Shown: piece by piece, positions 1 to 64,000 of the stretch
How positions within the stretch are numbered: position 1 is the first letter of the stretch
Layout of the letters: each line of letters opens with the position of its first letter
Assembly (NCBI GenBank): GCA_963281255.1
Contig: OY725499.1
Location: forward strand, 2,809,148 to 2,873,147
Origin: Aphrocallistes beatrix
Taxonomy: Eukaryota; Porifera; Hexactinellida; Sceptrulophora; Aphrocallistidae
Direction of reading: 5' to 3'
DNA: 64,000 nt
The notes under the pieces: model-generated
Told to the model about the DNA's origin: nothing
Databases searched by the model: none
Seen by the model: only the letters and a program-made list of their open reading frames with translations
Program-made: the position numbers and the translations under genes

Positions 1-320
1 TGCATAATCCGACATCTGGATAATCCAGAAGTCTTCTATTATAACCCGACACTATTCTTTACGTGTTAATTAGGTATAATTAAGTTTACGTCCCGTTCCG
101 TAATTTTGGTATTAAAATTTTCCGGAATGGTTCCGTTCTGTTCTGTAAATTAGGTATGTCCTTAAAAAGATCCTAATTTTTTTCTTTGGAATTTTATTGA
201 AATTTTCGGAAGGAACTAATTTCTAAAATTAGTATTCTCTTTCCTTCAGATTTGTTCTGCTTCGTTATCTAGACAGACGCTGTAGTGTATATGATATCCA
301 CATTCCACAGGCGATTATAA
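1..320. other. 5' flank of the NHL gene, no gene seen
   Basis: AT-rich sequence without a convincing coding frame. The first 60 bases repeat short words of the type ATAATCC/ATAACCC, as seen inside the pogo-like MITEs elsewhere in the window, so the left edge may be the tail of one. A CACAG at about 305-310, just before the ATG at 321, could be a 5'UTR splice acceptor. Confidence 0.4.
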
Positions 321-1751
321 ATGGCAGAGAAGCAAGAACCTGGCAAGGATGAGGCTACTGGTCCGTTAGAGAAGATAAAAATGGAAATCCAGAAGGTTTC
401 CGCTTGGAAGTCCGAGATGGAAAGGGAAGAAGAGCAGTGCCTCTCACACATTAACAATCGGTTTTCTTCCATCATCTCAACTCTAGCGCAAAGGAGAGAC
501 TTGGTTGTAGGCAATACTAAGAAAAGGTATGCCCAAGCCTATTACACGGCGGATCAGCAAATAACCGAGTTAGAAAAGTGCATGACTTCTTGGGCCGAAT
601 TGAATGAAGAGCAGACGATTGATGTGAAAGATGTCACTTCTCTCTCTCTGCATTCATTTGAAAAGAAGTTGACTGAATGGAAAGTTAAAATGAAGGAATC
701 AGAAGTCAAGATTGACGCCTGTTCTAAGGCATTCCAGTATGAATATAACCTCAGTCGTCTCACAATGGATAGGAACGAACTGAATTGTCTATTGGCGAAT
801 ACGGGCAACACGAATGTAGACATCGGAACAAGTGTAAACCAGTACCGGATATCCAACCTACCTGCAAATACGGGTATCATCGACTTAGCAATGGAGACTA
901 ATACCTGCACCTTCTTCTTCCTGAAACAAGATGTCGGCCAGCTTGCAGAGGTAGCAATCTGTTCTTTCGACAGGCAGACTCTCAACACTCTCAGCACATT
1001 CCAGATAGACAGGGTGTTGCCAGGTTCCTTCTGGTCGTTGGGAAAGAAAAAACCGATTCCGAACAGCATTGCTCTCAACTCGCGCCACCTGTTCGTGAGC
1101 TTCTCCCAGGAGAATGCAGTCGTGATCCTAACCAGACAGGGGGAATACCTGGAGACGATGACCATGGACAGGTGCAAGAACCCGCTCAGCCTGAGCAACG
1201 TGCAGGGGCTAGCTTCCGACAGCGAGGAGTACATTCTCATTTGTGACAGCGGCAACGACCGCGTGCTGATCCTGAAGCCTGACCTCAAGACCACCTTCAA
1301 CGTGTGCTACTCGCGCAACTCGCTCTCCTTCCTCTGCGCGCCTGAGAAGGTGTCGAATGTGGGGCGGGAGAGGATGGTGGTGCTGCACAAGGGCTACCCC
1401 CCTCTGCACATGTACAACTACCAGGGGGAGGTGATCGCCCTGTTCGGAGCCCTGGGCAGCGGGATGGACCGGCTCGTCCCTCAGAACCTGTGCTACCTCC
1501 CCGCGGATGAGGGCAGACCGGAGCTGTTCATATGCGTGGGGGACTACGGGCCTCTGCCTTGCTACGTCCTGGCATTCGATATCAAGGGCGGGATGATCTA
1601 CCATTTCGGGAGTCTGGATCCTGACCGCATTGAATCCGCTTCGACTGCTCCCGGCATTGCCACTAGTCCCGCCGGGACTGTCTACCTCTCAATCTCTGAT
1701 AGGAATTTCCTCTACTCGTTTAGCGATATTGCGAAGTTGCTAATTGATTAG
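321..1751 (+). CDS. NHL/beta-propeller protein with N-terminal coiled coil
   Basis: Single-exon frame of 476 residues. Residues about 10-150 are rich in Glu, Lys and heptad-like spacing (predicted coiled coil). Residues about 180-476 form repeated beta-strand blocks resembling NHL repeats, for example the SDSEEYILICDSGNDRVLIL stretch, with the D-S-G-N-D-R-V core of an NHL blade. This is the C-terminal half of a TRIM-NHL protein (TRIM2/3/32/71 or LIN-41 type), but no RING or B-box cysteine/histidine pattern is visible, so ubiquitin-ligase activity is not supported. NHL propellers usually bind RNA or protein; the partner here is unknown. GC content rises sharply in the propeller half. The ATG at 321 is the first in frame. 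A second NHL gene lies at 30995-31894 on the other strand and also lacks RING and B-box. Confidence 0.8.
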   Translation: MAEKQEPGKDEATGPLEKIKMEIQKVSAWKSEMEREEEQCLSHINNRFSSIISTLAQRRDLVVGNTKKRYAQAYYTADQQITELEKCMTSWAELNEEQTIDVKDVTSLSLHSFEKKLTEWKVKMKESEVKIDACSKAFQYEYNLSRLTMDRNELNCLLANTGNTNVDIGTSVNQYRISNLPANTGIIDLAMETNTCTFFFLKQDVGQLAEVAICSFDRQTLNTLSTFQIDRVLPGSFWSLGKKKPIPNSIALNSRHLFVSFSQENAVVILTRQGEYLETMTMDRCKNPLSLSNVQGLASDSEEYILICDSGNDRVLILKPDLKTTFNVCYSRNSLSFLCAPEKVSNVGRERMVVLHKGYPPLHMYNYQGEVIALFGALGSGMDRLVPQNLCYLPADEGRPELFICVGDYGPLPCYVLAFDIKGGMIYHFGSLDPDRIESASTAPGIATSPAGTVYLSISDRNFLYSFSDIAKLLID

Positions 1752-2206
1752 TGCATGCATGCAGTTCTAGCAGGTTAATTCTTCTTATTTATTTGTGATG
1801 TGCATATTGCATGTAAGATATTCTCAAAAGTATAAATGGAATTATATCTTATGTCTCTTTTTCTTGACTTAGTTTTCCGATAAATAAATATAAAGTCAAC
1901 TTCTGAAAAAAACTAGTTAATCTGCTCTAATCCATTGGTAAATAATAATATACGTACATCAACTAAGTATGCAATAGCATACGTAGCTATCAACCGTGGA
2001 GTTCAGCATTGATTCTGACTGCCAAGGCACTTTCGAATATAATTTAATGTTTCATGATCATACTTGCCAAGTGTCCCGTTTTTTTCGCTCTTCTATTGAG
2101 CAAATGGGTTTTACCAAATCTAAAATTCCTCAGTTTATATACGTATGCTATATTTCCTATTTGTTACGTTCCAAGTATTCCACAGCGACATAACTCAAGT
2201 TGACAG
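1752..2206. other. Intergenic, no gene seen
   Basis: Spacer between the NHL gene and NSA2. It contains an AATAAA-like signal near 1884, which fits 3' end formation of the upstream gene. The NSA2 promoter must lie within this interval. Nothing else is recognised. Confidence 0.5.
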
Positions 2207-3101
2207 ATGCCGCAGAACGAACACATCGAGCTGTTCCGGAAGAGACATGGACGCAGGTTCGACTACTGGGAAAAGAAGCGAAAGCGGGACGCGAGAATGC
2301 CCAAGTTACGCGCGCAGCAAGCTAAGAAGCTGACAGGACTGAAAGCCAAGCTGTACAACAAACAGAGATTCAAAGAGAAGCTGCAGATGCAGAAAACCAT
2401 CAAGATGCACCAGAAGAAGCAATCCAACAGTAAGAAGGAGAGTGAGGACGTCCCCCAGGGGGCTCTACCCCCCTACCTGCTGGACAGGGAGACTCAGAAG
2501 AGGTTCGTTACACGAGATGGATCAGTGTCAAATATACATTTATGCCTACTGCGAAGTTATAATGCTGTTTTCTGATTTGTGAGTGAGATATTTATGAATT
2601 TGATTCTACAGGTCAAAGGTTTTAACCAACATGGTTAAACAGAAGCGAAAAGAGAAGGCTGGGAAGTGGACAGTCCCCCTGCCTAAGGTAAGAGCTGTAG
2701 GAGAAAATGAAGCACTGAAAGTCCTGAGAACAGGAAAACGTAAGAAGAAGTCCTGGAAGAGAATGGTTACTAAAGTCTGTTGGGTAAATGAGAATTTTAC
2801 GCGAAAACCACCGAAATACGAGCGATTCATTCGACCAATGGCTCTGCGTTTTAAGATGGCTCACGTAACGCATCCCGAACTTAAAACCACATTCCATCTA
2901 CCCATTATCGGTGTGAAGAAGAACCCCAATTCGAGTTTATTCACACAACTGGGTGTGATTACCAAAGGAACGGTGGTAGAAGTGAACGTGAGTGAACTGG
3001 GGCTGGTCACACAAGGCGGTAAGGTGGTGTGGGGGAAGTACGCACAGGTCACGAACAACCCTGAGAATGACGGCTGCATCAATGCTGTCCTGCTTGTTTA
3101 G
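2207..3101 (+). CDS. NSA2: NSA2 ribosome biogenesis factor (two exons)
   Basis: Exons are 2207-2502 and 2612-3101, with a 109-base GT-AG intron (donor AG/GTTCGT, acceptor CTACAG/G). The split codon gives Arg, and the spliced product is 261 residues, essentially the length of human NSA2 (260). Conserved landmarks include [20 protein letters not shown] at the N-terminus, the Lys/Arg-rich first half, [19 protein letters not shown] in the second exon, and the very conserved C-terminus ending [15 protein letters not shown]2 acts in the nucleolus in 60S subunit maturation (ITS2 processing of the 27S pre-rRNA in yeast). The C-terminal part is the S8e-like beta-barrel. The gene looks complete and functional, and the match to the family is unambiguous. 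Confidence 0.97.
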
Positions 3102-3314
3102 TTGTCTAGTAAATTGTAGCTATCTAGTCATATATTGAATAATCTGAAGTTATTGTATTCAGAATACGAACTTTGTACTTTATGGTTAATGAAGAGAGGT
3201 CAGGGTGATTGAAGAAAATTGATACAAGGTTCCGCAGAGTGAAAACGGTCAAAAAACCACTGACCTATTTTATCTACCCAAAGGTCAATCCAACAAAACA
3301 CATTTAATGAACTA

Positions 3315-3384
3315 CAAGCGCGCTTCGCTTGCGGACACTGTGTGTTAAAACATGTTAAATATTTTAAACGTCTTTTAATTAACA
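3315..3384 (-). mobile_element. Helitron 3'-end fragment
   Basis: A 17-base hairpin sequence CAAGCGCGCTTCGCTTG, identical to the terminal hairpin of the adjacent Helitron copy, begins at 3315 and is followed by about 50 bases of diverged sequence before the next complete copy. It is read as a truncated or tandemly repeated 3' terminus (minus orientation, ending CTTG, next base T). Confidence 0.5.
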
Positions 3385-4139
3385 CAAGCGCGCTTCGCTT
3401 GCTTGCGCTGCGCGGCCTGCGAACACTACGTGTCCGCAGATATTTACCCAGTGGGCGCTTGGGGATATTAGAGAAACAATACGTCGCATTCTTGTTTTAT
3501 ACTAAGTACGCTGGATTGTCATTTGTCTACGGTTAAATTTATGAAATCAGAACTGTAACAGAAATTTTGTTTCGTGATAAATATAATTTACTTCGTATTA
3601 AGTCAACTAATCCTAAATGTAAGCTCAATTTGAATACACAAAGTTCACATTGCTAAAGATTGTTATACTTAAATAATCAATTCCAGTCCATGTCGTTAAA
3701 AGTTATTTTATGATTGAATTGATTGATCGTAGCATATAACACACTTTAATTGTTGTTAATAATCAAATTATAGACTCAAAATAGCAGTAATCATTTATAT
3801 GAAATAGAATCGTGTGAATGGCATTATAAAAGGCTGATAATTGATTGGTTCTCACATAGACCAATGAATTTCAATCACAAATAGTTCTTTTGATTGTAGG
3901 CATAAGTCACTAACATTTTATTCCAATGTATTTGCATTATAAAATAATCGAATTTAATTGGTCAGCACATTTTGTCACCTATCTCGGCGAGGTGTGAACA
4001 TTTCACTTAGATCTTCGAACTTAATCCTAGATTCATCATTTGACACCTACATGCCAATTTTCGTATCTCTACGACTTGCCAATTATTCAATCAATTCCGA
4101 CAAACAAACAAACAAATCCTAGAGTTTTAATATATAAGA
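3385..4139 (-). mobile_element. Non-autonomous Helitron, copy 1
   Basis: 755 bases. On the minus strand it starts with TCTTATATATTAAAAC (right edge, 4139) and ends with a GC-rich hairpin and CTTG (left edge, 3385). A (TTTG)n microsatellite follows the 5' end. It is collinear with copies at 4785-5939 and 20559-21453. Flanking bases are A before TC and T after CTTG, as expected for Helitron insertion between A and T. No Rep or helicase coding is present. Confidence 0.75.
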
Positions 4140-4147
4140 TATAATTG

Positions 4148-4675
4148 TTGCAGTGTATATGCGAAACTGGTGGATTCGCGAAAACACCGGTGCAAATGCG
4201 AAACCTTTTTATCTTAAATCTTATGGTTGGTTAATTATATAACTCAAAGGAAATAAGTAGTATTTACACTATTATTAGTAATACTCAACTGTTTCATAAC
4301 TAAAAAATTGACAGTAAGATGATGGAAACAACATGTTTTCAAAGCTACTAGACAACTACATTTTTGGCGTGAGAAAGTTTCTAAAACTTAAAACATACCA
4401 AAAAGCAAATAGTATAGCATAGCATGAGGAGTGATGTCTGTAATGTAAGATAATTTATCATGCTTGAAGATTACATGAAAACGATTTAGAATAAGGTTTT
4501 ACATTCATTGATCTTGATTAAAAGTTTTGTTGTAATCTAGTTGTTCTTATGAGAAATATAAATCAACCATAAGATTTAAGATAAAAAGGTTTCGCATTTG
4601 CACCCGTGTATTCGCGAATCCACCAACTATATTCAGTGTATTCGCGAATCCACCAGTTTCGAATTTACACTGCAA
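4148..4675. mobile_element. hAT-like MITE with long inverted ends
   Basis: 528 bases with inverted termini TTGCAGTG...CACTGCAA. Internal inverted blocks (GAAACTGGTGGATTCGCG, and the block around AAATGCGAAACCTTTTTATC) extend the inverted match to roughly 75-100 bases. It is flanked by near-identical 8-mers TATAATTG (4140-4147) and TATAATTA (4676-4683), an imperfect 8 bp target duplication as in hAT elements. No coding. Confidence 0.7.
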
Positions 4676-4784
4676 TATAATTATTTTATAATTATTATAT
4701 AATTATTTTAAAATTATTATATAATTATTTTATAATTATTATATAATTATTTTATAATTATTATATAATTATTATATAATTATT
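4676..4784. repeat. AT-rich tandem repeat (TATAATTATTATA-type)
   Basis: A run of units mixing TATAATTATT and TTATATAATT fills the gap between the hAT-like MITE and the second Helitron copy. Low complexity, no coding. Confidence 0.85.
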
Positions 4785-5939
4785 CAAGCGCGCTTCGCTT
4801 GCTTGCGCTGCGCGGCTTGCAGACACTATGTGTCTGCAGATTTCCCCAGTGGGCGCTTGAGGATATTAGAGAAACAAGACGTCGCTTTCCTGTTTTATAC
4901 TAAGTACGCTAGATTGTCATTTGTCTACGGTTACATTTATGAAATCAGAACTGTAACAGAAATTTTGTTTCGTGATAAATATAATTTACTTCGTATTAAG
5001 TCAACTAATCCTGAATGTAAGCTCAATTTGAATACACAAAGTTCACATTGCTAAATATTATTATACTTAAATAATCAATTCCAGTCCATGGGCCTTATTC
5101 ACTAAGAAAACTTAAGATTTGCTTAACTTTAGAATCTTCAAAATTAGAAGAGATTTTTAAAGAATTCAAATAGATTGCATACTCTATTAATTTTAAGTGG
5201 TACAATTGAAATGCTTGACAAATTTTGACTCATTTGTTAAACTTTTCAGAAAGTTACGTAATATTTTAAGTTAAGTATGACGTCATAATACTTAAGTATG
5301 ACATCACGAATATTTCGAGAGTGACTTGGAATATTTCCAGTATTTAGGTAGTTTATATTTCTATTGGTATCATTGAACATCTATTTACCCAAATCGTAAT
5401 GCAACTCTTCAAAATTTCCACTATATAAAGTTATATAAAGTTAAGCAAATCTTTTTCTTAGTGAATAAGGCCCCATGTCGTTAAAAGTTATTTTATGATC
5501 GAATTGATTGATCGTAGCATATAACACACTTTAATTGTTGTTAACAATCAAATTATAGACTCAAAATAGCAGTATTCAATCATTTATATGAAATAGAATC
5601 GTGTGAATGGCATTATAAAAGGCTGATAATTGATTGGTTCTCACATAAACCAATGAATTTCAATCACAAATAGTCCTTTTGATTGTATGCATAACTCACT
5701 AACATTTTATTCCAATGTATTTGCATTATAAAATAATCGAATTTGATTGGTCAGCACATTTTGTCACCTATCTCAGCGAGGTGCGAACATTTCGCTTAGA
5801 TCATCGAACTTAATCCTAGATTCATCATTTGATACCTACATGCCAATTTTCGTAGCTCTACGACTTGCCAATTCTTCAATCAATTCGGACAAACAAACAA
5901 ACAAACAAACAAAAAATCTTAGAGTTTTAATATATAAGA
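4785..5939 (-). mobile_element. Non-autonomous Helitron, copy 2 (interrupted by a MITE)
   Basis: Same family and orientation as the copy at 3385-4139 and collinear with it along its length. The hairpin end is at 4785 and the TCTTATATATTAAAAC end at 5939. It carries a 384 bp MITE (5090-5473) absent from copy 1. The base next to the CTTG end is A rather than T, so that border may have been altered by the adjoining AT repeat. Confidence 0.75.
5090..5473. mobile_element. TIR MITE inserted in a Helitron
   Basis: 384 bases with about 40 bp inverted ends beginning GGGCCTTATTCACTAAG (one small indel between the two ends). Copy 1 of the host Helitron gives the empty site: TCCATGTCGTT there becomes TCCAT-element-CATGTCGTT here, so the target duplication is CAT (5087-5089 and 5474-5476). 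A 3 bp duplication with GGGCC ends suggests a PIF/Harbinger-like element; the superfamily is inferred. Confidence 0.85.
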
Positions 5940-6282
5940 TGTTCCAACGTTAATAGACTAGCTTTACTTTAATATGGTTTTAAGTGATGCATTTTCTGAA
6001 TATCGTGTTTCCTTAATCTATCGGATGAACTTTGTTTGTTTCTGTTTTCAATTGATAAATGAGCTAAACGAATATAAATATGCAAGAGACTTGCTTTTAG
6101 CTGGTGAGTGGTGACCTGGGGGTTTAAGATGCTATACATAGATTCTAAAATTCTTATTTTCGAAACTGTCTGATAAATACTTTGCTTGCTTTTGGGATTA
6201 GAATTACCAACCAATAGCACAAAATAGATTCTCTATTAGCTTCGCATTACATTGTTCTGCTCCCTGCGGCTGGTTCTAATCA
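5940..6282. other. Degenerate Helitron-internal repeat; no gene seen
   Basis: The stretch 6080-6200 (GCAAGAGACTTGCTTTTAGC, then a GTGGTGACCTGGGGGTTT-like stretch) aligns by eye with the 131-141 bp tandem unit inside the Helitron at 20559-21453 (GCTAGAGACTAGCTTCC..., GGTGACATGGGGTTTT). It is probably an eroded internal unit of the same family. No supported coding. Confidence 0.45.
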
Positions 6283-6531
6283 ATGGCACTTGTAGAGGAA
6301 CCACCTGATGATTCATTTGTGGAAGTGATCGTTGGTCAGAAAGATGATGGAGTAAAATCGCACAGGAAGAACGACTACAAAATTAAAATGTTCGATGGAA
6401 AATATTTCTTACAATGGAAACACGACCCAATGGTGCGGAAAGGCTATATACAGAATAGAGTGAAAGAATTGAAATCTGAAGCGAGGAAATTAATTTACAC
6501 AGATTGGATGTTGGAAACCTTCTCAAAATAG
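6283..6531 (+). CDS. Small hypothetical protein (82 residues)
   Basis: Uninterrupted frame in an ATGG start context encoding a charged, soluble-looking 82-residue product (N-term MALVEEPPDDSFVEVIVG, C-term TDWMLETFSK). It has no signal peptide, no membrane segment and no motif I recognise. It may be a real short gene or one exon of a gene whose other exons I cannot see; the base composition is only slightly richer than its surroundings. Downstream is a hAT-like MITE. Confidence 0.4.
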   Translation: MALVEEPPDDSFVEVIVGQKDDGVKSHRKNDYKIKMFDGKYFLQWKHDPMVRKGYIQNRVKELKSEARKLIYTDWMLETFSK

Positions 6532-6651
6532 AGTTCTCTTATACGACATTGATTCAATAATTTGATATTCACATGTACAGTACTGTCTGTCCCTTTACTG
6601 CCTGTTATCTGCTAATAACATAAAATTCAGTTAATTAATTGAGTTTATAAG

Positions 6652-7048
6652 TAGGGTTTACAATCCCGAGATCCCGATCCATTTCACCTCCGAAATTCGA
6701 TCCCGGGATTTGTTCTTTAATCCCTGGATCCCGATGATTTTGTGCAATATAGTATTAGTGATTAGAAAATTGTTTTGAACGAAGTTAATGGATAAATCAT
6801 AAAATACTGACACAATGAAAAATAGTAATATAATAATTCCTTATCTTGTCATTCAAACACTATTATTAAAGTCATTCATACACTTAGTTATTATTAAATG
6901 TAGAGTTACGTACGACTTTAAATTATATAATACCGTTTAGTACTTTTTTGTTCGAAGATTCATCTAAACTGCATATGCTTTTTCTAACCCAGGGATCCCG
7001 GGATTAGAAAAAAATGTCAACCCCAGAATCCCGGGATTGTAAGCCCTA
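6652..7048. mobile_element. hAT-like MITE
   Basis: 397 bases with inverted ends TAGGG(T/C)TTACAATCCCG and repeated GGGATCCCGGGATT-type words near both ends. Flanked by 8-mers TTTATAAG (6644-6651) and TTTAAAAG (7049-7056), an 8 bp target duplication with one mismatch. No coding capacity. Confidence 0.8.
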
Positions 7049-7218
7049 TTTAAAAGATAAGATTTATATTTTAAATATGTAAAATTTGTTTAAACAATGT
7101 TGAATGACTTTAATTAATAGAGCGGATCTATCTTTGAATACTCCGCAATCTGCAACTCCAACTTAATATAAACAAACGCGCTTTTGTTAAGTTATACGAC
7201 AGTACCAGGTGGAGGAAC

Positions 7219-10200
7219 ATGGCACAGAGGGAAAGGGATAGTACGAATTTCCGCGTAATGCGTCTTATTGGCAAGGTAATCACATGGATCTACCGGTTAG
7301 GCTACGTAATCCGCTTCTTCCACTCGCTCTACTACCTCCTGCGGAATCAGCTGAGGAGGCTGAGGGGAGTGGAGGTGTTGGAGAGGGTGCGGTGGAGTGA
7401 GGAGGAGGTTCTGAATTGCTCCGCCGTCCGTCTGGCGAGAATGATACGGAGTCGTGAAGTGACGTCAGAGCGAGTCGTGCAGACCTGCATCTCTCGGATC
7501 CAGCAGGTCGACCCTGTGATTAACGCCGTGGTAGCCGACAACTTCCACCACGCGGTCAGGAGAGCTAGAGAGGTGTGTTGTTAGTATAATTCATTTGATC
7601 CTGTGTATCGTACTACATCGAGCCATCTTGCACTAGCTTGGACCTTGTCACCCGGCAACTTACCGCACGTCCCCTAGGCTATATCTCGATTTTCATTCTG
7701 GTTTAAGATTGCTATTTCTTTTCACTTTTTCTAGCTAGAAACCTAGATTATTGCTATAAATCCCATTTTTTTGTTAAGATTTAAACTACTTAAGTGCCCT
7801 GTTTGAACACACTCGGAAGGATTAATCTAAGTAACTCAGATCAGTATACGATCATAACAGTCAGGCAATTAAGTTTGATCTAAAAGTATACAAACCCTCC
7901 CAACTCCAGTGTTTTAGCAGTAAACTCAGAGAAGGGACTGGATAGTGAAATGAATTATTTGTTTAAACAGAGATGACAGTGTGTGTGTGTGTAGATTGAC
8001 TCTCTACTGGACGGAGACAAAGATTCGCTCCCTCCAGATCTGTCTCCGGAAGCAGCGCCGTTCCTGGGAGTCCCGTTCTCTGTCAAGATGAGTATCTTCG
8101 TCACCGGGATGCTGAACGACGTGGGGGTCTGCTACCGGAGAGGGAGGGTGTCCAAGCGAGATGCGGCTGTCGTTGCCAAGCTCAGAGAGGCCGGAGCCAT
8201 CCCCCTCGTGGTTACTAACACCTCTGAGTTCTGTCTCTTCTGGGACAGCTGCAACAAGATACACGGAACTACCAAGTAAGTTCACTGACTCAGCATTTAC
8301 TATACAACCTCAATCAATCATACCATCATCAAATTACAGGGGCATTCAATAAATACTAATCACGAAATATATTTCAATGAAAGAGTTACAAACCCAGTCA
8401 ACTCAATGCAATTATATACAACCATATTTTAACTCTATAACAAAACTTAGAGGGAGTTGATTACTCCATTATTTCTCGAGTTTCAGTGATTTTAGATATC
8501 TACATTTTGGACTATCATATTTTGCATGGCTTCTTGTCCTAATTACTCTGAAATTGAGCAACGGACGTATGTCAAATTTCGCACTATCCTCGAAATCCCT
8601 CCAAAGTCTATTTATGAGGAGCTGGCAATGATATGTGGAGAAGATTCTCTATCATATTCAACTGTCAGAAGATGGGTAAACCTGTTCAGGGAAGGCAGGG
8701 CCTCTGTCCAAGACGCCCCTCGTCCTGGAGCACCAAAACTGGCGACCAACAGTGACAAATTGAATGAGGTAAAGGAATACGTCGACTCTTTCCCCCATTC
8801 TTCGGTTGAGGACGTAGCTAACAATGTTGGCATTTCAACGGGAAGTGCACACACGATTCTGAAGTCGGAGTTGGAACTGAGGAAGGTCCAAGTGCGATGG
8901 GTACCGCATTGCCTGACTTCTCCACAAAAGGCCGCTAGACTCGAAATGGCCAAGGAAAACCTCACAATCTATGAATGGTGTGACCCAAGACGTTTATTAG
9001 AGATAGTAACAGGGGATGAAACTTGGATACAATTCAAGCCACCGATCAGAAAACAAGATGGCAGGGTATGGCTGAAAAAAGGAGAGGTACCCCCAGCTGT
9101 TTGTGTGTCCGACTTTCGTGCCCCGAAGGTCTTATACTGCATATTTTTCGATGGGCTAGGGCCTGTAGCCCAGATCCCTGTTCCCAAAGGCCAAACACTT
9201 ACTGGACAATTCTACGCTGATGTTGTGTTACCTGAAGTTGAGAAATCGTACCTTAAGCGTCGTCCAAAGACTGGAACACGTGGTCTCAAAATTTTGCATG
9301 ATAATGCCAGACCACATAAAACTTTGGCTGTCAAGCAAAAAATTAAAGATATGGGTATGCACGAAGTCCTGCACCCACCTTACTCCCCTGATATAGCCCC
9401 ATGTGACTTCTGGCTGTTCAGAAAACTCAAAGATCACCTCTCTGGACGCGAATTTGAAGATCGGCTCAGCCTTGGTCGGGCAATTTTCCAATACCTCGAA
9501 GTCATACCCAAGGATGAGTATAGGATGACGTTTGAAAATTGGATTAAAAGGCTAAATTCTGTTGTAAAGTATAAAGGAGATTACTTTGAACATTCTTAGT
9601 AAAAATCATCCAATTTACACAATTATTTTTTGTTTTGGTGGGGTGTGATTAGTATTTATTGAATGCCCCTGTAAGTGTGATGAGATCTATAATTATAACA
9701 TGTCAGTTTCCTATGTTTCCCGATTAACCGGAGTTTCCAACTACAGTCCACTCCCGAAAACCGGGGCACCTCGGGACCAGAGCTGGGCGCCCCGGTTTTC
9801 GAGTGATTAGATGTACTGTATCAAGTTAGCATAGCTCGTGACAAAAACAAAGCATTTTAAGAGAAATAATCTTGGGTCCGTGTAAACTAGCATCCTCAAT
9901 CATTATGCTATAGTAAGACCACTCCAAAAAGTGACATTGCTCTCACATACCCGCCGAACCTGTTGTTTCGCCCTTACATAGTACATACATATGTACATAC
10001 TACACAGTCAGTCTGTCTCATTGGTATTACCATAGCCTACTGTATATAAGGCCTCACAGTAACTTGCGGATTTGGGACTAGGGATGCGGAGGAAGACCGT
10101 TGAACTAATACATGAGCTGCCTTAAATCATTTACAAAGCACAATAGAGCTTAGGAATGTATTATCAGCATATATAAATATGGTATCAAAGTACCCATATC

Positions 10201-13200
10201 CGTTGTTAAAAATTTGATTAGTCACCATATGGTTGCGCAATAGGTTATATTTGTGACAAATTTGGTGATTTTCAGAGGCCGTTTAGGTGCACTTCTAAGT
10301 GTTTTTATTGTAAAATTTTTCGCATAGAACTGAGATGTGAATGGGTTAATACGACAAATTTGGAATTTTTTCATGGAATGTTGCTACATTCCAGTGTTGC
10401 TATGGAAACGTGTTTTGGTCAGTTGGCGTTATATCTTGAAAACTGCAATAGCTACACATTCAAATGTAATTCCATTTGATAGCGAATATACTACTTCCTA
10501 TTAAGTGATAATATAATTTCGACCTCTAAATTCAATAGTTTATGAGATATTCGACAAATTATCAAATGTGACCAATATGGTACATTGTCGAATATCTCAT
10601 ATTCGCTATCAAATGGAATTACATTTGAATGTGTAGCTATTGCAGTTTTCAAGATATAACGCCAACTGACCAAAACACGTTTCCATAGCAACACTGGAAT
10701 GTAGCAACATTCCATGAAAAAATTCCAAATTTGTCGTATTAACCCATTCACATCTCAGTTCTATGCTAAAAATTTTACAATAAAAACACTTAGAAGTGCC
10801 CCTAAACGGCCTCTGAAAATCACCAAATTTGTCACAAATATAACCTATTGCGGAACCATATGGCGACTCATCAAATTTTTAACAACGGATATGGGTACTT
10901 TGACACCATATTTATATATGCTGATAATACATTCCTAAGCTCTATTGTGCTTTGTAAATGATTTAAGGCAGCTCATGTATTAGTTCAACGGTCTTCCTCC
11001 GCATCCCTAGTCCCAAATCCGCAAGTTACTGTGAGGCCTTATATACAGTAGGCTATGGTATTACATTAATGACAGAAAAATTTGTACTTTGACTCTAATT
11101 CATCATAGCACCAACACCCATAAATGCTGTGTAACAACTCTTCATACATTAAGCATATACAAATGGAATGTTTTAAACTAAAAACATAATTTTGTAAAGA
11201 AAAATATCATCCAAACTCGTCCAGGTTTCCGAGAGTAATTTATATAGAACATGGCCATATTTTTCCGGATGCGCCCCGGTTTTCGGAAGTGGACTGTATA
11301 ACTAGGCCTTATAGTAGAATAGACCATGCTCTGACTAATGGCAACTGAAAATCCTGACTAGTCACCGTTGCAGCATCCCTCGTACTTTCACTATTATGAA
11401 TTGCGATTTTGATTGTGCTTGTATCCTGTAGGAATCCTTACAACACAGACCACACAAGCGGGGGCAGCTCCAGTGGGGAGGGAGCGCTCGTATCAGCTCA
11501 AGGCACGCCTTTCGGAATCGGGACGGATGGAGGGGGGAGTATTCGGATGCCTGCCTTCTTCACCGGGGTGTACGGACACAAGTGTAGCCCGGGGATGGTC
11601 TCCAATGAGGGACAGTACCCTAAGATCGACGACTTACGTATCTCCATCACGACAGGTCCCATCTGCAGGTATGCAGAGGACCTAGGTCCTGTCATGAGAG
11701 CCATCGCAGAGACGCCCTTCCCTGACTGGAATCAGGTCGGTACAACAGCGGTTCTTTACTGCTATGTGCATGCAGTGCTTGATAGGGTGTGAGACCCAAA
11801 TGTTCTGTTTTATCACTAAATCAAAGTTAGAACTTTGCAATTAGGAAAAGACAGAAATATTTATTAATGCAAACAGCTTTGGAATATTTGACAGGGATGG
11901 GCATACCTTATTAAAGGAAATTAACGCGATTGAGCGGAATAACATTTGTAAATATATAAAATTAACGCGAAATTTTATTAGTTAATTTCCCATAATAAGG
12001 TATCTCTGGTCCCAAAATAGGTTTCCAGTCTACTTGGTGACATGGTATCCTCTCAAACCTGTCACGCATCGGAAAATATGTAAATTGGGAGTTTGCCCAT
12101 CCATTGTATACATTTTCTAAATAGTATAAATTACAGGAAATTAAGGTCATGGAAATTAACGCGATTTGAGAAATTTGCGTTAATTTCCTATATAAGGTAG
12201 ATTCTCCATATACAGTACATCTCATACGGTAGTACAGTCGAAATCGGGTTATTTTGACACCGGGTTTTTTTGTCCCATTGGGTTATTTTGTCGTCAAGTC
12301 AGTGTAAAAATTGTTTTATTCATAATTCAATTATAAAATAATCGGATTTTTTTGTCTTCGGGTTATTTTGTCTACCGGGTTATTTTGTCGTTTTGGCAGT
12401 GCAATCAAATGGACAAAATAACCCGATTTCGACTGTATGTATATTTAAGTTATAACTGAGCTGACTTATCCTCGGTGCACGGAGGAAATGGATCTTGTCC
12501 TGTGTGTAGGTGGACGCGTCTAAGCTGGAGATACACTACGTGCTGGAGCCGAACGTCGCCCTCTCCTCCCCGCTAGACCCCGCCATCACGCAGGCCACTC
12601 GCCGGCTGCTCGACACTCTCAGTCAGCTCGGCAGCAACTGCCGCCAGTATGAGAACAAACTGTTCGAGTGGTGCCTCCCCATCTGGACAGGAACCAACCT
12701 GATACACGGAGATCCCTCCGTAGACAAGATGCTGCTTAGCAACGACCCAGACTACAAACCTGTTAGTTTGTGGTTAACTTAAATAGGCGGTTTTCAACCT
12801 TTTTTGGCTGTGGACCCCCCCCTAAAGCAATTATTCCTATATTCTGTGGACCACTATGGAGTCCAAAGACCGGAACCACTGACGTTTAATGACTATTAAC
12901 CGAAGACCCCGGCTATTTTTAATACGAATATTTTCAAAATTTAAATTCTAAATTTAGTGTATTTTCTCAGAAGTTCGACATATTTTTAACCTAAAAATGC
13001 GGTCGATGGTGATTTGTAACTATAGTTACACTTCTGCAACTTAATAAAACAATTTGTGGTAACGATGAGTGCGATTTTTAAAAATCCTCATCCTTTCTAT
13101 TTTAACTAATTTGATTGAAAGATATTTTAATTTCTTGTCCTTTCCAGATGAACTTTGGTTGGGAGCTTTTCAAGAGTTTATTCGGTGTATCGAACTTTCA

Positions 13201-15515
13201 TCTGTACACAAATATCCTCGCTTTTTCTCAGAGAAGAACCAAGTCCAACCTGAACAAAGGATTCAACCGCAAGATGTACGAGGGTGGTCAGAAGGTGAAG
13301 AGGAAGCTAGAAGAGTTGCTGGGAGATAACGGAGTGCTTCTCTTCCCCTCTCACCCCACCACGGCCCCCAGACATAACATGGCACAGGTGAGTGTGGTAG
13401 TCCACTTCTAATGATCCATGGTTAATTCTAAGATTATATAGTATGGCAAATCATATCACTAATTTTATGAGGATTATCCAAAAAAACGAGCTCACAGAAG
13501 GTTATTACAAATAAAAGTGAAGGCTTGTCTGTAACTGATACATCATGGTGGAAAACTCCATGGTCCATGGTGGTTATCAAGTTACGATGAAACAGATCTC
13601 AACTTTTAGACAAATGCCAAAATAAAAAAGGAAACTTCCCTGGATACGTCCCTGTCAAGATGCTGACTATTTTTAATACAAATATTTTCAAAGATTTAGG
13701 TTAGTCCTAAATCAATTCAAAGTCCTAATCAACTGATGATTCAAAATGCTTAATAATAGTAACACCGCAATCGTTCGTGTAATCTGCGATTAGGGAATAG
13801 TTATGCTAACATTATTATTCAGAATGGGGAATGGGGGAAGGAAATTATCAATTATGTACCCAGCTTAGGGCTTCTAAAATTAGATTTCACGCTGCACGCC
13901 GCATCCTATCGTTTGCAGTTATGGTAATAAATCCCTGATCTAAACTTCCCGTACTCCTGTGCTTTGTTTACAATCCACTGAACCAGATGCTACACATAAT
14001 TATACACACTTCCGTAGCTGATCTTGTTGAATTCCCTTTACTTGTTCTATATTCAAGAAAAACTAAAAATAACTTAATTAATATATTGCATCATCTCCCA
14101 GTTGCTTTGTATAATTTTTCATCTGCAACCTGCATTTTCAATTAGTCATTAGAAATGAATTGAGCGTAGGGATATTGCTCTATACGTTGATTCTAGTTAC
14201 AATGATATCCACTTGATTTAAGATCCATCCCTACTCAGATTACCCTGTGTTTTTCGGTGCACATCTAAATTAGTAAACTATGAAAGTCGATGTATAACCA
14301 AGCAAGTTATACAAGTATATCGTTGGACTTTCAGCAAATTAGACTTCTAAACTTAGCATTATACTGTAATACACGTCAATTGAATTGGAACTGTAACAAG
14401 GCTAACTTCATCACTTTATTTATTTAGAGTATTGGTGATTAAAACAGGTTTAATCTTGAATCAATGAATCCATTTCATTAATACTTGTGGAATCAAGTTA
14501 ATTAAGGACAAATGTAGGTATATATGTAATAGAAAATAACTCAATGCGACTTTATTATTTGGTCCTAGAGATACTGATGGTAAAAGAGGCTTTGTATTAT
14601 AAAGATAGCTTTATTTTCCTTTGATTATGGGTCTACGAACCGAAAATGTACTTGTAAAAATTTTCAGTCATAATTAATTGTGCTCCCAATGAGAATTCTG
14701 ATATTAATATTCGAAATAAAATTTACTACAAAGGACTGCGAATATTCTGAGGCACGCCTAACACCGATTTGAGGCACACTAATGTACCGCGGCACACAGG
14801 TTGAGAACCACTGCCTTAAACCATTCCTTATCAACAAAGGATAAGTGGTTGAAATTCGAAATTACTATTCCAACCCATAGTGACATGAGTATGACATTGT
14901 GTATATTTCTGCTTTTAACTAAAACGCAATATGACTCATTTATTCGAAATCAATATCAGATTGACCAAAAGGTGTAGAATCTATTTCCTGAACTTATTTC
15001 TCTAAACTCTTTTTTACAGTTTAATGTATTGTTAAATCGAGAATTGAAATTTCTCCGTAGTGAAATTAACCGATGTAGAAATTGATTATCGGAATAATTA
15101 TGAGGAACTCAATTCCATGGAAGGAATAAACGGTATTTAAAACGACTCATTAGGTAGAAGATTATTGTATATACATAAAGCTAAAAAAACAGTTCCATAT
15201 ATGTATTTCGATTGATTATTATAATCCTATTTAAATTATGCCCGAGGAACCTAATTGTGAACATTGTAAAAAGGAATTCATTTTGAATTGTTAATGATCT
15301 AGGTAATGCCAACTAATTTTTCCTACACTGCGCTTTTCAACGCTATTCTCTTGCCCGTGACTCAGATTCCCCTGGGTCTGGCACCGGACGGCCTGCCAGT
15401 GGGAGTTCAGCTTGTCGCTAAAGAAGGTAACGACCATCTAACCATCGCCTTGGCCGAATATATCTATAAGGTAACTCAGATCGGCTGGACACCACCCTCA
15501 CCTAGTAGCAGCTAG
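7219..15515 (+). CDS. FAAH2: FAAH2-like fatty-acid amide hydrolase (amidase signature), six exons
   Basis: Exons 7219-7572, 7995-8275, 11432-11735, 12510-12761, 13148-13387 and 15303-15515 all join in frame at GT-AG sites, giving 547 residues (human FAAH2 532). Amidase-signature triad: Lys149 in VPFSVKM, Ser224 in SGGSSSGEG and Ser248 in GTDGGGSIR. Spacings of 75 and 24 residues equal those of mammalian FAAH (Lys142/Ser217/Ser241). An N-terminal amphipathic/hydrophobic stretch (residues about 14-40) fits the membrane anchor. The enzyme hydrolyses N-acyl ethanolamides and primary fatty-acid amides at ER or lipid-droplet membranes. The ATG at 7219 is preceded by GGAAC. Intron 2 (3156 bases) holds a mariner and a pogo/foldback nest; intron 3 two MITEs; intron 4 a possible hAT end (TTTTCAACC near 12790). 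No exon is damaged, so the insertions are tolerated. Confidence 0.95.
8337..9671 (+). mobile_element. mariner transposon, apparently complete
   Basis: 1335 bases lying in intron 2 of the FAAH-like gene, same orientation as the gene. Perfect 27 bp inverted ends beginning CAGGGGCATTCAATAAATAC, flanked by TA on both sides (8335-8336, 9672-9673). Contains one intact transposase gene. Identical ends and an open frame indicate recent insertion and possible activity. Confidence 0.97.
8526..9599 (+). CDS. mariner transposase (DD34D)
   Basis: 357 residues, the usual length for the family. The N-terminal half holds two helix-turn-helix DNA-binding regions that recognise the inverted ends. Then follows the WVPHxL linker motif (residues 125-130). 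Catalytic Asp164 lies in VTGDETW, Asp259 in HDNARPH and Asp294 in YSPDIAPCDFWLF; 34 residues separate the last two, which is the classical mariner DD34D signature. No stop or frameshift. The protein would act in the nucleus as a cut-and-paste transposase on the ends at 8337 and 9671. It is unrelated to the host gene and lies entirely in its intron. Confidence 0.97.
   Translation: MASCPNYSEIEQRTYVKFRTILEIPPKSIYEELAMICGEDSLSYSTVRRWVNLFREGRASVQDAPRPGAPKLATNSDKLNEVKEYVDSFPHSSVEDVANNVGISTGSAHTILKSELELRKVQVRWVPHCLTSPQKAARLEMAKENLTIYEWCDPRRLLEIVTGDETWIQFKPPIRKQDGRVWLKKGEVPPAVCVSDFRAPKVLYCIFFDGLGPVAQIPVPKGQTLTGQFYADVVLPEVEKSYLKRRPKTGTRGLKILHDNARPHKTLAVKQKIKDMGMHEVLHPPYSPDIAPCDFWLFRKLKDHLSGREFEDRLSLGRAIFQYLEVIPKDEYRMTFENWIKRLNSVVKYKGDYFEHS
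9744..11296. mobile_element. pogo/Tigger-like element carrying a nested foldback element
   Basis: Ends are CAGTCCACT(C/T)CCGAAAAC, inverted, with TA at 9742-9743 and 11297-11298. Sub-terminal copies of the word CCCGAAAACCGGGGC/GCGCCCCGGTTTTCG occur in both orientations near the left end. Most of the interior (10031-11057) is a different, later-inserted element. No transposase. Confidence 0.75.
10031..11057. mobile_element. Long-armed foldback element (459 bp arms)
   Basis: Left arm 10031-10489 and right arm 10599-11057 are inverted copies that match almost perfectly, separated by 109 bases that hold a further smaller inverted repeat (GAGATATTCGACAA / TTGTCGAATATCTC). Ends are CATAGCCTACTGTATATAAG. 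An exact 7 bp target duplication GTATTAC flanks it (10024-10030, 11058-11064). The family has another copy at 49783-51120 with the 7 bp duplication GTACATT. No coding. Confidence 0.9.
11904..12199. mobile_element. Compound TIR MITE with TACCTTAT ends (intron 3)
   Basis: Three copies of the terminal word TACCTTATTAAAGGAAATTA or its complement occur, at 11904, about 12002 and 12199, each adjoining an AATTAACGCG word. The segment 11904-12002 is itself a 99 bp inverted-repeat unit. It looks like a MITE with an internal or duplicated end. Target duplication not resolved. Confidence 0.6.
12235..12435. mobile_element. pogo/Tigger-like MITE (CGGGTTATTTTGTC family)
   Basis: 201 bases, perfect inverted ends beginning CAGTCGAAATCGGGTTATTT, TA duplication at 12233-12234 and 12436-12437. 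The word CGGGTTATTTTGTC or its complement recurs about six times across the element. No coding. Confidence 0.88.
13388..15302. other. FAAH intron 5 (1.9 kb), one hAT-like end
   Basis: AT-rich intron. Near its right part, at about 14740-14820, a sequence reads on the minus strand as CAGTGGTTCTCAACCTGTGT followed by GCCGCGG, the common terminus of hAT-type elements. The matching left end is not visible within the intron, so it is a fragment. Nothing else is supported. Confidence 0.45.
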
Positions 15516-16174
15516 TACAGCGGCATCATTGAATCATAAATAGTAGTGCAGTGCAATAATATTTTATATGTTCACGTTCTTTTTATTTTAATGCATAGTA
15601 TGTTATATTTGTTAATATATTATTCGATTATGGAGTCATTTTGGGAGTTTCCAATCGGACAAATAGTATACCACAGCAATAATCACTCAACAGGTAATAG
15701 TAACCCACATAGAAATGTCATACTAATGGGATATTTATTTAGCAATTTCTATATTAAGTAATGTAAATTAGAAATGACAGGATAGAAGAGTATCACACAA
15801 GGTGACTACAGAGTCACTGCTCACAATCCAACAGCCTATGAAAGCAAAGTTTGCTATTAAATTTCCTTTGATTTAAGGCAGAACTAGTAAACAGTGCTAT
15901 CGGCAAAACTGTTATTATACCATTCGCTATCTCTTCCAAAGGTATTTATTCCTTGATTTATATCTAGATTGAAGTATCTTATTTATCATTGGTTGTTATT
16001 CTTGAAGTGATTAGAAGAATTGTGCAAAAGCTGAATTCGGATAAAATGTAATTTAAGAGTCATGGGGCTTTAGATTTTAATTAAAGTTGGAACCGCCTCT
16101 TAATTAATGTATGAGTTAGTAACCTTACTGTAATGTTAAGTAATAATGATAAAGGAATTTCAAATTATTTAATT

Positions 16175-16637
16175 AATCATTAGTTTCAATCTGAAATTAC
16201 TGCACAAATGGAAATAATACTCTCCAAATGCTCACTCTCACTATCCTATCAATTCTATTCCGCTTTAGAACAAATTCATGTTTCCCAACAGTTTGTAATT
16301 CCATTCTAAAATATCAGCGACGAAACTTCCGTTTACCGTGGTGCAGGGGGAGCAGCTCTCGCTTAGTAATTTTAAACTAATTTTCGAAGAGATAGCACGT
16401 TTATCATTTTTCTTGACGGATTGGTACACTATCATTTTAATTATTGTAAATTCTCTCTATTTTTCTTTCGCAATATTACGTAGAAGCGGCGATCGCATTT
16501 GCAACAACATTTATAGATATTTTCATGACCTACCAACATTTTGGCGTAAAATACTATTTTACAGGCACTCCCCACTTTAATTTGAGTAAATTTTAAAATC
16601 ATTAGTTTCAATCTGAAATTACTGCACAAATGGAAAT
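16175..16637. repeat. 381-base insertion bracketed by 41 bp direct repeats at a start codon
   Basis: The 41 bases ending at ATGGAAAT occur at 16175-16215 and again at 16597-16637, with 381 unrelated bases between. The sister gene at 21611 has only one copy, so it shows the state before insertion. The second repeat carries the working ATG (16630); the first is a decoy upstream ATG that runs into unrelated sequence. Confidence 0.85.
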
Positions 16638-17508
16638 TACAGACTCGCACCATCACCTCTGGACCGCAGAGACTCACTCACATTTTCTCGCAGCTAAAGA
16701 CGGAGTTGGTCCATTAAACCCCATCCTTACCTACATGCTCCCAGATCTGTTGGCCGATATCGAGCCTTTTAATGTCAAGAAGACTGTCCACGTGCAGGCA
16801 CTCAAGGATGGCTATCCACCAGATGAATCTAAATGGTTGCAAGACATAGCTGACAGCAATCCTGGAGGTTTTCCTCACGGAATTGTTGGGTTTTGTGACC
16901 TGTCCTCACCCGACACACCTAAGATACTCGCGGATCACATGAAATATAAAAATATGAGAGGGATACGTCAGCTTCTTACTTTCCACCCCGATAATAAACT
17001 GTTCTCCTTTGCTGCTCATGACAACTTCTTGACAGATCCGACCTGGCAGCAAGGTTTCTCTCTGCTGGCTACACACAACCTATCCTTCGACGTTCACGCG
17101 ATTCCGCATCAGTATGCGCGGGTGTACGAAGTGATCAAATCACGCCCGGAAATCCCCGTCGTTGTGAACCATTGCGGCGTTATGTTTGAGAGAGACGAGG
17201 CTACCATGAAACTGTGGCGTGAGGGACTTGCAAAGCTATCATCTTGTCCAAATTGTTTCATGAAATTGTCCGGTTTGCAGATAGCAAACAAGGACTGGGA
17301 TAATGTGTTTGTGAAGAAAACTGTGCAAGAAATCGTGGCGCTATTCGGATCCGATCGATGTATGTTTGGATCCAACTTTCCTATGGATAAAATTAACGCC
17401 AGTTATAAGCAGGTCTTGGAAGCAATGGAGTTTGCTACAGCTGAGTATACAGCGGCAGAGAGACAGAATATATTTTCTAATAATGCGAACAAATTCTATC
17501 GGCTATAA
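16630..17508 (+). CDS. Amidohydrolase-2 family hydrolase, copy A
   Basis: 292 residues, single exon. TIM-barrel metal hydrolase of the amidohydrolase-2 group (COG3618; includes L-fuconolactonase and 2-pyrone-4,6-dicarboxylate lactonase). Visible active-site elements: D-S-H-H-H (His7/His9) after strand 1, His156 in FDVHAIPH, His181 in VVNHCG and Asp253 in GSNFPMD. Length is typical. Substrate unknown; a lactone is the likeliest class. It differs from the copy at 21611 by about a dozen residues and a three-residue deletion near residue 26 (VG versus GHPVG), the rest being identical. Upstream there is a 381-base insertion that duplicated the start-codon region, which may change its promoter. A foldback MITE lies 19 bases after the stop and is absent from the other copy. 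Confidence 0.88.
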   Translation: MEITDSHHHLWTAETHSHFLAAKDGVGPLNPILTYMLPDLLADIEPFNVKKTVHVQALKDGYPPDESKWLQDIADSNPGGFPHGIVGFCDLSSPDTPKILADHMKYKNMRGIRQLLTFHPDNKLFSFAAHDNFLTDPTWQQGFSLLATHNLSFDVHAIPHQYARVYEVIKSRPEIPVVVNHCGVMFERDEATMKLWREGLAKLSSCPNCFMKLSGLQIANKDWDNVFVKKTVQEIVALFGSDRCMFGSNFPMDKINASYKQVLEAMEFATAEYTAAERQNIFSNNANKFYRL

Positions 17509-17526
17509 TCGACCATTACTTAGGAA

Positions 17527-17890
17527 TGGGTTTTTATGTAGACTCTGCATTTGTCAGAATATTGAAATTGTCATTAGTCAGAATTTCCTTTACTGGCATT
17601 TGTCAGAATGAGTTTTATCGAGTTCTGACTTTGTCAGAATCATTTTGCATGTGATTCACACAGTCTGAAACGTGTAGCAATCTCCACTGAAAACGATGCG
17701 TTATTATCTAGAAGAATGTAATTTAAATGATTCAGAGTCAAAACTTGATAAAAACTACATATTAGACATTTTAAAAGCAAAATTAAACCGATTCTGGCAA
17801 AGTCACAACTCAATTAAACTCATTCTGACAAATGCCAGTAAAGGAAATGACTAATGACAACTTTAAGATTCTAACAAATGCAGGCACCCC
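17527..17890. mobile_element. Foldback MITE in the 3' flank of copy A
   Basis: Arms are inverted copies of CTGCATTTGTCAGAAT...TTTACTGGCATTTGTCAGAATGA; the word TTTGTCAGAAT recurs about every 20-40 bases. The sister locus after 22510 lacks it. A partial copy is at about 18846-18960, and related tails (TCTAACAAATG) are at about 50930-51060. Exact ends are uncertain (GGG/CCC-containing edges); the conserved inverted core is 17545-17883. Confidence 0.75.
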
Positions 17891-18555
17891 TTTTTTATTG
17901 TTTTGGTTCTTCATTTACTTCAGTTCATGTCGAACTGTTAATTACATTTTGACGATTTCGAAAAAGTTCCAATTCAATTTTGAATACATTGATTATTTCT
18001 GTAGAACTATTTACATAACTAAGGTTGCTATTAAAATTCACAAAATAAATTTATTTGCATAAGGACGAATCAATTATCAAAAAGATGCCCAGGTTTACAT
18101 TCACCTTTCTCATGCGGTTACATTCCTGGCACAAGTGCACCGCGATACCAAGTGAGATCTAGTAGTGTACCGCAACAATACACTTAATTCGGTCTCGTTG
18201 CGTGGAATCTTTGGCCCACTTCCTGAGTCCATAGAACTCTACCATCTGAACTGTGCCAGTTAATTATAGAATGTCTTAATTTAGCCAAATCCTATTATGC
18301 AATAGTTGGTCTGGGTTTTTTTGTTTCAGAGTACCAAGAAGATCAGCACAAAGTTGACGAGATTCTCCTGTGCAATATTCTACTGAACCTGTACTAGTAC
18401 GAGTTGAGTCATGAGTCACCCCACCTGCTTTTGCTTCTGATAAAAATTAGGTCGCTTGCAATTTGAATGTTCCTTCAAAGGATGTATATTTTCTCTGTAT
18501 CAGAGTAATTGCACATGTGTATATTGAAGATTGTACTAAGTTGCTCTCTTTTGTG

Positions 18556-18960
18556 ATATTTATTTAGCAATTTCTATATTAAATAATGTAAATTAGAAAT
18601 GACGGAATAGAAAAATGACTCTGTATCACACAAGGTGATACAGAGTCACTGCTCACAATCCAACAGCCTATGCAAGCAAAGTTTGCTTATATTAAATTTC
18701 CTTTGATTTAAGGCAGAACTAGTAAACAGTGCTATCGACAAAACTGTTATTATACCATTCGCTATCTCTTACCAAGGTATTTATTCCTTGATATATATCT
18801 AGATTGAAGTATCTTATTCATATTGGTTGTTAGTCTTGGAGTGATATGTCAGAATATTGAAATTGTCAATAGTCAGAATTTCCTATACTGCATTTGTCAG
18901 AATGAATTTTATCGAGTTCTGACTTTGTCAGAATCATTTTGCATGTGATTTACACATAGT
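18556..18960. repeat. Orphan flank of the deleted middle amidohydrolase unit
   Basis: Bases 18556-18845 match the 5' flank of both intact genes. At about 18846 the sequence jumps straight into a half copy of the foldback MITE normally found after the gene (ATGTCAGAATATTGAAATTG). The gene body is therefore missing, as expected from one deletion between flank and 3' MITE. Confidence 0.75.
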
Positions 18961-18980
18961 TAACCCTCTCAGAATACTTA

Positions 18981-19271
18981 TATGCCGCGAGCGACAATGT
19001 CACTAACTCTAGAGATAATACCGCTAGAGTTACTCTAGAGATAATACCGCTACCTTAAAACACCTGAAATACGTGATTTTTAAGCTCTATTTCCTCAACT
19101 CAAAACCTCGACAGCCACCCTCTCTGCAAGTAAATGCCCCGTTCGATAACCTGAGAGCCATATCCCCAACCCAAAAATGCTGCTAAATCGGTCTGAAATG
19201 TGTAGCAATCTCCACTGAAAACGATGCGTTATTATCTCTAGACTCAGCGACATTGTCGCTCAGCGCCATAT
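18981..19271. mobile_element. TIR element with ATATGGCGCTGAGCGACAAT ends
   Basis: Left ATATGCCGCGAGCGACAATG and right CATTGTCGCTCAGCGCCATAT are inverted versions of each other. The match continues through (T)CTAGAGATAAT. About 291 bases, no coding; no clear target duplication found. Confidence 0.5.
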
Positions 19272-19518
19272 AAAATAATTTTGCGTCCTAAAATAAATAC
19301 GCATTTCCGTATTAATGTAAATTACGCCCGAGGGACATAATTGTTAAAATAAACATTACATCTTGTGTCCAAATTTCATTCATCTCACACTTATGGTTTT
19401 CCCGGAAAATCCTTTGGAACAAAAATATCAAAAAGATGCCCATGTTTGTCTCCATCTTTCTCATGCGATTCTGACAACCTACAAATGCGGCTCGATTCCA
19501 AGTGAGCATGTCTGGCAC

Positions 19519-19666
19519 CATAGGCGATGAACCCAGGGGGGCTGGGGGGGCTCAAGCCCCCCTCCTCGATTGGAAGACGGACCATAGACGCAATACAAAA
19601 GGGGGGGCTGAGCCCCCCCTGGAACTCCAAAATTAACCATCGATTTCGAAAAGTTCGGCGCCCCTG
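19519..19666. mobile_element. hAT-like MITE (GGCGCCCCTG family)
   Basis: 148 bases, left end CATAGGCG, right end CGCCCCTG, exact 8 bp target duplication TCTGGCAC (19511-19518, 19667-19674). The interior has G/C runs (GGGGGGCTCAAGCCCCCC). A shorter relative is at 41841-41931. Confidence 0.9.
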
Positions 19667-20558
19667 TCTGGCACAGTGGAACGTATTTGAAATATAACTG
19701 TACCAGACTATCTCACTTGGTATCGCGGTGCACTTGTGCCAAGAATGTAACCGCATGAGAAAGTCCTGAGTCCATAGAACTCTACCATCTGAACTGTGCC
19801 AGTTAATTATAGAATATCTTAATTTAGCCAAATCCTATTATGCAATAGTTGGTCTGGTTTTTTTGGTTTCAGAGTACCAAGAAGATCAGCACAAAGTTGA
19901 GATTCTCCTGTGCAATGTTCTACTGAACCTTTACTAGTACGAGTTGAATCATGAGTCACCCCACCTGCTTTTGCTTCTGATAAAAATGAGGTCGCTTGCA
20001 ATTTGAATGTTCCTTCAAAGGATGTGTATTTTCTCTGTATCAGAGTAATTGCACATGTGTATATTGAAGATTGTACTAAGTTGCTCTGTTTTGTAAATCG
20101 GAATTTTATTATACTTTGTTTGCAAATAAATTCAGTATTAATTAATCATCCCTGCAAAATCTACAATGATCATACACATCAGTTCTAATTTCAGTTAACG
20201 GTTGATATTAACCAACATAGAAATGTCATACTAATGGGATAATTTATTTCGCAATTTCTATATTAAATAGTGTAAATTATAAATGGCGGGATAGAAAAGT
20301 ATCACACAAGGTGACTACAGAGTCACTGCTCACAATCCAACAGCCTATGAAAGCAAAGTTTGCTTATATTAAATTTCCTTTGATTTAAGGCAGAACTAGT
20401 AAACAGTGCTATCGGCAAAACTGTTATTATACCATTCGCTATCTCTTACCAAGGTATTTATTCCTTGATATATATCTAGATTGAAGTATCTTATTTATCA
20501 TTGGTTGTTATTCTTGAAGTGATTAGAAGAATTGTGCAAAAGCTGAATTCGGGTAAAA

Positions 20559-21453
20559 TCTTATATATTAAACGCTAGGATTTTTTGTTTGTTTGTTTGT
20601 TTTTGTGTTTGTCCGAAATGATTGAAGAATTGACAACGTAGAGATGTGAAAATTGGCATGTAGGTGTCAAATGATATGACTACGATTAAGTTCTAAGATC
20701 TAAGCGAAATTTTCACACCTCTGCAGAAAACAATTTTTCACACCTTTTCTATACAACATATATTACTTCACTATCGAAATCATTATACGACACTACAATA
20801 GATTGTCATTGTTATTAATAGTTTAAAACCACAAATTATGTTTGATATCTTAAATTTATTATCGTGTATAGCAATAAAAAAGGTTATATGCATATTTTCA
20901 CGCCTTTATATACATATTTTCACACAATTTGACGAATTTTGAAAAATATGCTAGAGACTAGCTTCCAACGGGTGACATGGGGTTTTTAGGAGTGTAGATT
21001 TCGAATATCATATTTTCAGATCTATATGATAAATTATTTGTTTACTTTTGTTTGCAATAGATACATAAAGTAAACAATTTATAAAAATGGGTTAGAAACT
21101 AGCTTTCAACGGTTGACATGGGGTTTTCAGGGGTGTAGATTTCGAATATCATATTTTCGAGTAAGTTTGATAATTAATTTGTTTACAATAGATACATAAA
21201 GTAAACAAATCTCAAAAATAAGCTAGAAACTTGCTTTCAACGGTTGACATGGGGTTTTCAGGGGTGTAGATTTCGAATATCATATTTTCGGATTCATATG
21301 AGAAATTATTTGTTAACTTTTATTTACAGTATTTATATAAGTAAAAGAATTCCCAAACTAGGTTAGATTGAGTAACTCCAGGCGCCCGCAGGGCGACTCT
21401 GCGGATACAAATTGTCCGCCAGCCGCGCAGCGCAAGCAAGCGAAGCGCGCTTG
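20559..21453 (+). mobile_element. Non-autonomous Helitron, copy 3 (empty site known)
   Basis: 895 bases in plus orientation: starts TCTTATATATTAAAC, then a (TTTG)n tract, ends with hairpin CAAGCGAAGCGCGCTTG (terminal CTTG). The paralogous locus at about 16045-16060 is empty: GGATAAAA/TGTAATTT. Here the element sits exactly between that A and T without target duplication, which is the Helitron hallmark. The 3' end CTTG deviates from the usual CTRR. It has internal 131-141 bp tandem repeats. Confidence 0.88.
20949..21360. repeat. Three tandem 131-141 bp units inside the Helitron
   Basis: Units begin at about 20949, 21090 and 21221. Each contains GACATGGGGTTTT followed by TGTAGATTTCGAATATCATA. 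The second and third agree more closely with each other than with the first. Confidence 0.8.
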
Positions 21454-21610
21454 TGTAATTTAAGAGTCATGGGGCTTTAGATTTTAATTAAAGTTGCAAC
21501 CGCCTCTTAATTAATGTATGAGTTAGTAACCTTACTGTAATGTTAAGTAATAATAATCAAGGAATTTCAAATTATATAATCATTAGTTTCAATCTGAAAT
21601 TACTGCACAA

Positions 21611-22498
21611 ATGGAAATTACAGACTCGCACCATCACCTCTGGACCGCAGAGACTCACTCATGGCTTATCGCAGCTAAAGACGGAGGGCATCCAGTTGGT
21701 CCATTAAACCCCATCCTTACCTACATGCTCCCAGATCTGTTGGCCGATATCGAGCCTTTTAATGTCAAGAAGACTGTCCACGTGCAGGCACTCAAGGATG
21801 GCTATCCACCAGATGAATCTAAATGGTTGCAAGACATAGCTGACAGCAATCCTGGAGGTTTTCCTCACGGAATTGTTGGGTTTTGTGACCTGTCCTCACC
21901 CGACACACCTAAGATACTCGCGGATCACATGAAATATAAAAATATGAGAGGGATACGTCAGCTTCTTAATTTCCACCCCGCTAATAAAATGTTCTCCTTG
22001 GCTCCTCATGACAACTTCTTGACAGATCCGACCTGGCAGCAAGGTTTCTCTCTGCTGGCTACACACAACCTATCCTTCGACGTTCATGCGATTCCGCATC
22101 AGTATGCGCGGGTGTACGAAGTGATCAAATCACACCCGGAAATCCCCGTCGTTGTGAACCATTGCGGCGTTATGCTTGAGAGAGACGAGGCTACCATGAA
22201 ACTGTGGCGTGAGGGACTTGCAAAGCTATCTTCTTGTCCAAATTGTTTCATGAAATTGTCCGGTTTGCAGATGGTAAACAAGGACTGGGATAATGTGTTT
22301 GTGAAGAAAACTGTGCAAGAAATCGTGGCGCTATTCGGATCCGATCGATGTATGTTTGGATCCAACTTTCCAATGGATAAAATTAACGCCAGTTATAAGC
22401 AGGTCTTGGAAGCGATGGAGTTTGCTACAGCTGAGTATACAGCGGCAGAGAGACAGAATATATTTTCTAATAATGCGAACAAATTCTACCGGCTATAA
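21611..22498 (+). CDS. Amidohydrolase-2 family hydrolase, copy B
   Basis: 295 residues, single exon, near-identical to the copy at 16630. The HxH motif (His7, His9), NHCG histidine and GSNFPMD aspartate are all intact. It keeps GGHPVG near residues 25-30 where copy A is three residues shorter. Other differences are LNFHPANKMFSLAPH versus LTFHPDNKLFSFAAH, SHPE versus SRPE, MLERD versus MFERD and QMVNK versus QIANK. The 5' region resembles the ancestral state (no 381-base insert), but a Helitron has landed 158 bases upstream of the ATG. Function as for copy A: a TIM-barrel metal-dependent hydrolase, likely a lactonase, substrate unknown. Confidence 0.88.
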   Translation: MEITDSHHHLWTAETHSWLIAAKDGGHPVGPLNPILTYMLPDLLADIEPFNVKKTVHVQALKDGYPPDESKWLQDIADSNPGGFPHGIVGFCDLSSPDTPKILADHMKYKNMRGIRQLLNFHPANKMFSLAPHDNFLTDPTWQQGFSLLATHNLSFDVHAIPHQYARVYEVIKSHPEIPVVVNHCGVMLERDEATMKLWREGLAKLSSCPNCFMKLSGLQMVNKDWDNVFVKKTVQEIVALFGSDRCMFGSNFPMDKINASYKQVLEAMEFATAEYTAAERQNIFSNNANKFYRL

Positions 22499-23918
22499 TC
22501 GACCATTACTTAGGAATTATTTTTATTTTTATTTTTATTTTAGTTCTTTATTTACTTCAGTTCATGACGAAATGTTAGTTAGATTTTGACGATTTCGATT
22601 ATATTGCTTTGATTAATCAAGAGAATGGCACTCTTACAGTCCTCATTAGGGAAGCGCCAATTGATCCGCTTTTGCTGATATTTTCAGTCTTGAGCAGAGG
22701 ATCGAGGCCATTTGAGGTGGAGAGATCTACCAGGCCAGGAGCTCCAGACAATAATCCGTGCTTGGATAAAAAAAGTCAAAAAATTGCAAATCTTTAGTTT
22801 AGATTAATTATCAGGCATCTCCTAAATAACTTAAACATTATATTGACAATCAAAAATTTCCAATTCAATTTTGAACACACATTGATTACTGGCTGTTGAT
22901 ACCTCTATTTTAAAAAGTCGGACATCAAAAATTTTACTTGGAAGAGAAGGTAAAGCTTGTCTTAAAAGTAATTCCTATACTATGCACGAGTAATGTATTT
23001 TTAAGAAATATTAGCATCAACTACCTTATAACTGAAATTTACCCATCAAGGGTTACAGTCAGCATTATTCCTTTAAGAATTTCTATTTAATTTACGGTTA
23101 TTTTTATTTACACAATGAATCTCATTCAGCAAAATATTCTTAGCATATTTAGAAATTTATATATTTGTTTTAACTAATGGTTATTCAAATGAAGTATTCC
23201 CCACCTTTCACTTGAATTTCCCTTTCTTATTCTCAACTCTCAACCAACCTAGACACTCCTCATGAGATAAGAATTAATTGATCTGCTGCACGATGCTGTT
23301 ACGTTAATAGGGAAAAGTCTGATATGTTCAATACACTAATTAACCTATGCTTACACCTCAGGTATTAATTGCTGAATTGATAATCTTAGCAATCCAGTTT
23401 CATGGTTCACGCCCCTTTATATTGTCCTCTTTTATTACTGAAGTGAAATACGTATGGCTAAAACATTTGGATTCTCTCTTTCTGTGATTTGAAAGTATAC
23501 TATGTTGCTTTGTACTTTCAGTTCCATTCACTACTTTCATTTCCATTCACAGTTGAACCAATTAAAAAAAATGATCCAAGAATTGTTGACCTCTTCTTAA
23601 ACTTTTAAAAAATTAAACTGCGTATTTTATTTTTGGACCTTTTTTTGTACAAATTAGTATCGGTACTTTACGCTTGAAGAAAGTAAGCTTGGGTCTGAAC
23701 TCAGGTTTGCTTGACTCATGCTAACTTAATATGCTTTAAATATTTGATGTGTCCCCTAAACAATCTTCGTTACCGATTTGTATATAAACGGATGGTTCAT
23801 TCAATTGTATACAAGACCGAAATCTGAATTAAAACAACACAAACGGAACCAAACAAAATAAACAAGCCAAGAAAACGATTAAGATATTTATAATTGATTT
23901 TTAAAATTTTGGAACAAA
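22499..23918. other. Intergenic, no gene seen
   Basis: Starts with a (TTTTTA)n tract (22509-22545). A slightly GC-richer patch at about 22620-22760 has an open frame but no recognisable product. Upstream of the bZIP gene there is a TATA-like TGTATATAAACGG at about 23778-23790, roughly 135 bases before its ATG. Confidence 0.5.
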
Positions 23919-24317
23919 ATGACTAATTTCAATGACAATGATCAATTTTATGGAAACTTTGTAAACACATGTACGGGACTAGATTCTCATTTTCTCTACC
24001 CTGCAATCCAGCCGGATCCACAGCCTCCACATTCCTCCCACTCCTCCTACCCCTCCTACCCCCCTCTCAACCTACCCTTCCCATCAGATGATCTGGTCTG
24101 CTACAAACCGTCAGAGTTGAGCTCGTTCGCTCAGAATGAGGAGCACTACAGTGCTATTCTGAAGGAGAGGAGGAGAGTGCAGGTTAAGTTCAATGTGCAA
24201 AAGTTACGAATGCGAAGACAGAAAGAGGAATTGCAGAACGAAGTGGCCAAGTTGAAAGAGCAAATTGAAAATTACAAGGAAATGCAAGGGATTCACTTTA
24301 ATCACCGTGAATCGTAA
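23919..24317 (+). CDS. Small atypical bZIP protein 1
   Basis: 132 residues, single exon. The N-terminal half (residues 1-70) is low complexity, rich in Pro, Ser and Tyr (SHSSYPSYPPLNLPFP), like an activation or docking region. Residues about 80-125 are a bZIP: basic stretch KERRRVQVKFNVQKLRMRRQ, then a heptad zipper EELQNEVAKLKEQIENYKEM. Aligned with C/EBP-PAR basic regions (NNxAVxxSR), the invariant Asn is replaced by Lys and the AV pair by NV. The protein should dimerise; DNA specificity is uncertain. It is a clear paralog of the next gene (25616-25876), which lies in the same orientation and is also intronless. A TATA-like element is at about 23780. Confidence 0.75.
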   Translation: MTNFNDNDQFYGNFVNTCTGLDSHFLYPAIQPDPQPPHSSHSSYPSYPPLNLPFPSDDLVCYKPSELSSFAQNEEHYSAILKERRRVQVKFNVQKLRMRRQKEELQNEVAKLKEQIENYKEMQGIHFNHRES

Positions 24318-25615
24318 TTCATTGTATAATTATCACATATATACATTAACAACTTCAAGCATATTGTTTGTATATTTAATGCTGCAAATACAAATAAACC
24401 CCGCATTTTCTAACTCTTCCATTTAAATACAGATTATTAATATCTCTAAACAGTGATCTCTTACGAATAAATAGATTTATAGAGAATAGCATTCGTTCAG
24501 TTACAGACACATTATAAACATTTCTACACATTCGATTTATTGACCTATAACATATTAAACTCAATTACTCTTCCTCAAGTTTAAAGTTTCAATCTGTCCC
24601 ACTTGTGCCATTAACACCATCAAGTATGTATAGTGGCCATTACTAGTAACTTTATCACAGGATGGTACAAGTTATAATGTTTACCATAGTGATAAACAAA
24701 TTTTGAGGCTAAATAAATTATGGGTACATGTTACTATTCCGCTCCTTGATATATCTTTGTACTCGTGGGTAAAGAATAGAGGATGGAGCTTGTAATGAAT
24801 TTTTTTAATCAGATACATTATTGTTCGAATCAATTTTGTTTTTGCTATGAGATCCGTTAATTTCTTTTGGTGATTATGATAGGGCCAGATAGCAGCAATC
24901 TCACATCGATTTCCTAGACTTTTAATTGCACAATCCGATCCTTCCATTATTTAATTGATATGCGAGAATGTTTCTTGAGAGTTCAATTGTTCAAAAGGCA
25001 ATTGAAACATTCTAAAAGCAATTTATCCAATTCTAAAATATTCTATAATTAGTAGCACATTCAGAATTGTCTGTTAAATGATTAATTCCATCATTCATCG
25101 TTTTATCGTACCTTAACGTATGTCGCGTTGACGATAGTTTAATTTATTGCGCACGGATAAGTAAGATGTTTTATCTACAACTACTATATTGAATGAGGTA
25201 AATAGATTAGAAATGAAAAATATTTATTACAAAAAATTTCACTTCAACGTTATTGAACCAAGAGGTCATTTTATTATTACATAATCAACTACTTGGTCCG
25301 GTTGATGACGGTTTTGATATTTTTATAGAGAATCCGAGTTCTTAATTGTACTAGAATATCTCAAAATTTGAATCTAAGCAATAAATGAGATAATGGAGAT
25401 ATTATTGGAAAATTAATTACAGAATAAGACACCATGAATGCTGTGCATCTAGATTACTTCTAGCATTACTAAATACAAAAATAGATATGTACCTTTCTAT
25501 AAGAGCACTTGATCACATCAGATAACATAATATAGTATTACTCATCATTCTTTTTGTCTATAAATGCAACAAAAATGTTTATAAATACAACATTTTTTTA
25601 AAATTACTATTAAAA
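24318..25615. other. Intergenic between the two bZIP genes
   Basis: AT-rich, no supported coding. A TATA-like CTATAAATG at about 25558-25566 lies some 55 bases upstream of the second bZIP ATG. Confidence 0.5.
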
Positions 25616-25876
25616 ATGCAGAGAACAGACTTGGTAATGTACACAACTACCCAGATTCGCGATATCTTGGGAGACCTTTCTAAGGAAGCAATTGAGGGAT
25701 ATATTAAAGAAAGGAGAAAGGAGAAGGTTCGATTGGCAGTGAAAAGATCTCGACAGAGGAAAATGGCTATTAAGGAGTTGGAAAAACAGAGAGATATGCT
25801 ACTTCAAATAAAGCGTAATTTGGAAGCGGAGATATTCAGATTCACGCCACCCCATCTCCTGGATGTATCCGAATGA
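25616..25876 (+). CDS. Small atypical bZIP protein 2
   Basis: 86 residues, single exon, nearly all bZIP. The basic region KERRKEKVRLAVKRSRQRK resembles C/EBP and PAR factors (core xxLAVKRSRxR), but the DNA-reading Asn two residues before the Ala is Arg. A zipper of four heptads follows (ELEKQRDMLLQIKRNLEAEI). It aligns without gaps to bZIP 1 over KERR...R.R(K/R). It lacks any activation region, so it could act as a dimerisation partner or dominant regulator of bZIP 1 or of other C/EBP-like factors. The start ATG lies in AAAATGCAG; no other in-frame ATG precedes it. Confidence 0.75.
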   Translation: MQRTDLVMYTTTQIRDILGDLSKEAIEGYIKERRKEKVRLAVKRSRQRKMAIKELEKQRDMLLQIKRNLEAEIFRFTPPHLLDVSE

Positions 25877-26979
25877 ATCGAAATGATGCAAGAACTAATA
25901 TACTGGTTATAATGTACTTGATTTTGTCAACACTTAATTACTGTTACGTACATACTTAATATAATACAGCTCACTTTTGTAAAATGTATTTCAATACTAA
26001 AAAATTGAATTAAAATGATTGTATTACATGTTAATTCACCTCATATTAATACAAGGTATATCGGTATTGATGGGTCTCGGCTAATATAGTAGAGTATAAC
26101 TGTATTTTCCTGAATATTCGCCCGGATGTTTATTTTTTCATCTAATGAAATCTCTGGCGATTATTTAGATCCCCGCCATTAGTGATAACTCGGATCTACG
26201 TATTATAATATATTGTAGTACCTTATTTACTGAATTACTATATAGGATATACCTACCTACTAGATATCATGATTACCTTGTTCCTTGAATAAATTCAGAG
26301 AATACAGTAACTATGTAGAATCTGATTTTTGCACTGAAATGTTTATAATAGAGATATTTAATGTGGAGCTGCATGTTCCACATCTTTGTTATATTATCGT
26401 GGCATGGCGACTCTATTGAATGGAATTAGCATAGATACATATAACTAAATTGGAAGTGCGCTGGTATTCATAATTTAACATTAGTAATGTTGCTTTATAA
26501 ACTCGATCTGTTTGGCGTCATCATGTTTATTTTTAATTAAATTACATACTTCCTCAAATAAAGTTAAACAATTATAAACTATTCGAAAATCGAGTAAAAA
26601 GGCTCATAACTTGACTAAAAGTGGAATCGAACAATTTACTATTTGTTACTACATGCGACAACTGTTAATTCGAACAAATTTGTTTTTCCCTTTAAACTCT
26701 CGCACGAGTCCCATACAAAATCTGTCCAATAATTCGAACTTTTACAAATTGTAACAAATTTTGTTATTCATTAAAAATTTATAAAGAAATCCATTTAAAT
26801 CCAATTCGAGATAATTCGAACATATAACTTTCATTCTAAGCATTATTATTCACTAAATCAAACTAACGTTCTACATATTTTTTATTGCAACTTTCAATAA
26901 TTCGAATATTCGTTAATTTGAACAATTTTTTTTCCGTGACAGTTCAAATTAACAGTTGTTGTGTGCTAATTCAATTATT
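25877..26979. other. Intergenic with one pogo-like MITE
   Basis: Contains at 26658-26959 an element with inverted ends ACAACTGTTAATTCGAAC / GTTCAAATTAACAGTTGT and several internal AATTCGAA words, the same iterated-word design as the pogo-like MITEs in this window. The rest is AT-rich with no supported gene. Confidence 0.5.
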
Positions 26980-28477
26980 AATTGAAACAATCACTCATGG
27001 CACAACCGTCATTCCCATTTCTTCAGAATTTTTAGACTTTTTTAAAGCATAAAAGTAAACAAAAGACCAAAATTTGTATCAGTATATTTGATTATATCAT
27101 CCTAATTTAGTAAGCTTATCCCGCCAGCTACATGTAGGGATTAACTCTAGAGGCGGAGTATTGTTATCTCGATTAACTGCTTCACAATGCTTTATAGTAT
27201 TTCACCGCTGCTCGATAATTATTTACACCTGTGAAGATTATTCGATATTTGTATGTAAAAACCTAATAATTAATACCTGGACAGTTGTAAACGGATTATT
27301 CAAATTTTCCTCTCAATTCTATTTTTACAATAATTCTTTAAAAAATAAAACTACAACACACCAGTTGAGAACACTTGTGACTTTGAAGACCTGGCAATTT
27401 CCAGCGATTTGTCTACTGTAATCAGGGAGGAGCTGTTGTAATCTTAGTGTTATATAATCTCCCTTATTTGCTAGATAACATCTTGAAGGGAAAATCTAGG
27501 AATTTCAACTTTCAGAATGATATCATTGTCCAAGCATTATTTTACGAAATTTTTAGAAAACTGCACGTAATTCTATTCGTACAGGATTTCCCTTTGATAT
27601 TGTTTATTGATAGAATCATTTAGCACAAGAAGTACATTGATTACATCTTTAGTATTCACTGTGTGGTAAATACAGGTTAACATTTACAAAATAACTAAAT
27701 TATCCATTTATAAATTCCCCCAAATTCATTAATAATTATTACCCAGGTTGCACACGCTGTGAGTTTCTTAGTAATACACGATATCTTGTTACTTATACTC
27801 AGCATTCCATTTTATATTATCCTGTGGCTTAGAGAACTTGTGTCCCGCTTAAGTCAGCGAAGTCAATTCTCCCTGCCTCATGGAAGATAAAATTCTCAAA
27901 ACTTTTTCAAGTTTTTTAAAAATTCCTTTTAATTAGTTCTTTTTCTGGTTTCTCTAAATATTTTCAGCTTAAATTGTAATGATACTTCCTATTGAATAAT
28001 AGGAATTATGGTCACCGTCCTGTTAGATCACACAACTCTCAAGAATTATAGGATTTCAACTGAGACTAAAAAAACGGAGCTGGAAAGTTTGTACGATTGA
28101 TGTGTTCTGTACATGTATAATTAGAAAACATTTGTACGGATACTCTACTGTTGTATGATGGAAACTTCTGGAATACCCGGCACGGGCTGGTGTATTATGG
28201 TAGTGTGATTATTTTGTAAATATTATATTTCAAAAGCAGAGATTTCAAGATTTTTTTATGGTCTCTGGTTAAACCTTCCATGCTTACTTTAACGTAAAAT
28301 ATTTCTTAAAGCAGAATTCTTTATCTTTCAAATCTGAATAACTGCTTTCGGAAATAAAAGAATTCCCATCAGATTATGGGATGAGATGGAGCTGTGTTTC
28401 CATTTTGTTTGCAAAATCTGGGTTCGCGATTATTACTGAGAATCACGGTTCCAACTTTTAAGTTAAACCCCGAATTA
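26980..28477 (+). repeat. Non-coding direct duplication, copy 1
   Basis: About 1.5 kb, matching 28997-30610 along nearly its full length (for example AACAATCACTCATG at the start, GAGGAGCTGTTGTAATCTTA, CACGGGCTGGTGTATTATGG, and AAACCCCGAATTA at the end). No open frame is conserved between the copies. Confidence 0.85.
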
Positions 28478-28996
28478 GGCTAGGAATGCTACAAACTCAT
28501 TTCGGGTGGGATCATTTTGGGCGGGGAAGCCATAAAAACGGGAGTATTTACTATAAATAGAATGAACCCCTAGCCATTGGAAGGTATTATTAAATAACTT
28601 GTCACAAACTGCAGATGAAGCATTAGAACAATGGTTTTCCTTTGCGATCTCAGCCCACATTTAGGAGGGCATTACAATTGACAACTGAATTTGGATCTAG
28701 AGGAGAATGATGTTCATTTTGTGAAATAAAGGATGGGGGCTGTTGGAGGCATTTTGGGAACAAAATATCCGGAACGAAAGTGTCCCGATTAAGCGGAGTC
28801 ACCTGCATTATCTATGGCCCGAGTGCGATTTGTGTTGAATATATATCTATTTTGAATAAATTATAATTAGATATATTTGTTAAAAATATTATACTTATTT
28901 CATGGATATCTGTAGTTAACTTCTTTCTCTTTTTATTAAAATTTATTTATTTGTAACTAGTATGCTTCATCTCTAATTTGTTTTCCATCCATTATG
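28478..28996. other. Spacer between the two 1.5 kb copies
   Basis: About 520 bases of AT-rich sequence; a 61-codon minus frame is not supported by composition or similarity. Nothing recognised. Confidence 0.5.
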
Positions 28997-30610
28997 AATT
29001 AAAACAATCACTCATGTGACAGCCGTCATTCCCATTTCTTTAGAGCTTATTAAACACAGATAAATACAGGCCTGTGTTACTCTTTGTTGCTGTTTTAAAG
29101 TATAAAAGTAAACAAACGCCCTAAAATCTTTGATCAGTTTATTTGAATATTATGCTAATTTTTGTAGGGATTAAATCTAGAGACGTAGTATTGTTATCAT
29201 TATTAACTGCTTCAACAATCCTTTATAATATTAATATCATCGCTGATCGATACTTATTTCTCTTTAAAGATTATTCTATATTTGTATGATGTAAAAACTA
29301 AACGGATTATACTTTTTCGAATTTCCTCTACGAACCCAGCAGTATCCTGCACTCTGGACCCTTAAGCTTCTTGGCATTATTCCCTCCCTTCATTTTCTAT
29401 AAAGAAGAAAAGTCATATTTCTAGGAATAGATTATTATTTTTAAATTATATTTTTGATTAAAATAAAACTACAACGCACCAGTTGAGAACACTTGTGACT
29501 TTAATGGTTTGAAGACCTGGCAATTTCCAGCGATTTGTCTACTGTAATCAGGGAGGAGCTGTTGTAATCTTAGTGTTATATAATCTTCCTTGTTTGGTAG
29601 ATAATATTTTGAAGGGAAAGTCCAGGAATTTCAACTTTCAGAATGATATCATTGTCCGAAGCATAATTTATATTTTTAGAAAACTGCTCATAATTCTATT
29701 CGTACAGAATTTCCCTTTGATATTGTTTATTGATAGAATCATTTAGCACAAGAAGTACATTGTTTACATCTTTAGCATTCACTGTGTGGTAAATACAGGT
29801 TAACATTTACAAAATAGCTAAATTATCCATTTCTAAATTCCCCCCAAATTCCTTAATAATACCCGGTTGCACACGCTGTGAGTTTCTTAGTAATACACGA
29901 TATCTTGTTATTGAGGATCTTGTTACTTTATACTCAGCATTCCATTTTATATTATCCTGTGGCTTAGAGAACTTGTGTCCCGCTTAAGTCAGCAAAGTCA
30001 ATTCTCCTTGCGTCATGGAAGATAAAATTCTCAAAACTTGCTCAATTTTTTAACAATTCCTTTTAATTAGTTCTTTTTCTGATTTCTCAATATTTTCAGC
30101 TTAGATTGTAATGTTACTTCCTATTAAATAATAGGAATTATGGTCACCGTCCTGTTAGATCACACAACTCTCAAGAATTATAGGATTTCAACTGAGACTA
30201 AAAAAACGGAGCTGGAAAGTTTGTACGATTGATGTGTTCTGTACATGTATAATTAGAAAACATTTGTACGGATACTCTACTGTTGTATGATGGAAACTTC
30301 TGGAATACCCGGCACGGGCTGGTGTATTATGGTAGTGTGATTATTTTGTAAATATTATATTTCAAAAGCAGAGATTTCAAGATTCTTTTATGGTCTCTGG
30401 TTAAACCTTCCATGCTTATCTTTAACGTAAATATTTCATAAAGCAGAATTCTTTATCTTTCAAATCTGAATAACTGCTTTCGGAAATAAAAGTATTCTCG
30501 TCAGATTATGGGATGAGATGGAGCTGTGTTTCCATTTTTGTTTGCGGAACCTGGGTTCGCGATTATTACTGAGAATCGCGGTTCCAACTTTTAAGTTAAA
30601 CCCCGAATTA
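28997..30610 (+). repeat. Non-coding direct duplication, copy 2
   Basis: Second copy of the 26980-28477 segment, same orientation, about 2.0-2.1 kb downstream. It carries an extra roughly 120-base segment at about 29330-29460 and otherwise small indels and substitutions. Confidence 0.85.
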
Positions 30611-30848
30611 AAGACTCATATTCATTACCGAGAGTGGTATAGTAATAAATATCTTGAAGAATAATTTCACCGGCTTCATGGTATCTAAATTTGGTGATTG
30701 GTCTGTGGATTCCTGGGCTGGAAATATAGGGATGGTGATGAAGTGATGCTATCTTTCTCTCTAATTAGGCTTTTTAATATGACAGCATTTGATTTTCACA
30801 ACATTACAGCAGGCATCGTTACGAAGTACTTGAGATCGATATATGTAT

Positions 30849-30982
30849 TATCCAATACATTTAGTCAGTAATTAATGCAAATATTGTGCGAGTGAAATTT
30901 CGCTCGCTCGAAATGGTTCCTCTCCTTTTGTGAACTTATTTGAATATTTTCATTAATTACTGATTAAATGAATTGGATAATT
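30849..30982. mobile_element. Short palindromic MITE
   Basis: Inverted ends ATTATCCAATACATTTAGTC and GATTAAATGAATTGGATAAT, with TCAGTAATTAATG/CATTAATTACTGA continuing the stem, and a 50-base loop. Lies immediately 3' of the minus-strand NHL gene (12 bases from its stop). Confidence 0.6.
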
Positions 30983-30994
30983 AATATTTCGATT

Positions 30995-31894
30995 TCAATA
31001 AAATATTTGTAATACATGGTTTGCATTCAGGGATACAGCGATAAGAGTGGAGTCCTTGGTTAGTACGAAACCATAAGGGAATCTAAACATCCCTAGCTCT
31101 TCACCTTTCTCCCCGATGACCTCATGCAGCACCCCTGCATCTGAGAATAATTTGATCTGATGAGTCCCCCAGTCACCTATTATTATATTTTCCATCAGAT
31201 CAATCCAAAAGAAATTCGCTCCGTAGACCAGCTCTCCACTGCCTTGTGGTATGAGTGAAGATAGCTTTTCTCCCTCGTAGTTAAACACATGCACGCATTG
31301 GATCGACTCGCAGCTAAGTACGAATATTTTACGTGTGTTTAGTTTGACATCGACTGGCGAAGAGAGTGAAATGTGGGAAATATTTTTTCTAAATTTAAGA
31401 TTACGATCCATTACTTGAATTCTATGGTTCCATTCATCGGCTATATAGACATCACCATTTACATTCGAAACAGCTAGTTGATTAGGGCCTTTGAACTGTC
31501 CTTCTTCCGATCCATTACTACCCACTTTTGAAACCTGGCAATGTCCCTCACACTCTGTAAAGTAGAACACAGCATCCCCATCCATGTCTGATACATAAAG
31601 GCTATCCTCGCATATCGCGATCCCCCATGGACAAACCATTTCTCTATGCGAGAAAGTGGTCACAAAGTCTCCGTTACAGCTGAATACTGAAACTCGAGAG
31701 ACACCCAAACCTTCTGCTATGTAAATGAGTGAGTTTTTCTCATTTAACGCCACGCCGTGGGGTTTGTAGAGTTTACCAGGAGAACTGTCTCTCACGCCTA
31801 AAGATACAATAGGTTCCATTATTCGGGGAAAGGATTTTTTATTCATCAGTCCAGTTGATAGAGATTTATAATCATTTTCCATTCCATTCTCCAT
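30995..31894 (-). CDS. NHL-repeat beta-propeller protein
   Basis: 299 residues, single exon. After a roughly 30-residue N-terminus it is all NHL-type blades. Clear repeats are KPHGVALNEKNSLIYIAE, CPWGIAICEDSLYVSDMDGD, GPNQLAVSNVNGDVYIADEW followed by NHRIQVMD, and FRFPYGFVLTKDS. Six blades make a closed propeller. There is no RING, B-box, signal peptide or membrane segment. Family members bind RNA or protein; the role here is unknown. It is divergent from cyclin L with 482 bases between start codons, so the two may share a promoter region. Related in fold to the gene at 321-1751 but without its coiled coil. Confidence 0.82.
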   Translation of the reverse strand: MENGMENDYKSLSTGLMNKKSFPRIMEPIVSLGVRDSSPGKLYKPHGVALNEKNSLIYIAEGLGVSRVSVFSCNGDFVTTFSHREMVCPWGIAICEDSLYVSDMDGDAVFYFTECEGHCQVSKVGSNGSEEGQFKGPNQLAVSNVNGDVYIADEWNHRIQVMDRNLKFRKNISHISLSSPVDVKLNTRKIFVLSCESIQCVHVFNYEGEKLSSLIPQGSGELVYGANFFWIDLMENIIIGDWGTHQIKLFSDAGVLHEVIGEKGEELGMFRFPYGFVLTKDSTLIAVSLNANHVLQIFY

Positions 31895-32376
31895 TTAGGT
31901 TTATGAAATACTATATCGACCACTTTGAGGCGTCCTTAACTCATGACTTAATCCCTAGTGGTTAGAAGCAGCATTTAGAGAATACATAATACAGTCAGGT
32001 AATGAACACGCACCTTAATATGAACATTCGTTTAATTCATAATAAACGAATGTTCATATTAAGCGGGTCTTCTGGTCCTAATTTCAGATATTAAATATGT
32101 TCATCCGCATGCAGAAACAAATAATGGCTAAATTAAACTCTTTCTGCGTGTGTGGTATTCTGCAAAGTGTTCATGACTGATCTCTTTTCGCACCTAAGAA
32201 TAGCTGTAAGTTCATAAATTAAACATACTGGTTCTCTTTCTGCAATCACCCATCTCATATCTTAAAAAGTTTTAGTTTATTATTGTTACTAAATTCTGGA
32301 CAGGACTACATTTAAATTTTTACAGTGTACACTAGCTATACGTATTTCTGTTGTACGGCACATACGTTGTACTCTC
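31895..32376. promoter_or_regulatory. Shared intergenic region between divergent NHL and cyclin L genes
   Basis: 482 bases between two start codons on opposite strands, so it must contain both promoters unless there are distant 5' exons. No TATA box in a canonical position is clear. Contains the hairpin at 32014-32063. Confidence 0.5.
32014..32063. repeat. Perfect 21 bp inverted repeat, 8-base loop
   Basis: CTTAATATGAACATTCGTTT and its exact complement flank the loop ATTCATAA. The surrounding words CAGTCAGGTAATGAACACG and AAGCGGGTC resemble pogo-like MITE ends, so this is probably a MITE remnant. Confidence 0.7.
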
Positions 32377-33603
32377 ATGGCTGATAACATACCTTGTGAG
32401 TATGGCGACGTTGTCATCAACCTAGAAAACTGTAAGATTCCCAAAGATCGTCTTGACCTGACTCCGTCCATGCGTGACGGCCTGGACTACGTGGTGGAGC
32501 ACCAGCTACGGATCATGTGCTGTGAGAACTTGCAGTACGCCGGAATACTCCTCAAGCTGCCGCAGGTGGCCATGGCTAATGCGCAAGTGCTCTTCCAGCG
32601 GTACTACTTCTCCAAGTCCTTCGTGCTCTACGACCCGCAGCACGTGTCCATGGCTTGTCTCTACCTCGCGAGCAAGATAGAGGAGTGCTACCGCAAGCTG
32701 AGGGACATCATCAACGTGTTCCACTTCATCAACCAGAAGAAGGCCGACCAGCCGCACGAGCCGCTGGACTACGTGGGGGAGCAGTACTTCTTCGTCAAGA
32801 ACGAGGTCATCAAGATGGAGCGCCGCATCCTGAAGGAGCTCGGCTTCTGCGTGCACGTGAAGCACCCTCACAAGATAATCGTGGTCTACCTGCAATTCTT
32901 GGAGATGGACAAGAACCAGGTGTTCGTGCAGCGCGCGTGGAACTACATGAACGACAGTCTCCGCACCACGGTGTTCGTCCGCTACTCCCCGGAGACCATA
33001 GCCGCCGCCTGCATCTTCCTGGCAGCGCGCGTGCTGGGCATCCCCCTCCCCAAGTCCCCCGGCTGGTGGGAGGTGTTCGAGTGCTCCCTGCAAGACATCG
33101 AAGACATCAGCCTCTCCATCCTGGAGCTGTACCAGACCAAGCTGCCGGCCTACGAAGAGATGAACCGGGAGCTGAGCAGGGTGCGCGAGGCGATGGAGGA
33201 GCAGAAGAGAATTGAGAAACAAGCGTCCGATGCGAACAACTCCCGCCCTTCCTCCCCCTCCCAGCCCAAGCAGGCCCAGCGGCGGGAGCAGAGCTCGGAC
33301 GACAGTCACACACGTCCCCCCAGTGGTAAGAGGGGGAGAGAGGACGGGGCCAAGCAAGAGAGAGCGAAACACAAGCGTTCCCCTGAGTCCAGTTCCTCCT
33401 CCGGGGCGCACCACAGAGGAAAGGCGCCCCATCCCAGACAGCAGGAGCGACGTCGACGCGCCAGCAGGTCCCGCTCCTCCTCCAGTTCCTCCCCTGACGC
33501 GACCGGACGGTACCGGTCCTCCCCGGGAAAGGAGCGGAGCTACAGGAGGAGCAGGGCTGCGCAGAGGAGCCGAAAGGGAAAAAGGGAGCATTACAAGAGT
33601 TGA
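32377..33603 (+). CDS. CCNL1: Cyclin L (RS-domain cyclin of CDK11/splicing)
   Basis: 408 residues, single exon. Two cyclin boxes: about residues 40-150 (LRIMCCENLQYAGILLKLPQ, then SMACLYLASKIEECYRKLRD) and about 165-265 (ETIAAACIFLAARVLGIPLP). Then follow a short Lys/Glu-rich helix and a C-terminal Arg/Ser-rich tail (residues about 280-408, with SRSSSSSS and RSRKGKREH). This order and the cyclin-box sequence match cyclin L1/L2, nuclear-speckle partners of CDK11 that promote pre-mRNA splicing. Strong GC and codon bias fit high expression, and the same bias creates long meaningless frames on the opposite strand. Vertebrate orthologs have many introns; this one has none, which could mean intron loss or an old retrocopy that became the working gene. 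Confidence 0.95.
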   Translation: MADNIPCEYGDVVINLENCKIPKDRLDLTPSMRDGLDYVVEHQLRIMCCENLQYAGILLKLPQVAMANAQVLFQRYYFSKSFVLYDPQHVSMACLYLASKIEECYRKLRDIINVFHFINQKKADQPHEPLDYVGEQYFFVKNEVIKMERRILKELGFCVHVKHPHKIIVVYLQFLEMDKNQVFVQRAWNYMNDSLRTTVFVRYSPETIAAACIFLAARVLGIPLPKSPGWWEVFECSLQDIEDISLSILELYQTKLPAYEEMNRELSRVREAMEEQKRIEKQASDANNSRPSSPSQPKQAQRREQSSDDSHTRPPSGKRGREDGAKQERAKHKRSPESSSSSGAHHRGKAPHPRQQERRRRASRSRSSSSSSPDATGRYRSSPGKERSYRRSRAAQRSRKGKREHYKS

Positions 33604-34169
33604 TCTTAAAATCCGTGGTGTTTCCACTGTATTGTCTAATGCGATGGTTCCAGGATATCCTGAAATTAGAAGCACTTATAATCAAAGTTGAAATTTTCAA
33701 TAATTTTCAGTCTTTTACAGGTGAAAGTTTTCTAGCAGAGCCGCTAATCAGATGGCATTTCGTATTGTGAGACTGTTTTTTTCAGTTCCAGATGGAGAAC
33801 CTAGGACCTGGACCTTTTTTTTGTCGCTAGCGCTAGGTCCTAAGCTGCTATCAGTGTCTGATTGTGTTCGCTGGAATTGCCCACCTGTCAATAACATTAA
33901 AATAATGTCAGATTATCTTTTCAATGCCGATTTCGGGCTCTGTTCCAATTTCCGATTATTTGATATTTAGAGAATTTATGTAATTGAGTGATGACGTCAT
34001 CGCTCATATTTGACACCAGCAAAGCCATGCGAAGATCCGATTGCTCTCATTGTCACAAAAAGTTTGAAGATCATAACAAAACAAAGGTTGCAGCAATGGT
34101 CTATCTAGTTCGTCTTAAATGTGGTGCAAGTGTCAGAAGCGATGGGTGTAAACGAAAACATTGAAAATA
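33604..34169. other. 3' flank of cyclin L, no gene seen
   Basis: The first half retains some GC. A 72-codon plus frame at 33752 overlaps a low-complexity inverted word (CTAGGACCTGGACC / GCTAGGTCC) and is not supported. Confidence 0.5.
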
Positions 34170-34354
34170 CAGTCGACGCTTGATAGAGTCACTGTTTAAT
34201 CGGGTCAGCCGCTTAATCGGGCCACTTTTGGCAGGAACGGAATAGCTCTCACACATAGAGGCTAATACAAAAATATTTTCGGTTAATAGGGTTCTCCGCT
34301 TAATCGGGTCAAAATATGCCCTGACCGATGTGACCCTATTGAAGCGGAGTCTTG
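34170..34354. mobile_element. pogo/Tigger-like MITE (CCGCTTAATCGGG family)
   Basis: Left end TA-CAGTCGACGCTTGAT, right end GAAGCGGAGTCTTG-TA (eroded), with TA on both sides. The word CCGCTTAATCGGG(T/C)C or its complement recurs about six times. Sister copies at 54343-54530 (complete) and about 56018-56093 (right half). Confidence 0.8.
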
Positions 34355-34382
34355 TATATTAGAAAAATTGATAAAAAGCAAT

Positions 34383-34477
34383 TCCCCAGGAGAGTCTCGA
34401 ACTCTCGACCTTCGCATTTCTCAGCACGTCCATACTGCTTATAAGTACGACGCTCTAACCGACTGAGCTACTGGGGA
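34383..34477 (-). tRNA. trnI-UAU: tRNA-Ile(UAU) with a 22-base intron
   Basis: On the minus strand: acceptor TCCCCAG/CTGGGGA; D-arm GCTC-AGTCGGTTA-GAGC; anticodon stem TCGTA/TGCGA with loop CTTATAA, where the anticodon is TAT; variable loop AGGTC; T-arm GAGAG-TTCGAGA-CTCTC. All stems pair. After position 37 there are 22 extra bases, the canonical nuclear tRNA intron position, leaving a 73-base mature tRNA (CCA added post-transcriptionally). Internal A and B boxes are present, and a TTTTT pol III stop is at 34377-34373. tRNA-Ile(UAU) genes commonly carry introns in animals. Confidence 0.96.
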
Positions 34478-35207
34478 ATGGATGCTAATAATTTCAAGTT
34501 AATATTCTACTATATGGGATATATGATCTAAATCGAGCGACCCCGCAATAAAAAACAAACATACTACATACAATATATATTGGATATAGTGAAGAGGCGT
34601 CCTTTGAGCGCCTAGGCTCACATTGATTAATTATAAGGTAGATAACATCTCTAGACACGTCTGTCTTACTGTTATAATCGATATCACTATAAAAATCACC
34701 AAATTTGTCAATTTTCCAATTTGATGTGTAATGATGACGTCATAACAGAGTGATGAGTCATCATTTTTGATTATAGTTGTATCATATATGAAGAATATTA
34801 ATATACACATTCTATTAAAATTTCAGCCTTCTATCACCTTTAATTAAATGACGTCAAAATTCCATGATGAGTCGACATTTTCATCTGAGGTCAGAACTTC
34901 CCCATTCCTCTTGGCGGGACTGGTTGGCCACTAACCTTACCGGAGCCTAGTATGCCTATGTTGTCACTGAACTCGGACAGGACAGCAGCGGGATATCCTT
35001 AATAATATATGTTTTGAACTGAACTAGTAGGCAATATATTTCAATTGGAACTCTGTCCTGTCTCATCAAAAGATAAAACAAATGTTCTAGCACTTGTGAG
35101 GGGTTCGAGATAGTAGTTCCTGCCAATAGAATGATAATCTATAATTCGGGTAAAAACGAACCAAAATAAAACCAACCATCGAAAATATACATTATTTATT
35201 ATAAAAT
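34478..35207. other. Intergenic, no gene seen
   Basis: AT-rich, includes several TGACGTCA-like words (about 34735, 34850) that resemble CRE sites but have no positional support. The 3' end of the torsin-like gene is here: the minus-strand AATAAA at 35195-35200 begins only 8 bases past its stop. Confidence 0.5.
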
Positions 35208-36209
35208 TCAAGGCATATGTTCTGCAATTATGTACTCGAGACTCTTACAGCCAGCTGAAGCGAACAATGGATATGCTTTTGGAAAGTAAGGAGTAGAAGT
35301 CACAATACTATCCACAAAGTGTTCATCAAAATCGAGGTGTTTCTGTCTCATGATGACATATACGCACTCCCTCACGTGCTGCCTCTCCAATGGGAGGAAT
35401 GGAATGTACGCATCAACTAGGTTTTGGGCCACGAATTCGGTGCCTTTGAAAGGTTTCTCCGTTTTAATATAACTGTGGAGCAAATTATACACTTCTTCAA
35501 GAGTTATACTTTCTCGCTTCCTTCCTACTCTCATCTTCCCGACAACATAATCATTGATACGGTATGCTCCCAAATTACTTAAGAATATGAATATAGCTCT
35601 ATTGTAGCTGAGAGTGGGGTAGTTGACATAAGGGAGTATCACGTCGAGAAGTTTCGAATTCATCAAGTGAGCTTCTTCGAAAATAAACAGGGCATACTTA
35701 CACCTCGATACCGTGGATTCAATAGTCCGTTTTAGTATAATAACCTCTTGCTCGTAGTTCTCATCGTGCTCTTGAATGTTGAAAAATACGGTATGTTTTG
35801 AACTCATGCCTAATTTGTAGAAACTTTCCGCAATTAGTTTACTCACGAATGTCTTGCCAGTACCAGGAGACCCGTGGAAAGACAGAACGAGTGGTTTCTT
35901 GGTTTGTTCATTCTTAATATGGGCTTTTAGAATTTCAATTATATTTTCTGTTACCAAATGCTGTCCGAAGAAATCAAGAGTCAGGTTATTTGATAGGTGA
36001 TCGAAGTCGTGTTTTACCCACGGATTCTGGCATTTATCACAAACAGATTTGAAAATTACTCCATAAATCCAATACAAAATCACTGCAATTAATATCGCTA
36101 TTAAAAGAGAAAGTACATTATTGATAGTTTCTGCGTTTCGCTCTAACATCTTAGAGAATTCTGATGGTTCTGATTTAATGGTAATGACATTTTCTTTCTC
36201 CTGACTCAT
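35208..36209 (-). CDS. Torsin-like AAA+ ATPase with N-terminal membrane anchor
   Basis: 333 residues, single exon. A hydrophobic helix (residues about 31-53, NVLSLLIAILIAVILYWIYG) anchors it, without a cleavable signal peptide. Torsin AAA+ module: LTLDFFGQHLVTENI; Walker A GSPGTGKT (113-120); Walker B FIFEEAHLM (175-183); sensor 1 FLSNLGA (Asn212); sensor 2 Gly-Cys-Lys (320-322), the torsin-specific cysteine motif. Torsins act in the ER and nuclear-envelope lumen with LAP1/LULL1 activators. Two oddities: the last Walker A residue is the usual Thr, where torsin A has Asn (GWTGTGKN), and Walker B has Glu-Glu instead of Asp-Glu. It could therefore be a basal torsin or a torsin-like ClpB relative; the GCK motif and FGQHL favour torsin. 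A polyadenylation signal lies right after the stop. Confidence 0.88.
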   Translation of the reverse strand: MSQEKENVITIKSEPSEFSKMLERNAETINNVLSLLIAILIAVILYWIYGVIFKSVCDKCQNPWVKHDFDHLSNNLTLDFFGQHLVTENIIEILKAHIKNEQTKKPLVLSFHGSPGTGKTFVSKLIAESFYKLGMSSKHTVFFNIQEHDENYEQEVIILKRTIESTVSRCKYALFIFEEAHLMNSKLLDVILPYVNYPTLSYNRAIFIFLSNLGAYRINDYVVGKMRVGRKRESITLEEVYNLLHSYIKTEKPFKGTEFVAQNLVDAYIPFLPLERQHVRECVYVIMRQKHLDFDEHFVDSIVTSTPYFPKAYPLFASAGCKSLEYIIAEHMP

Positions 36210-37566
36210 TTTCAGCTTGTATTTTTATTGTCTAAGTGTAGATTTTCCTTTCTTAGTAACAACTCAATATGTGTTTACAGTATAGGCTAATTTCAGTTTA
36301 TTAATTGTTAGGTGCTAAGTACGTATATAGGTAAATCGAGAATAGTATTTTGTTCCAGTCATTTTAAGTGTGCATGTTATATTGAATCGTATTCGTAGGA
36401 GGATATACACAGAAAAGTAGTTCAAGTTAGCTAGCCTAGCAACACGTGCTAGGCGTATTTAAAACATTTAAATTATGTCATACTTTTCCTCTCTACCGTG
36501 AATTATTAGAATTTTGAGAAATGAAATTGGAATTACTCCAAGCTTTGATCATGGCAATGTGTCAATTGAGCATGCTCAATGCAGGCCTCTCAACTCACAC
36601 GATCTAGTCGTGTGTTTACGAATTCAGGTAAAATGTCACGATCTCAGGACAAACTTCCAAATCTCCTGATTTTGTCAACTCTCTCAGGTTGAGAGCTCTG
36701 ACCTGATACGATTGTCTTACAAAGATTTACATAAAGAGATATTTTAGTGTATCACGACAGAATCGTGAGATTTATAAAATCTCACGATTTCGAGCCCTGG
36801 CAATGTGACGATTGCGCATGCGCAATGGACATTTAATGCCTCATTAATTTCGTTTGTTCAAAAAATAATATTTTTATCAGAAGAAAATAAATATTCTTTC
36901 CAAATTCGATATTCAAGATCTCTCATAAATGATCGTGAAAGCTAGTCTAGCATATTTTAGTTTTTTACTACTATACCTGTATATTTTGTAAACAAAAACA
37001 AAAAATATTTATCAAATAGTTTTGACCTGAGGTTTTGTGGATATAATCCACACCCATAAAAACCTCAGGTCAACTGTTTAAAATGTACCGGGATCCCTAA
37101 TGATACTAGTATAAAGTATATTACATAATATTCTCTTTTGCCGTTTATGAACATGAGTTTTCATGGATTTTTGTTACTCGTTTTTACGAATACTGTCGCA
37201 CTTTTATCCTGGGGCTGTATGCTATTATGATTTAGTCTGCAATTAGTAATTTTATACTTGTGTACCTGGAATTATAGGAGTTCATAGCGAGGTTCGCACA
37301 TGCTCAATAATCCCTGAAATATGACCCTGGTAGGGCTGTAAACAGAGATTTCCAAGTATCATACGCTTGCTAAATTAGCATTAAAATGCTTTCATTTTGA
37401 TAACAGTGGTAACTTTTAGACATCCTGATTACGCGAATGGTGTAAATATTACGAAGGTAATATTATATTGCACAATCATAGTATGGATAGTATAAATGTC
37501 CACACCATAGGGATCACTAAACCAATTAAATTCTTAATTTAACAGATCCCAAATATACGCACCGAT
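36210..37566. other. Intergenic with a TIR element and a hairpin
   Basis: At 36582-36799 an element with ends CAGGCCTC/GAGCCCTG is filled with inverted CACGATT/TCGTGAG words (hAT-like, TSD not resolved). About 30 bases on either side of it are imperfect repeats of each other (GGCAATGTG...GCATGCTCAATG versus GCGCATGCGCAATG). At 37022-37073 TTGACCTGAGGTTTT and AAAACCTCAGGTCAA enclose a second hairpin. A possible acceptor (TTTAACAG) at about 37545 precedes the ADF-H/Rab start codon. Confidence 0.5.
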
Positions 37567-38874
37567 ATGAATCTGGATACTTTATCCTATATGCATGCTA
37601 TTAGGAGCGCGGCTAAACGCGTCCAAACTGCTGACATTGGAGGGGGCTGGATTCTGATTGGCTATGTGCAAGGAGATGAAGGAGCGAAAAAGCTAAATCT
37701 AATGACAATAAATGTGATTAAAGAAGGTAGCATCTGGAAGGATCTGGTGACTTCGTTTGAAGATGACCAAATCATGTATGGATATGCTAAACTGAATTTT
37801 GAAGCTTGTGGAGATGGCAAAATATTTCTAATCCATTGGGTAGGGAGTAATGTAGGGGAAAATGAAAAGTCTAGTTGCATGCCTCATCTGAATGAAGTAA
37901 GGAATCTTCTCCCCAGCTATGACCACATAATCAACTCGATGAATCCACTCGATATACAGAGCAAGGTGCACAACTACCTCACGATAGCAATGCCGATTGA
38001 AGTGGATAATCCGCTATTGAGTCGTTCTAGCAGAATCACATCTCTCAAAATGCGACCGAGTGGGCGATCTAGCAGTGTGGATTGGCAGGAAATGGCTTTC
38101 GGCCCCTTTAATAGGACAAGAACATTTGGCGATAAACTCCTGCTGGATTCTTCACTTGAAAGGAGAGATTCGCATAAAATCGATTCTACAGACATCAACA
38201 CTATGACTGCTAACATATATCGAATTAAACTTCCCAAATTCAAAGTGGCGATTCTTGGGGATGCGGCAGTTGGGAAAACCAGCATTTACCAGAGCTACAA
38301 GGACGGTGGGAACGCTCTGACGTCACCGACCAATATAACCACTTACGCAGACTGTATGCGTAAGAAGGTGGCTGTGGAGCAGCACGTGTTCAACCTAGAG
38401 ATATGGGACACAGCGGGTATGGAGAGATACATGGCGTTTGCTTCTACCTGGACCAGAAACGCTAAAGTAGTAGTAACTGTGTATGACATCACGGATATAG
38501 ACACTTTTAAAAATGTGTCCAGATGGCTCGCTTTAGCTCAGCAGTTCGCAGATCCTAGAGCAATCTACGTGCTAGTAGGAAACAAGGCCGATCTAGTCGG
38601 GCGTAGAGTGGTAACGGAAGCTGCTGCTGAGAAGTTTGCATCTGAACAGGGAATGATATTCATTGAATGCTCCGGTCTCACCGGTTATAACATTCTTAAC
38701 CTGTTCGAACATATCTCTAGAATGGTCATTATAATCTATCCAGAACTTCTAGAGACAAACATCACAAGAGAACATTCAAATAGTACAATACATCTCCCTG
38801 TTGGAACGGATACTAGTTCTCAGCTGTCAACCAAACTACAGAAGAGACACGGATGTAACCAATGTAGTAAATAA
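37567..38874 (+). CDS. ADF-H (coactosin-type) / Rab-like GTPase fusion protein 1
   Basis: 435 residues, single exon. Residues about 1-138 form an ADF-H domain of the coactosin/drebrin/Abp1 type: WILIGYVQG; FEDDQIMYGYAKL; KIFLIHWVGSNVGENE, the actin-binding face of coactosin (compare KFALITWIGENV); then the helix QSKVHNYL. A Ser/Arg-rich linker (139-222) follows. Residues 224-392 are a Rab/Ras-fold GTPase: P-loop GDAAVGKT (231-238), G3 WDTAGMERY (280-288), G4 NKAD (339-342), G5 ECSG (367-370). Met285 replaces the catalytic Gln of switch II, predicting slow GTP hydrolysis. The C-terminus CNQCSK has cysteines but not a textbook Rab prenyl motif. The predicted role is coupling a membrane GTPase switch to F-actin; this is inference. 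A second gene with the same architecture lies at 48315, so the fusion is not an assembly error. Confidence 0.9.
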   Translation: MNLDTLSYMHAIRSAAKRVQTADIGGGWILIGYVQGDEGAKKLNLMTINVIKEGSIWKDLVTSFEDDQIMYGYAKLNFEACGDGKIFLIHWVGSNVGENEKSSCMPHLNEVRNLLPSYDHIINSMNPLDIQSKVHNYLTIAMPIEVDNPLLSRSSRITSLKMRPSGRSSSVDWQEMAFGPFNRTRTFGDKLLLDSSLERRDSHKIDSTDINTMTANIYRIKLPKFKVAILGDAAVGKTSIYQSYKDGGNALTSPTNITTYADCMRKKVAVEQHVFNLEIWDTAGMERYMAFASTWTRNAKVVVTVYDITDIDTFKNVSRWLALAQQFADPRAIYVLVGNKADLVGRRVVTEAAAEKFASEQGMIFIECSGLTGYNILNLFEHISRMVIIIYPELLETNITREHSNSTIHLPVGTDTSSQLSTKLQKRHGCNQCSK

Positions 38875-39933
38875 TACTTTTATAACAGATTCTGTTTATT
38901 TTTGCACGTACGTATATATATTTCTTGACTTAAATAAATGAGAATTGTGACTATGTACTGCGATGTTAACTACGTAGACTGTGGTCGGGAATTAGGTTTG
39001 ACTAAAATGCACAAATCTTCTGGTTAATCGAAATAGTGCTGTGCTTTGGACCTTGAAGATTTTAAATACGGAAGCAGAGACAGCCACTTGGCGCCTTGAA
39101 AGTGCATGAAAACCTTACCTACCAGACTAGTGGCGCCGGCCCTGGATTCCTCACCGATGTTGTGCGGCTTTTTGCACCAACTATCAGCTGTGCTACTTTC
39201 AAGCTTGCTTTGGAAGAATCCCGCTGATCAAATGTCGCTTTTGGCTTGAGATCCAGCCTGTTTCTTCACTGGGCTTCCCTTATGGGCGAAAAATTACTTT
39301 ACTTGTCAGCAAGTTCAGGATGCTTGTTGCGCAGATGCTTCTGAAGCTGAAAGTATTTGAGGAACTCAGATGACGACTGCGGTTTTTGACTCCTTTTTCG
39401 GTTGTTGCGATGAAACAAAACTCCAAGAATTCGTCTTTGAGGACACGCTTTCTTGAATTTATCATGCTGCAAAGGAGATTAGAAGTGAAACACGCGCATT
39501 TTAGATAAAAATTTATTGTCACTATAATTATAATATTAATTATGGCAATTTAAAATTAGCTGCACTCATTGTAAAGTTGCGTTCACACTATTTTATTCCT
39601 GACGGGTCTCGTTACCCCCAGAAAACTGAAATTACCCCTGACGGGGAGTTCATCCCTAATTCTCGACCACTGCTCTATTGGGTTCATTATATTCACTTTA
39701 GTTTATAACGAGTTCATAATTCTTCGCGTCTATCGCGTCTAGGGTTGCATCATCTAGAGCGATAAAATACCTGAACATGCTAGACTCATCTCATTACATC
39801 ACATTACTGATTTATATTTATAACTTGAAATAAATTTGTAATGTGCGAATATTTGGTGTGTGAAATTGTGCGGTGTAATTGGAACTGTGTCAACGTAATC
39901 ACTTTATTTGTACGTATTATATATAGATATATA
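38875..39933. other. Intergenic with a decayed transposase fragment
   Basis: Apart from the remnant at 39080-39450 and the MITE that begins at 39934, I see no gene. An AATAAA at about 38933 fits the 3' end of the fusion gene. Confidence 0.5.
39080..39450 (-). pseudogene. Decayed hAT/ZBED-type transposase fragment
   Basis: Minus-strand translation around 39300-39420 reads SSEFLKYFQLQKHLRNKHPE, the C-terminal half of a BED zinc finger (H-L-x-x-K-H-P). Further along, about 39140-39180 in a shifted frame, it reads CKKPHNIGEE, which matches the conserved KPHTIGE block of ZBED5-like domesticated hAT transposases. Stops and frame changes lie between. Short and decayed; the family assignment rests on these two motifs. 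Confidence 0.5.
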
Positions 39934-40035
39934 CAGTAGAACTCGGTTAGTACGTACCCCTCCGGGAAGAGGAATAAAGTACGTACTAAGCCGAAGTACG
40001 TCTTATCCCGAGTACGTACTAACCGAGTTCTACTG
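39934..40035. mobile_element. 102 bp pogo-like MITE (GAGTACGTACTAAC family)
   Basis: Perfect 24 bp inverted ends beginning CAGTAGAACTCGGTTAGTAC, TA on both sides. The word AGTACGTACT and its neighbours repeat four times within 102 bases. It sits 67 bases upstream of the methyltransferase ATG, so it may lie in its promoter or 5'UTR. Confidence 0.88.
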
Positions 40036-40102
40036 TACGTATATGCCTATACACATGAGTCTTGTCTATAAATTATAAGCAGATGAAAACTGCTAAACTG
40101 AA

Positions 40103-40792
40103 ATGGCAGAACTAAAGTACCCCAAATTGCAAGGCGCAATTTCTGTACAAGATCGCTCCTCGAAACTTGGAGTCTGGTTAATTGATCATCAAAATAGTGA
40201 ACAAGATGTCCAAACGGTTTATAACGAAGCTGCGAAACAGTATGACAATCTTTCACACAAAATGGGCTATGTCAGTCCTTTTACAGGCACGAATATACTT
40301 CTGAAGCATTTGAAAAGTTTAGAATTCAGTATGGATAGCAAAATTCTTGACTTAGGCGCCGGCACCGGAATGTGTGGGGAAATCCTCTACGAAAATGGAT
40401 TCACCAACCTGAGTGCTATGGACATAAGTGAGGATATGTTGGAGGAGGCGAAGAAGAAGAAAGTCTACCAACAATTCATTCAGAAAGATCTCAACTCAGA
40501 TTCTTTAGCAGATTTCCAGGGTGCGTTCGACGCGGCGATATGTGTTGGAGTGTTTTTTTGTGGACAGGCGAATGCGAATGCACTGGAAAAATCTTTCAAC
40601 ATGATTAGGCATGGAGGCATAATATGCTTTACCATTCGTACTGATATCTATGATGATGAGGATTCTGGTTACAAGAAGATTTGTGATTCTCTAACGAAGG
40701 AGGGTAAATGGAAAATGTTATTTTTTGATTCTTTGATCATCTATGAAAAGCTAGAAGCAAATGGCTACTACTTAGTTTTACAAAAATGTTAG
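40103..40792 (+). CDS. METTL27: METTL27-like class I SAM-dependent methyltransferase
   Basis: 229 residues, single exon. Motif I is ILDLGAGTGMCGEIL (residues 81-95), acidic post-motif I AMDISEDML (105-113), and motif II-like AFDAAICVGVFFCG. The C-terminal GYYLVLQK matches the strand order of class I methyltransferases. The pre-motif region AAKQYDNLSHKMGYVSP with TGTNILLKHL is typical of METTL27 (WBSCR27), whose substrate is unknown. Length equals the family norm. The ATG at 40103 follows CTGAA; there is no nearby upstream in-frame ATG. Confidence 0.85.
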   Translation: MAELKYPKLQGAISVQDRSSKLGVWLIDHQNSEQDVQTVYNEAAKQYDNLSHKMGYVSPFTGTNILLKHLKSLEFSMDSKILDLGAGTGMCGEILYENGFTNLSAMDISEDMLEEAKKKKVYQQFIQKDLNSDSLADFQGAFDAAICVGVFFCGQANANALEKSFNMIRHGGIICFTIRTDIYDDEDSGYKKICDSLTKEGKWKMLFFDSLIIYEKLEANGYYLVLQKC

Positions 40793-41716
40793 TTAGCATT
40801 GACTTTCTTGAACCTTCCTTAAGCTTAGTTATTTACCATGTGTCTCATTATGCATAGCTTATTCGCTACCACGTACTTGCCAAATATTGTTCTATTTTAC
40901 TTATTTCTTACTATGATTATTCTGTAACGAATGCATATCGAGTCGTATATTATTTTGGTACGCCAGGATTCTGATGGGCTGTTAGGTGGGCCAGTATCCT
41001 TATTCCCTAGATTTCAGAAATAATATGGGGCAACATCTTCTCTTCCAGCTAGGATTGTTGACTCAGTTACTGAGTCGCTAAAATGATCACAAATACAGAA
41101 ATGGATTTGTAACTTTCAATGTTTCAATCATGACTTGAGAGAGTCACGAGTCATCATATCTTCATATCTTAAATATTTTCGTCCGCAAGCGGATTTTGAT
41201 GCAAAATGGAAGTAATAATATTCATACATTTATTCATTAGCTTGTTACAATTCAAAAGAATTAATTATGCTCTGTCACAAAATATTTGCTCAATCCCGAA
41301 TCAAACTGTTTACGTATCTAGCATTTCTACTCAATCATTCATGACCCAATGATTTAATAATAATTACACACTCAATTGGTGTCATATTAAACCTACGCTT
41401 GCCACAGGAATGTGTTGCGACATTTCCGGTTTAAGCCATTTTCAATGGGGAAGCCATATATGTTTGGGGTTACTACTATAAATAGAAAAATCCCAAATGC
41501 TTCCAAGGGTTAATAATTATCATAATTATTAATTAATGCATCCAGGGAATGGACGCTCACTTTTAGTCATCATTTCGACAGTTCCTCTTTAGTTTATTTG
41601 TATTTGGGCTAACTATATTTGATGGAAGTGTTCACTACAAAGTTTATGTGGTTAAAGCCCCCCAGATTTTGGCCAAAACTATGAATGTGATAATTCAATG
41701 ATTCAAATATAAAATT

Positions 41717-41791
41717 ACTCACTCCAAACGAAATATGAAAGTTGCTGTTAATGTTGTTAACAGCAACTTTCATATTTCGTTTGGAGTGAGT
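41717..41791. ncRNA. Perfect 35 bp inverted repeat with a 5-base loop (candidate hairpin RNA)
   Basis: Arms 41717-41751 and 41757-41791 (starting ACTCACTCCAAACGAAATAT) are exact complements, loop TGTTG. The flanks continue to pair weakly. No arm elsewhere in the window matches. It could be a pre-miRNA-like or siRNA-producing hairpin if transcribed, or simply a young palindromic MITE core; no promoter is evident. Confidence 0.4.
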
Positions 41792-41840
41792 ATTTTATGA
41801 TTGCTGTTTTCACGTATCAATAATAATTGGTCGTCACACA

Positions 41841-41931
41841 CATAAGCGCCGAACCCGGGGGACTAGGGAGGCTCAAGCCCCCCCCTAGAACGCCAAAATT
41901 ACCCTTAGATTTCGAAAGTTCGGCGCCCCTG
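41841..41931. mobile_element. hAT-like MITE (GGCGCCCCTG family), short copy
   Basis: 91 bases, ends CATAAGCG and CGCCCCTG, exact 8 bp duplication GTCACACA (41833-41840, 41932-41939). It is an internal-deletion relative of 19519-19666. Confidence 0.9.
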
Positions 41932-42015
41932 GTCACACACACATTATTACTAAGTATGCAGATTGCACGGATTATCATACATTACTTTACGTCAAATCTG
42001 TCCAAATTACTTGTA

Positions 42016-42150
42016 CAGTCGAAACTGGGTTTTTTCTTACTATTTCTTTACAGGTTCAAACAGTAAGAAAAACGATGGAAATTAATATATAGATTTGGAT
42101 TTTACACCATAAACAGTAAGAAATAGTTCAGAAAAAACGGTTTTGGAAAT
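42016..42150. mobile_element. Partial pogo-like MITE (GGTTTTTTCTTAC family)
   Basis: The left end TA-CAGTCGAAACTGGG, with TTTTTTCTTACTATTTCTTT following, matches the complete copy at 47245-47412. The right end has been lost; approximate right limit. Confidence 0.7.
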
Positions 42151-42505
42151 TAACAGGAAACCTTTTGAATATTCTCTACGAATATACTAGACATTTTGAG
42201 TCATAACTCATAACTCGAGTATACATGACCTAAACTATTGACCCATATCTGGCTTAGTCTGACTAGCACAAATCTTTTCCATATAAGCCAAACTCTAAAT
42301 ACTGGCTTAAAATGGGCAATATTTAAACAATAAATATAATATTTTTGATATACAAAAATCACACCCGTACTCTACCTATGATGAGCAATAATACACAGTT
42401 GCTATGTTGTGTTTACACATACACACAAAGTTCTCTAATACTACACTGCAACAATTATACCGAAGTTAGTAAATCAAAGAGCTTAGAATAAGATGGTTAA
42501 ATGCT

Positions 42506-45500
42506 TTAGTTAAAGTAACTCATTCTTGCAGCATTGCGCAACTGTGCTTCATTTCTCGGATCGAGGTGAGAGAGAAGAAGGCTCAGATAGCTATTCTCCC
42601 TCCCGAGCATCAAGAATGGAACATCTATCTCGATAATCCTGCCTCTCTCTAGCACTACAATTCTGTCTGAATCTATAATCGTCTCAATGCGATGTGCAAT
42701 TGTGAGTACTGAACAATCTGAAAAGTGACTCCGAATAGCCTGCTGGACTAATGCGTCAGTTTGCAAGTCAACATTAGCAGTCGCTTCGTCTATCAGAATT
42801 ATTTTGTTCTTTCTGAGAATTGCTCGAGCTAAGCATAAGAGTTGACGCTCCCCTGCAGAGAAGTTATGTCCATCTTCCGCCACACTCGTCATCAGCTGAT
42901 CAGGCAGAGATTGAACCATATTGCATAGATGGGACTTTGTGAGAGCATCCCAAATCTCTTCTGAGCCAAACTCTTCAAATGGATCCAAGTTATAGCGGAG
43001 TGTCCCAGTGAAGAGAAAGGGGTCCTGTGGGATGATGGACAGTCTCTTGCGATGCTGGAACAGGTTCAGACTTGAGATATCTTCGTTATCAACCATAATG
43101 CGACCAGCAGATATTCCATTGAGGAGGAAGAGCGAACTGAAGAGAGAAGATTTCCCTGCCCCTGTTCTCCCGATGATCCCTACCTTCTCTCCTGGTCGGA
43201 TGTCAAGAGAAACGTCGATGAGTGAGTATGGGAGATCTTTCGAATATTTGAAGCAGACTCGGTTAAATTGGATTCTTCCATTAGTTCCTTTAAGAAGTGA
43301 AACAGAGTTCTGTTTGCATTCGTGTCTCTTTTGAGAATTCTCTTGTTTCAGTTTGCAGTACTTCAATATTCGATCTACAGACACCATCAAGATGTCTACG
43401 TCTCCGCTAGTTCTCACCACGGTTTGTAACTGTATAGGCAAAGATAGGATTAAAGGTATTGAAAATTCGATGAGATCATTGCTCCCAAGGAAGTTTTTTG
43501 CGATAATTGCCGAGAATATTCCAAATATTACTACGAATACACTCAGAAAATCGATTCGGATTCCAAACCACCGGCTACAAGCTAAATAATGATACCATGC
43601 ACGTGAGTGTTCGTCTAGAAAGTAATGGAAATCTTTTGTGAGTCTTGATTCCAAAGAGAGAGAGCGTATCGTGGTGAGGCCTTGTAGGGTGAGGGAGATG
43701 TGGGAGTAGAGAGGACTACGAGCAATGCTTTCCAAACGTTTCACTTGTGAACAAGTTTTGAGGTACCAATATCTAAACCCTAACGTGCACAGTACTAACA
43801 CACTGAAAGGTAGCAATAAGTAATACTGAACTAAACTGCTAGCTATCACAATGCCAATGCAATAAGTTGAATATTGCCAGAAGTCGTAGAATAACATGGG
43901 AAGTTGCTCATCCAGAAAACCGAAATCTTTGGAGAACCTGTTAAGGATGCGACCACTGGGGTTAGTATCAAAGAAATGGATCGGAGTGTATAAAACTGTC
44001 CTTAACATTCTTTGATGGAGTCTCCTGCTAGCTTGAAGCACAATGTAATAGAAATTGAACCCGCGAAGAAACATGAAAGCAAAACCTGAAAAAGTGAATA
44101 ATGCTACCAATTTCAGAGATCCGGAGTTGTGAATGTTGTAATACCAAGGACATTGTGTAAGCGTTGAGTTTGTCATATTATTTCCATCAAGTGTGAGATT
44201 CCTGTTTTGGAAACATCGTGTGGTAGACTGTATCCACCAGTAAGAGAGGATAATCCCTCCGTTGCTCAAGATAGTCAGCAGCAACATGGAAATTGTTGGT
44301 AAGAATCCACCAGCCCAAAAGTATCTGATATACGTGATCAGAGTAAAGGATGTTGTTGCGTGTTCTTCCTCACTGAGTGAGGTGGTCAACGGCTGTTGTT
44401 CATTCATGTTTTCATTGGATAAATATGTGATATCTTCGGAGGTTTGGTTTCCGTATTCTTGATCCATTGGATTATTATGTTTATTATTCGGACATTTTCC
44501 AAAAGTAACTTCAGTATCAACATATTCTGTTTCATCATTTATTTCTAAAGTCTGAAGGAATCCTTTACAGAAGCCATTTTGCATCACATGTTGATAACTA
44601 CCACTCGATTCCAATCTTCCTTCATTCAACACGAGAACTTGATCAGCTTTCATTGCGTATTGTATCTGATGAGTTACAACTAAGACGAGTTTTTCTTTGA
44701 GGAATTCTTTGATGCATTTTTGGAATATTTTCTGGCCCACCTTCACGTCTACAGCACTGAGAGGATCATCAAAGAGATAAATATCAGCTTGATGGTATAC
44801 TTACCTAGCTAAGGCCACCCTGGCCTTCTGACCGCCACTCAACGTAATTCCTCTCTCACCGATCAATGTCTCGTCTCTCTTGTCAAAAGAGGAAAGATCT
44901 TCTCTTAAACAACAGGCCTCGATAACCTGACTGTAGCGAGCCGATAGGAATGGATTCCCGATCAGTATGTTGTCTCTGATGGTACCAGAGAATATCCATG
45001 GTTCTTGCGCAGCATAAGATAGAACTCCTCTCGTTGAGATGTCTCCTGAGATGCCTGGAAGTTCTCTGATCAGACTCAGGAGGAGACTCGACTTTCCTGA
45101 TCCGATTGGGCCTGTAATGACTGCTAACTGAGGTTGAAACAAGTTGAAGCTGATTGATTTTAGAACTTTACTTCTGGATTCACTTTCGCCTGTTCCATCC
45201 CAAAATGCTGTGAAATTTTTAAGTTGAATCGTATTATTTCCCTTCCGGCTGATGCATGACTTCAGCAATTTTTGGTTATCTCCAACTGGAAATTCTAAAA
45301 TTCTTTGAATTCTTTTCAGTGCAATCACGCTCTCCCTCATGCTAAAAATCGATTGACCCATAAACAATATCATATAAGTTCTGAGGACATGGAAAAGTAG
45401 AAAAGCTGCACTAAGTTGTGATGTATTTAATGGATCACCAATCTGATAACTAACGACATAGATTAAGAACAGTCCTATGAACAGGCTGGTGCTGAAGAAT

Positions 45501-46434
45501 GTAAAGTAACTACTCTGTGCGATTCCTGACATGCTGGCGTATGCTATTTCTTTTCTTCGAATCTTACTGATGTACTTAACAAACGGAATCTCCCAAGCAT
45601 AGAATTTGATCACTCGCATTCCTCTGATGATCTGGTCCATTAGTCGGATGCGTATATCAGCTGTTTTTGATTGATGGAATCTCAAATATCCAAATATGTA
45701 ACCGAGAAAGACCTGTAGCGGTGTATGTAAGATAATGTATCCAACTCCTATCAGTCCGATGGGTCCGATATAAATGAGGACCACAAACAAGCAGACTACT
45801 GCTATAATCGGCGAAATCCAGAACCAATCCCAGACATAAAGTCCAAAGTCTAATTTGAATACATCATTGGAAACGAGATTAATAATATGGCCTATAGAGG
45901 TTTTATGAAGTAAAGTTTGTTGCATTTTAAGAGTTTTCTTGAAAATGGCAGTGGTACAGATTGCTCTCATTTGCAATCCTATGCAAAGTGCTATATAACT
46001 GCTGTTGCTATTGACACCATATTCAGGGAAATGAACGTTGCAATACATACAGGTTGAACAAAGGTGTGATTAGTTTGTATGTTGAAAAAATTTTCAGAAT
46101 CGAGTGCTGAAAAGTAAAAAACGAGAATCGCTTGAATTATTAATAATAGTCCTACCGCAATGCGACAAGTACTACTGACACATAAGAAAAGTTTGCAAGT
46201 TTTCGCTAGTGCAATCTTGATGTCAGGATTTCGTTTCTTTTCGACTTCATATTTCCAGTATTTGTCAAATGTATCATACAACTTCTGGGAACATTGTTCA
46301 TTTGGACATGGAAAAAGATCACTTTGTTTCAGTTTGCTTCTAAATCCTTTGAAAAAGAAGGTTTCTAGCCATGTGAAAAATAGTTGAGAGAAAAGGTTTC
46401 CTCTGTAATCTTTTTTCTTTAGATTGAAATGCAT
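42506..46434 (-). pseudogene. ABCC4: ABCC (MRP4-like) ABC transporter with one frameshift and one in-frame stop
   Basis: Two half-transporters in the order TMD1-NBD1-TMD2-NBD2 with no TMD0, as in MRP4-type exporters of organic anions and cyclic nucleotides at the plasma membrane. The N-terminus (46434) reads NLFSQLFFTWLETFFFKG, the usual ABCC opening. NBD1 has Walker A GPIGSGKSS and signature ITLSGGQKARVALAR; Walker B IYLFDDPLSAVD follows. NBD2 has Walker A GRTGAGKSS, a degenerate signature FSAGERQLLCLARA, IILIDEATANVD and H-loop IAHR. Lesion 1: the frame shifts by one base near 45990-46020, inside the second TM helix. Lesion 2: a TAA at 44801-44803 replaces the Ala expected in ALARAVYHQAD, just before Walker B. 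Otherwise about 1300 residues are intact, so loss is recent, or one or both lesions are assembly errors. The TAA lies in a perfect GTAAGT donor (see findings). Confidence 0.85.
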
Positions 46435-48314
46435 CCTATATTAGGAAGAAATCATATTATAAGTACATAGTATACCGAAATATTTTATGCTGTTCAAAGT
46501 TGAAGTAAAATGGAACAGGAACTTATGATGTCCTACACAAATATCGGAATATGCCCTACAAGGAATATATCCTACAGATTTTATGATCAGCATGATGAAC
46601 AGGCCAAGGGCGGTTATTTTGAAATGTAATACTACGTTTTTTTCAAGGTTTCATCCAGCAGTATGCGGCACGCCCACAGGCGCGTAAATTTAAACCAGTA
46701 TAGATCTAGGCGCGCGAGAATTTGCCTAAACCCCCTATATCGTAATATTAAGTATATAGGCAAGGCGCATGAATATAATCAGATGTTCTAGGCGTATATC
46801 CTAGAAAACCTGGATGAAACCTACTACGCTTTCGGACTACTTAAATTACTACTATTGTGGATCAATTTATAGACACGTACAATCGTTTACTAATTAAATT
46901 TTGTTTGTATTACTGTTTAGTTTGCCGACTTTTATGTATAGTGGCCAAATTCTGAAATGAGTGATTCCCTATATTTTTTTTCAGGACTACCATAAGTGTG
47001 AGAAAGATTAAATCTAGACACAAGGTGTAGAATGTTTATGGACAGACGAAGTTACTATACGATTTGACACCAAATGACAAAATTAACACCTTTTAAAGCC
47101 AAGCAACCTGTAACTCATTATCCATGAATGCAACACTAATTTTCTAAGCCTGGTGCATAAATCGTGAAGTTTCAAGAAACAAAATTGCATGTAATTATGT
47201 ATAAAGGAAACTAGTTGACTTGCTCGCATGCGAATTCAAATATACAGTCGAAACCGGTTTTTTCTTACTATTTCTTTACAGGTTCTAACAGTAAGAAAAA
47301 CCGATGGAAATTAATATAGATTTGGAATTTTTTACACCGGAAATATTCTGAAATAGAAAGAAAAAAACGATAAGTAAGGATAAACCGGAGTGAGAAAAAC
47401 CGGTTTCGACTGTACTTGTATATACGTCAAAACATCTTATACTTGTATAATACGCGTATGGTTATTTATCTCATAGTTACATCTTGAACAATTATGGAAA
47501 TATCATTTTGCTTATCATAATAGTCATATACTTACCTAGATGTGATCACCCTATCATACTAACCTTGATAGAAGACATATTACTGAGCATAGTAGTCGAG
47601 TGGGTGGATCTAAAAACTTGCAACGTGATGGCGTTGCCACTCATCAAATATCAAGCAATATCTTGTTGAGTGGTTAGCACAGACAGTTAAAATGACTTCC
47701 TTTTGAGGATATAATTTCAAAGTAGATTCAAGTGACATTATTTTATTGACTTTGAGAATCTTATCAAATAGAACCGATGTCCTTGATGAATAAATTGAAG
47801 AATGCAATGAAACCAAACTCCATTACTAATCTATAGGAGACAAAAAAGTAAAGTAACGTCAAATAAGATCATTGCTTATCGTATATCAATACATTACAGT
47901 CAATTATTTACTGGGAAAAGGAAGTCAAATATACTTTGTGTGGGATCCAGGGATTCCGGGACAGCAACACTACATTATGCCATCGAATGTTTCAATTTGA
48001 ACCACCACAAGTGTATACTATTTAAAAAGATGGTTTACTTAAAAGACAGATTAGAAACTTCATAGAACTTGGAATAATATAGCATTGCAAAATGGTGGTA
48101 AAAGATTCTTTAGCTTTTATTAGCTAGAATACCGTAGTTCATTTGGCGATGGTTTGTTAATGAAACAGATATACTAAAAATGTGATTAGTATACCAATTA
48201 TTGTGCTAAAGAAACTGATTGTTCAGGATTTAAGAATAGAAGCAGTTGCCATCAAGATTTACTATAAAAGCTGTTGTTGACAAGTCAACCAAACATTTCA
48301 ATTCAACAGAAAAG
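46435..48314. other. Intergenic with two MITEs, no gene seen
   Basis: At 46646-46822 an element has 13 bp inverted ends AGGTTTCATCCAG and GGCGCG-rich interior words; target duplication not clear. At 47245-47412 lies a complete pogo-like MITE. The rest is AT-rich. Up to 23 extra codons in frame precede the start chosen for the second fusion gene (possible ATG at 48246). Confidence 0.5.
47245..47412. mobile_element. pogo/Tigger-like MITE (GGTTTTTTCTTAC family)
   Basis: 168 bases; inverted ends CAGTCGAAACCGGTTTTT, TA on both sides (47243-47244, 47413-47414). GGTTTTT(C)TTAC/GTAAGAAAAACC words repeat within. Partial sister at 42016. Confidence 0.9.
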
Positions 48315-49592
48315 ATGAATGTAGATACTCTCTCTTATATGCGTGATATAAAATCTGCTACAAACGAGGTCCTCGAGTCTAATAAGAACGGATGCTGGGC
48401 ATTGATAGGGTATGTTTATCAGAATGATAGTAAATCAAGCAAGCTGAGTTTGTTGCCAATCAATGTCATCAAACAAGGAGATGTCTGGATAGATTTACTC
48501 ATGGCATTAGAAGATGATCTAATCCTATACGCTTTAGCTAAAATGGAAGATTTGACGACGAATGGAATATATAAGACATTTTTTATTCATTGGATAGGCG
48601 AGAAAGTCGGTGAAAATGTTAAAACGGAGTACGCTCCCCATTTCCATGAAATAAGAAATATTATGCCTCAATTCGATTGTTTGATTTCTTCAATGGATGC
48701 ACAAGATATACAGAAAAAGGTTCATCAACATTTGTCCCAAACTCAAGAAGTAAATCTGAGTCTTACACACAGAAAAAAATCTAGGAGCAATTCGCTACCA
48801 AAACAAAACGCACCTCCAGCTCCAAGTCACGAACCAAAAGAAAGAGTTTCCAAACAGATATCCACAGCTGTTAGCTGTCTCTCACCGCTCTATGAAGATC
48901 ACGAACCGATAGGTCTAGGCAAGATAAGGTACACATCGCTAACTAAATATAAGGTTAGTGTGATTGGGGATGCTGGAGTTGGCAAGACTAGTATATACTG
49001 TTGTTTCAAAGGGGGAGGCACTGCCCTTGACCCTCCCCACTCAATACAACCTTCAACAAAAATCGATCAATTTCAACGCAACGTGGAAATAGGAGAGTGT
49101 GAGCTAACTCTAGACATTTGGGACACTGCGGGCCAAGAACGATACAAGTCGTTCGCATCCTGCTGGCTACGTAACGCCTATGCAGTTCTGCTAGTATACG
49201 ATATTACTGACGAATCTAGTTTCTTGTCTTTGACAGATTGGCTTGCATTAGGGAAGCAATACACTAAGCAAGAGGCAGTGTTCCTACTGGTAGGGAACAA
49301 AGCAGATTTAGAAACGCGGCGAGTTATTTCACAAGAGAGTGCAAATAAATTTGCCAATAAACACGGGTTAATTTTTACTGAATGCTCCGGTCTTACTGGG
49401 TATAATATATCCCACTTGTTCGATCTGGTAGCTAGAAGGATACTCATCGCGTATCCGGACAGGTCCAGGCACCTGGAACCCATTGAGACTTTGTCCATCC
49501 TTGATGAGAGCAACGTCATACAGCTATCCACAGAGAACACCCCCCTCCATACCCCTTCAAACCACTCCAAAAAGAAGTGTTGCATAAAATAA
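48315..49592 (+). CDS. ADF-H (coactosin-type) / Rab-like GTPase fusion protein 2
   Basis: 425 residues from the ATG at 48315. I prefer this to the ATG at 48246 because MNVDTLSYM aligns with the start MNLDTLSYM of the paralog at 37567. ADF-H domain residues about 1-140: CWALIGYVYQ, LEDDLILYALAKM, KTFFIHWIGEKVGENV. Linker 141-205 is Ser/Pro/Lys-rich. Rab-like GTPase 211-382: P-loop GDAGVGKT (218-225), G3 WDTAGQERY with the catalytic Gln kept, G4 NKAD (328-331), G5 ECSGLTGYN. The C-terminal KKKCCIK is a CCXX Rab-type double-geranylgeranylation signal preceded by a basic patch. This is therefore probably a membrane-targeted, hydrolysis-competent Rab tethered to an F-actin-binding module. Single exon. 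Same gene order and strand as fusion 1, about 9.4 kb apart, with METTL27 and the ABC gene between. Confidence 0.9.
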   Translation: MNVDTLSYMRDIKSATNEVLESNKNGCWALIGYVYQNDSKSSKLSLLPINVIKQGDVWIDLLMALEDDLILYALAKMEDLTTNGIYKTFFIHWIGEKVGENVKTEYAPHFHEIRNIMPQFDCLISSMDAQDIQKKVHQHLSQTQEVNLSLTHRKKSRSNSLPKQNAPPAPSHEPKERVSKQISTAVSCLSPLYEDHEPIGLGKIRYTSLTKYKVSVIGDAGVGKTSIYCCFKGGGTALDPPHSIQPSTKIDQFQRNVEIGECELTLDIWDTAGQERYKSFASCWLRNAYAVLLVYDITDESSFLSLTDWLALGKQYTKQEAVFLLVGNKADLETRRVISQESANKFANKHGLIFTECSGLTGYNISHLFDLVARRILIAYPDRSRHLEPIETLSILDESNVIQLSTENTPLHTPSNHSKKKCCIK

Positions 49593-49782
49593 CAGAAAAA
49601 GCTTGTTAATAAAATTGTCATACTTGTACTGATTGCTATTCTTAGCCATTTCTTAGTTTATACCAAATGGTTGATTCATTGAGATTTGTCGAGCACTGCT
49701 CTCCTCATTCCCACAATTCCCGTTTTTCATTTTCGAGAAAAACATTATTTGATCAACATTAATTTCCAATTATTAGTACATT

Positions 49783-51120
49783 CATAGCCTACTCTAATAA
49801 TGCCTCACAGTAGACTGAAAATTATGGACTAGGGATGAAGTAATAGCCGAATGGATTAATACACGATTAGCCTAAAATCGTTAACCATGCAGAATAGGCA
49901 TTAAGAATGTATTACTAGCATATATAAACATGGTATCAAAGTACATATATCCGTTGGAAAAATTCGATTAGTCATCAAATCATTGCGCAACAGGTCATTC
50001 TAAGAAAAAAACGAGAGAATTGAAGAGAAAGGATGATGAGATATTTGGATCAATACAGAGATGTTACGTATGTATACCATTTTCAAAGCTAATGAAGGCA
50101 CAATTAAAGTTCCTAAAGAATAGAATATTTCCATCTTACCGCCTGATATCAGCCATCTCATTGTGAGTTTGTTGTTATTTACGAATATTTTCTCATATGG
50201 ATCCGAAAGCTACATACATATGTATAAATGCATTGGAAATGACACGTGTAGCTACATGTGTAGCTACATGTATAAATGCATTGGAAATGACACGTGTAGC
50301 TACATGTGTAGCTACATGTATAAATGCATTGGAAATGACACGTGTAGCTACATGTGTAGCTACACGTGTAGCCACATGTGTAGCTACATGTGTAGCTACA
50401 CGTGTAGCCACATGTGTAGCTACATGTGTAGCTACACGTGTAGCTACATGTGTAGCTACATGTGTAGCTACATGTGTAGCTACACGTGTAGCCACATGTG
50501 TAGCTACACGTGTAGTCACATGTGTAGCCACATGTGTAGCTACATGTGTAGCTACACGTGTAGCTACATGTGTAGCTACACGTGTAGCTACATGTGTAGC
50601 TACACGTGTAGCCACATGTGTAGCTACATGTGTAGCTATACGTGTGTAGCTACATGTAGCTACACATGTAGCTGTGTAGCTACACGTGTAGCTACATGTG
50701 TAGCTACACGTGTAGCCACATGTGTAGCCACATGTGTAGCTACACGTGTAGCCACATGTGTAGCTACATGTGTAGCTACACGTGTGTAGCTACATGTAGC
50801 TACACATGTAGCTGTGTAGCTACACGTGTAGCTACATGTGTAGCTACACGTGTAGCCACATGTGTAGCTACATATGTAGCTAAATACATATGTATAAATG
50901 CATTGGAAATGTCTGATATTATATTCTAACAGGTGACAGTAGTCTAGAAAACGATTCTAACAAGTGACAGTAGCCTAGAAAAATGATTCTAACAAGTGAC
51001 AGTTGAGATAATTCTAACAAATGACAACTTCAAAATTCTAACAAATGCAGGCACCTCATCCATTCGGCTATTACCGCATCCTTGGTTATTTACTGTGAGG
51101 CATTATTAGAGTAGGCTATG
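49783..51120. mobile_element. Foldback-family element carrying a 12 bp repeat array
   Basis: Ends CATAGCCTACTCTAATAATG and inverse, exact 7 bp target duplication GTACATT (49776-49782, 51121-51127). Same family as 10031-11057, sharing further words (GACTAGGGATG, ATATCCGTTG). The right part holds TCTAACAA(A/G)TGACA words of the other foldback MITE family, so it is composite. The centre (50213-50905) is a minisatellite. Confidence 0.85.
50213..50905. repeat. Minisatellite of 12 bp ACA(C/T)GTGTAGCT units
   Basis: Begins with three units of about 48 bases (ATGTATAAATGCATTGGAAATG + ACACGTGTAGC...), then about 50 units of ACATGTGTAGCT / ACACGTGTAGC(T/C), then ends with the same ATGTATAAATGCATTGGAAATG. 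Units are near-palindromic (CACGTG, ACATGT, TAGCTA). Because no unit contains a stop, it gives long meaningless frames on both strands. Confidence 0.95.
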
Positions 51121-51127
51121 GTACATT

Positions 51128-51916
51128 CTATTGATATGTGAGAGTTATTTGAAAGTAAAAACCTTCCAGATTTACCACATGAGCCCAATCGCCCCATCAA
51201 CTTTCAATTCCAGAACCGGGATTTTGGGGAAAATAAAATTGTAAAATATTCCTGCCAGTCCGTTTGGTTCTCAAAATGGAAATGGCTTCATTACTTTTAC
51301 TGTATCATTTGTGATGAATACACAGATTCTTCAAGGGGTCAAGAGCATGTTGTTATAAGTATTCGATGGATTAATGATGAATTGGTGTCACTGAATATTT
51401 TATTGGGCTGTATGTGGTAGGTAACATATGTGGGATACACTGGCAGCAGGAATTAAAGAGACATTATTACGAATGAACCTAACTTGCTAAATGTCGAGCA
51501 CAATGCTGTGGTGGCGCAAGTAATATGAGAGGAGCTAAAACAGGTAAATATCCGACGAAGAGAAAATAGTTATTTACATACATTGCAACGGTCATGCACT
51601 AAATTTACCAACAGGAGATTATGTTAAAACTCCGAATTAACGAAACATGCACTCGAAACCACTTTTGAAGAATTTTCTAAACCAATCAAATAACTCATCA
51701 AAGCGTGATTTGAACTGGGAAGTTAAAAGAAAACCTTGCACTCGGTTGTCAAAGTTAATATTCTTGTACCCGTGTAATATACGATATACAAGTGCATAGT
51801 GCTTAAAATGTAATATTATATCATATACTGGACCCTAGGATAATGCCTGGAATATGATATTTTGTAGCTTATTTGATATATATTGATCCATTATGCACAT
51901 GTACTTGTAGAAAACA
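51128..51916. other. Intergenic upstream of the third Rab-like gene
   Basis: No gene or repeat recognised; AT-rich. Confidence 0.5.
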
Positions 51917-52609
51917 ATGGCCATTAACTATGATATTTCTGACAGCATTAATGTTCCCATGAGAGAATTCACGGGGTCTCCAAGGAACATTCCTGATTAC
52001 AAGATTTGTCTCCTTGGAAACAGCAACGTAGGGAAGTCAATGCTTCTCAGGTGCCTGTGTGCAGGAGGGGGAGAGCTGTCGAATGAAAATCTCTCCTCCA
52101 CAATCGGGATGGAGTTAGTCAAGCACGTGGTTAAAGGACCTCATCGGTGTCGACTCCAACTTTGGGACACGGGAGGACACGAGAGGTTCAGGGCCATCAC
52201 TGGCAACTACTTACGCAATTCACACGTAGTTCTATTCGTGTTTGATATAACGAATGCTAAGAGTTATGAGGCAATACCTCGCTGGATGGAAATGGCGCAA
52301 GGAAACGTGGATCAAGATACGTTATTCATGCTAATCGGTAATAAATTGGATTTGTTCGAAAGAAGAGTTGTTTCGCAAGTCGACGCTAACAAATTCGCAT
52401 TAAGAAATCGCATGGAGTATTTTGAATGTTCTGCTCGTAAGGGATTTAACATCTTATTTCTATTCAATCAAATCGCGAAAGATCTCTCTTATCAATTTAA
52501 AGAAGAGACTAAAAAAAAGTTTATGAACAGTCTGGAATCTTCTTCTGTCGACCTCACTAATTCCTATCAAGAGGAAGACAAGACAAAGAGCTGCACCAGC
52601 TATTGCTAA
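51917..52609 (+). CDS. Rab-like small GTPase (switch II DTGGHE)
   Basis: 230 residues, single exon. P-loop GNSNVGKS (34-41), switch I Thr62 in STIGMEL, G3 LWDTGGHERF (82-91), G4 GNKLDL (141-146), G5 ECSARKG (170-176). Switch II has His in place of the catalytic Gln and Gly in place of the Ala of DTAGQE, so intrinsic GTP hydrolysis should be impaired. After the P-loop it carries CAGGGEL, the GG-insert signature shared by all four Rab-like genes here. C-terminus KSCTSYC has cysteines suitable for prenylation, though not a classic CXC. Closest in the window to the minus-strand gene at 57215 (shared VSQxDANxFA and LFLFNQIAKD). No ADF-H domain: only 26 residues precede the GTPase fold. Confidence 0.9.
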   Translation: MAINYDISDSINVPMREFTGSPRNIPDYKICLLGNSNVGKSMLLRCLCAGGGELSNENLSSTIGMELVKHVVKGPHRCRLQLWDTGGHERFRAITGNYLRNSHVVLFVFDITNAKSYEAIPRWMEMAQGNVDQDTLFMLIGNKLDLFERRVVSQVDANKFALRNRMEYFECSARKGFNILFLFNQIAKDLSYQFKEETKKKFMNSLESSSVDLTNSYQEEDKTKSCTSYC

Positions 52610-53059
52610 AATATTGTAAAAAAATTATTAATACCTATATTTTGAAAGGGTTGACTGTAAATTTTTGGTTGAGATTTTTCGATTTTTCGGTGGCTCCTAT
52701 GTTCCACTGTTGCGCTGGTCAGATAGAGCCAGAATCAGCGATAATTTTGTGGCAAGGGACCAATGCCAGCGCCAAATTTATCGCTTGTGCCCGTGGCTGC
52801 TGATGAGAGGATAATAGCTAATGATACTCTGATTTAGAAAGTACTCAGCATCGTTTATTGAACTATGTTTATTAATTAGTATTTATTTGTGAGTCTTACG
52901 AAACAAAATTGGGAGAGTCATTCCCTCAGATATTTATGCTCCTGTATATACACATACAGAAAAATTTGGTGATTTTTTAGTGATATTGATTAAAACAGTA
53001 AAACAAACGTATTTAGATATGTTATGCACTTTACAATTAATCAATATCAGCCTTGGCGC

Positions 53060-53108
53060 CCACATAGTTTCCTCCAGCCGCGCTACGCAATTGCGCGAAT
53101 CGCGCTTG
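53060..53108 (+). mobile_element. Solo Helitron 3' terminus
   Basis: CCAGCCGCGCTACGCAATTG followed by a GC hairpin ending CTTG at 53108, next base T, as at the ends of the three Helitron copies near 3-6 kb and 21 kb. The 5' end is not visible. Confidence 0.6.
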
Positions 53109-53743
53109 TGGGATATTAAGATTAATAACACAATAAATATGTGTCTCATTACGTGGTTAAATAGTCTACTTGGAACTGTTGACTGAATTGCACTGCGCTG
53201 GAAATCGAGATAGTCCCCTTGCACTGGAAGCAGCGCTTGAAATCTTCCTAGCTTATTCAAATTAAGAAGATACAAGTTCAATAAATCTCCTCCTGGAAGT
53301 CAGTAACTCGTTGTGAGATGTAGAAGTGTCGGATTATACAGAGCTATGTGGTACCCTAAGTTGACTAATTCATGAAATATCAATTAAGTACTCAAAATTT
53401 GAAACTAAAATAATAAAAAAATATTTGATATTTCGCTTTGGGACTGAGCAATGTTAGAGGTATATACCATAAGCAACCTTTTAACCACTTTTGGGCATAG
53501 AATCTGCATTAATGTTTGAGATTTTGAATAATTCATTAATTAAATAGTTCATAATTATTCACCATTTTTCAATGAGTTAGGGTGGTACTTAATATCAAAT
53601 GACTGCTAGTGTTTCAAACATATGCTCTATGTCCCAGCTGGCATCAATGAATGCCTTTGAATTCACATACTATTAAGTTCAAGTAACTGTGGTCTAATCT
53701 GGTTAATAATCAACATTTTCATAATATCATTACTGCTTAGTGT

Positions 53744-53852
53744 CAGTGCTCGACAAATCTGGTGGTTTGTGGTTTGGTGGTGATAGCCACCAAATTAATG
53801 TAAAATGATGGTTTAGATAGCCACCACCAAATTTTGATTTTGTCGGCCACTA
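53744..53852. mobile_element. hAT-like MITE (CAGTGCTCGACAAAT family)
   Basis: 109 bases; left CAGTGCTCGACAAATCTGG, right end inverse with differences (GTCGGCCACTA). 8-mers CTTAGTGT (53736-53743) and CTTAGTGC (53853-53860) flank it. A lone end of the same family reads GAGATTTGTCGAGCACTG near 49682-49699. Confidence 0.75.
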
Positions 53853-54342
53853 CTTAGTGCAAAGATCTTTAAAAGAAAAGATCACAAAAAGATCATGAAA
53901 AGAGCACGAAAACAGTTCAAGTTCTAAAAGTTCAACGAAAAGTAAAAGTTCACACGAAAACATTAAACATAAAGATAAAATGTCCCAGAACGAAAAACAA
54001 GAGTGCATATTATATTATCACTTCTCAGATTAGTTATGAACTGATTTACACGTATGTATTATACACATTGGGAGTATGCTCTAATATATTGAAATTGACA
54101 AATGTTATCCGGAAGCTGGTCGATATAAAAGAATGCTATGACAGCAAATTGGAACACAATTTCAATGTTGTGTAATTAGTTCAAAGATTCTTTGTTTCTT
54201 TATTCCACGATACAATACCAAATTTTGAATAATGAAACGGTGAATCCTATCTTTAAGGATCTCAACGCAGATTTTTGTCATTTTAATAAAAATTATTCAA
54301 GTGTCCCTCATTTAATATTGGTCTACACTATAATGATACATA

Positions 54343-54530
54343 CAGTCGACTCCGCTTAATAGGGTCAAATCAGCCAGAGGATATTTTGCCCTGATTAAGC
54401 GGAGAACTCTAGTAACCGAAAATATTTTGTATTAGCTTCTATGTGTGAGGACTATTCTGGTCCTGCCAAAAGTGGCCCGATTAAGCGGTTGACCAGATTA
54501 AAAAGTGACCTTATTAAGCGGAGTCGACTG
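54343..54530. mobile_element. pogo/Tigger-like MITE (CCGCTTAATCGGG family), complete copy
   Basis: 188 bases, inverted ends CAGTCGACTCCGCTTAATAG, TA on both sides (54341-54342, 54531-54532). About six iterated TTAAGCGG words. Confidence 0.93.
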
Positions 54531-54683
54531 TAGTATTTCCTACTAAGAGTGAACAATTTAACAAAAGAATAATTTTTGGGGAAAAAATACAAGTACGAAT
54601 GCGTCCTCAATTATCAATATATTACAAATCGGGACAATCTTAGGGACGATATTTACAGGCTGCCAGTTACTTGGCTCTGTTTT

Positions 54684-55752
54684 CTAACTTTTCACTACAT
54701 TCTGGATTCCCACAGAAGGAATTGACTCGTAATAGTTATCAATATTCAAGAGGTAGTGAGGAGTTGTCCCGTTCCATGTATCTTGCAGAGGCGACATGGA
54801 CACATATTCGTGTACCGGACTAAGAACACTACAAGTAGAAGTATCGTAGTCCCAAAAATTATAAGCTCTTTGAGGTGTTGTGCATGTGTTGTGCTTTGGA
54901 TATTCACACTGCGGACTCACAAATATGGGCAGCTGGGATGAGGGATGAGGGGGGGATCTAGGGCGTAGGTCAAACAAAGGCTTTAATTGTTTTTTATTCA
55001 GCTTTCCATTGCCATGCTCTATTGAGTTTAGTCTGTTTTCTTTCTCGAATGGTAGACAACTGTAACATGAAAACGACTCGTAAGAAGAAGTGCTATCCTC
55101 TTCTGATACAGAATCGTTTGAAAACACGGAATAAGTGGAAATAGAGTCACTACAGTCACTGTCGGTTTTGATGCTCTCTTCCCAACTATTCTGCTTATCC
55201 GACTCAAATGGCAACTTTTTGCGTCTAAAATGTAAATACAAAATTTAAAATTAGTGTGGTAAAGTCATAATCAAGATATATTATCCCAGATTTACCTTTT
55301 GGTTACATTTGCTTTTCGGCTTAGTGATTTATTTCCACGAGAGACTGGGAGTTTCTAAATATTAATTTTAATAAATATTACGATAAATCATTTATGATAA
55401 AGAATGCAGTTGGAAAGAAAACTTCTACTTACTTCAGAATTCTCCTTCAAGGTATCACAAGCTCTCTGAAAAGCAAGCTTAATTTCATTGTGCTCTGATT
55501 GTAGATCTTCATCCAAATGACCTGCGATCTTGTTGAGAAACTGCACCCCATCTAATGCGTAGTTATATAATCACTCAATTCGATATAATTCAATTATAAT
55601 TTTGACTGTTAGAGTAATTTAATTTAGAAATAGGTTCATTTGGAGTAATAATCCTGAGGTTACACTGTAAATAAACAAGAGGTTAATTCCTATTGCATTA
55701 TAAAATTACCTGTGAGCAGCGATATCATGTATGAGTTAGGTTCTTGACTCAT
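54684..55752 (-). CDS. Unrecognised four-exon protein (253 residues)
   Basis: Exons on the minus strand: 55752-55710 (start MSQEPNSYMISLL), 55551-55433, 55354-55296 and 55224-54684. All three introns (158, 78 and 71 bases) have GT-AG ends and the phases add up to one continuous frame of 253 codons plus stop, which is strong evidence for the model. The N-terminal third looks helical (DGVQFLNKIAGHLDEDL, then AFQRACDTLKE). A basic patch follows (NVTKRRKKLPF, a likely nuclear localisation signal), then a long Ser/Asp/Glu-rich and Pro/Tyr-rich tail typical of disordered regulatory regions. No enzyme motif or membrane segment. I do not recognise the family; a nuclear regulatory role is a guess from the NLS and acidic tail. 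Confidence 0.72.
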
Positions 55753-57168
55753 TAGTTATAATTCAAAATAAAAATGTTAAATGTTACTAATTATCAATTA
55801 TGTTTTTTTGTATTTATCCATTTTCAATAGTATTAATCTTGCCTGCTAATCTGATAACCAAAGAAAGTATGTCGTGGGTTGATACGTACAATCACATCTG
55901 AGTATCACATGCTTGGAAAAGATTCTGCTTGTGAGCCAATAGTAGTGTCTGCAATAATAAATTAATGCATTGACTCATAAATGCGATTAGTCAGCAAAAA
56001 AGCATAACACGAATTCCCGGTTAATAGGGTCCTCCGCTTAATCGGGGCAAAATGTCCTCTGACCGATGTGGCCCTATTAAGCGGAGTCGACTGTATTACA
56101 TTTCCAAGAAAATGATGTGGAGGAAAGAGGGATACGGTTTGACTCATGATATATAGTCAGCCAGCAAAAATGCATATGTAATAACATCGAATTCTAAATT
56201 ACATTTCCACGTCTGCGAGATAAATGATTTTAAAGAAAGAGGAGGGATACATGATCTTGAACTTTTAACCTCGATTACTGATAATTTTGTTTCAACCTCA
56301 TTAATTATGGATAAATCACAAGAGTGAATTGGGTCATCATCAACTTACAGATCATTATTCACTCGAGTGGTCTATACTTATGATTAATTAATTAATTAAA
56401 AACTAAAGCAGACTAACATATAATATAAAAAAACAAAGCATCATACACAATTATTACATAGGCTATCTGCAACTATTTACGTAGAGTAAAATGGCAATTG
56501 AGTAAAATGAAAATTTTCCATTTAAAATTCTGAAATAATTTTTTAACTATCATTTGATATAACTTCTCAAATTCATTACAGAATAATCTCATAGATATTT
56601 CCCGAAGGGGCGGCGCTAGCGGCCCACGACATGCTAGGCCACATCTTCAAAGCGAATATACTCTCAGATCTCTCAAATTTGGATTCAAGGTTACAGCTAC
56701 CCAACCTTGCTTGCCTATCTCTAATCCACACCTTGCTTGCAGATCAAAAGAAATTAGTTAGTTTCCTAGATTGTACGAACAGTGTTGAATGAATATGAAA
56801 GGAGATGATGTCGTGAGTGATTGGTGTTTCATAATAGAGTGAAGAAACATTCTATTTCAGCGTGAAATTAAGACTTTTTGGTGTTACCAGACATTCACCA
56901 ACCAATTATTTCAAATAGGAGATTTGGCACAATATTTTCAAATTGTTTAACTCGGGTACCAATGGACCGATAAGATCAAACTTGAAAAAATAAAATAGTA
57001 CAAATGTTTATTACAAATTATCTTGTGAAATCCCCTGCAAATCACCCCTGCTTGATGGGGATGAGCCTTAATATATACTTTGTTTATAGAAAAATCCGTT
57101 TGGAAAGAGTTAATAAACTTAAAGGTAACAAAATAACATACAACAAAATGGGTTCAGTACAATATGAT

Positions 57169-57208
<40 letters not shown>

Positions 57209-57214
57209 GTAGTA
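55753..57214. other. Intergenic with MITE remnant and (AT)n, no gene seen
   Basis: About 56018-56093 is the right half of a CCGCTTAATCGGG-family pogo-like MITE (ends GGAGTCGACTG-TA). 57171-57204 is an (AT)n microsatellite just downstream of the minus-strand Rab-like gene. Confidence 0.55.
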
Positions 57215-57874
57215 TCAAGAGCAACAATCTGGTTTCTTTGAAGGTTTAGTATCGTCGATTGGAGATTTAGTAGAAGAGATAGAAATAGCTGTTAGACAGT
57301 CATCAGGACGTGCTTGCTCTTGAAGAAGATCTGGATACGCAATCGCAATATCTTTAGCAATCTGATTAAATAAGAAGAGGACATTTCTGCCCCTAACCGC
57401 GGAGCATTCGAAAAATTCTAATTTGTGCTTCCTTGCAAACTGATTAGCGTCGATCTGACTCACCATTCTATTCTCATCCATATCCACCTTATTTCCTATC
57501 AGCATGCACAGACACTTCCAGTCTGCCTCAGTCTTCGCCTTCTCCAGCCATTTCGGGATGGATTCGAAGCTGCTGGAGTCTGTGATGTCGTATACCAGCA
57601 GTACTACCAGTGCGCTACGGAGGTATCCTGTACTCACTGATAGGAACCTCTCCTGTCCCACTGTATCCCAGATGTTGAGATGGCAGCGATGCTCTCCAGC
57701 TGTGATCTCGTGCTGTGTAATGTCCACTCCGGTGGTCGCAAGGGGGTACTGCTCACGAGGGACAAGGACACCTCCGTTAGAGAGGCTCTTTATGATCATA
57801 CTCTTCCCAACTCCAGAGTCTCCGATGACGCACACTTTGAACTTAGGAAGAGAGCAGCTATCCTTTGAATTCAT
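57215..57874 (-). CDS. Rab-like small GTPase (switch II DTVGQE)
   Basis: 219 residues from the ATG at 57874. An in-frame ATG at 57979 would add 35 residues (MSSMQILVLRACAG...) that have no counterpart in the paralog at 51917, so the shorter start is preferred. P-loop GDSGVGKS (18-25), G3 IWDTVGQERF with catalytic Gln kept but Val for Ala, G4 GNKVDM (127-132), G5 ECSAVRG (156-162), C-terminal DCCS, a CCX Rab prenylation motif. Carries the LSNGGVL insert shared with the other three Rab-like genes here. No ADF-H domain. Single exon, opposite orientation to the other three. Confidence 0.9.
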   Translation of the reverse strand: MNSKDSCSLPKFKVCVIGDSGVGKSMIIKSLSNGGVLVPREQYPLATTGVDITQHEITAGEHRCHLNIWDTVGQERFLSVSTGYLRSALVVLLVYDITDSSSFESIPKWLEKAKTEADWKCLCMLIGNKVDMDENRMVSQIDANQFARKHKLEFFECSAVRGRNVLFLFNQIAKDIAIAYPDLLQEQARPDDCLTAISISSTKSPIDDTKPSKKPDCCS

Positions 57875-57979
57875 TATCTGCCACTGATTGCAGCCCCTTT
57901 GATTTGCTAAATCTATCCTCAGATACACCACAGGTGAGCCTGCACAAGCTCTTAATACTAATATCTGCATGGATGACAC

Positions 57980-59769
57980 AGTGATTAAAGTAGTTGTATT
58001 AATTAAGCAATTAAAATACTACATGCTTATGATCATAGATAATTGAAGCAGACCAAAACTTATTTTCAGATCTTTCATGAAGGAGAATATTTGTGGCACC
58101 GTACCCTGAGCCCTTTGGAATGTGATATTTCATATATCTAAACTCTTGAAACCAGCCTAGATGAACCGGTGAATATCAAACGACTATTTGCAGACTAATT
58201 ATTAGTGACTTGCATTCCAAATTTAGTTTTATAAAGTGGTGCAATGTCTCATGTGTGTAATTCATTAACCAAATTGTTTTTAGAGCACTTTCCCCAATCC
58301 ACTACAAGTACTGTTAAGTGACGCATTTACAAATAACATGAGAGTCATGGAACTTCGAATTCTACTGTACTATGGTGCAAATTCAACTAAATCTAGCCAA
58401 ACATATATTATTATGTTTTTGACAAAAATGTGTTCAGTAACAGAAAGGATATTCTGATCTGTTGGAAAATAGAGGAGAATATTCCAATCCCAGTTCTTGG
58501 TAATCAGATGTTCTCTAAAATCAAACAGAGCTTGTTTCCAGTGGACTTCCTTCAGAGATACCATGTTGTAAAATTTTATCAGTTCATACTACAAATGCAA
58601 AGCTACGAACAATGCACTAATCGACCTGACCACAAAACCTCAGGTTCTGGAGTGAGACATATGATGGAAACGGAAAGAAAAGGAGAATATTATTTTGTAC
58701 TTATTTTACCTCGGGTGACCATATTTAACCGTTTTAGTCATTTGTGATGGTTAGATCTCACGAAATAAGATTGAATGATGATAAGCTTTATTGCTGATGC
58801 ACTCTTCCCACATAAAATTCTGATTTATTGTTCAACTCTCTTAGATGTGAAATAGATGAATCCTCACTTTTTTAGTTTTATGACCACCATGCCCAACTAA
58901 ATGTCGTTATTTTGTCAAATTGATGTTTAGTGTTAATGTTAGAAAATTCAATATGGTTCTTGCCAAGTTTGGAGATCGAAATGTTGTCACATTCCTACCG
59001 TCGCTAGGAAAATGCAAAAATATTTCTCTAGTTATGGTCAATCTACCCACCAAAAGACTGGATATTGAATGTGGAGTACGAGTGTAGCAATAAAAAGTTA
59101 ATTTGAAAGGATCTGAAAAGGACAACTTAAATTCACAAATCCGGCGACATCTGTCGGACGCCAAATTTTCTACTCAAAAAAAATTTAATTTATACAGAAA
59201 TGTAAGTGGGCCCAAAGCTAAAATCGATCAGTATGTCAACTATCAACGCGCCAAATCTATTGCTTCTACTCAAAAGCGCACAATTCTTTCATTTTTGCAC
59301 CTTATTGCTCTATTACTTAAGTATAACTGAGAATTTACATTTTGAGATCACCACAACAAACATTTATACCACTCAATTGAACTACGGATGTTCTCTTAAG
59401 TATCCAACCCGCAGATATAGGACAAAAAATACTATTAAAATGGATTGAATACATTATTCGCCTAGTGTAATTGCAACCTTGCAAGTGAGTAGGAATAATT
59501 GTACTTTTAGGATTAGAAATGCCATTCAAATTGTTAGATAATTCGAACAGTTTATTAGAGTTCAATTATATTTATTCCTAGGTTCCTTTAAGCGCGGAAG
59601 AATAAAATATTTTCTGCCACTACTCTGCAGGAATTATTCACTAATTACGAGTAAGCTGTATATTGTGTGGACTACGTACAGGCATATCTTTAATAACACA
59701 TATATCCCATGCATTCTAGTCTAAGAAACAAAAGCAAAGTTTAAAAACATGCACAAGAAAAGCCGGATT
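57980..59769. other. Intergenic, no gene seen
   Basis: AT-rich; open frames such as that at 58430-58747 have no bias or recognisable product. The 3' end of the actin gene lies at the right side. Confidence 0.5.
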
Positions 59770-60631
59770 TTAAAAGCATTTCCGGTTGACAAATGAGGGA
59801 CCTGCCTCATCATACTCTTCCTTTGAGATCCACATTTGCTGAAAAGAGCTCAGCGAGGCCAAAATGGACCCTCCAATCCAGACGGAGTACTTCCTTTCCG
59901 GGGGAGCGATCACCTTCACCTTGATGGCGGGTGGAGCAAGCGCAGTGATTTCCTTATGCACACGGTCAGCAATTCCTGGGTACATCGTGCTACCGCCGGA
60001 TAGCACAGTATTGGCATAGAGATCTCTCCGTATGTCAACGTCACACTTCATGATGGAGTTGTAGATGGTCTCATGGATGCCCGCGGCCTCCATGCCTATG
60101 AAAGAGGGCTGGAAGAGAACTTCGGGGCAGCGGAAGCGCTCGTTACCGATAGTCACCACCTGGCCATCTGGCAGCTCGTAGCTCTTCTCGATGCTAGCGC
60201 TGTGGGCGGCGGTCGACATTTCCTGATCGAAGTCGAGTGCGACGTAGGCAAGTTTCTCTTTGATGTCTCGGACGATTTCCCTCTCAGCTGTGGTGGTGAA
60301 GGAGTAGCCGCGCTCCGTCAGGATCTTGGACATGTAGTCAGTCAGGTCTCGCCCCGCTAGGTCCAGGCGCATGATTGCATGCGGGAGTGCGTAGCCCTCG
60401 TAGATAGGGACCGTGTGTGAAACCCCGTCTCCAGAGTCGAACACTATCCCCGTGGTCCTGCCGGAAGCGTAGAGAGACAGCACGGCTTGTATGGAAACGT
60501 ACATGGCTGGAACGTTGAATGTTTCGAACATTATCTGTGTCATCTTCTCGCGGTTGAACTTGGGATTGAGAGGAGCCTCAGTGAGCAGAACTGGGTGTTC
60601 TTCTGGGGCAACACGAAGCTCGTTATAGAAT

Positions 60632-60667
<36 letters not shown>

Positions 60668-60900
60668 GTCACGATGCCATGCTCAATCGGGTACTTGAGA
60701 GTGAGGATTCCGCGCTTACTCTGCGCTTCATCTCCGATGTATGCATCCTTCTCAGCCATCCCTACCATGACGCTATGATGACGGGCGCGGCCTACAATGC
60801 TAGGGAACACGGCTCGGGGCGCATCATCTCCTGCGAAACCCGCTTTGCACATTCCAGACCCATTGTCGACAACCAAAGCTGTTACGTCGCTATTTTCCAT
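59770..60900 (-). CDS. Actin
   Basis: 376 residues, single exon, full length. Nucleotide-binding signatures [20 protein letters not shown] (phosphate 1 loop), [19 protein letters not shown] (phosphate 2), adenosine motif [15 protein letters not shown], conserved [20 protein letters not shown] end. More diverged than typical cytoplasmic actins: [20 protein letters not shown] where most have [40 protein letters not shown] versus ALDFEQEM.TAASSSS.EKS, and FVNRKCF versus IVHRKCF. It could be a specialised rather than the main cytoplasmic isoform. Strong GC/codon bias suggests high expression. Upstream lie a TATA box and a CArG box at standard spacing. The encoded F-actin is the natural partner of the ADF-H domains of the fusions at 37.6 and 48.3 kb, though no functional link is shown. 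Confidence 0.98.
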
Positions 60901-60984
60901 TGCAAATTGTGATTTTTAGTTGGAAGGTTTTCTTTGAATGTTTGTAGAAGTGAATTGACTGGAGAAGATGGTAGAGACTTTGCA

Positions 60985-60990
60985 TTTATA
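60985..60990 (-). promoter_or_regulatory. TATA box of the actin gene
   Basis: On the minus strand TATAAATGC, 85 bases upstream of the actin ATG, which puts a start site near 60955 and a 5'UTR of about 55 bases. Confidence 0.75.
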
Positions 60991-61023
60991 GCGCCACAAC
61001 CAGTTTAGATTTCATTAAAATGA

Positions 61024-61033
61024 CCTTATAAGG
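61024..61033. promoter_or_regulatory. CArG box (SRF site) of the actin promoter
   Basis: CCTTATAAGG, a perfect palindromic CC(A/T)6GG, located 34 bases upstream of the TATA box. CArG boxes bind SRF (MADS) and drive actin genes across animals. Confidence 0.85.
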
Positions 61034-63134
61034 ATATTTATAGATGATTCGCCGGTGCACGGATTTATTCCATATTTGTCCATAAGTATAACTCAATATA
61101 TTTAGATACACGGTGACAGTCAAGGCAATCAGCAAATCAATCAGTACGTAGACCAATATAACCAACTAGCGTTGCTCCTACGTACACGTGTATAGCCATC
61201 CTTTCTGTGAGAGATATAGCGATGGGCTACAGAGAATCCATTCACAATCCAGGCATTCATCAGAGGGTGCGAGCCTGAGCTCAGTTCTAAGTATTTCTTA
61301 AAATTTTATCTTTATTTTTTCTGGGCCACTGCTCTGCGGCATTATATCAGAATAGGTTTGCCTTGCCAAGAGCAATCGTCAAAATTCGTTTACAAAGAGA
61401 CATCTGAATTAGAATAGACTTTTCCATCGCTGTAACTAGCTAAAAGAAACTGCAATGCTTTCTAAACATGTTGATAGCCGAATCTATGAGGTGTAGAGGA
61501 ACTAATCAAATTTCATACAAAACAAGAACCATTCTAATGCCTTTCGTTGTGCGCTTCCAAACACTTCGTATCCGCATTAGTCACCTCACTGGTGCGTCCT
61601 TACATTTTAAAATATGTAATTATTTCTCATTTCAAAATGCGATTTGGTATATATTTTGTGTAGTTGGAACAATTTTATTTGTCAATCTAGGGCAGGACTA
61701 GTCAAGATGTCAAGATGCCTAAATTCAGGAACGGGACTGAAATGAAGAGTCCCGTCCCGGAAATTAGACATGCCTTAATCGACATGTGTTATCTTTCTCC
61801 TCTAACATGAACCAACTGCACTTCATATATATGTAATGTAAACTGAGTTGCAAGTTAACTCTCGTATTAATTGCTCGTAGTCGTATAGAATACAAAATGA
61901 ATATTTAAATAATGCAGATGTACCGAAACGTGATTAATGCAGACACAAAATGTTCCCGAGGCAAGCAGCATAATTAGGTGAAGCGAGCTTTTCTAACAAA
62001 TAATTCTGAATTAATCAAATTGAGTATCTACCGCAGTTGAATGTTTCCAGTGGGCGGGAACAGTACTGAGCCTGGAGGAACAGAAACCTTTGATGGGAAA
62101 TAAGTGGCAACATTTTGTGTCATCTTTTGTTGGCCTTGTGGGTAGGACCAAAGTTGGCACAATCTTCTGCGTTAAACTATAAACTACGACGTTACATGAT
62201 CGAATAATTGTAATTTCTGGAACGATTAACTTGGTTAGAACTAAGCTCCTTGTTTAATGTAGTGCAACATAGAGTAAATGTCAAGGATTTCTTTAAATTA
62301 ATTTGGTGAGATAAAATGTCCGCCATTCCAAAGAGCTGATAATTGCTGAAGAGTGCAAGAGTTCTTGGCTTACGTATTTCATACATAGTATAGCCTAACC
62401 TGCATTAAATGTTGTAAACTGATTACCATAATTCCAAAATAGATACACTTAATGCATCCCAAAAATTTCCTTATATGGACAAATATGTTTGCTAGGAGTA
62501 CAGAATACAATTTAGACACACAAATCTAATGTATTAACAGAATCATTGAATTGAATTGCAATCCATCGTCAGTGTAATGCAATCAGTATTGCATTGCAAA
62601 ACTGCTTTAATCAGCGCAGCTTTAGATAAACACTTCATAAAACCTTTTATAAAATGTTCAGTTTACGTTGCAAAGGACAGTAACAGTAATGTTGTGAACT
62701 AAATTTAGTATCGACATTTTGTGCTAATACAATTAAGTATATCTGACAAAAACAAAAATATCACATATTTCAGTAATGTGGGATTTTTCATTATAGTGAA
62801 TATGTAAAAAATAATATGCAATTAAGGTATTTTAGAAATTTTCATCTGATACATTTTCCGTAACAGTCAAAAACATTAAATAAAATTATCAAAACATTTA
62901 AACTAAACAATATTTGTACATTAATTTTCTACAGAAATACGCATACAGGTAGAAGTCAATACGATCAATAAGAGACATACACCAGTTTATTACTCAGGCT
63001 GCAACAGTAATATTGGATGTTGTATATTTAATACAGAGGAAATGTAAGGATGTGCTAATTGACAAATTCAATGAAACAATGCATTATAATATGTGGTGAT
63101 TTTATACATGGTTGTGTGTTGTGTGAAAAGAAAC
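61034..63134. other. Intergenic, no gene seen
   Basis: AT-rich. Around 61725-61770 GGAACGGGACTGAAAT and GAGTCCCGTCCCGGAAATT resemble words at 85-160 (CGTCCCGTTCCGTAATTT), suggesting eroded copies of one MITE family. Nothing else is supported. Confidence 0.5.
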
Positions 63135-63898
63135 CTATTTTTTGCTAGAAAAATATTTGCTACAAAACATTCTGAAGGCTATGGCACAGAATACAACCAC
63201 AATTCCCACAACTCCCTGAAACCCGATCGGGTGCTGGTATATCAGGCAGGAGAGCAGGATGGAGAAGGCCTGCCTTAGCGTCATTATAATTGTGAATAGG
63301 AATGGTCCGAACTCCTGAATGGTATAGAAGATGAACAGCTGTCCGATAGCGGAGCAGACGGAGAGGATGAAACAGTGCAGTGCGAATTCCGCGTGGGAGA
63401 CTAAGAAAAGGAGGGAAGGAATGAGCACCGCTCTCTGCAGGAGGGAAATGAACGTGAGGAGACTGGAGAAGAGGTTCACTCCGTACATCATCTGTATCGG
63501 AGATATCTTGTACTGTCTGTAGATCTCGCTCTGCCAGTTGGAAGTGAATGCGTCGAACCCCAAATACCCGATTATAATCAGGACACCGGCTAGTGTGGTC
63601 TCAGTCTCCCCTTTCCCCACCTCCGGACCGCCCTCCAGCACGAACAGAGTCACACCCGCAGAGAGGGCGAGTGCGAACACGTACTCGTAGTAGGGGTAGC
63701 TCTTGTTAGACACGACCTTGCCCATCAGCATGACAGGGATGGACTTGCAAGCTTTGGAGAGGACGAGGGTGGGGAAGGATATGAACTTGAGAGCTTCGTA
63801 CTGGCACCAAGAGGAGAGGGTGTTGCTGATTGAAGTGAAGGAGAATTGGTAGAGAGGAGCCTGTGGGGACTTCTTTCTGCGGCAGCTCACCAATACAC
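63135..63898 (-). CDS. SLC35B2: PAPS transporter SLC35B2 (PAPST1), last exon only
   Basis: 254 complete codons plus two bases. The acceptor TTTTCAG/GT at 63899-63900 marks the exon start; the N-terminal exons (about 170 residues in the human protein) lie beyond the window. Diagnostic sequences: QAPLYQFSFTSISN, SSWCQYEALKFISFPTLVLS, KSIPVMLMGKVVS, GYLGFDAFTSNWQ, QLFIFYTIQEFGP, FTIIMTLRQAFSILLSCLIY, all matching SLC35B2. About seven hydrophobic helices are visible. It imports 3'-phosphoadenosine-5'-phosphosulfate into the Golgi lumen for sulfation. It ends in a Lys-rich tail (KYFSSKK), a possible COPI-type retrieval signal. Confidence 0.95.
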
Positions 63899-64000
63899 CT
63901 GAAAACAAAGAGCACTTTTTAATTTTCAATTTAATATGTATTTGTACTGCATTTGCATACAAACCAGTCTCGAAGTCTATCCAATAATTAGATTGCAAGT

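Follow-up and report, generated by a model that had tools for sequence, protein, structure and literature searches.

The window analyzed here is a 64,000-nucleotide stretch of contig OY725499.1 from Aphrocallistes beatrix. At positions 37567-38874 of its forward strand lies fusion gene I, which encodes an actin-depolymerizing-factor homology (ADF-H) region, a linker, a Rab-like GTPase domain and a basic tail with two cysteines. The gene consists of one open reading frame (ORF) running from ATG to stop without interruption (435 aa; the coordinates include the stop), and the chance of a 435-codon open frame at the window's base composition is ~9e-14. The initial annotation had proposed that an ADF-H module and a Rab are joined here in one protein. 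This is confirmed by the Pfam scan, in which the single ORF matched both families above their curated cut-offs, i.e., Cofilin_ADF (PF00241) at residues 47-128 (E 5.6e-7, 29.7 bits vs. a cut-off of 22.4) and Ras (PF00071) at residues 226-387 (E 5.6e-39), the latter corresponding to a complete Rab-like GTPase domain. The database entry of the protein itself (P0001) differs from the window by one residue.

The ADF-H region, assigned below to the drebrin/Abp1 type by profile comparison, spans 37567-37980 (+, residues 1-138) and is followed by a poorly conserved linker at 37981-38229 (+, residues 139-221). The GTPase domain occupies 38230-38736 (+, residues 222-390) and, as originally described, carries the motifs of the Ras fold, namely the P-loop GDAAVGKT (38257-38280, residues 231-238), the G3 motif DTAGME (38407-38424, residues 281-286), the G4 motif NKAD (38581-38592, residues 339-342) and the G5 motif ECSG (38665-38676, residues 367-370), all on the forward strand. 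The G3 motif has Met at the catalytic-Gln position, a detail absent from the original description. The two cysteines, C430 and C433 (38854-38865, +), are located after a basic stretch in the terminal CNQCSK and may serve as a lipid-anchor site.

Gene Cluster Around the Fusion

Fusion gene I is accompanied by three related genes. Fusion gene II (48315-49592, +) is a second ADF-H/Rab gene, whose product is close to P0034 (99.6% identity by tblastn) and ends in KKKCCIK. Lone Rab A (51917-52609, +) encodes 230 aa with no ADF-H, and lone Rab B (57215-58018, -) is given as a stop-to-stop frame with its start codon not fixed. The GTPase domains of these two lone Rabs are the closest sampled kin of the fused ones, and lone Rab B is also kin to lone Rab A. 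For lone Rab A, seven relatives with 60-61% identity were recorded, after which identity drops to 41% or less (among the best 120 of 182 matches). Together with an actin gene, the four genes are held within 23.3 kb. A standalone ADF-H gene that could have acted as donor was sought in the window, and the family profile matched the two fusions only in the six-frame translation at E ≤ 1.

A methyltransferase and an ABC transporter are situated between fusion genes I and II. The ABC transporter-like sequence (42506-46069, -) is distributed over two adjoining ORFs, which could represent separate exons or a disrupted frame; the Pfam scan covered 42509-44800. The actin gene (59770-60915, -; PF00022, E 7e-146) is found at the cluster edge, 1.75 kb from lone Rab B, and its position beside the ADF-H/Rab genes is possibly a coincidence. 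In A. vastus alone, 43 actin-like genes are reported (PMC10282587).

The ADF-H/Rab Protein Family

A protein search with fusion I returned 145 matches at E ≤ 0.001, the best 120 of which were listed. The first 47 (P0001-P0047, fusion I's own entry included) score at least 254 bits, with a BLASTP coverage of at least 80% of the query in 46 and of 44% in P0046, and the next match listed falls to 112 bits and 38% coverage. When scanned one by one, all 47 members matched both Cofilin_ADF and Ras at E ≤ 0.01, and the architecture thus recurs beyond this locus. PF00241 was absent from the precomputed domains of all 73 matches listed below the 254-bit break (120 of the 145 being listed). The ADF-H part of P0023 was also used as a query, in a search that sees only proteins of similar total length sharing short exact words, so that distant relatives could escape it. 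All 34 matches at E ≤ 1 were fusions, and one of them, P0241, was new; this protein is included in the trees and not in the family alignment (A1), and all counts out of 47 omit it. The ATG at 37567 is supported by the finding that MN[LIV]D occurs near the start in 42 of the 47 members.

Organism names were attached to four of the 47 proteins (P0008, P0009, P0010, and P0025), and all four belong to the glass sponge Oopsacas minuta, the genes of which fall inside both main fusion clades of the GTPase tree described below. No other named organism with this architecture was encountered among the matches listed or in the P0023 ADF-H search. The family is therefore probably restricted to glass sponges, as judged from these four named proteins of 47.

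The initial annotation had allowed for transcripts revealing two separate genes. Such a reading, in which two genes are joined by chance or through an erroneous gene model and no fusion protein exists, is contradicted by the stop-free genomic frame, by the 47 proteins of the same architecture, by the second copy in the window and by P0004, an EukProt transcript carrying ADF-H, linker and GTPase. What can be said for it is that P0004, the sole transcript, belongs to another gene than fusion I and looks chimeric. Its identity to P0002 is 90-95% over the ADF-H, drops to 60-75% in the linker and returns to 85-95% on entering the GTPase, and from approximately residue 340-360 onward it is a better match to P0044, reaching 100% over the last 32 residues. 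These identities suggest that P0004 combines two paralogues, with the switch inside the GTPase domain, as a result of either assembly or gene conversion. However, the join between ADF-H and GTPase lies upstream of this switch point, and ADF-H, linker and first GTPase part match one parent type. A two-gene artefact was accordingly rejected, and we consider it extremely improbable.

The segments of the family proteins differ in conservation. The mean share of the majority residue is 0.29 in the linker vs. 0.66 in the ADF-H and 0.69 in the GTPase. Linkers measure 11-89 residues (median 68; 83 in fusion I) and are enriched in Ser, Thr, Lys, and Arg relative to the whole proteins. At the other end, 44 of the 47 members have at least two Cys within the last eight residues. 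C-x-x-C is the commonest pattern (27 members), followed by CC (11) and CXC (6), with none of these in three. The usual Rab prenylation ending is CC, CXC or CCXX; fusion I ends in C-x-x-C-x-x and fusion II in CCIK.

Kinship and Catalytic Residues of the GTPase Domain

The best 60 of the 868 PDB matches of the full fusion I protein were all Rabs or yeast Ypt proteins, with Rab6B ranking first. The 48 fusions formed one clade (100/98) in a tree built from 78 GTPase domains, and the sister of this clade consisted of nine lone Rabs (98/91), i.e., eight lone A sequences and lone Rab B. These 57 sequences grouped together apart from the 21 other Rabs (100/99), an outgroup drawn from search matches and printed PDB alignments that is less than a full Rab panel and includes several long branches. 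No sampled outgroup Rab was placed inside the 57-sequence clade, and the sequence named RASEF (P0079) also fell outside it. P0053, P0133, P0158 (a fragment without the P-loop) and P0189 were left out of the tree.

Two sequence features accompany this grouping. The span from GK[ST] to WD[TS], which holds switch I, measures 40-46 residues in the fusions (43 in 40 of 48) and 41-43 in the lone Rabs, vs. 39-40 in all 21 other Rabs. In 47 of 48 fusions and 9/9 lone Rabs, this stretch between P-loop and G3 comprises at least 41 residues, and the one fusion with 40 residues equals two of the other Rabs. In addition, a GG pair just past the P-loop is present in 38/48 fusions and 9/9 lone Rabs vs. 0/21 other Rabs.

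The G1, G4, and G5 residues are kept in the family, the N, K and D of G4 being found in 47 of 47 members. The catalytic-Gln position (M285 in fusion I) is Gln in 41 of the 47 members, His in four and Met in two. Proteins with Met, His or Glu in place of this Gln comprise P0001, P0036, P0037, P0041, P0043, P0046, P0241 and eight lone Rab A proteins. Since they are scattered on the tree, the distribution suggests repeated loss of the catalytic Gln. Its absence is also known from some accepted GTPases, and the Met of fusion I bears on the activity of the protein more than on its kinship.

Subtype and Actin-Binding Residues of the ADF-H Domain

The initial annotation had classified the ADF-H region as coactosin-like on the basis of a hallmark block. 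The block, KIFLIHWVGSNVGEN, is indeed present at residues 85-99, but it resembles drebrin and coactosin alike, and the domain as a whole scores best with drebrin. When the N-terminal part of fusion I alone was compared with the PDB, drebrin (5.3e-8) and drebrin-like protein (1e-4) were matched. A profile built from 15 of the 47 family members (alignment A3) ranked drebrin first (2e-14), followed by drebrin-like protein (4.3e-10) and 1hqz (2.8e-6), which we take to be yeast Abp1, with coactosin-like protein (2.5e-4) and ADF/cofilin (9.3e-3) behind them. In this profile ranking the fusion ADF-H is thus drebrin/Abp1-like rather than coactosin-like, and the coactosin subtype was ruled out.

Classes of ADF-H proteins are described as differing in their binding to G-actin and F-actin (PMC5297645), and some act on Arp2/3 (PMC8727941). 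In line with this variety, the ADF-H of the fusions could act on monomers or, in the manner of GMF, on Arp2/3, so that the Rab would direct the assembly or disassembly of actin to a membrane instead of tethering the two. However, no chain named GMF or twinfilin was present among the 13 profile matches at E ≤ 1 in the PDB, the top three being drebrin, drebrin-like protein and 1hqz, and we regard this alternative as quite improbable.

The residues expected to contact actin present a mixed picture. Position 101, which in our reading of the alignment corresponds to an actin-binding Lys of cofilin, is basic in 45 of the 47 members (Lys in 44, Arg in one). Position 99, which we match with a second basic actin-binding residue of cofilin, is Asn in 42/47. 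Position 106 is Pro in 46/47, the aligned residue of drebrin being Ser, and by the same alignment it presumably falls within the ADF-H helix expected to bind actin. Position 107 is His in all 47, which together with the basic position 101 speaks for actin binding. Judged from the alignment, either P106 or Asn99 could weaken actin binding.

These substitutions leave room for a different role, in which the ADF-H has lost actin binding and serves the Rab as a regulatory or adaptor module, e.g., as a cover of the switch region or a partner-binding site. Such a role would fit the Pro in the expected actin-binding helix and the loss of one basic contact position; in addition, all ADF-H matches in the set searched (34/34) are joined to this Rab, which makes co-adaptation possible. 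On the other hand, the basic residue is retained at position 101 in nearly all members, the long switch I stretch is shared by the lone Rabs and thus gives no sign of co-adaptation, and drebrin, of a class described as F-actin-binding (PMC5297645), is clearly the best match of the profile. We consider such a regulatory or adaptor role rather unlikely, albeit a more serious contender than action on monomers or Arp2/3.

Order of Events

The fusions are divided in the GTPase tree into clade I (40 sequences, 99/96) and clade II (8 sequences, 100/95), and the window's copy is the earliest branch of type I, of type II and, less well supported (87/88), of lone A. The window therefore probably stems from an early-branching glass sponge. 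The ADF-H tree recovered clade II (100/100) and placed the root inside clade I. Holding type I as a clade in this tree costs 0.5 log-likelihood units (p-AU 0.46, not rejected). The order of events is based on the GTPase tree, because the outgroup branches of the ADF-H tree are long. As neither the lone Rabs nor the other sampled Rabs have an ADF-H, a single gain on the fusion stem is probably the simplest account.

Genomic linkage was also considered, matches with an equal printed contig size being taken as lying on the same contig and P0004, which has no contig, standing outside the table. On this basis, types I and II co-occur on 6 of 25 contigs and types I, II and lone A on 5 of 25; one of the latter, of 11,636 bases, holds five such genes. 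The remaining contigs are without one or more types, and many of them are short. The O. minuta genes LOD99_14825 (lone A) and LOD99_14827 (a fusion) have close numbers and are placed on a contig of equal printed size. In our best account, an ADF-H would have been gained once, before the sampled lineages split, by a divergent Rab belonging to a local cluster of genes; the fusion would then have duplicated in place, giving rise to the old types I and II, the former of which would have multiplied further on some contigs.

Proposed Function

Our best explanation, which we favor at slightly better than an even chance, is that of a glass-sponge Rab family with a drebrin/Abp1-type ADF-H, gained once and then duplicated, that acts as a membrane-actin tether. 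We infer as the most likely function of the protein that of a membrane-anchored Rab holding F-actin through its own N-terminal ADF-H. Lipid on the two C-terminal cysteines would anchor the Rab domain in the membrane, and the nucleotide state of the domain would set which membrane. The poorly conserved and probably flexible linker would give the ADF-H domain reach to actin. Drebrin/Abp1 proteins are described as binders of F-actin only (PMC5297645), and the fusion ADF-H would likewise bind F-actin laterally and leave it unsevered, tethering membranes to actin or vice versa. Because Met replaces the catalytic Gln, fusion I may hydrolyze GTP slowly and stay in the GTP state, which would result in a constant tether. 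F-actin binding, lipid anchoring, nucleotide switching and the effect of the Met are here predicted from sequence, and the direct coupling of a membrane switch to F-actin, already envisaged in the initial annotation, would follow from them.

Comparison With Known Proteins

The novelty claimed for the architecture stands to the extent that no description of an ADF-H/Rab protein was found in the open-licence literature. Conventional Rabs (Rab6, Rab5, Rab11, Rab30, and Rab26) have no ADF-H and a shorter P-loop-to-G3 stretch than the fusions. Coactosin-like protein shares a K-x-x-L-I-x-W-x-G-type block with the fusion ADF-H, although its match is weaker than that of drebrin, as given above, and it is a single-domain protein. 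The C-terminal part of drebrin and drebrin-like proteins is not known to be a GTPase. These proteins (Abp1, HIP-55) are similar to the fusions in having one N-terminal ADF-H and a non-conserved central region, while Abp1 differs in possessing an SH3 domain (PMC5297645).

The nearest known design is that of the large Rabs with EF-hand and coiled coil. Rab44, Rab45/RASEF and Rab46/CRACR2A-L likewise have their Rab domain at the C-terminus, preceded by an accessory region, and Rab46 has a stated isoprenylation site (PMC8303950). They differ from the fusions in carrying an EF-hand and a coiled coil within 70-150 kDa (PMC8303950), as opposed to an ADF-H within an estimated ~49 kDa. Among the six Pfam families matched by fusion I at E ≤ 10, no EF-hand was found. 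The ADF-H and Rab modules are familiar, and it is their combination and lineage-specific spread that are new. Rabs normally reach actin via separate effectors, e.g., myosins and their adaptors, and a Rab that itself carried an actin-binding module would provide a shorter route than this usual Rab-effector-actin logic.

The body of adult glass sponges consists for the most part of one multinucleate syncytium, with plugged junctions connecting it to cells, and signals have been proposed to travel by streaming through it (PMC5684314). Actin is also believed to contribute to the patterning of silica in these animals (PMC10282587). In the main text of the two glass-sponge genome papers (PMC10280926, PMC10282587), the terms Rab, GTPase, cofilin, ADF, drebrin, and GTP-binding do not occur. 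A link between the ADF-H/Rab proteins and the syncytium is suggestive only, yet the family offers concrete, testable genes for how a syncytium handles membranes and actin, and silica patterning is a further process to which a connection of membranes and actin may be relevant. It is tempting to speculate that glass sponges possess a private and expanding set of Rabs that would act as their own F-actin effectors by uniting switch, membrane anchor and actin binder, some of them locked in the GTP state, and would build or organize the giant syncytium, a distinguishing feature of these animals, or the actin-guided silica skeleton; we put this forward tentatively, at clearly less than an even chance. 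The lone Rabs surviving beside the fusions, in turn, provide a readable before-and-after picture of domain gain.

Other Features of the Window

Several further features of the window were recorded. A Ser-rich ORF of 186 aa (54684-55244, -) lies between the two lone Rabs and gave no Pfam match at E ≤ 0.001. The segment 50124-50789 is repetitive and open in several frames on both strands, and has the appearance of a tandem repeat rather than of a gene. A mariner/Mos1-type transposase-like ORF is located at 8523-9599 (+), with HTH_29 above its Pfam cut-off and HTH_48, DDE_3 and Transposase_1 below theirs. Finally, two very similar amidohydrolase (PF04909) ORFs at 16630-17508 and 21611-22498 (+), ~5 kb apart, apparently represent a recent local duplication.
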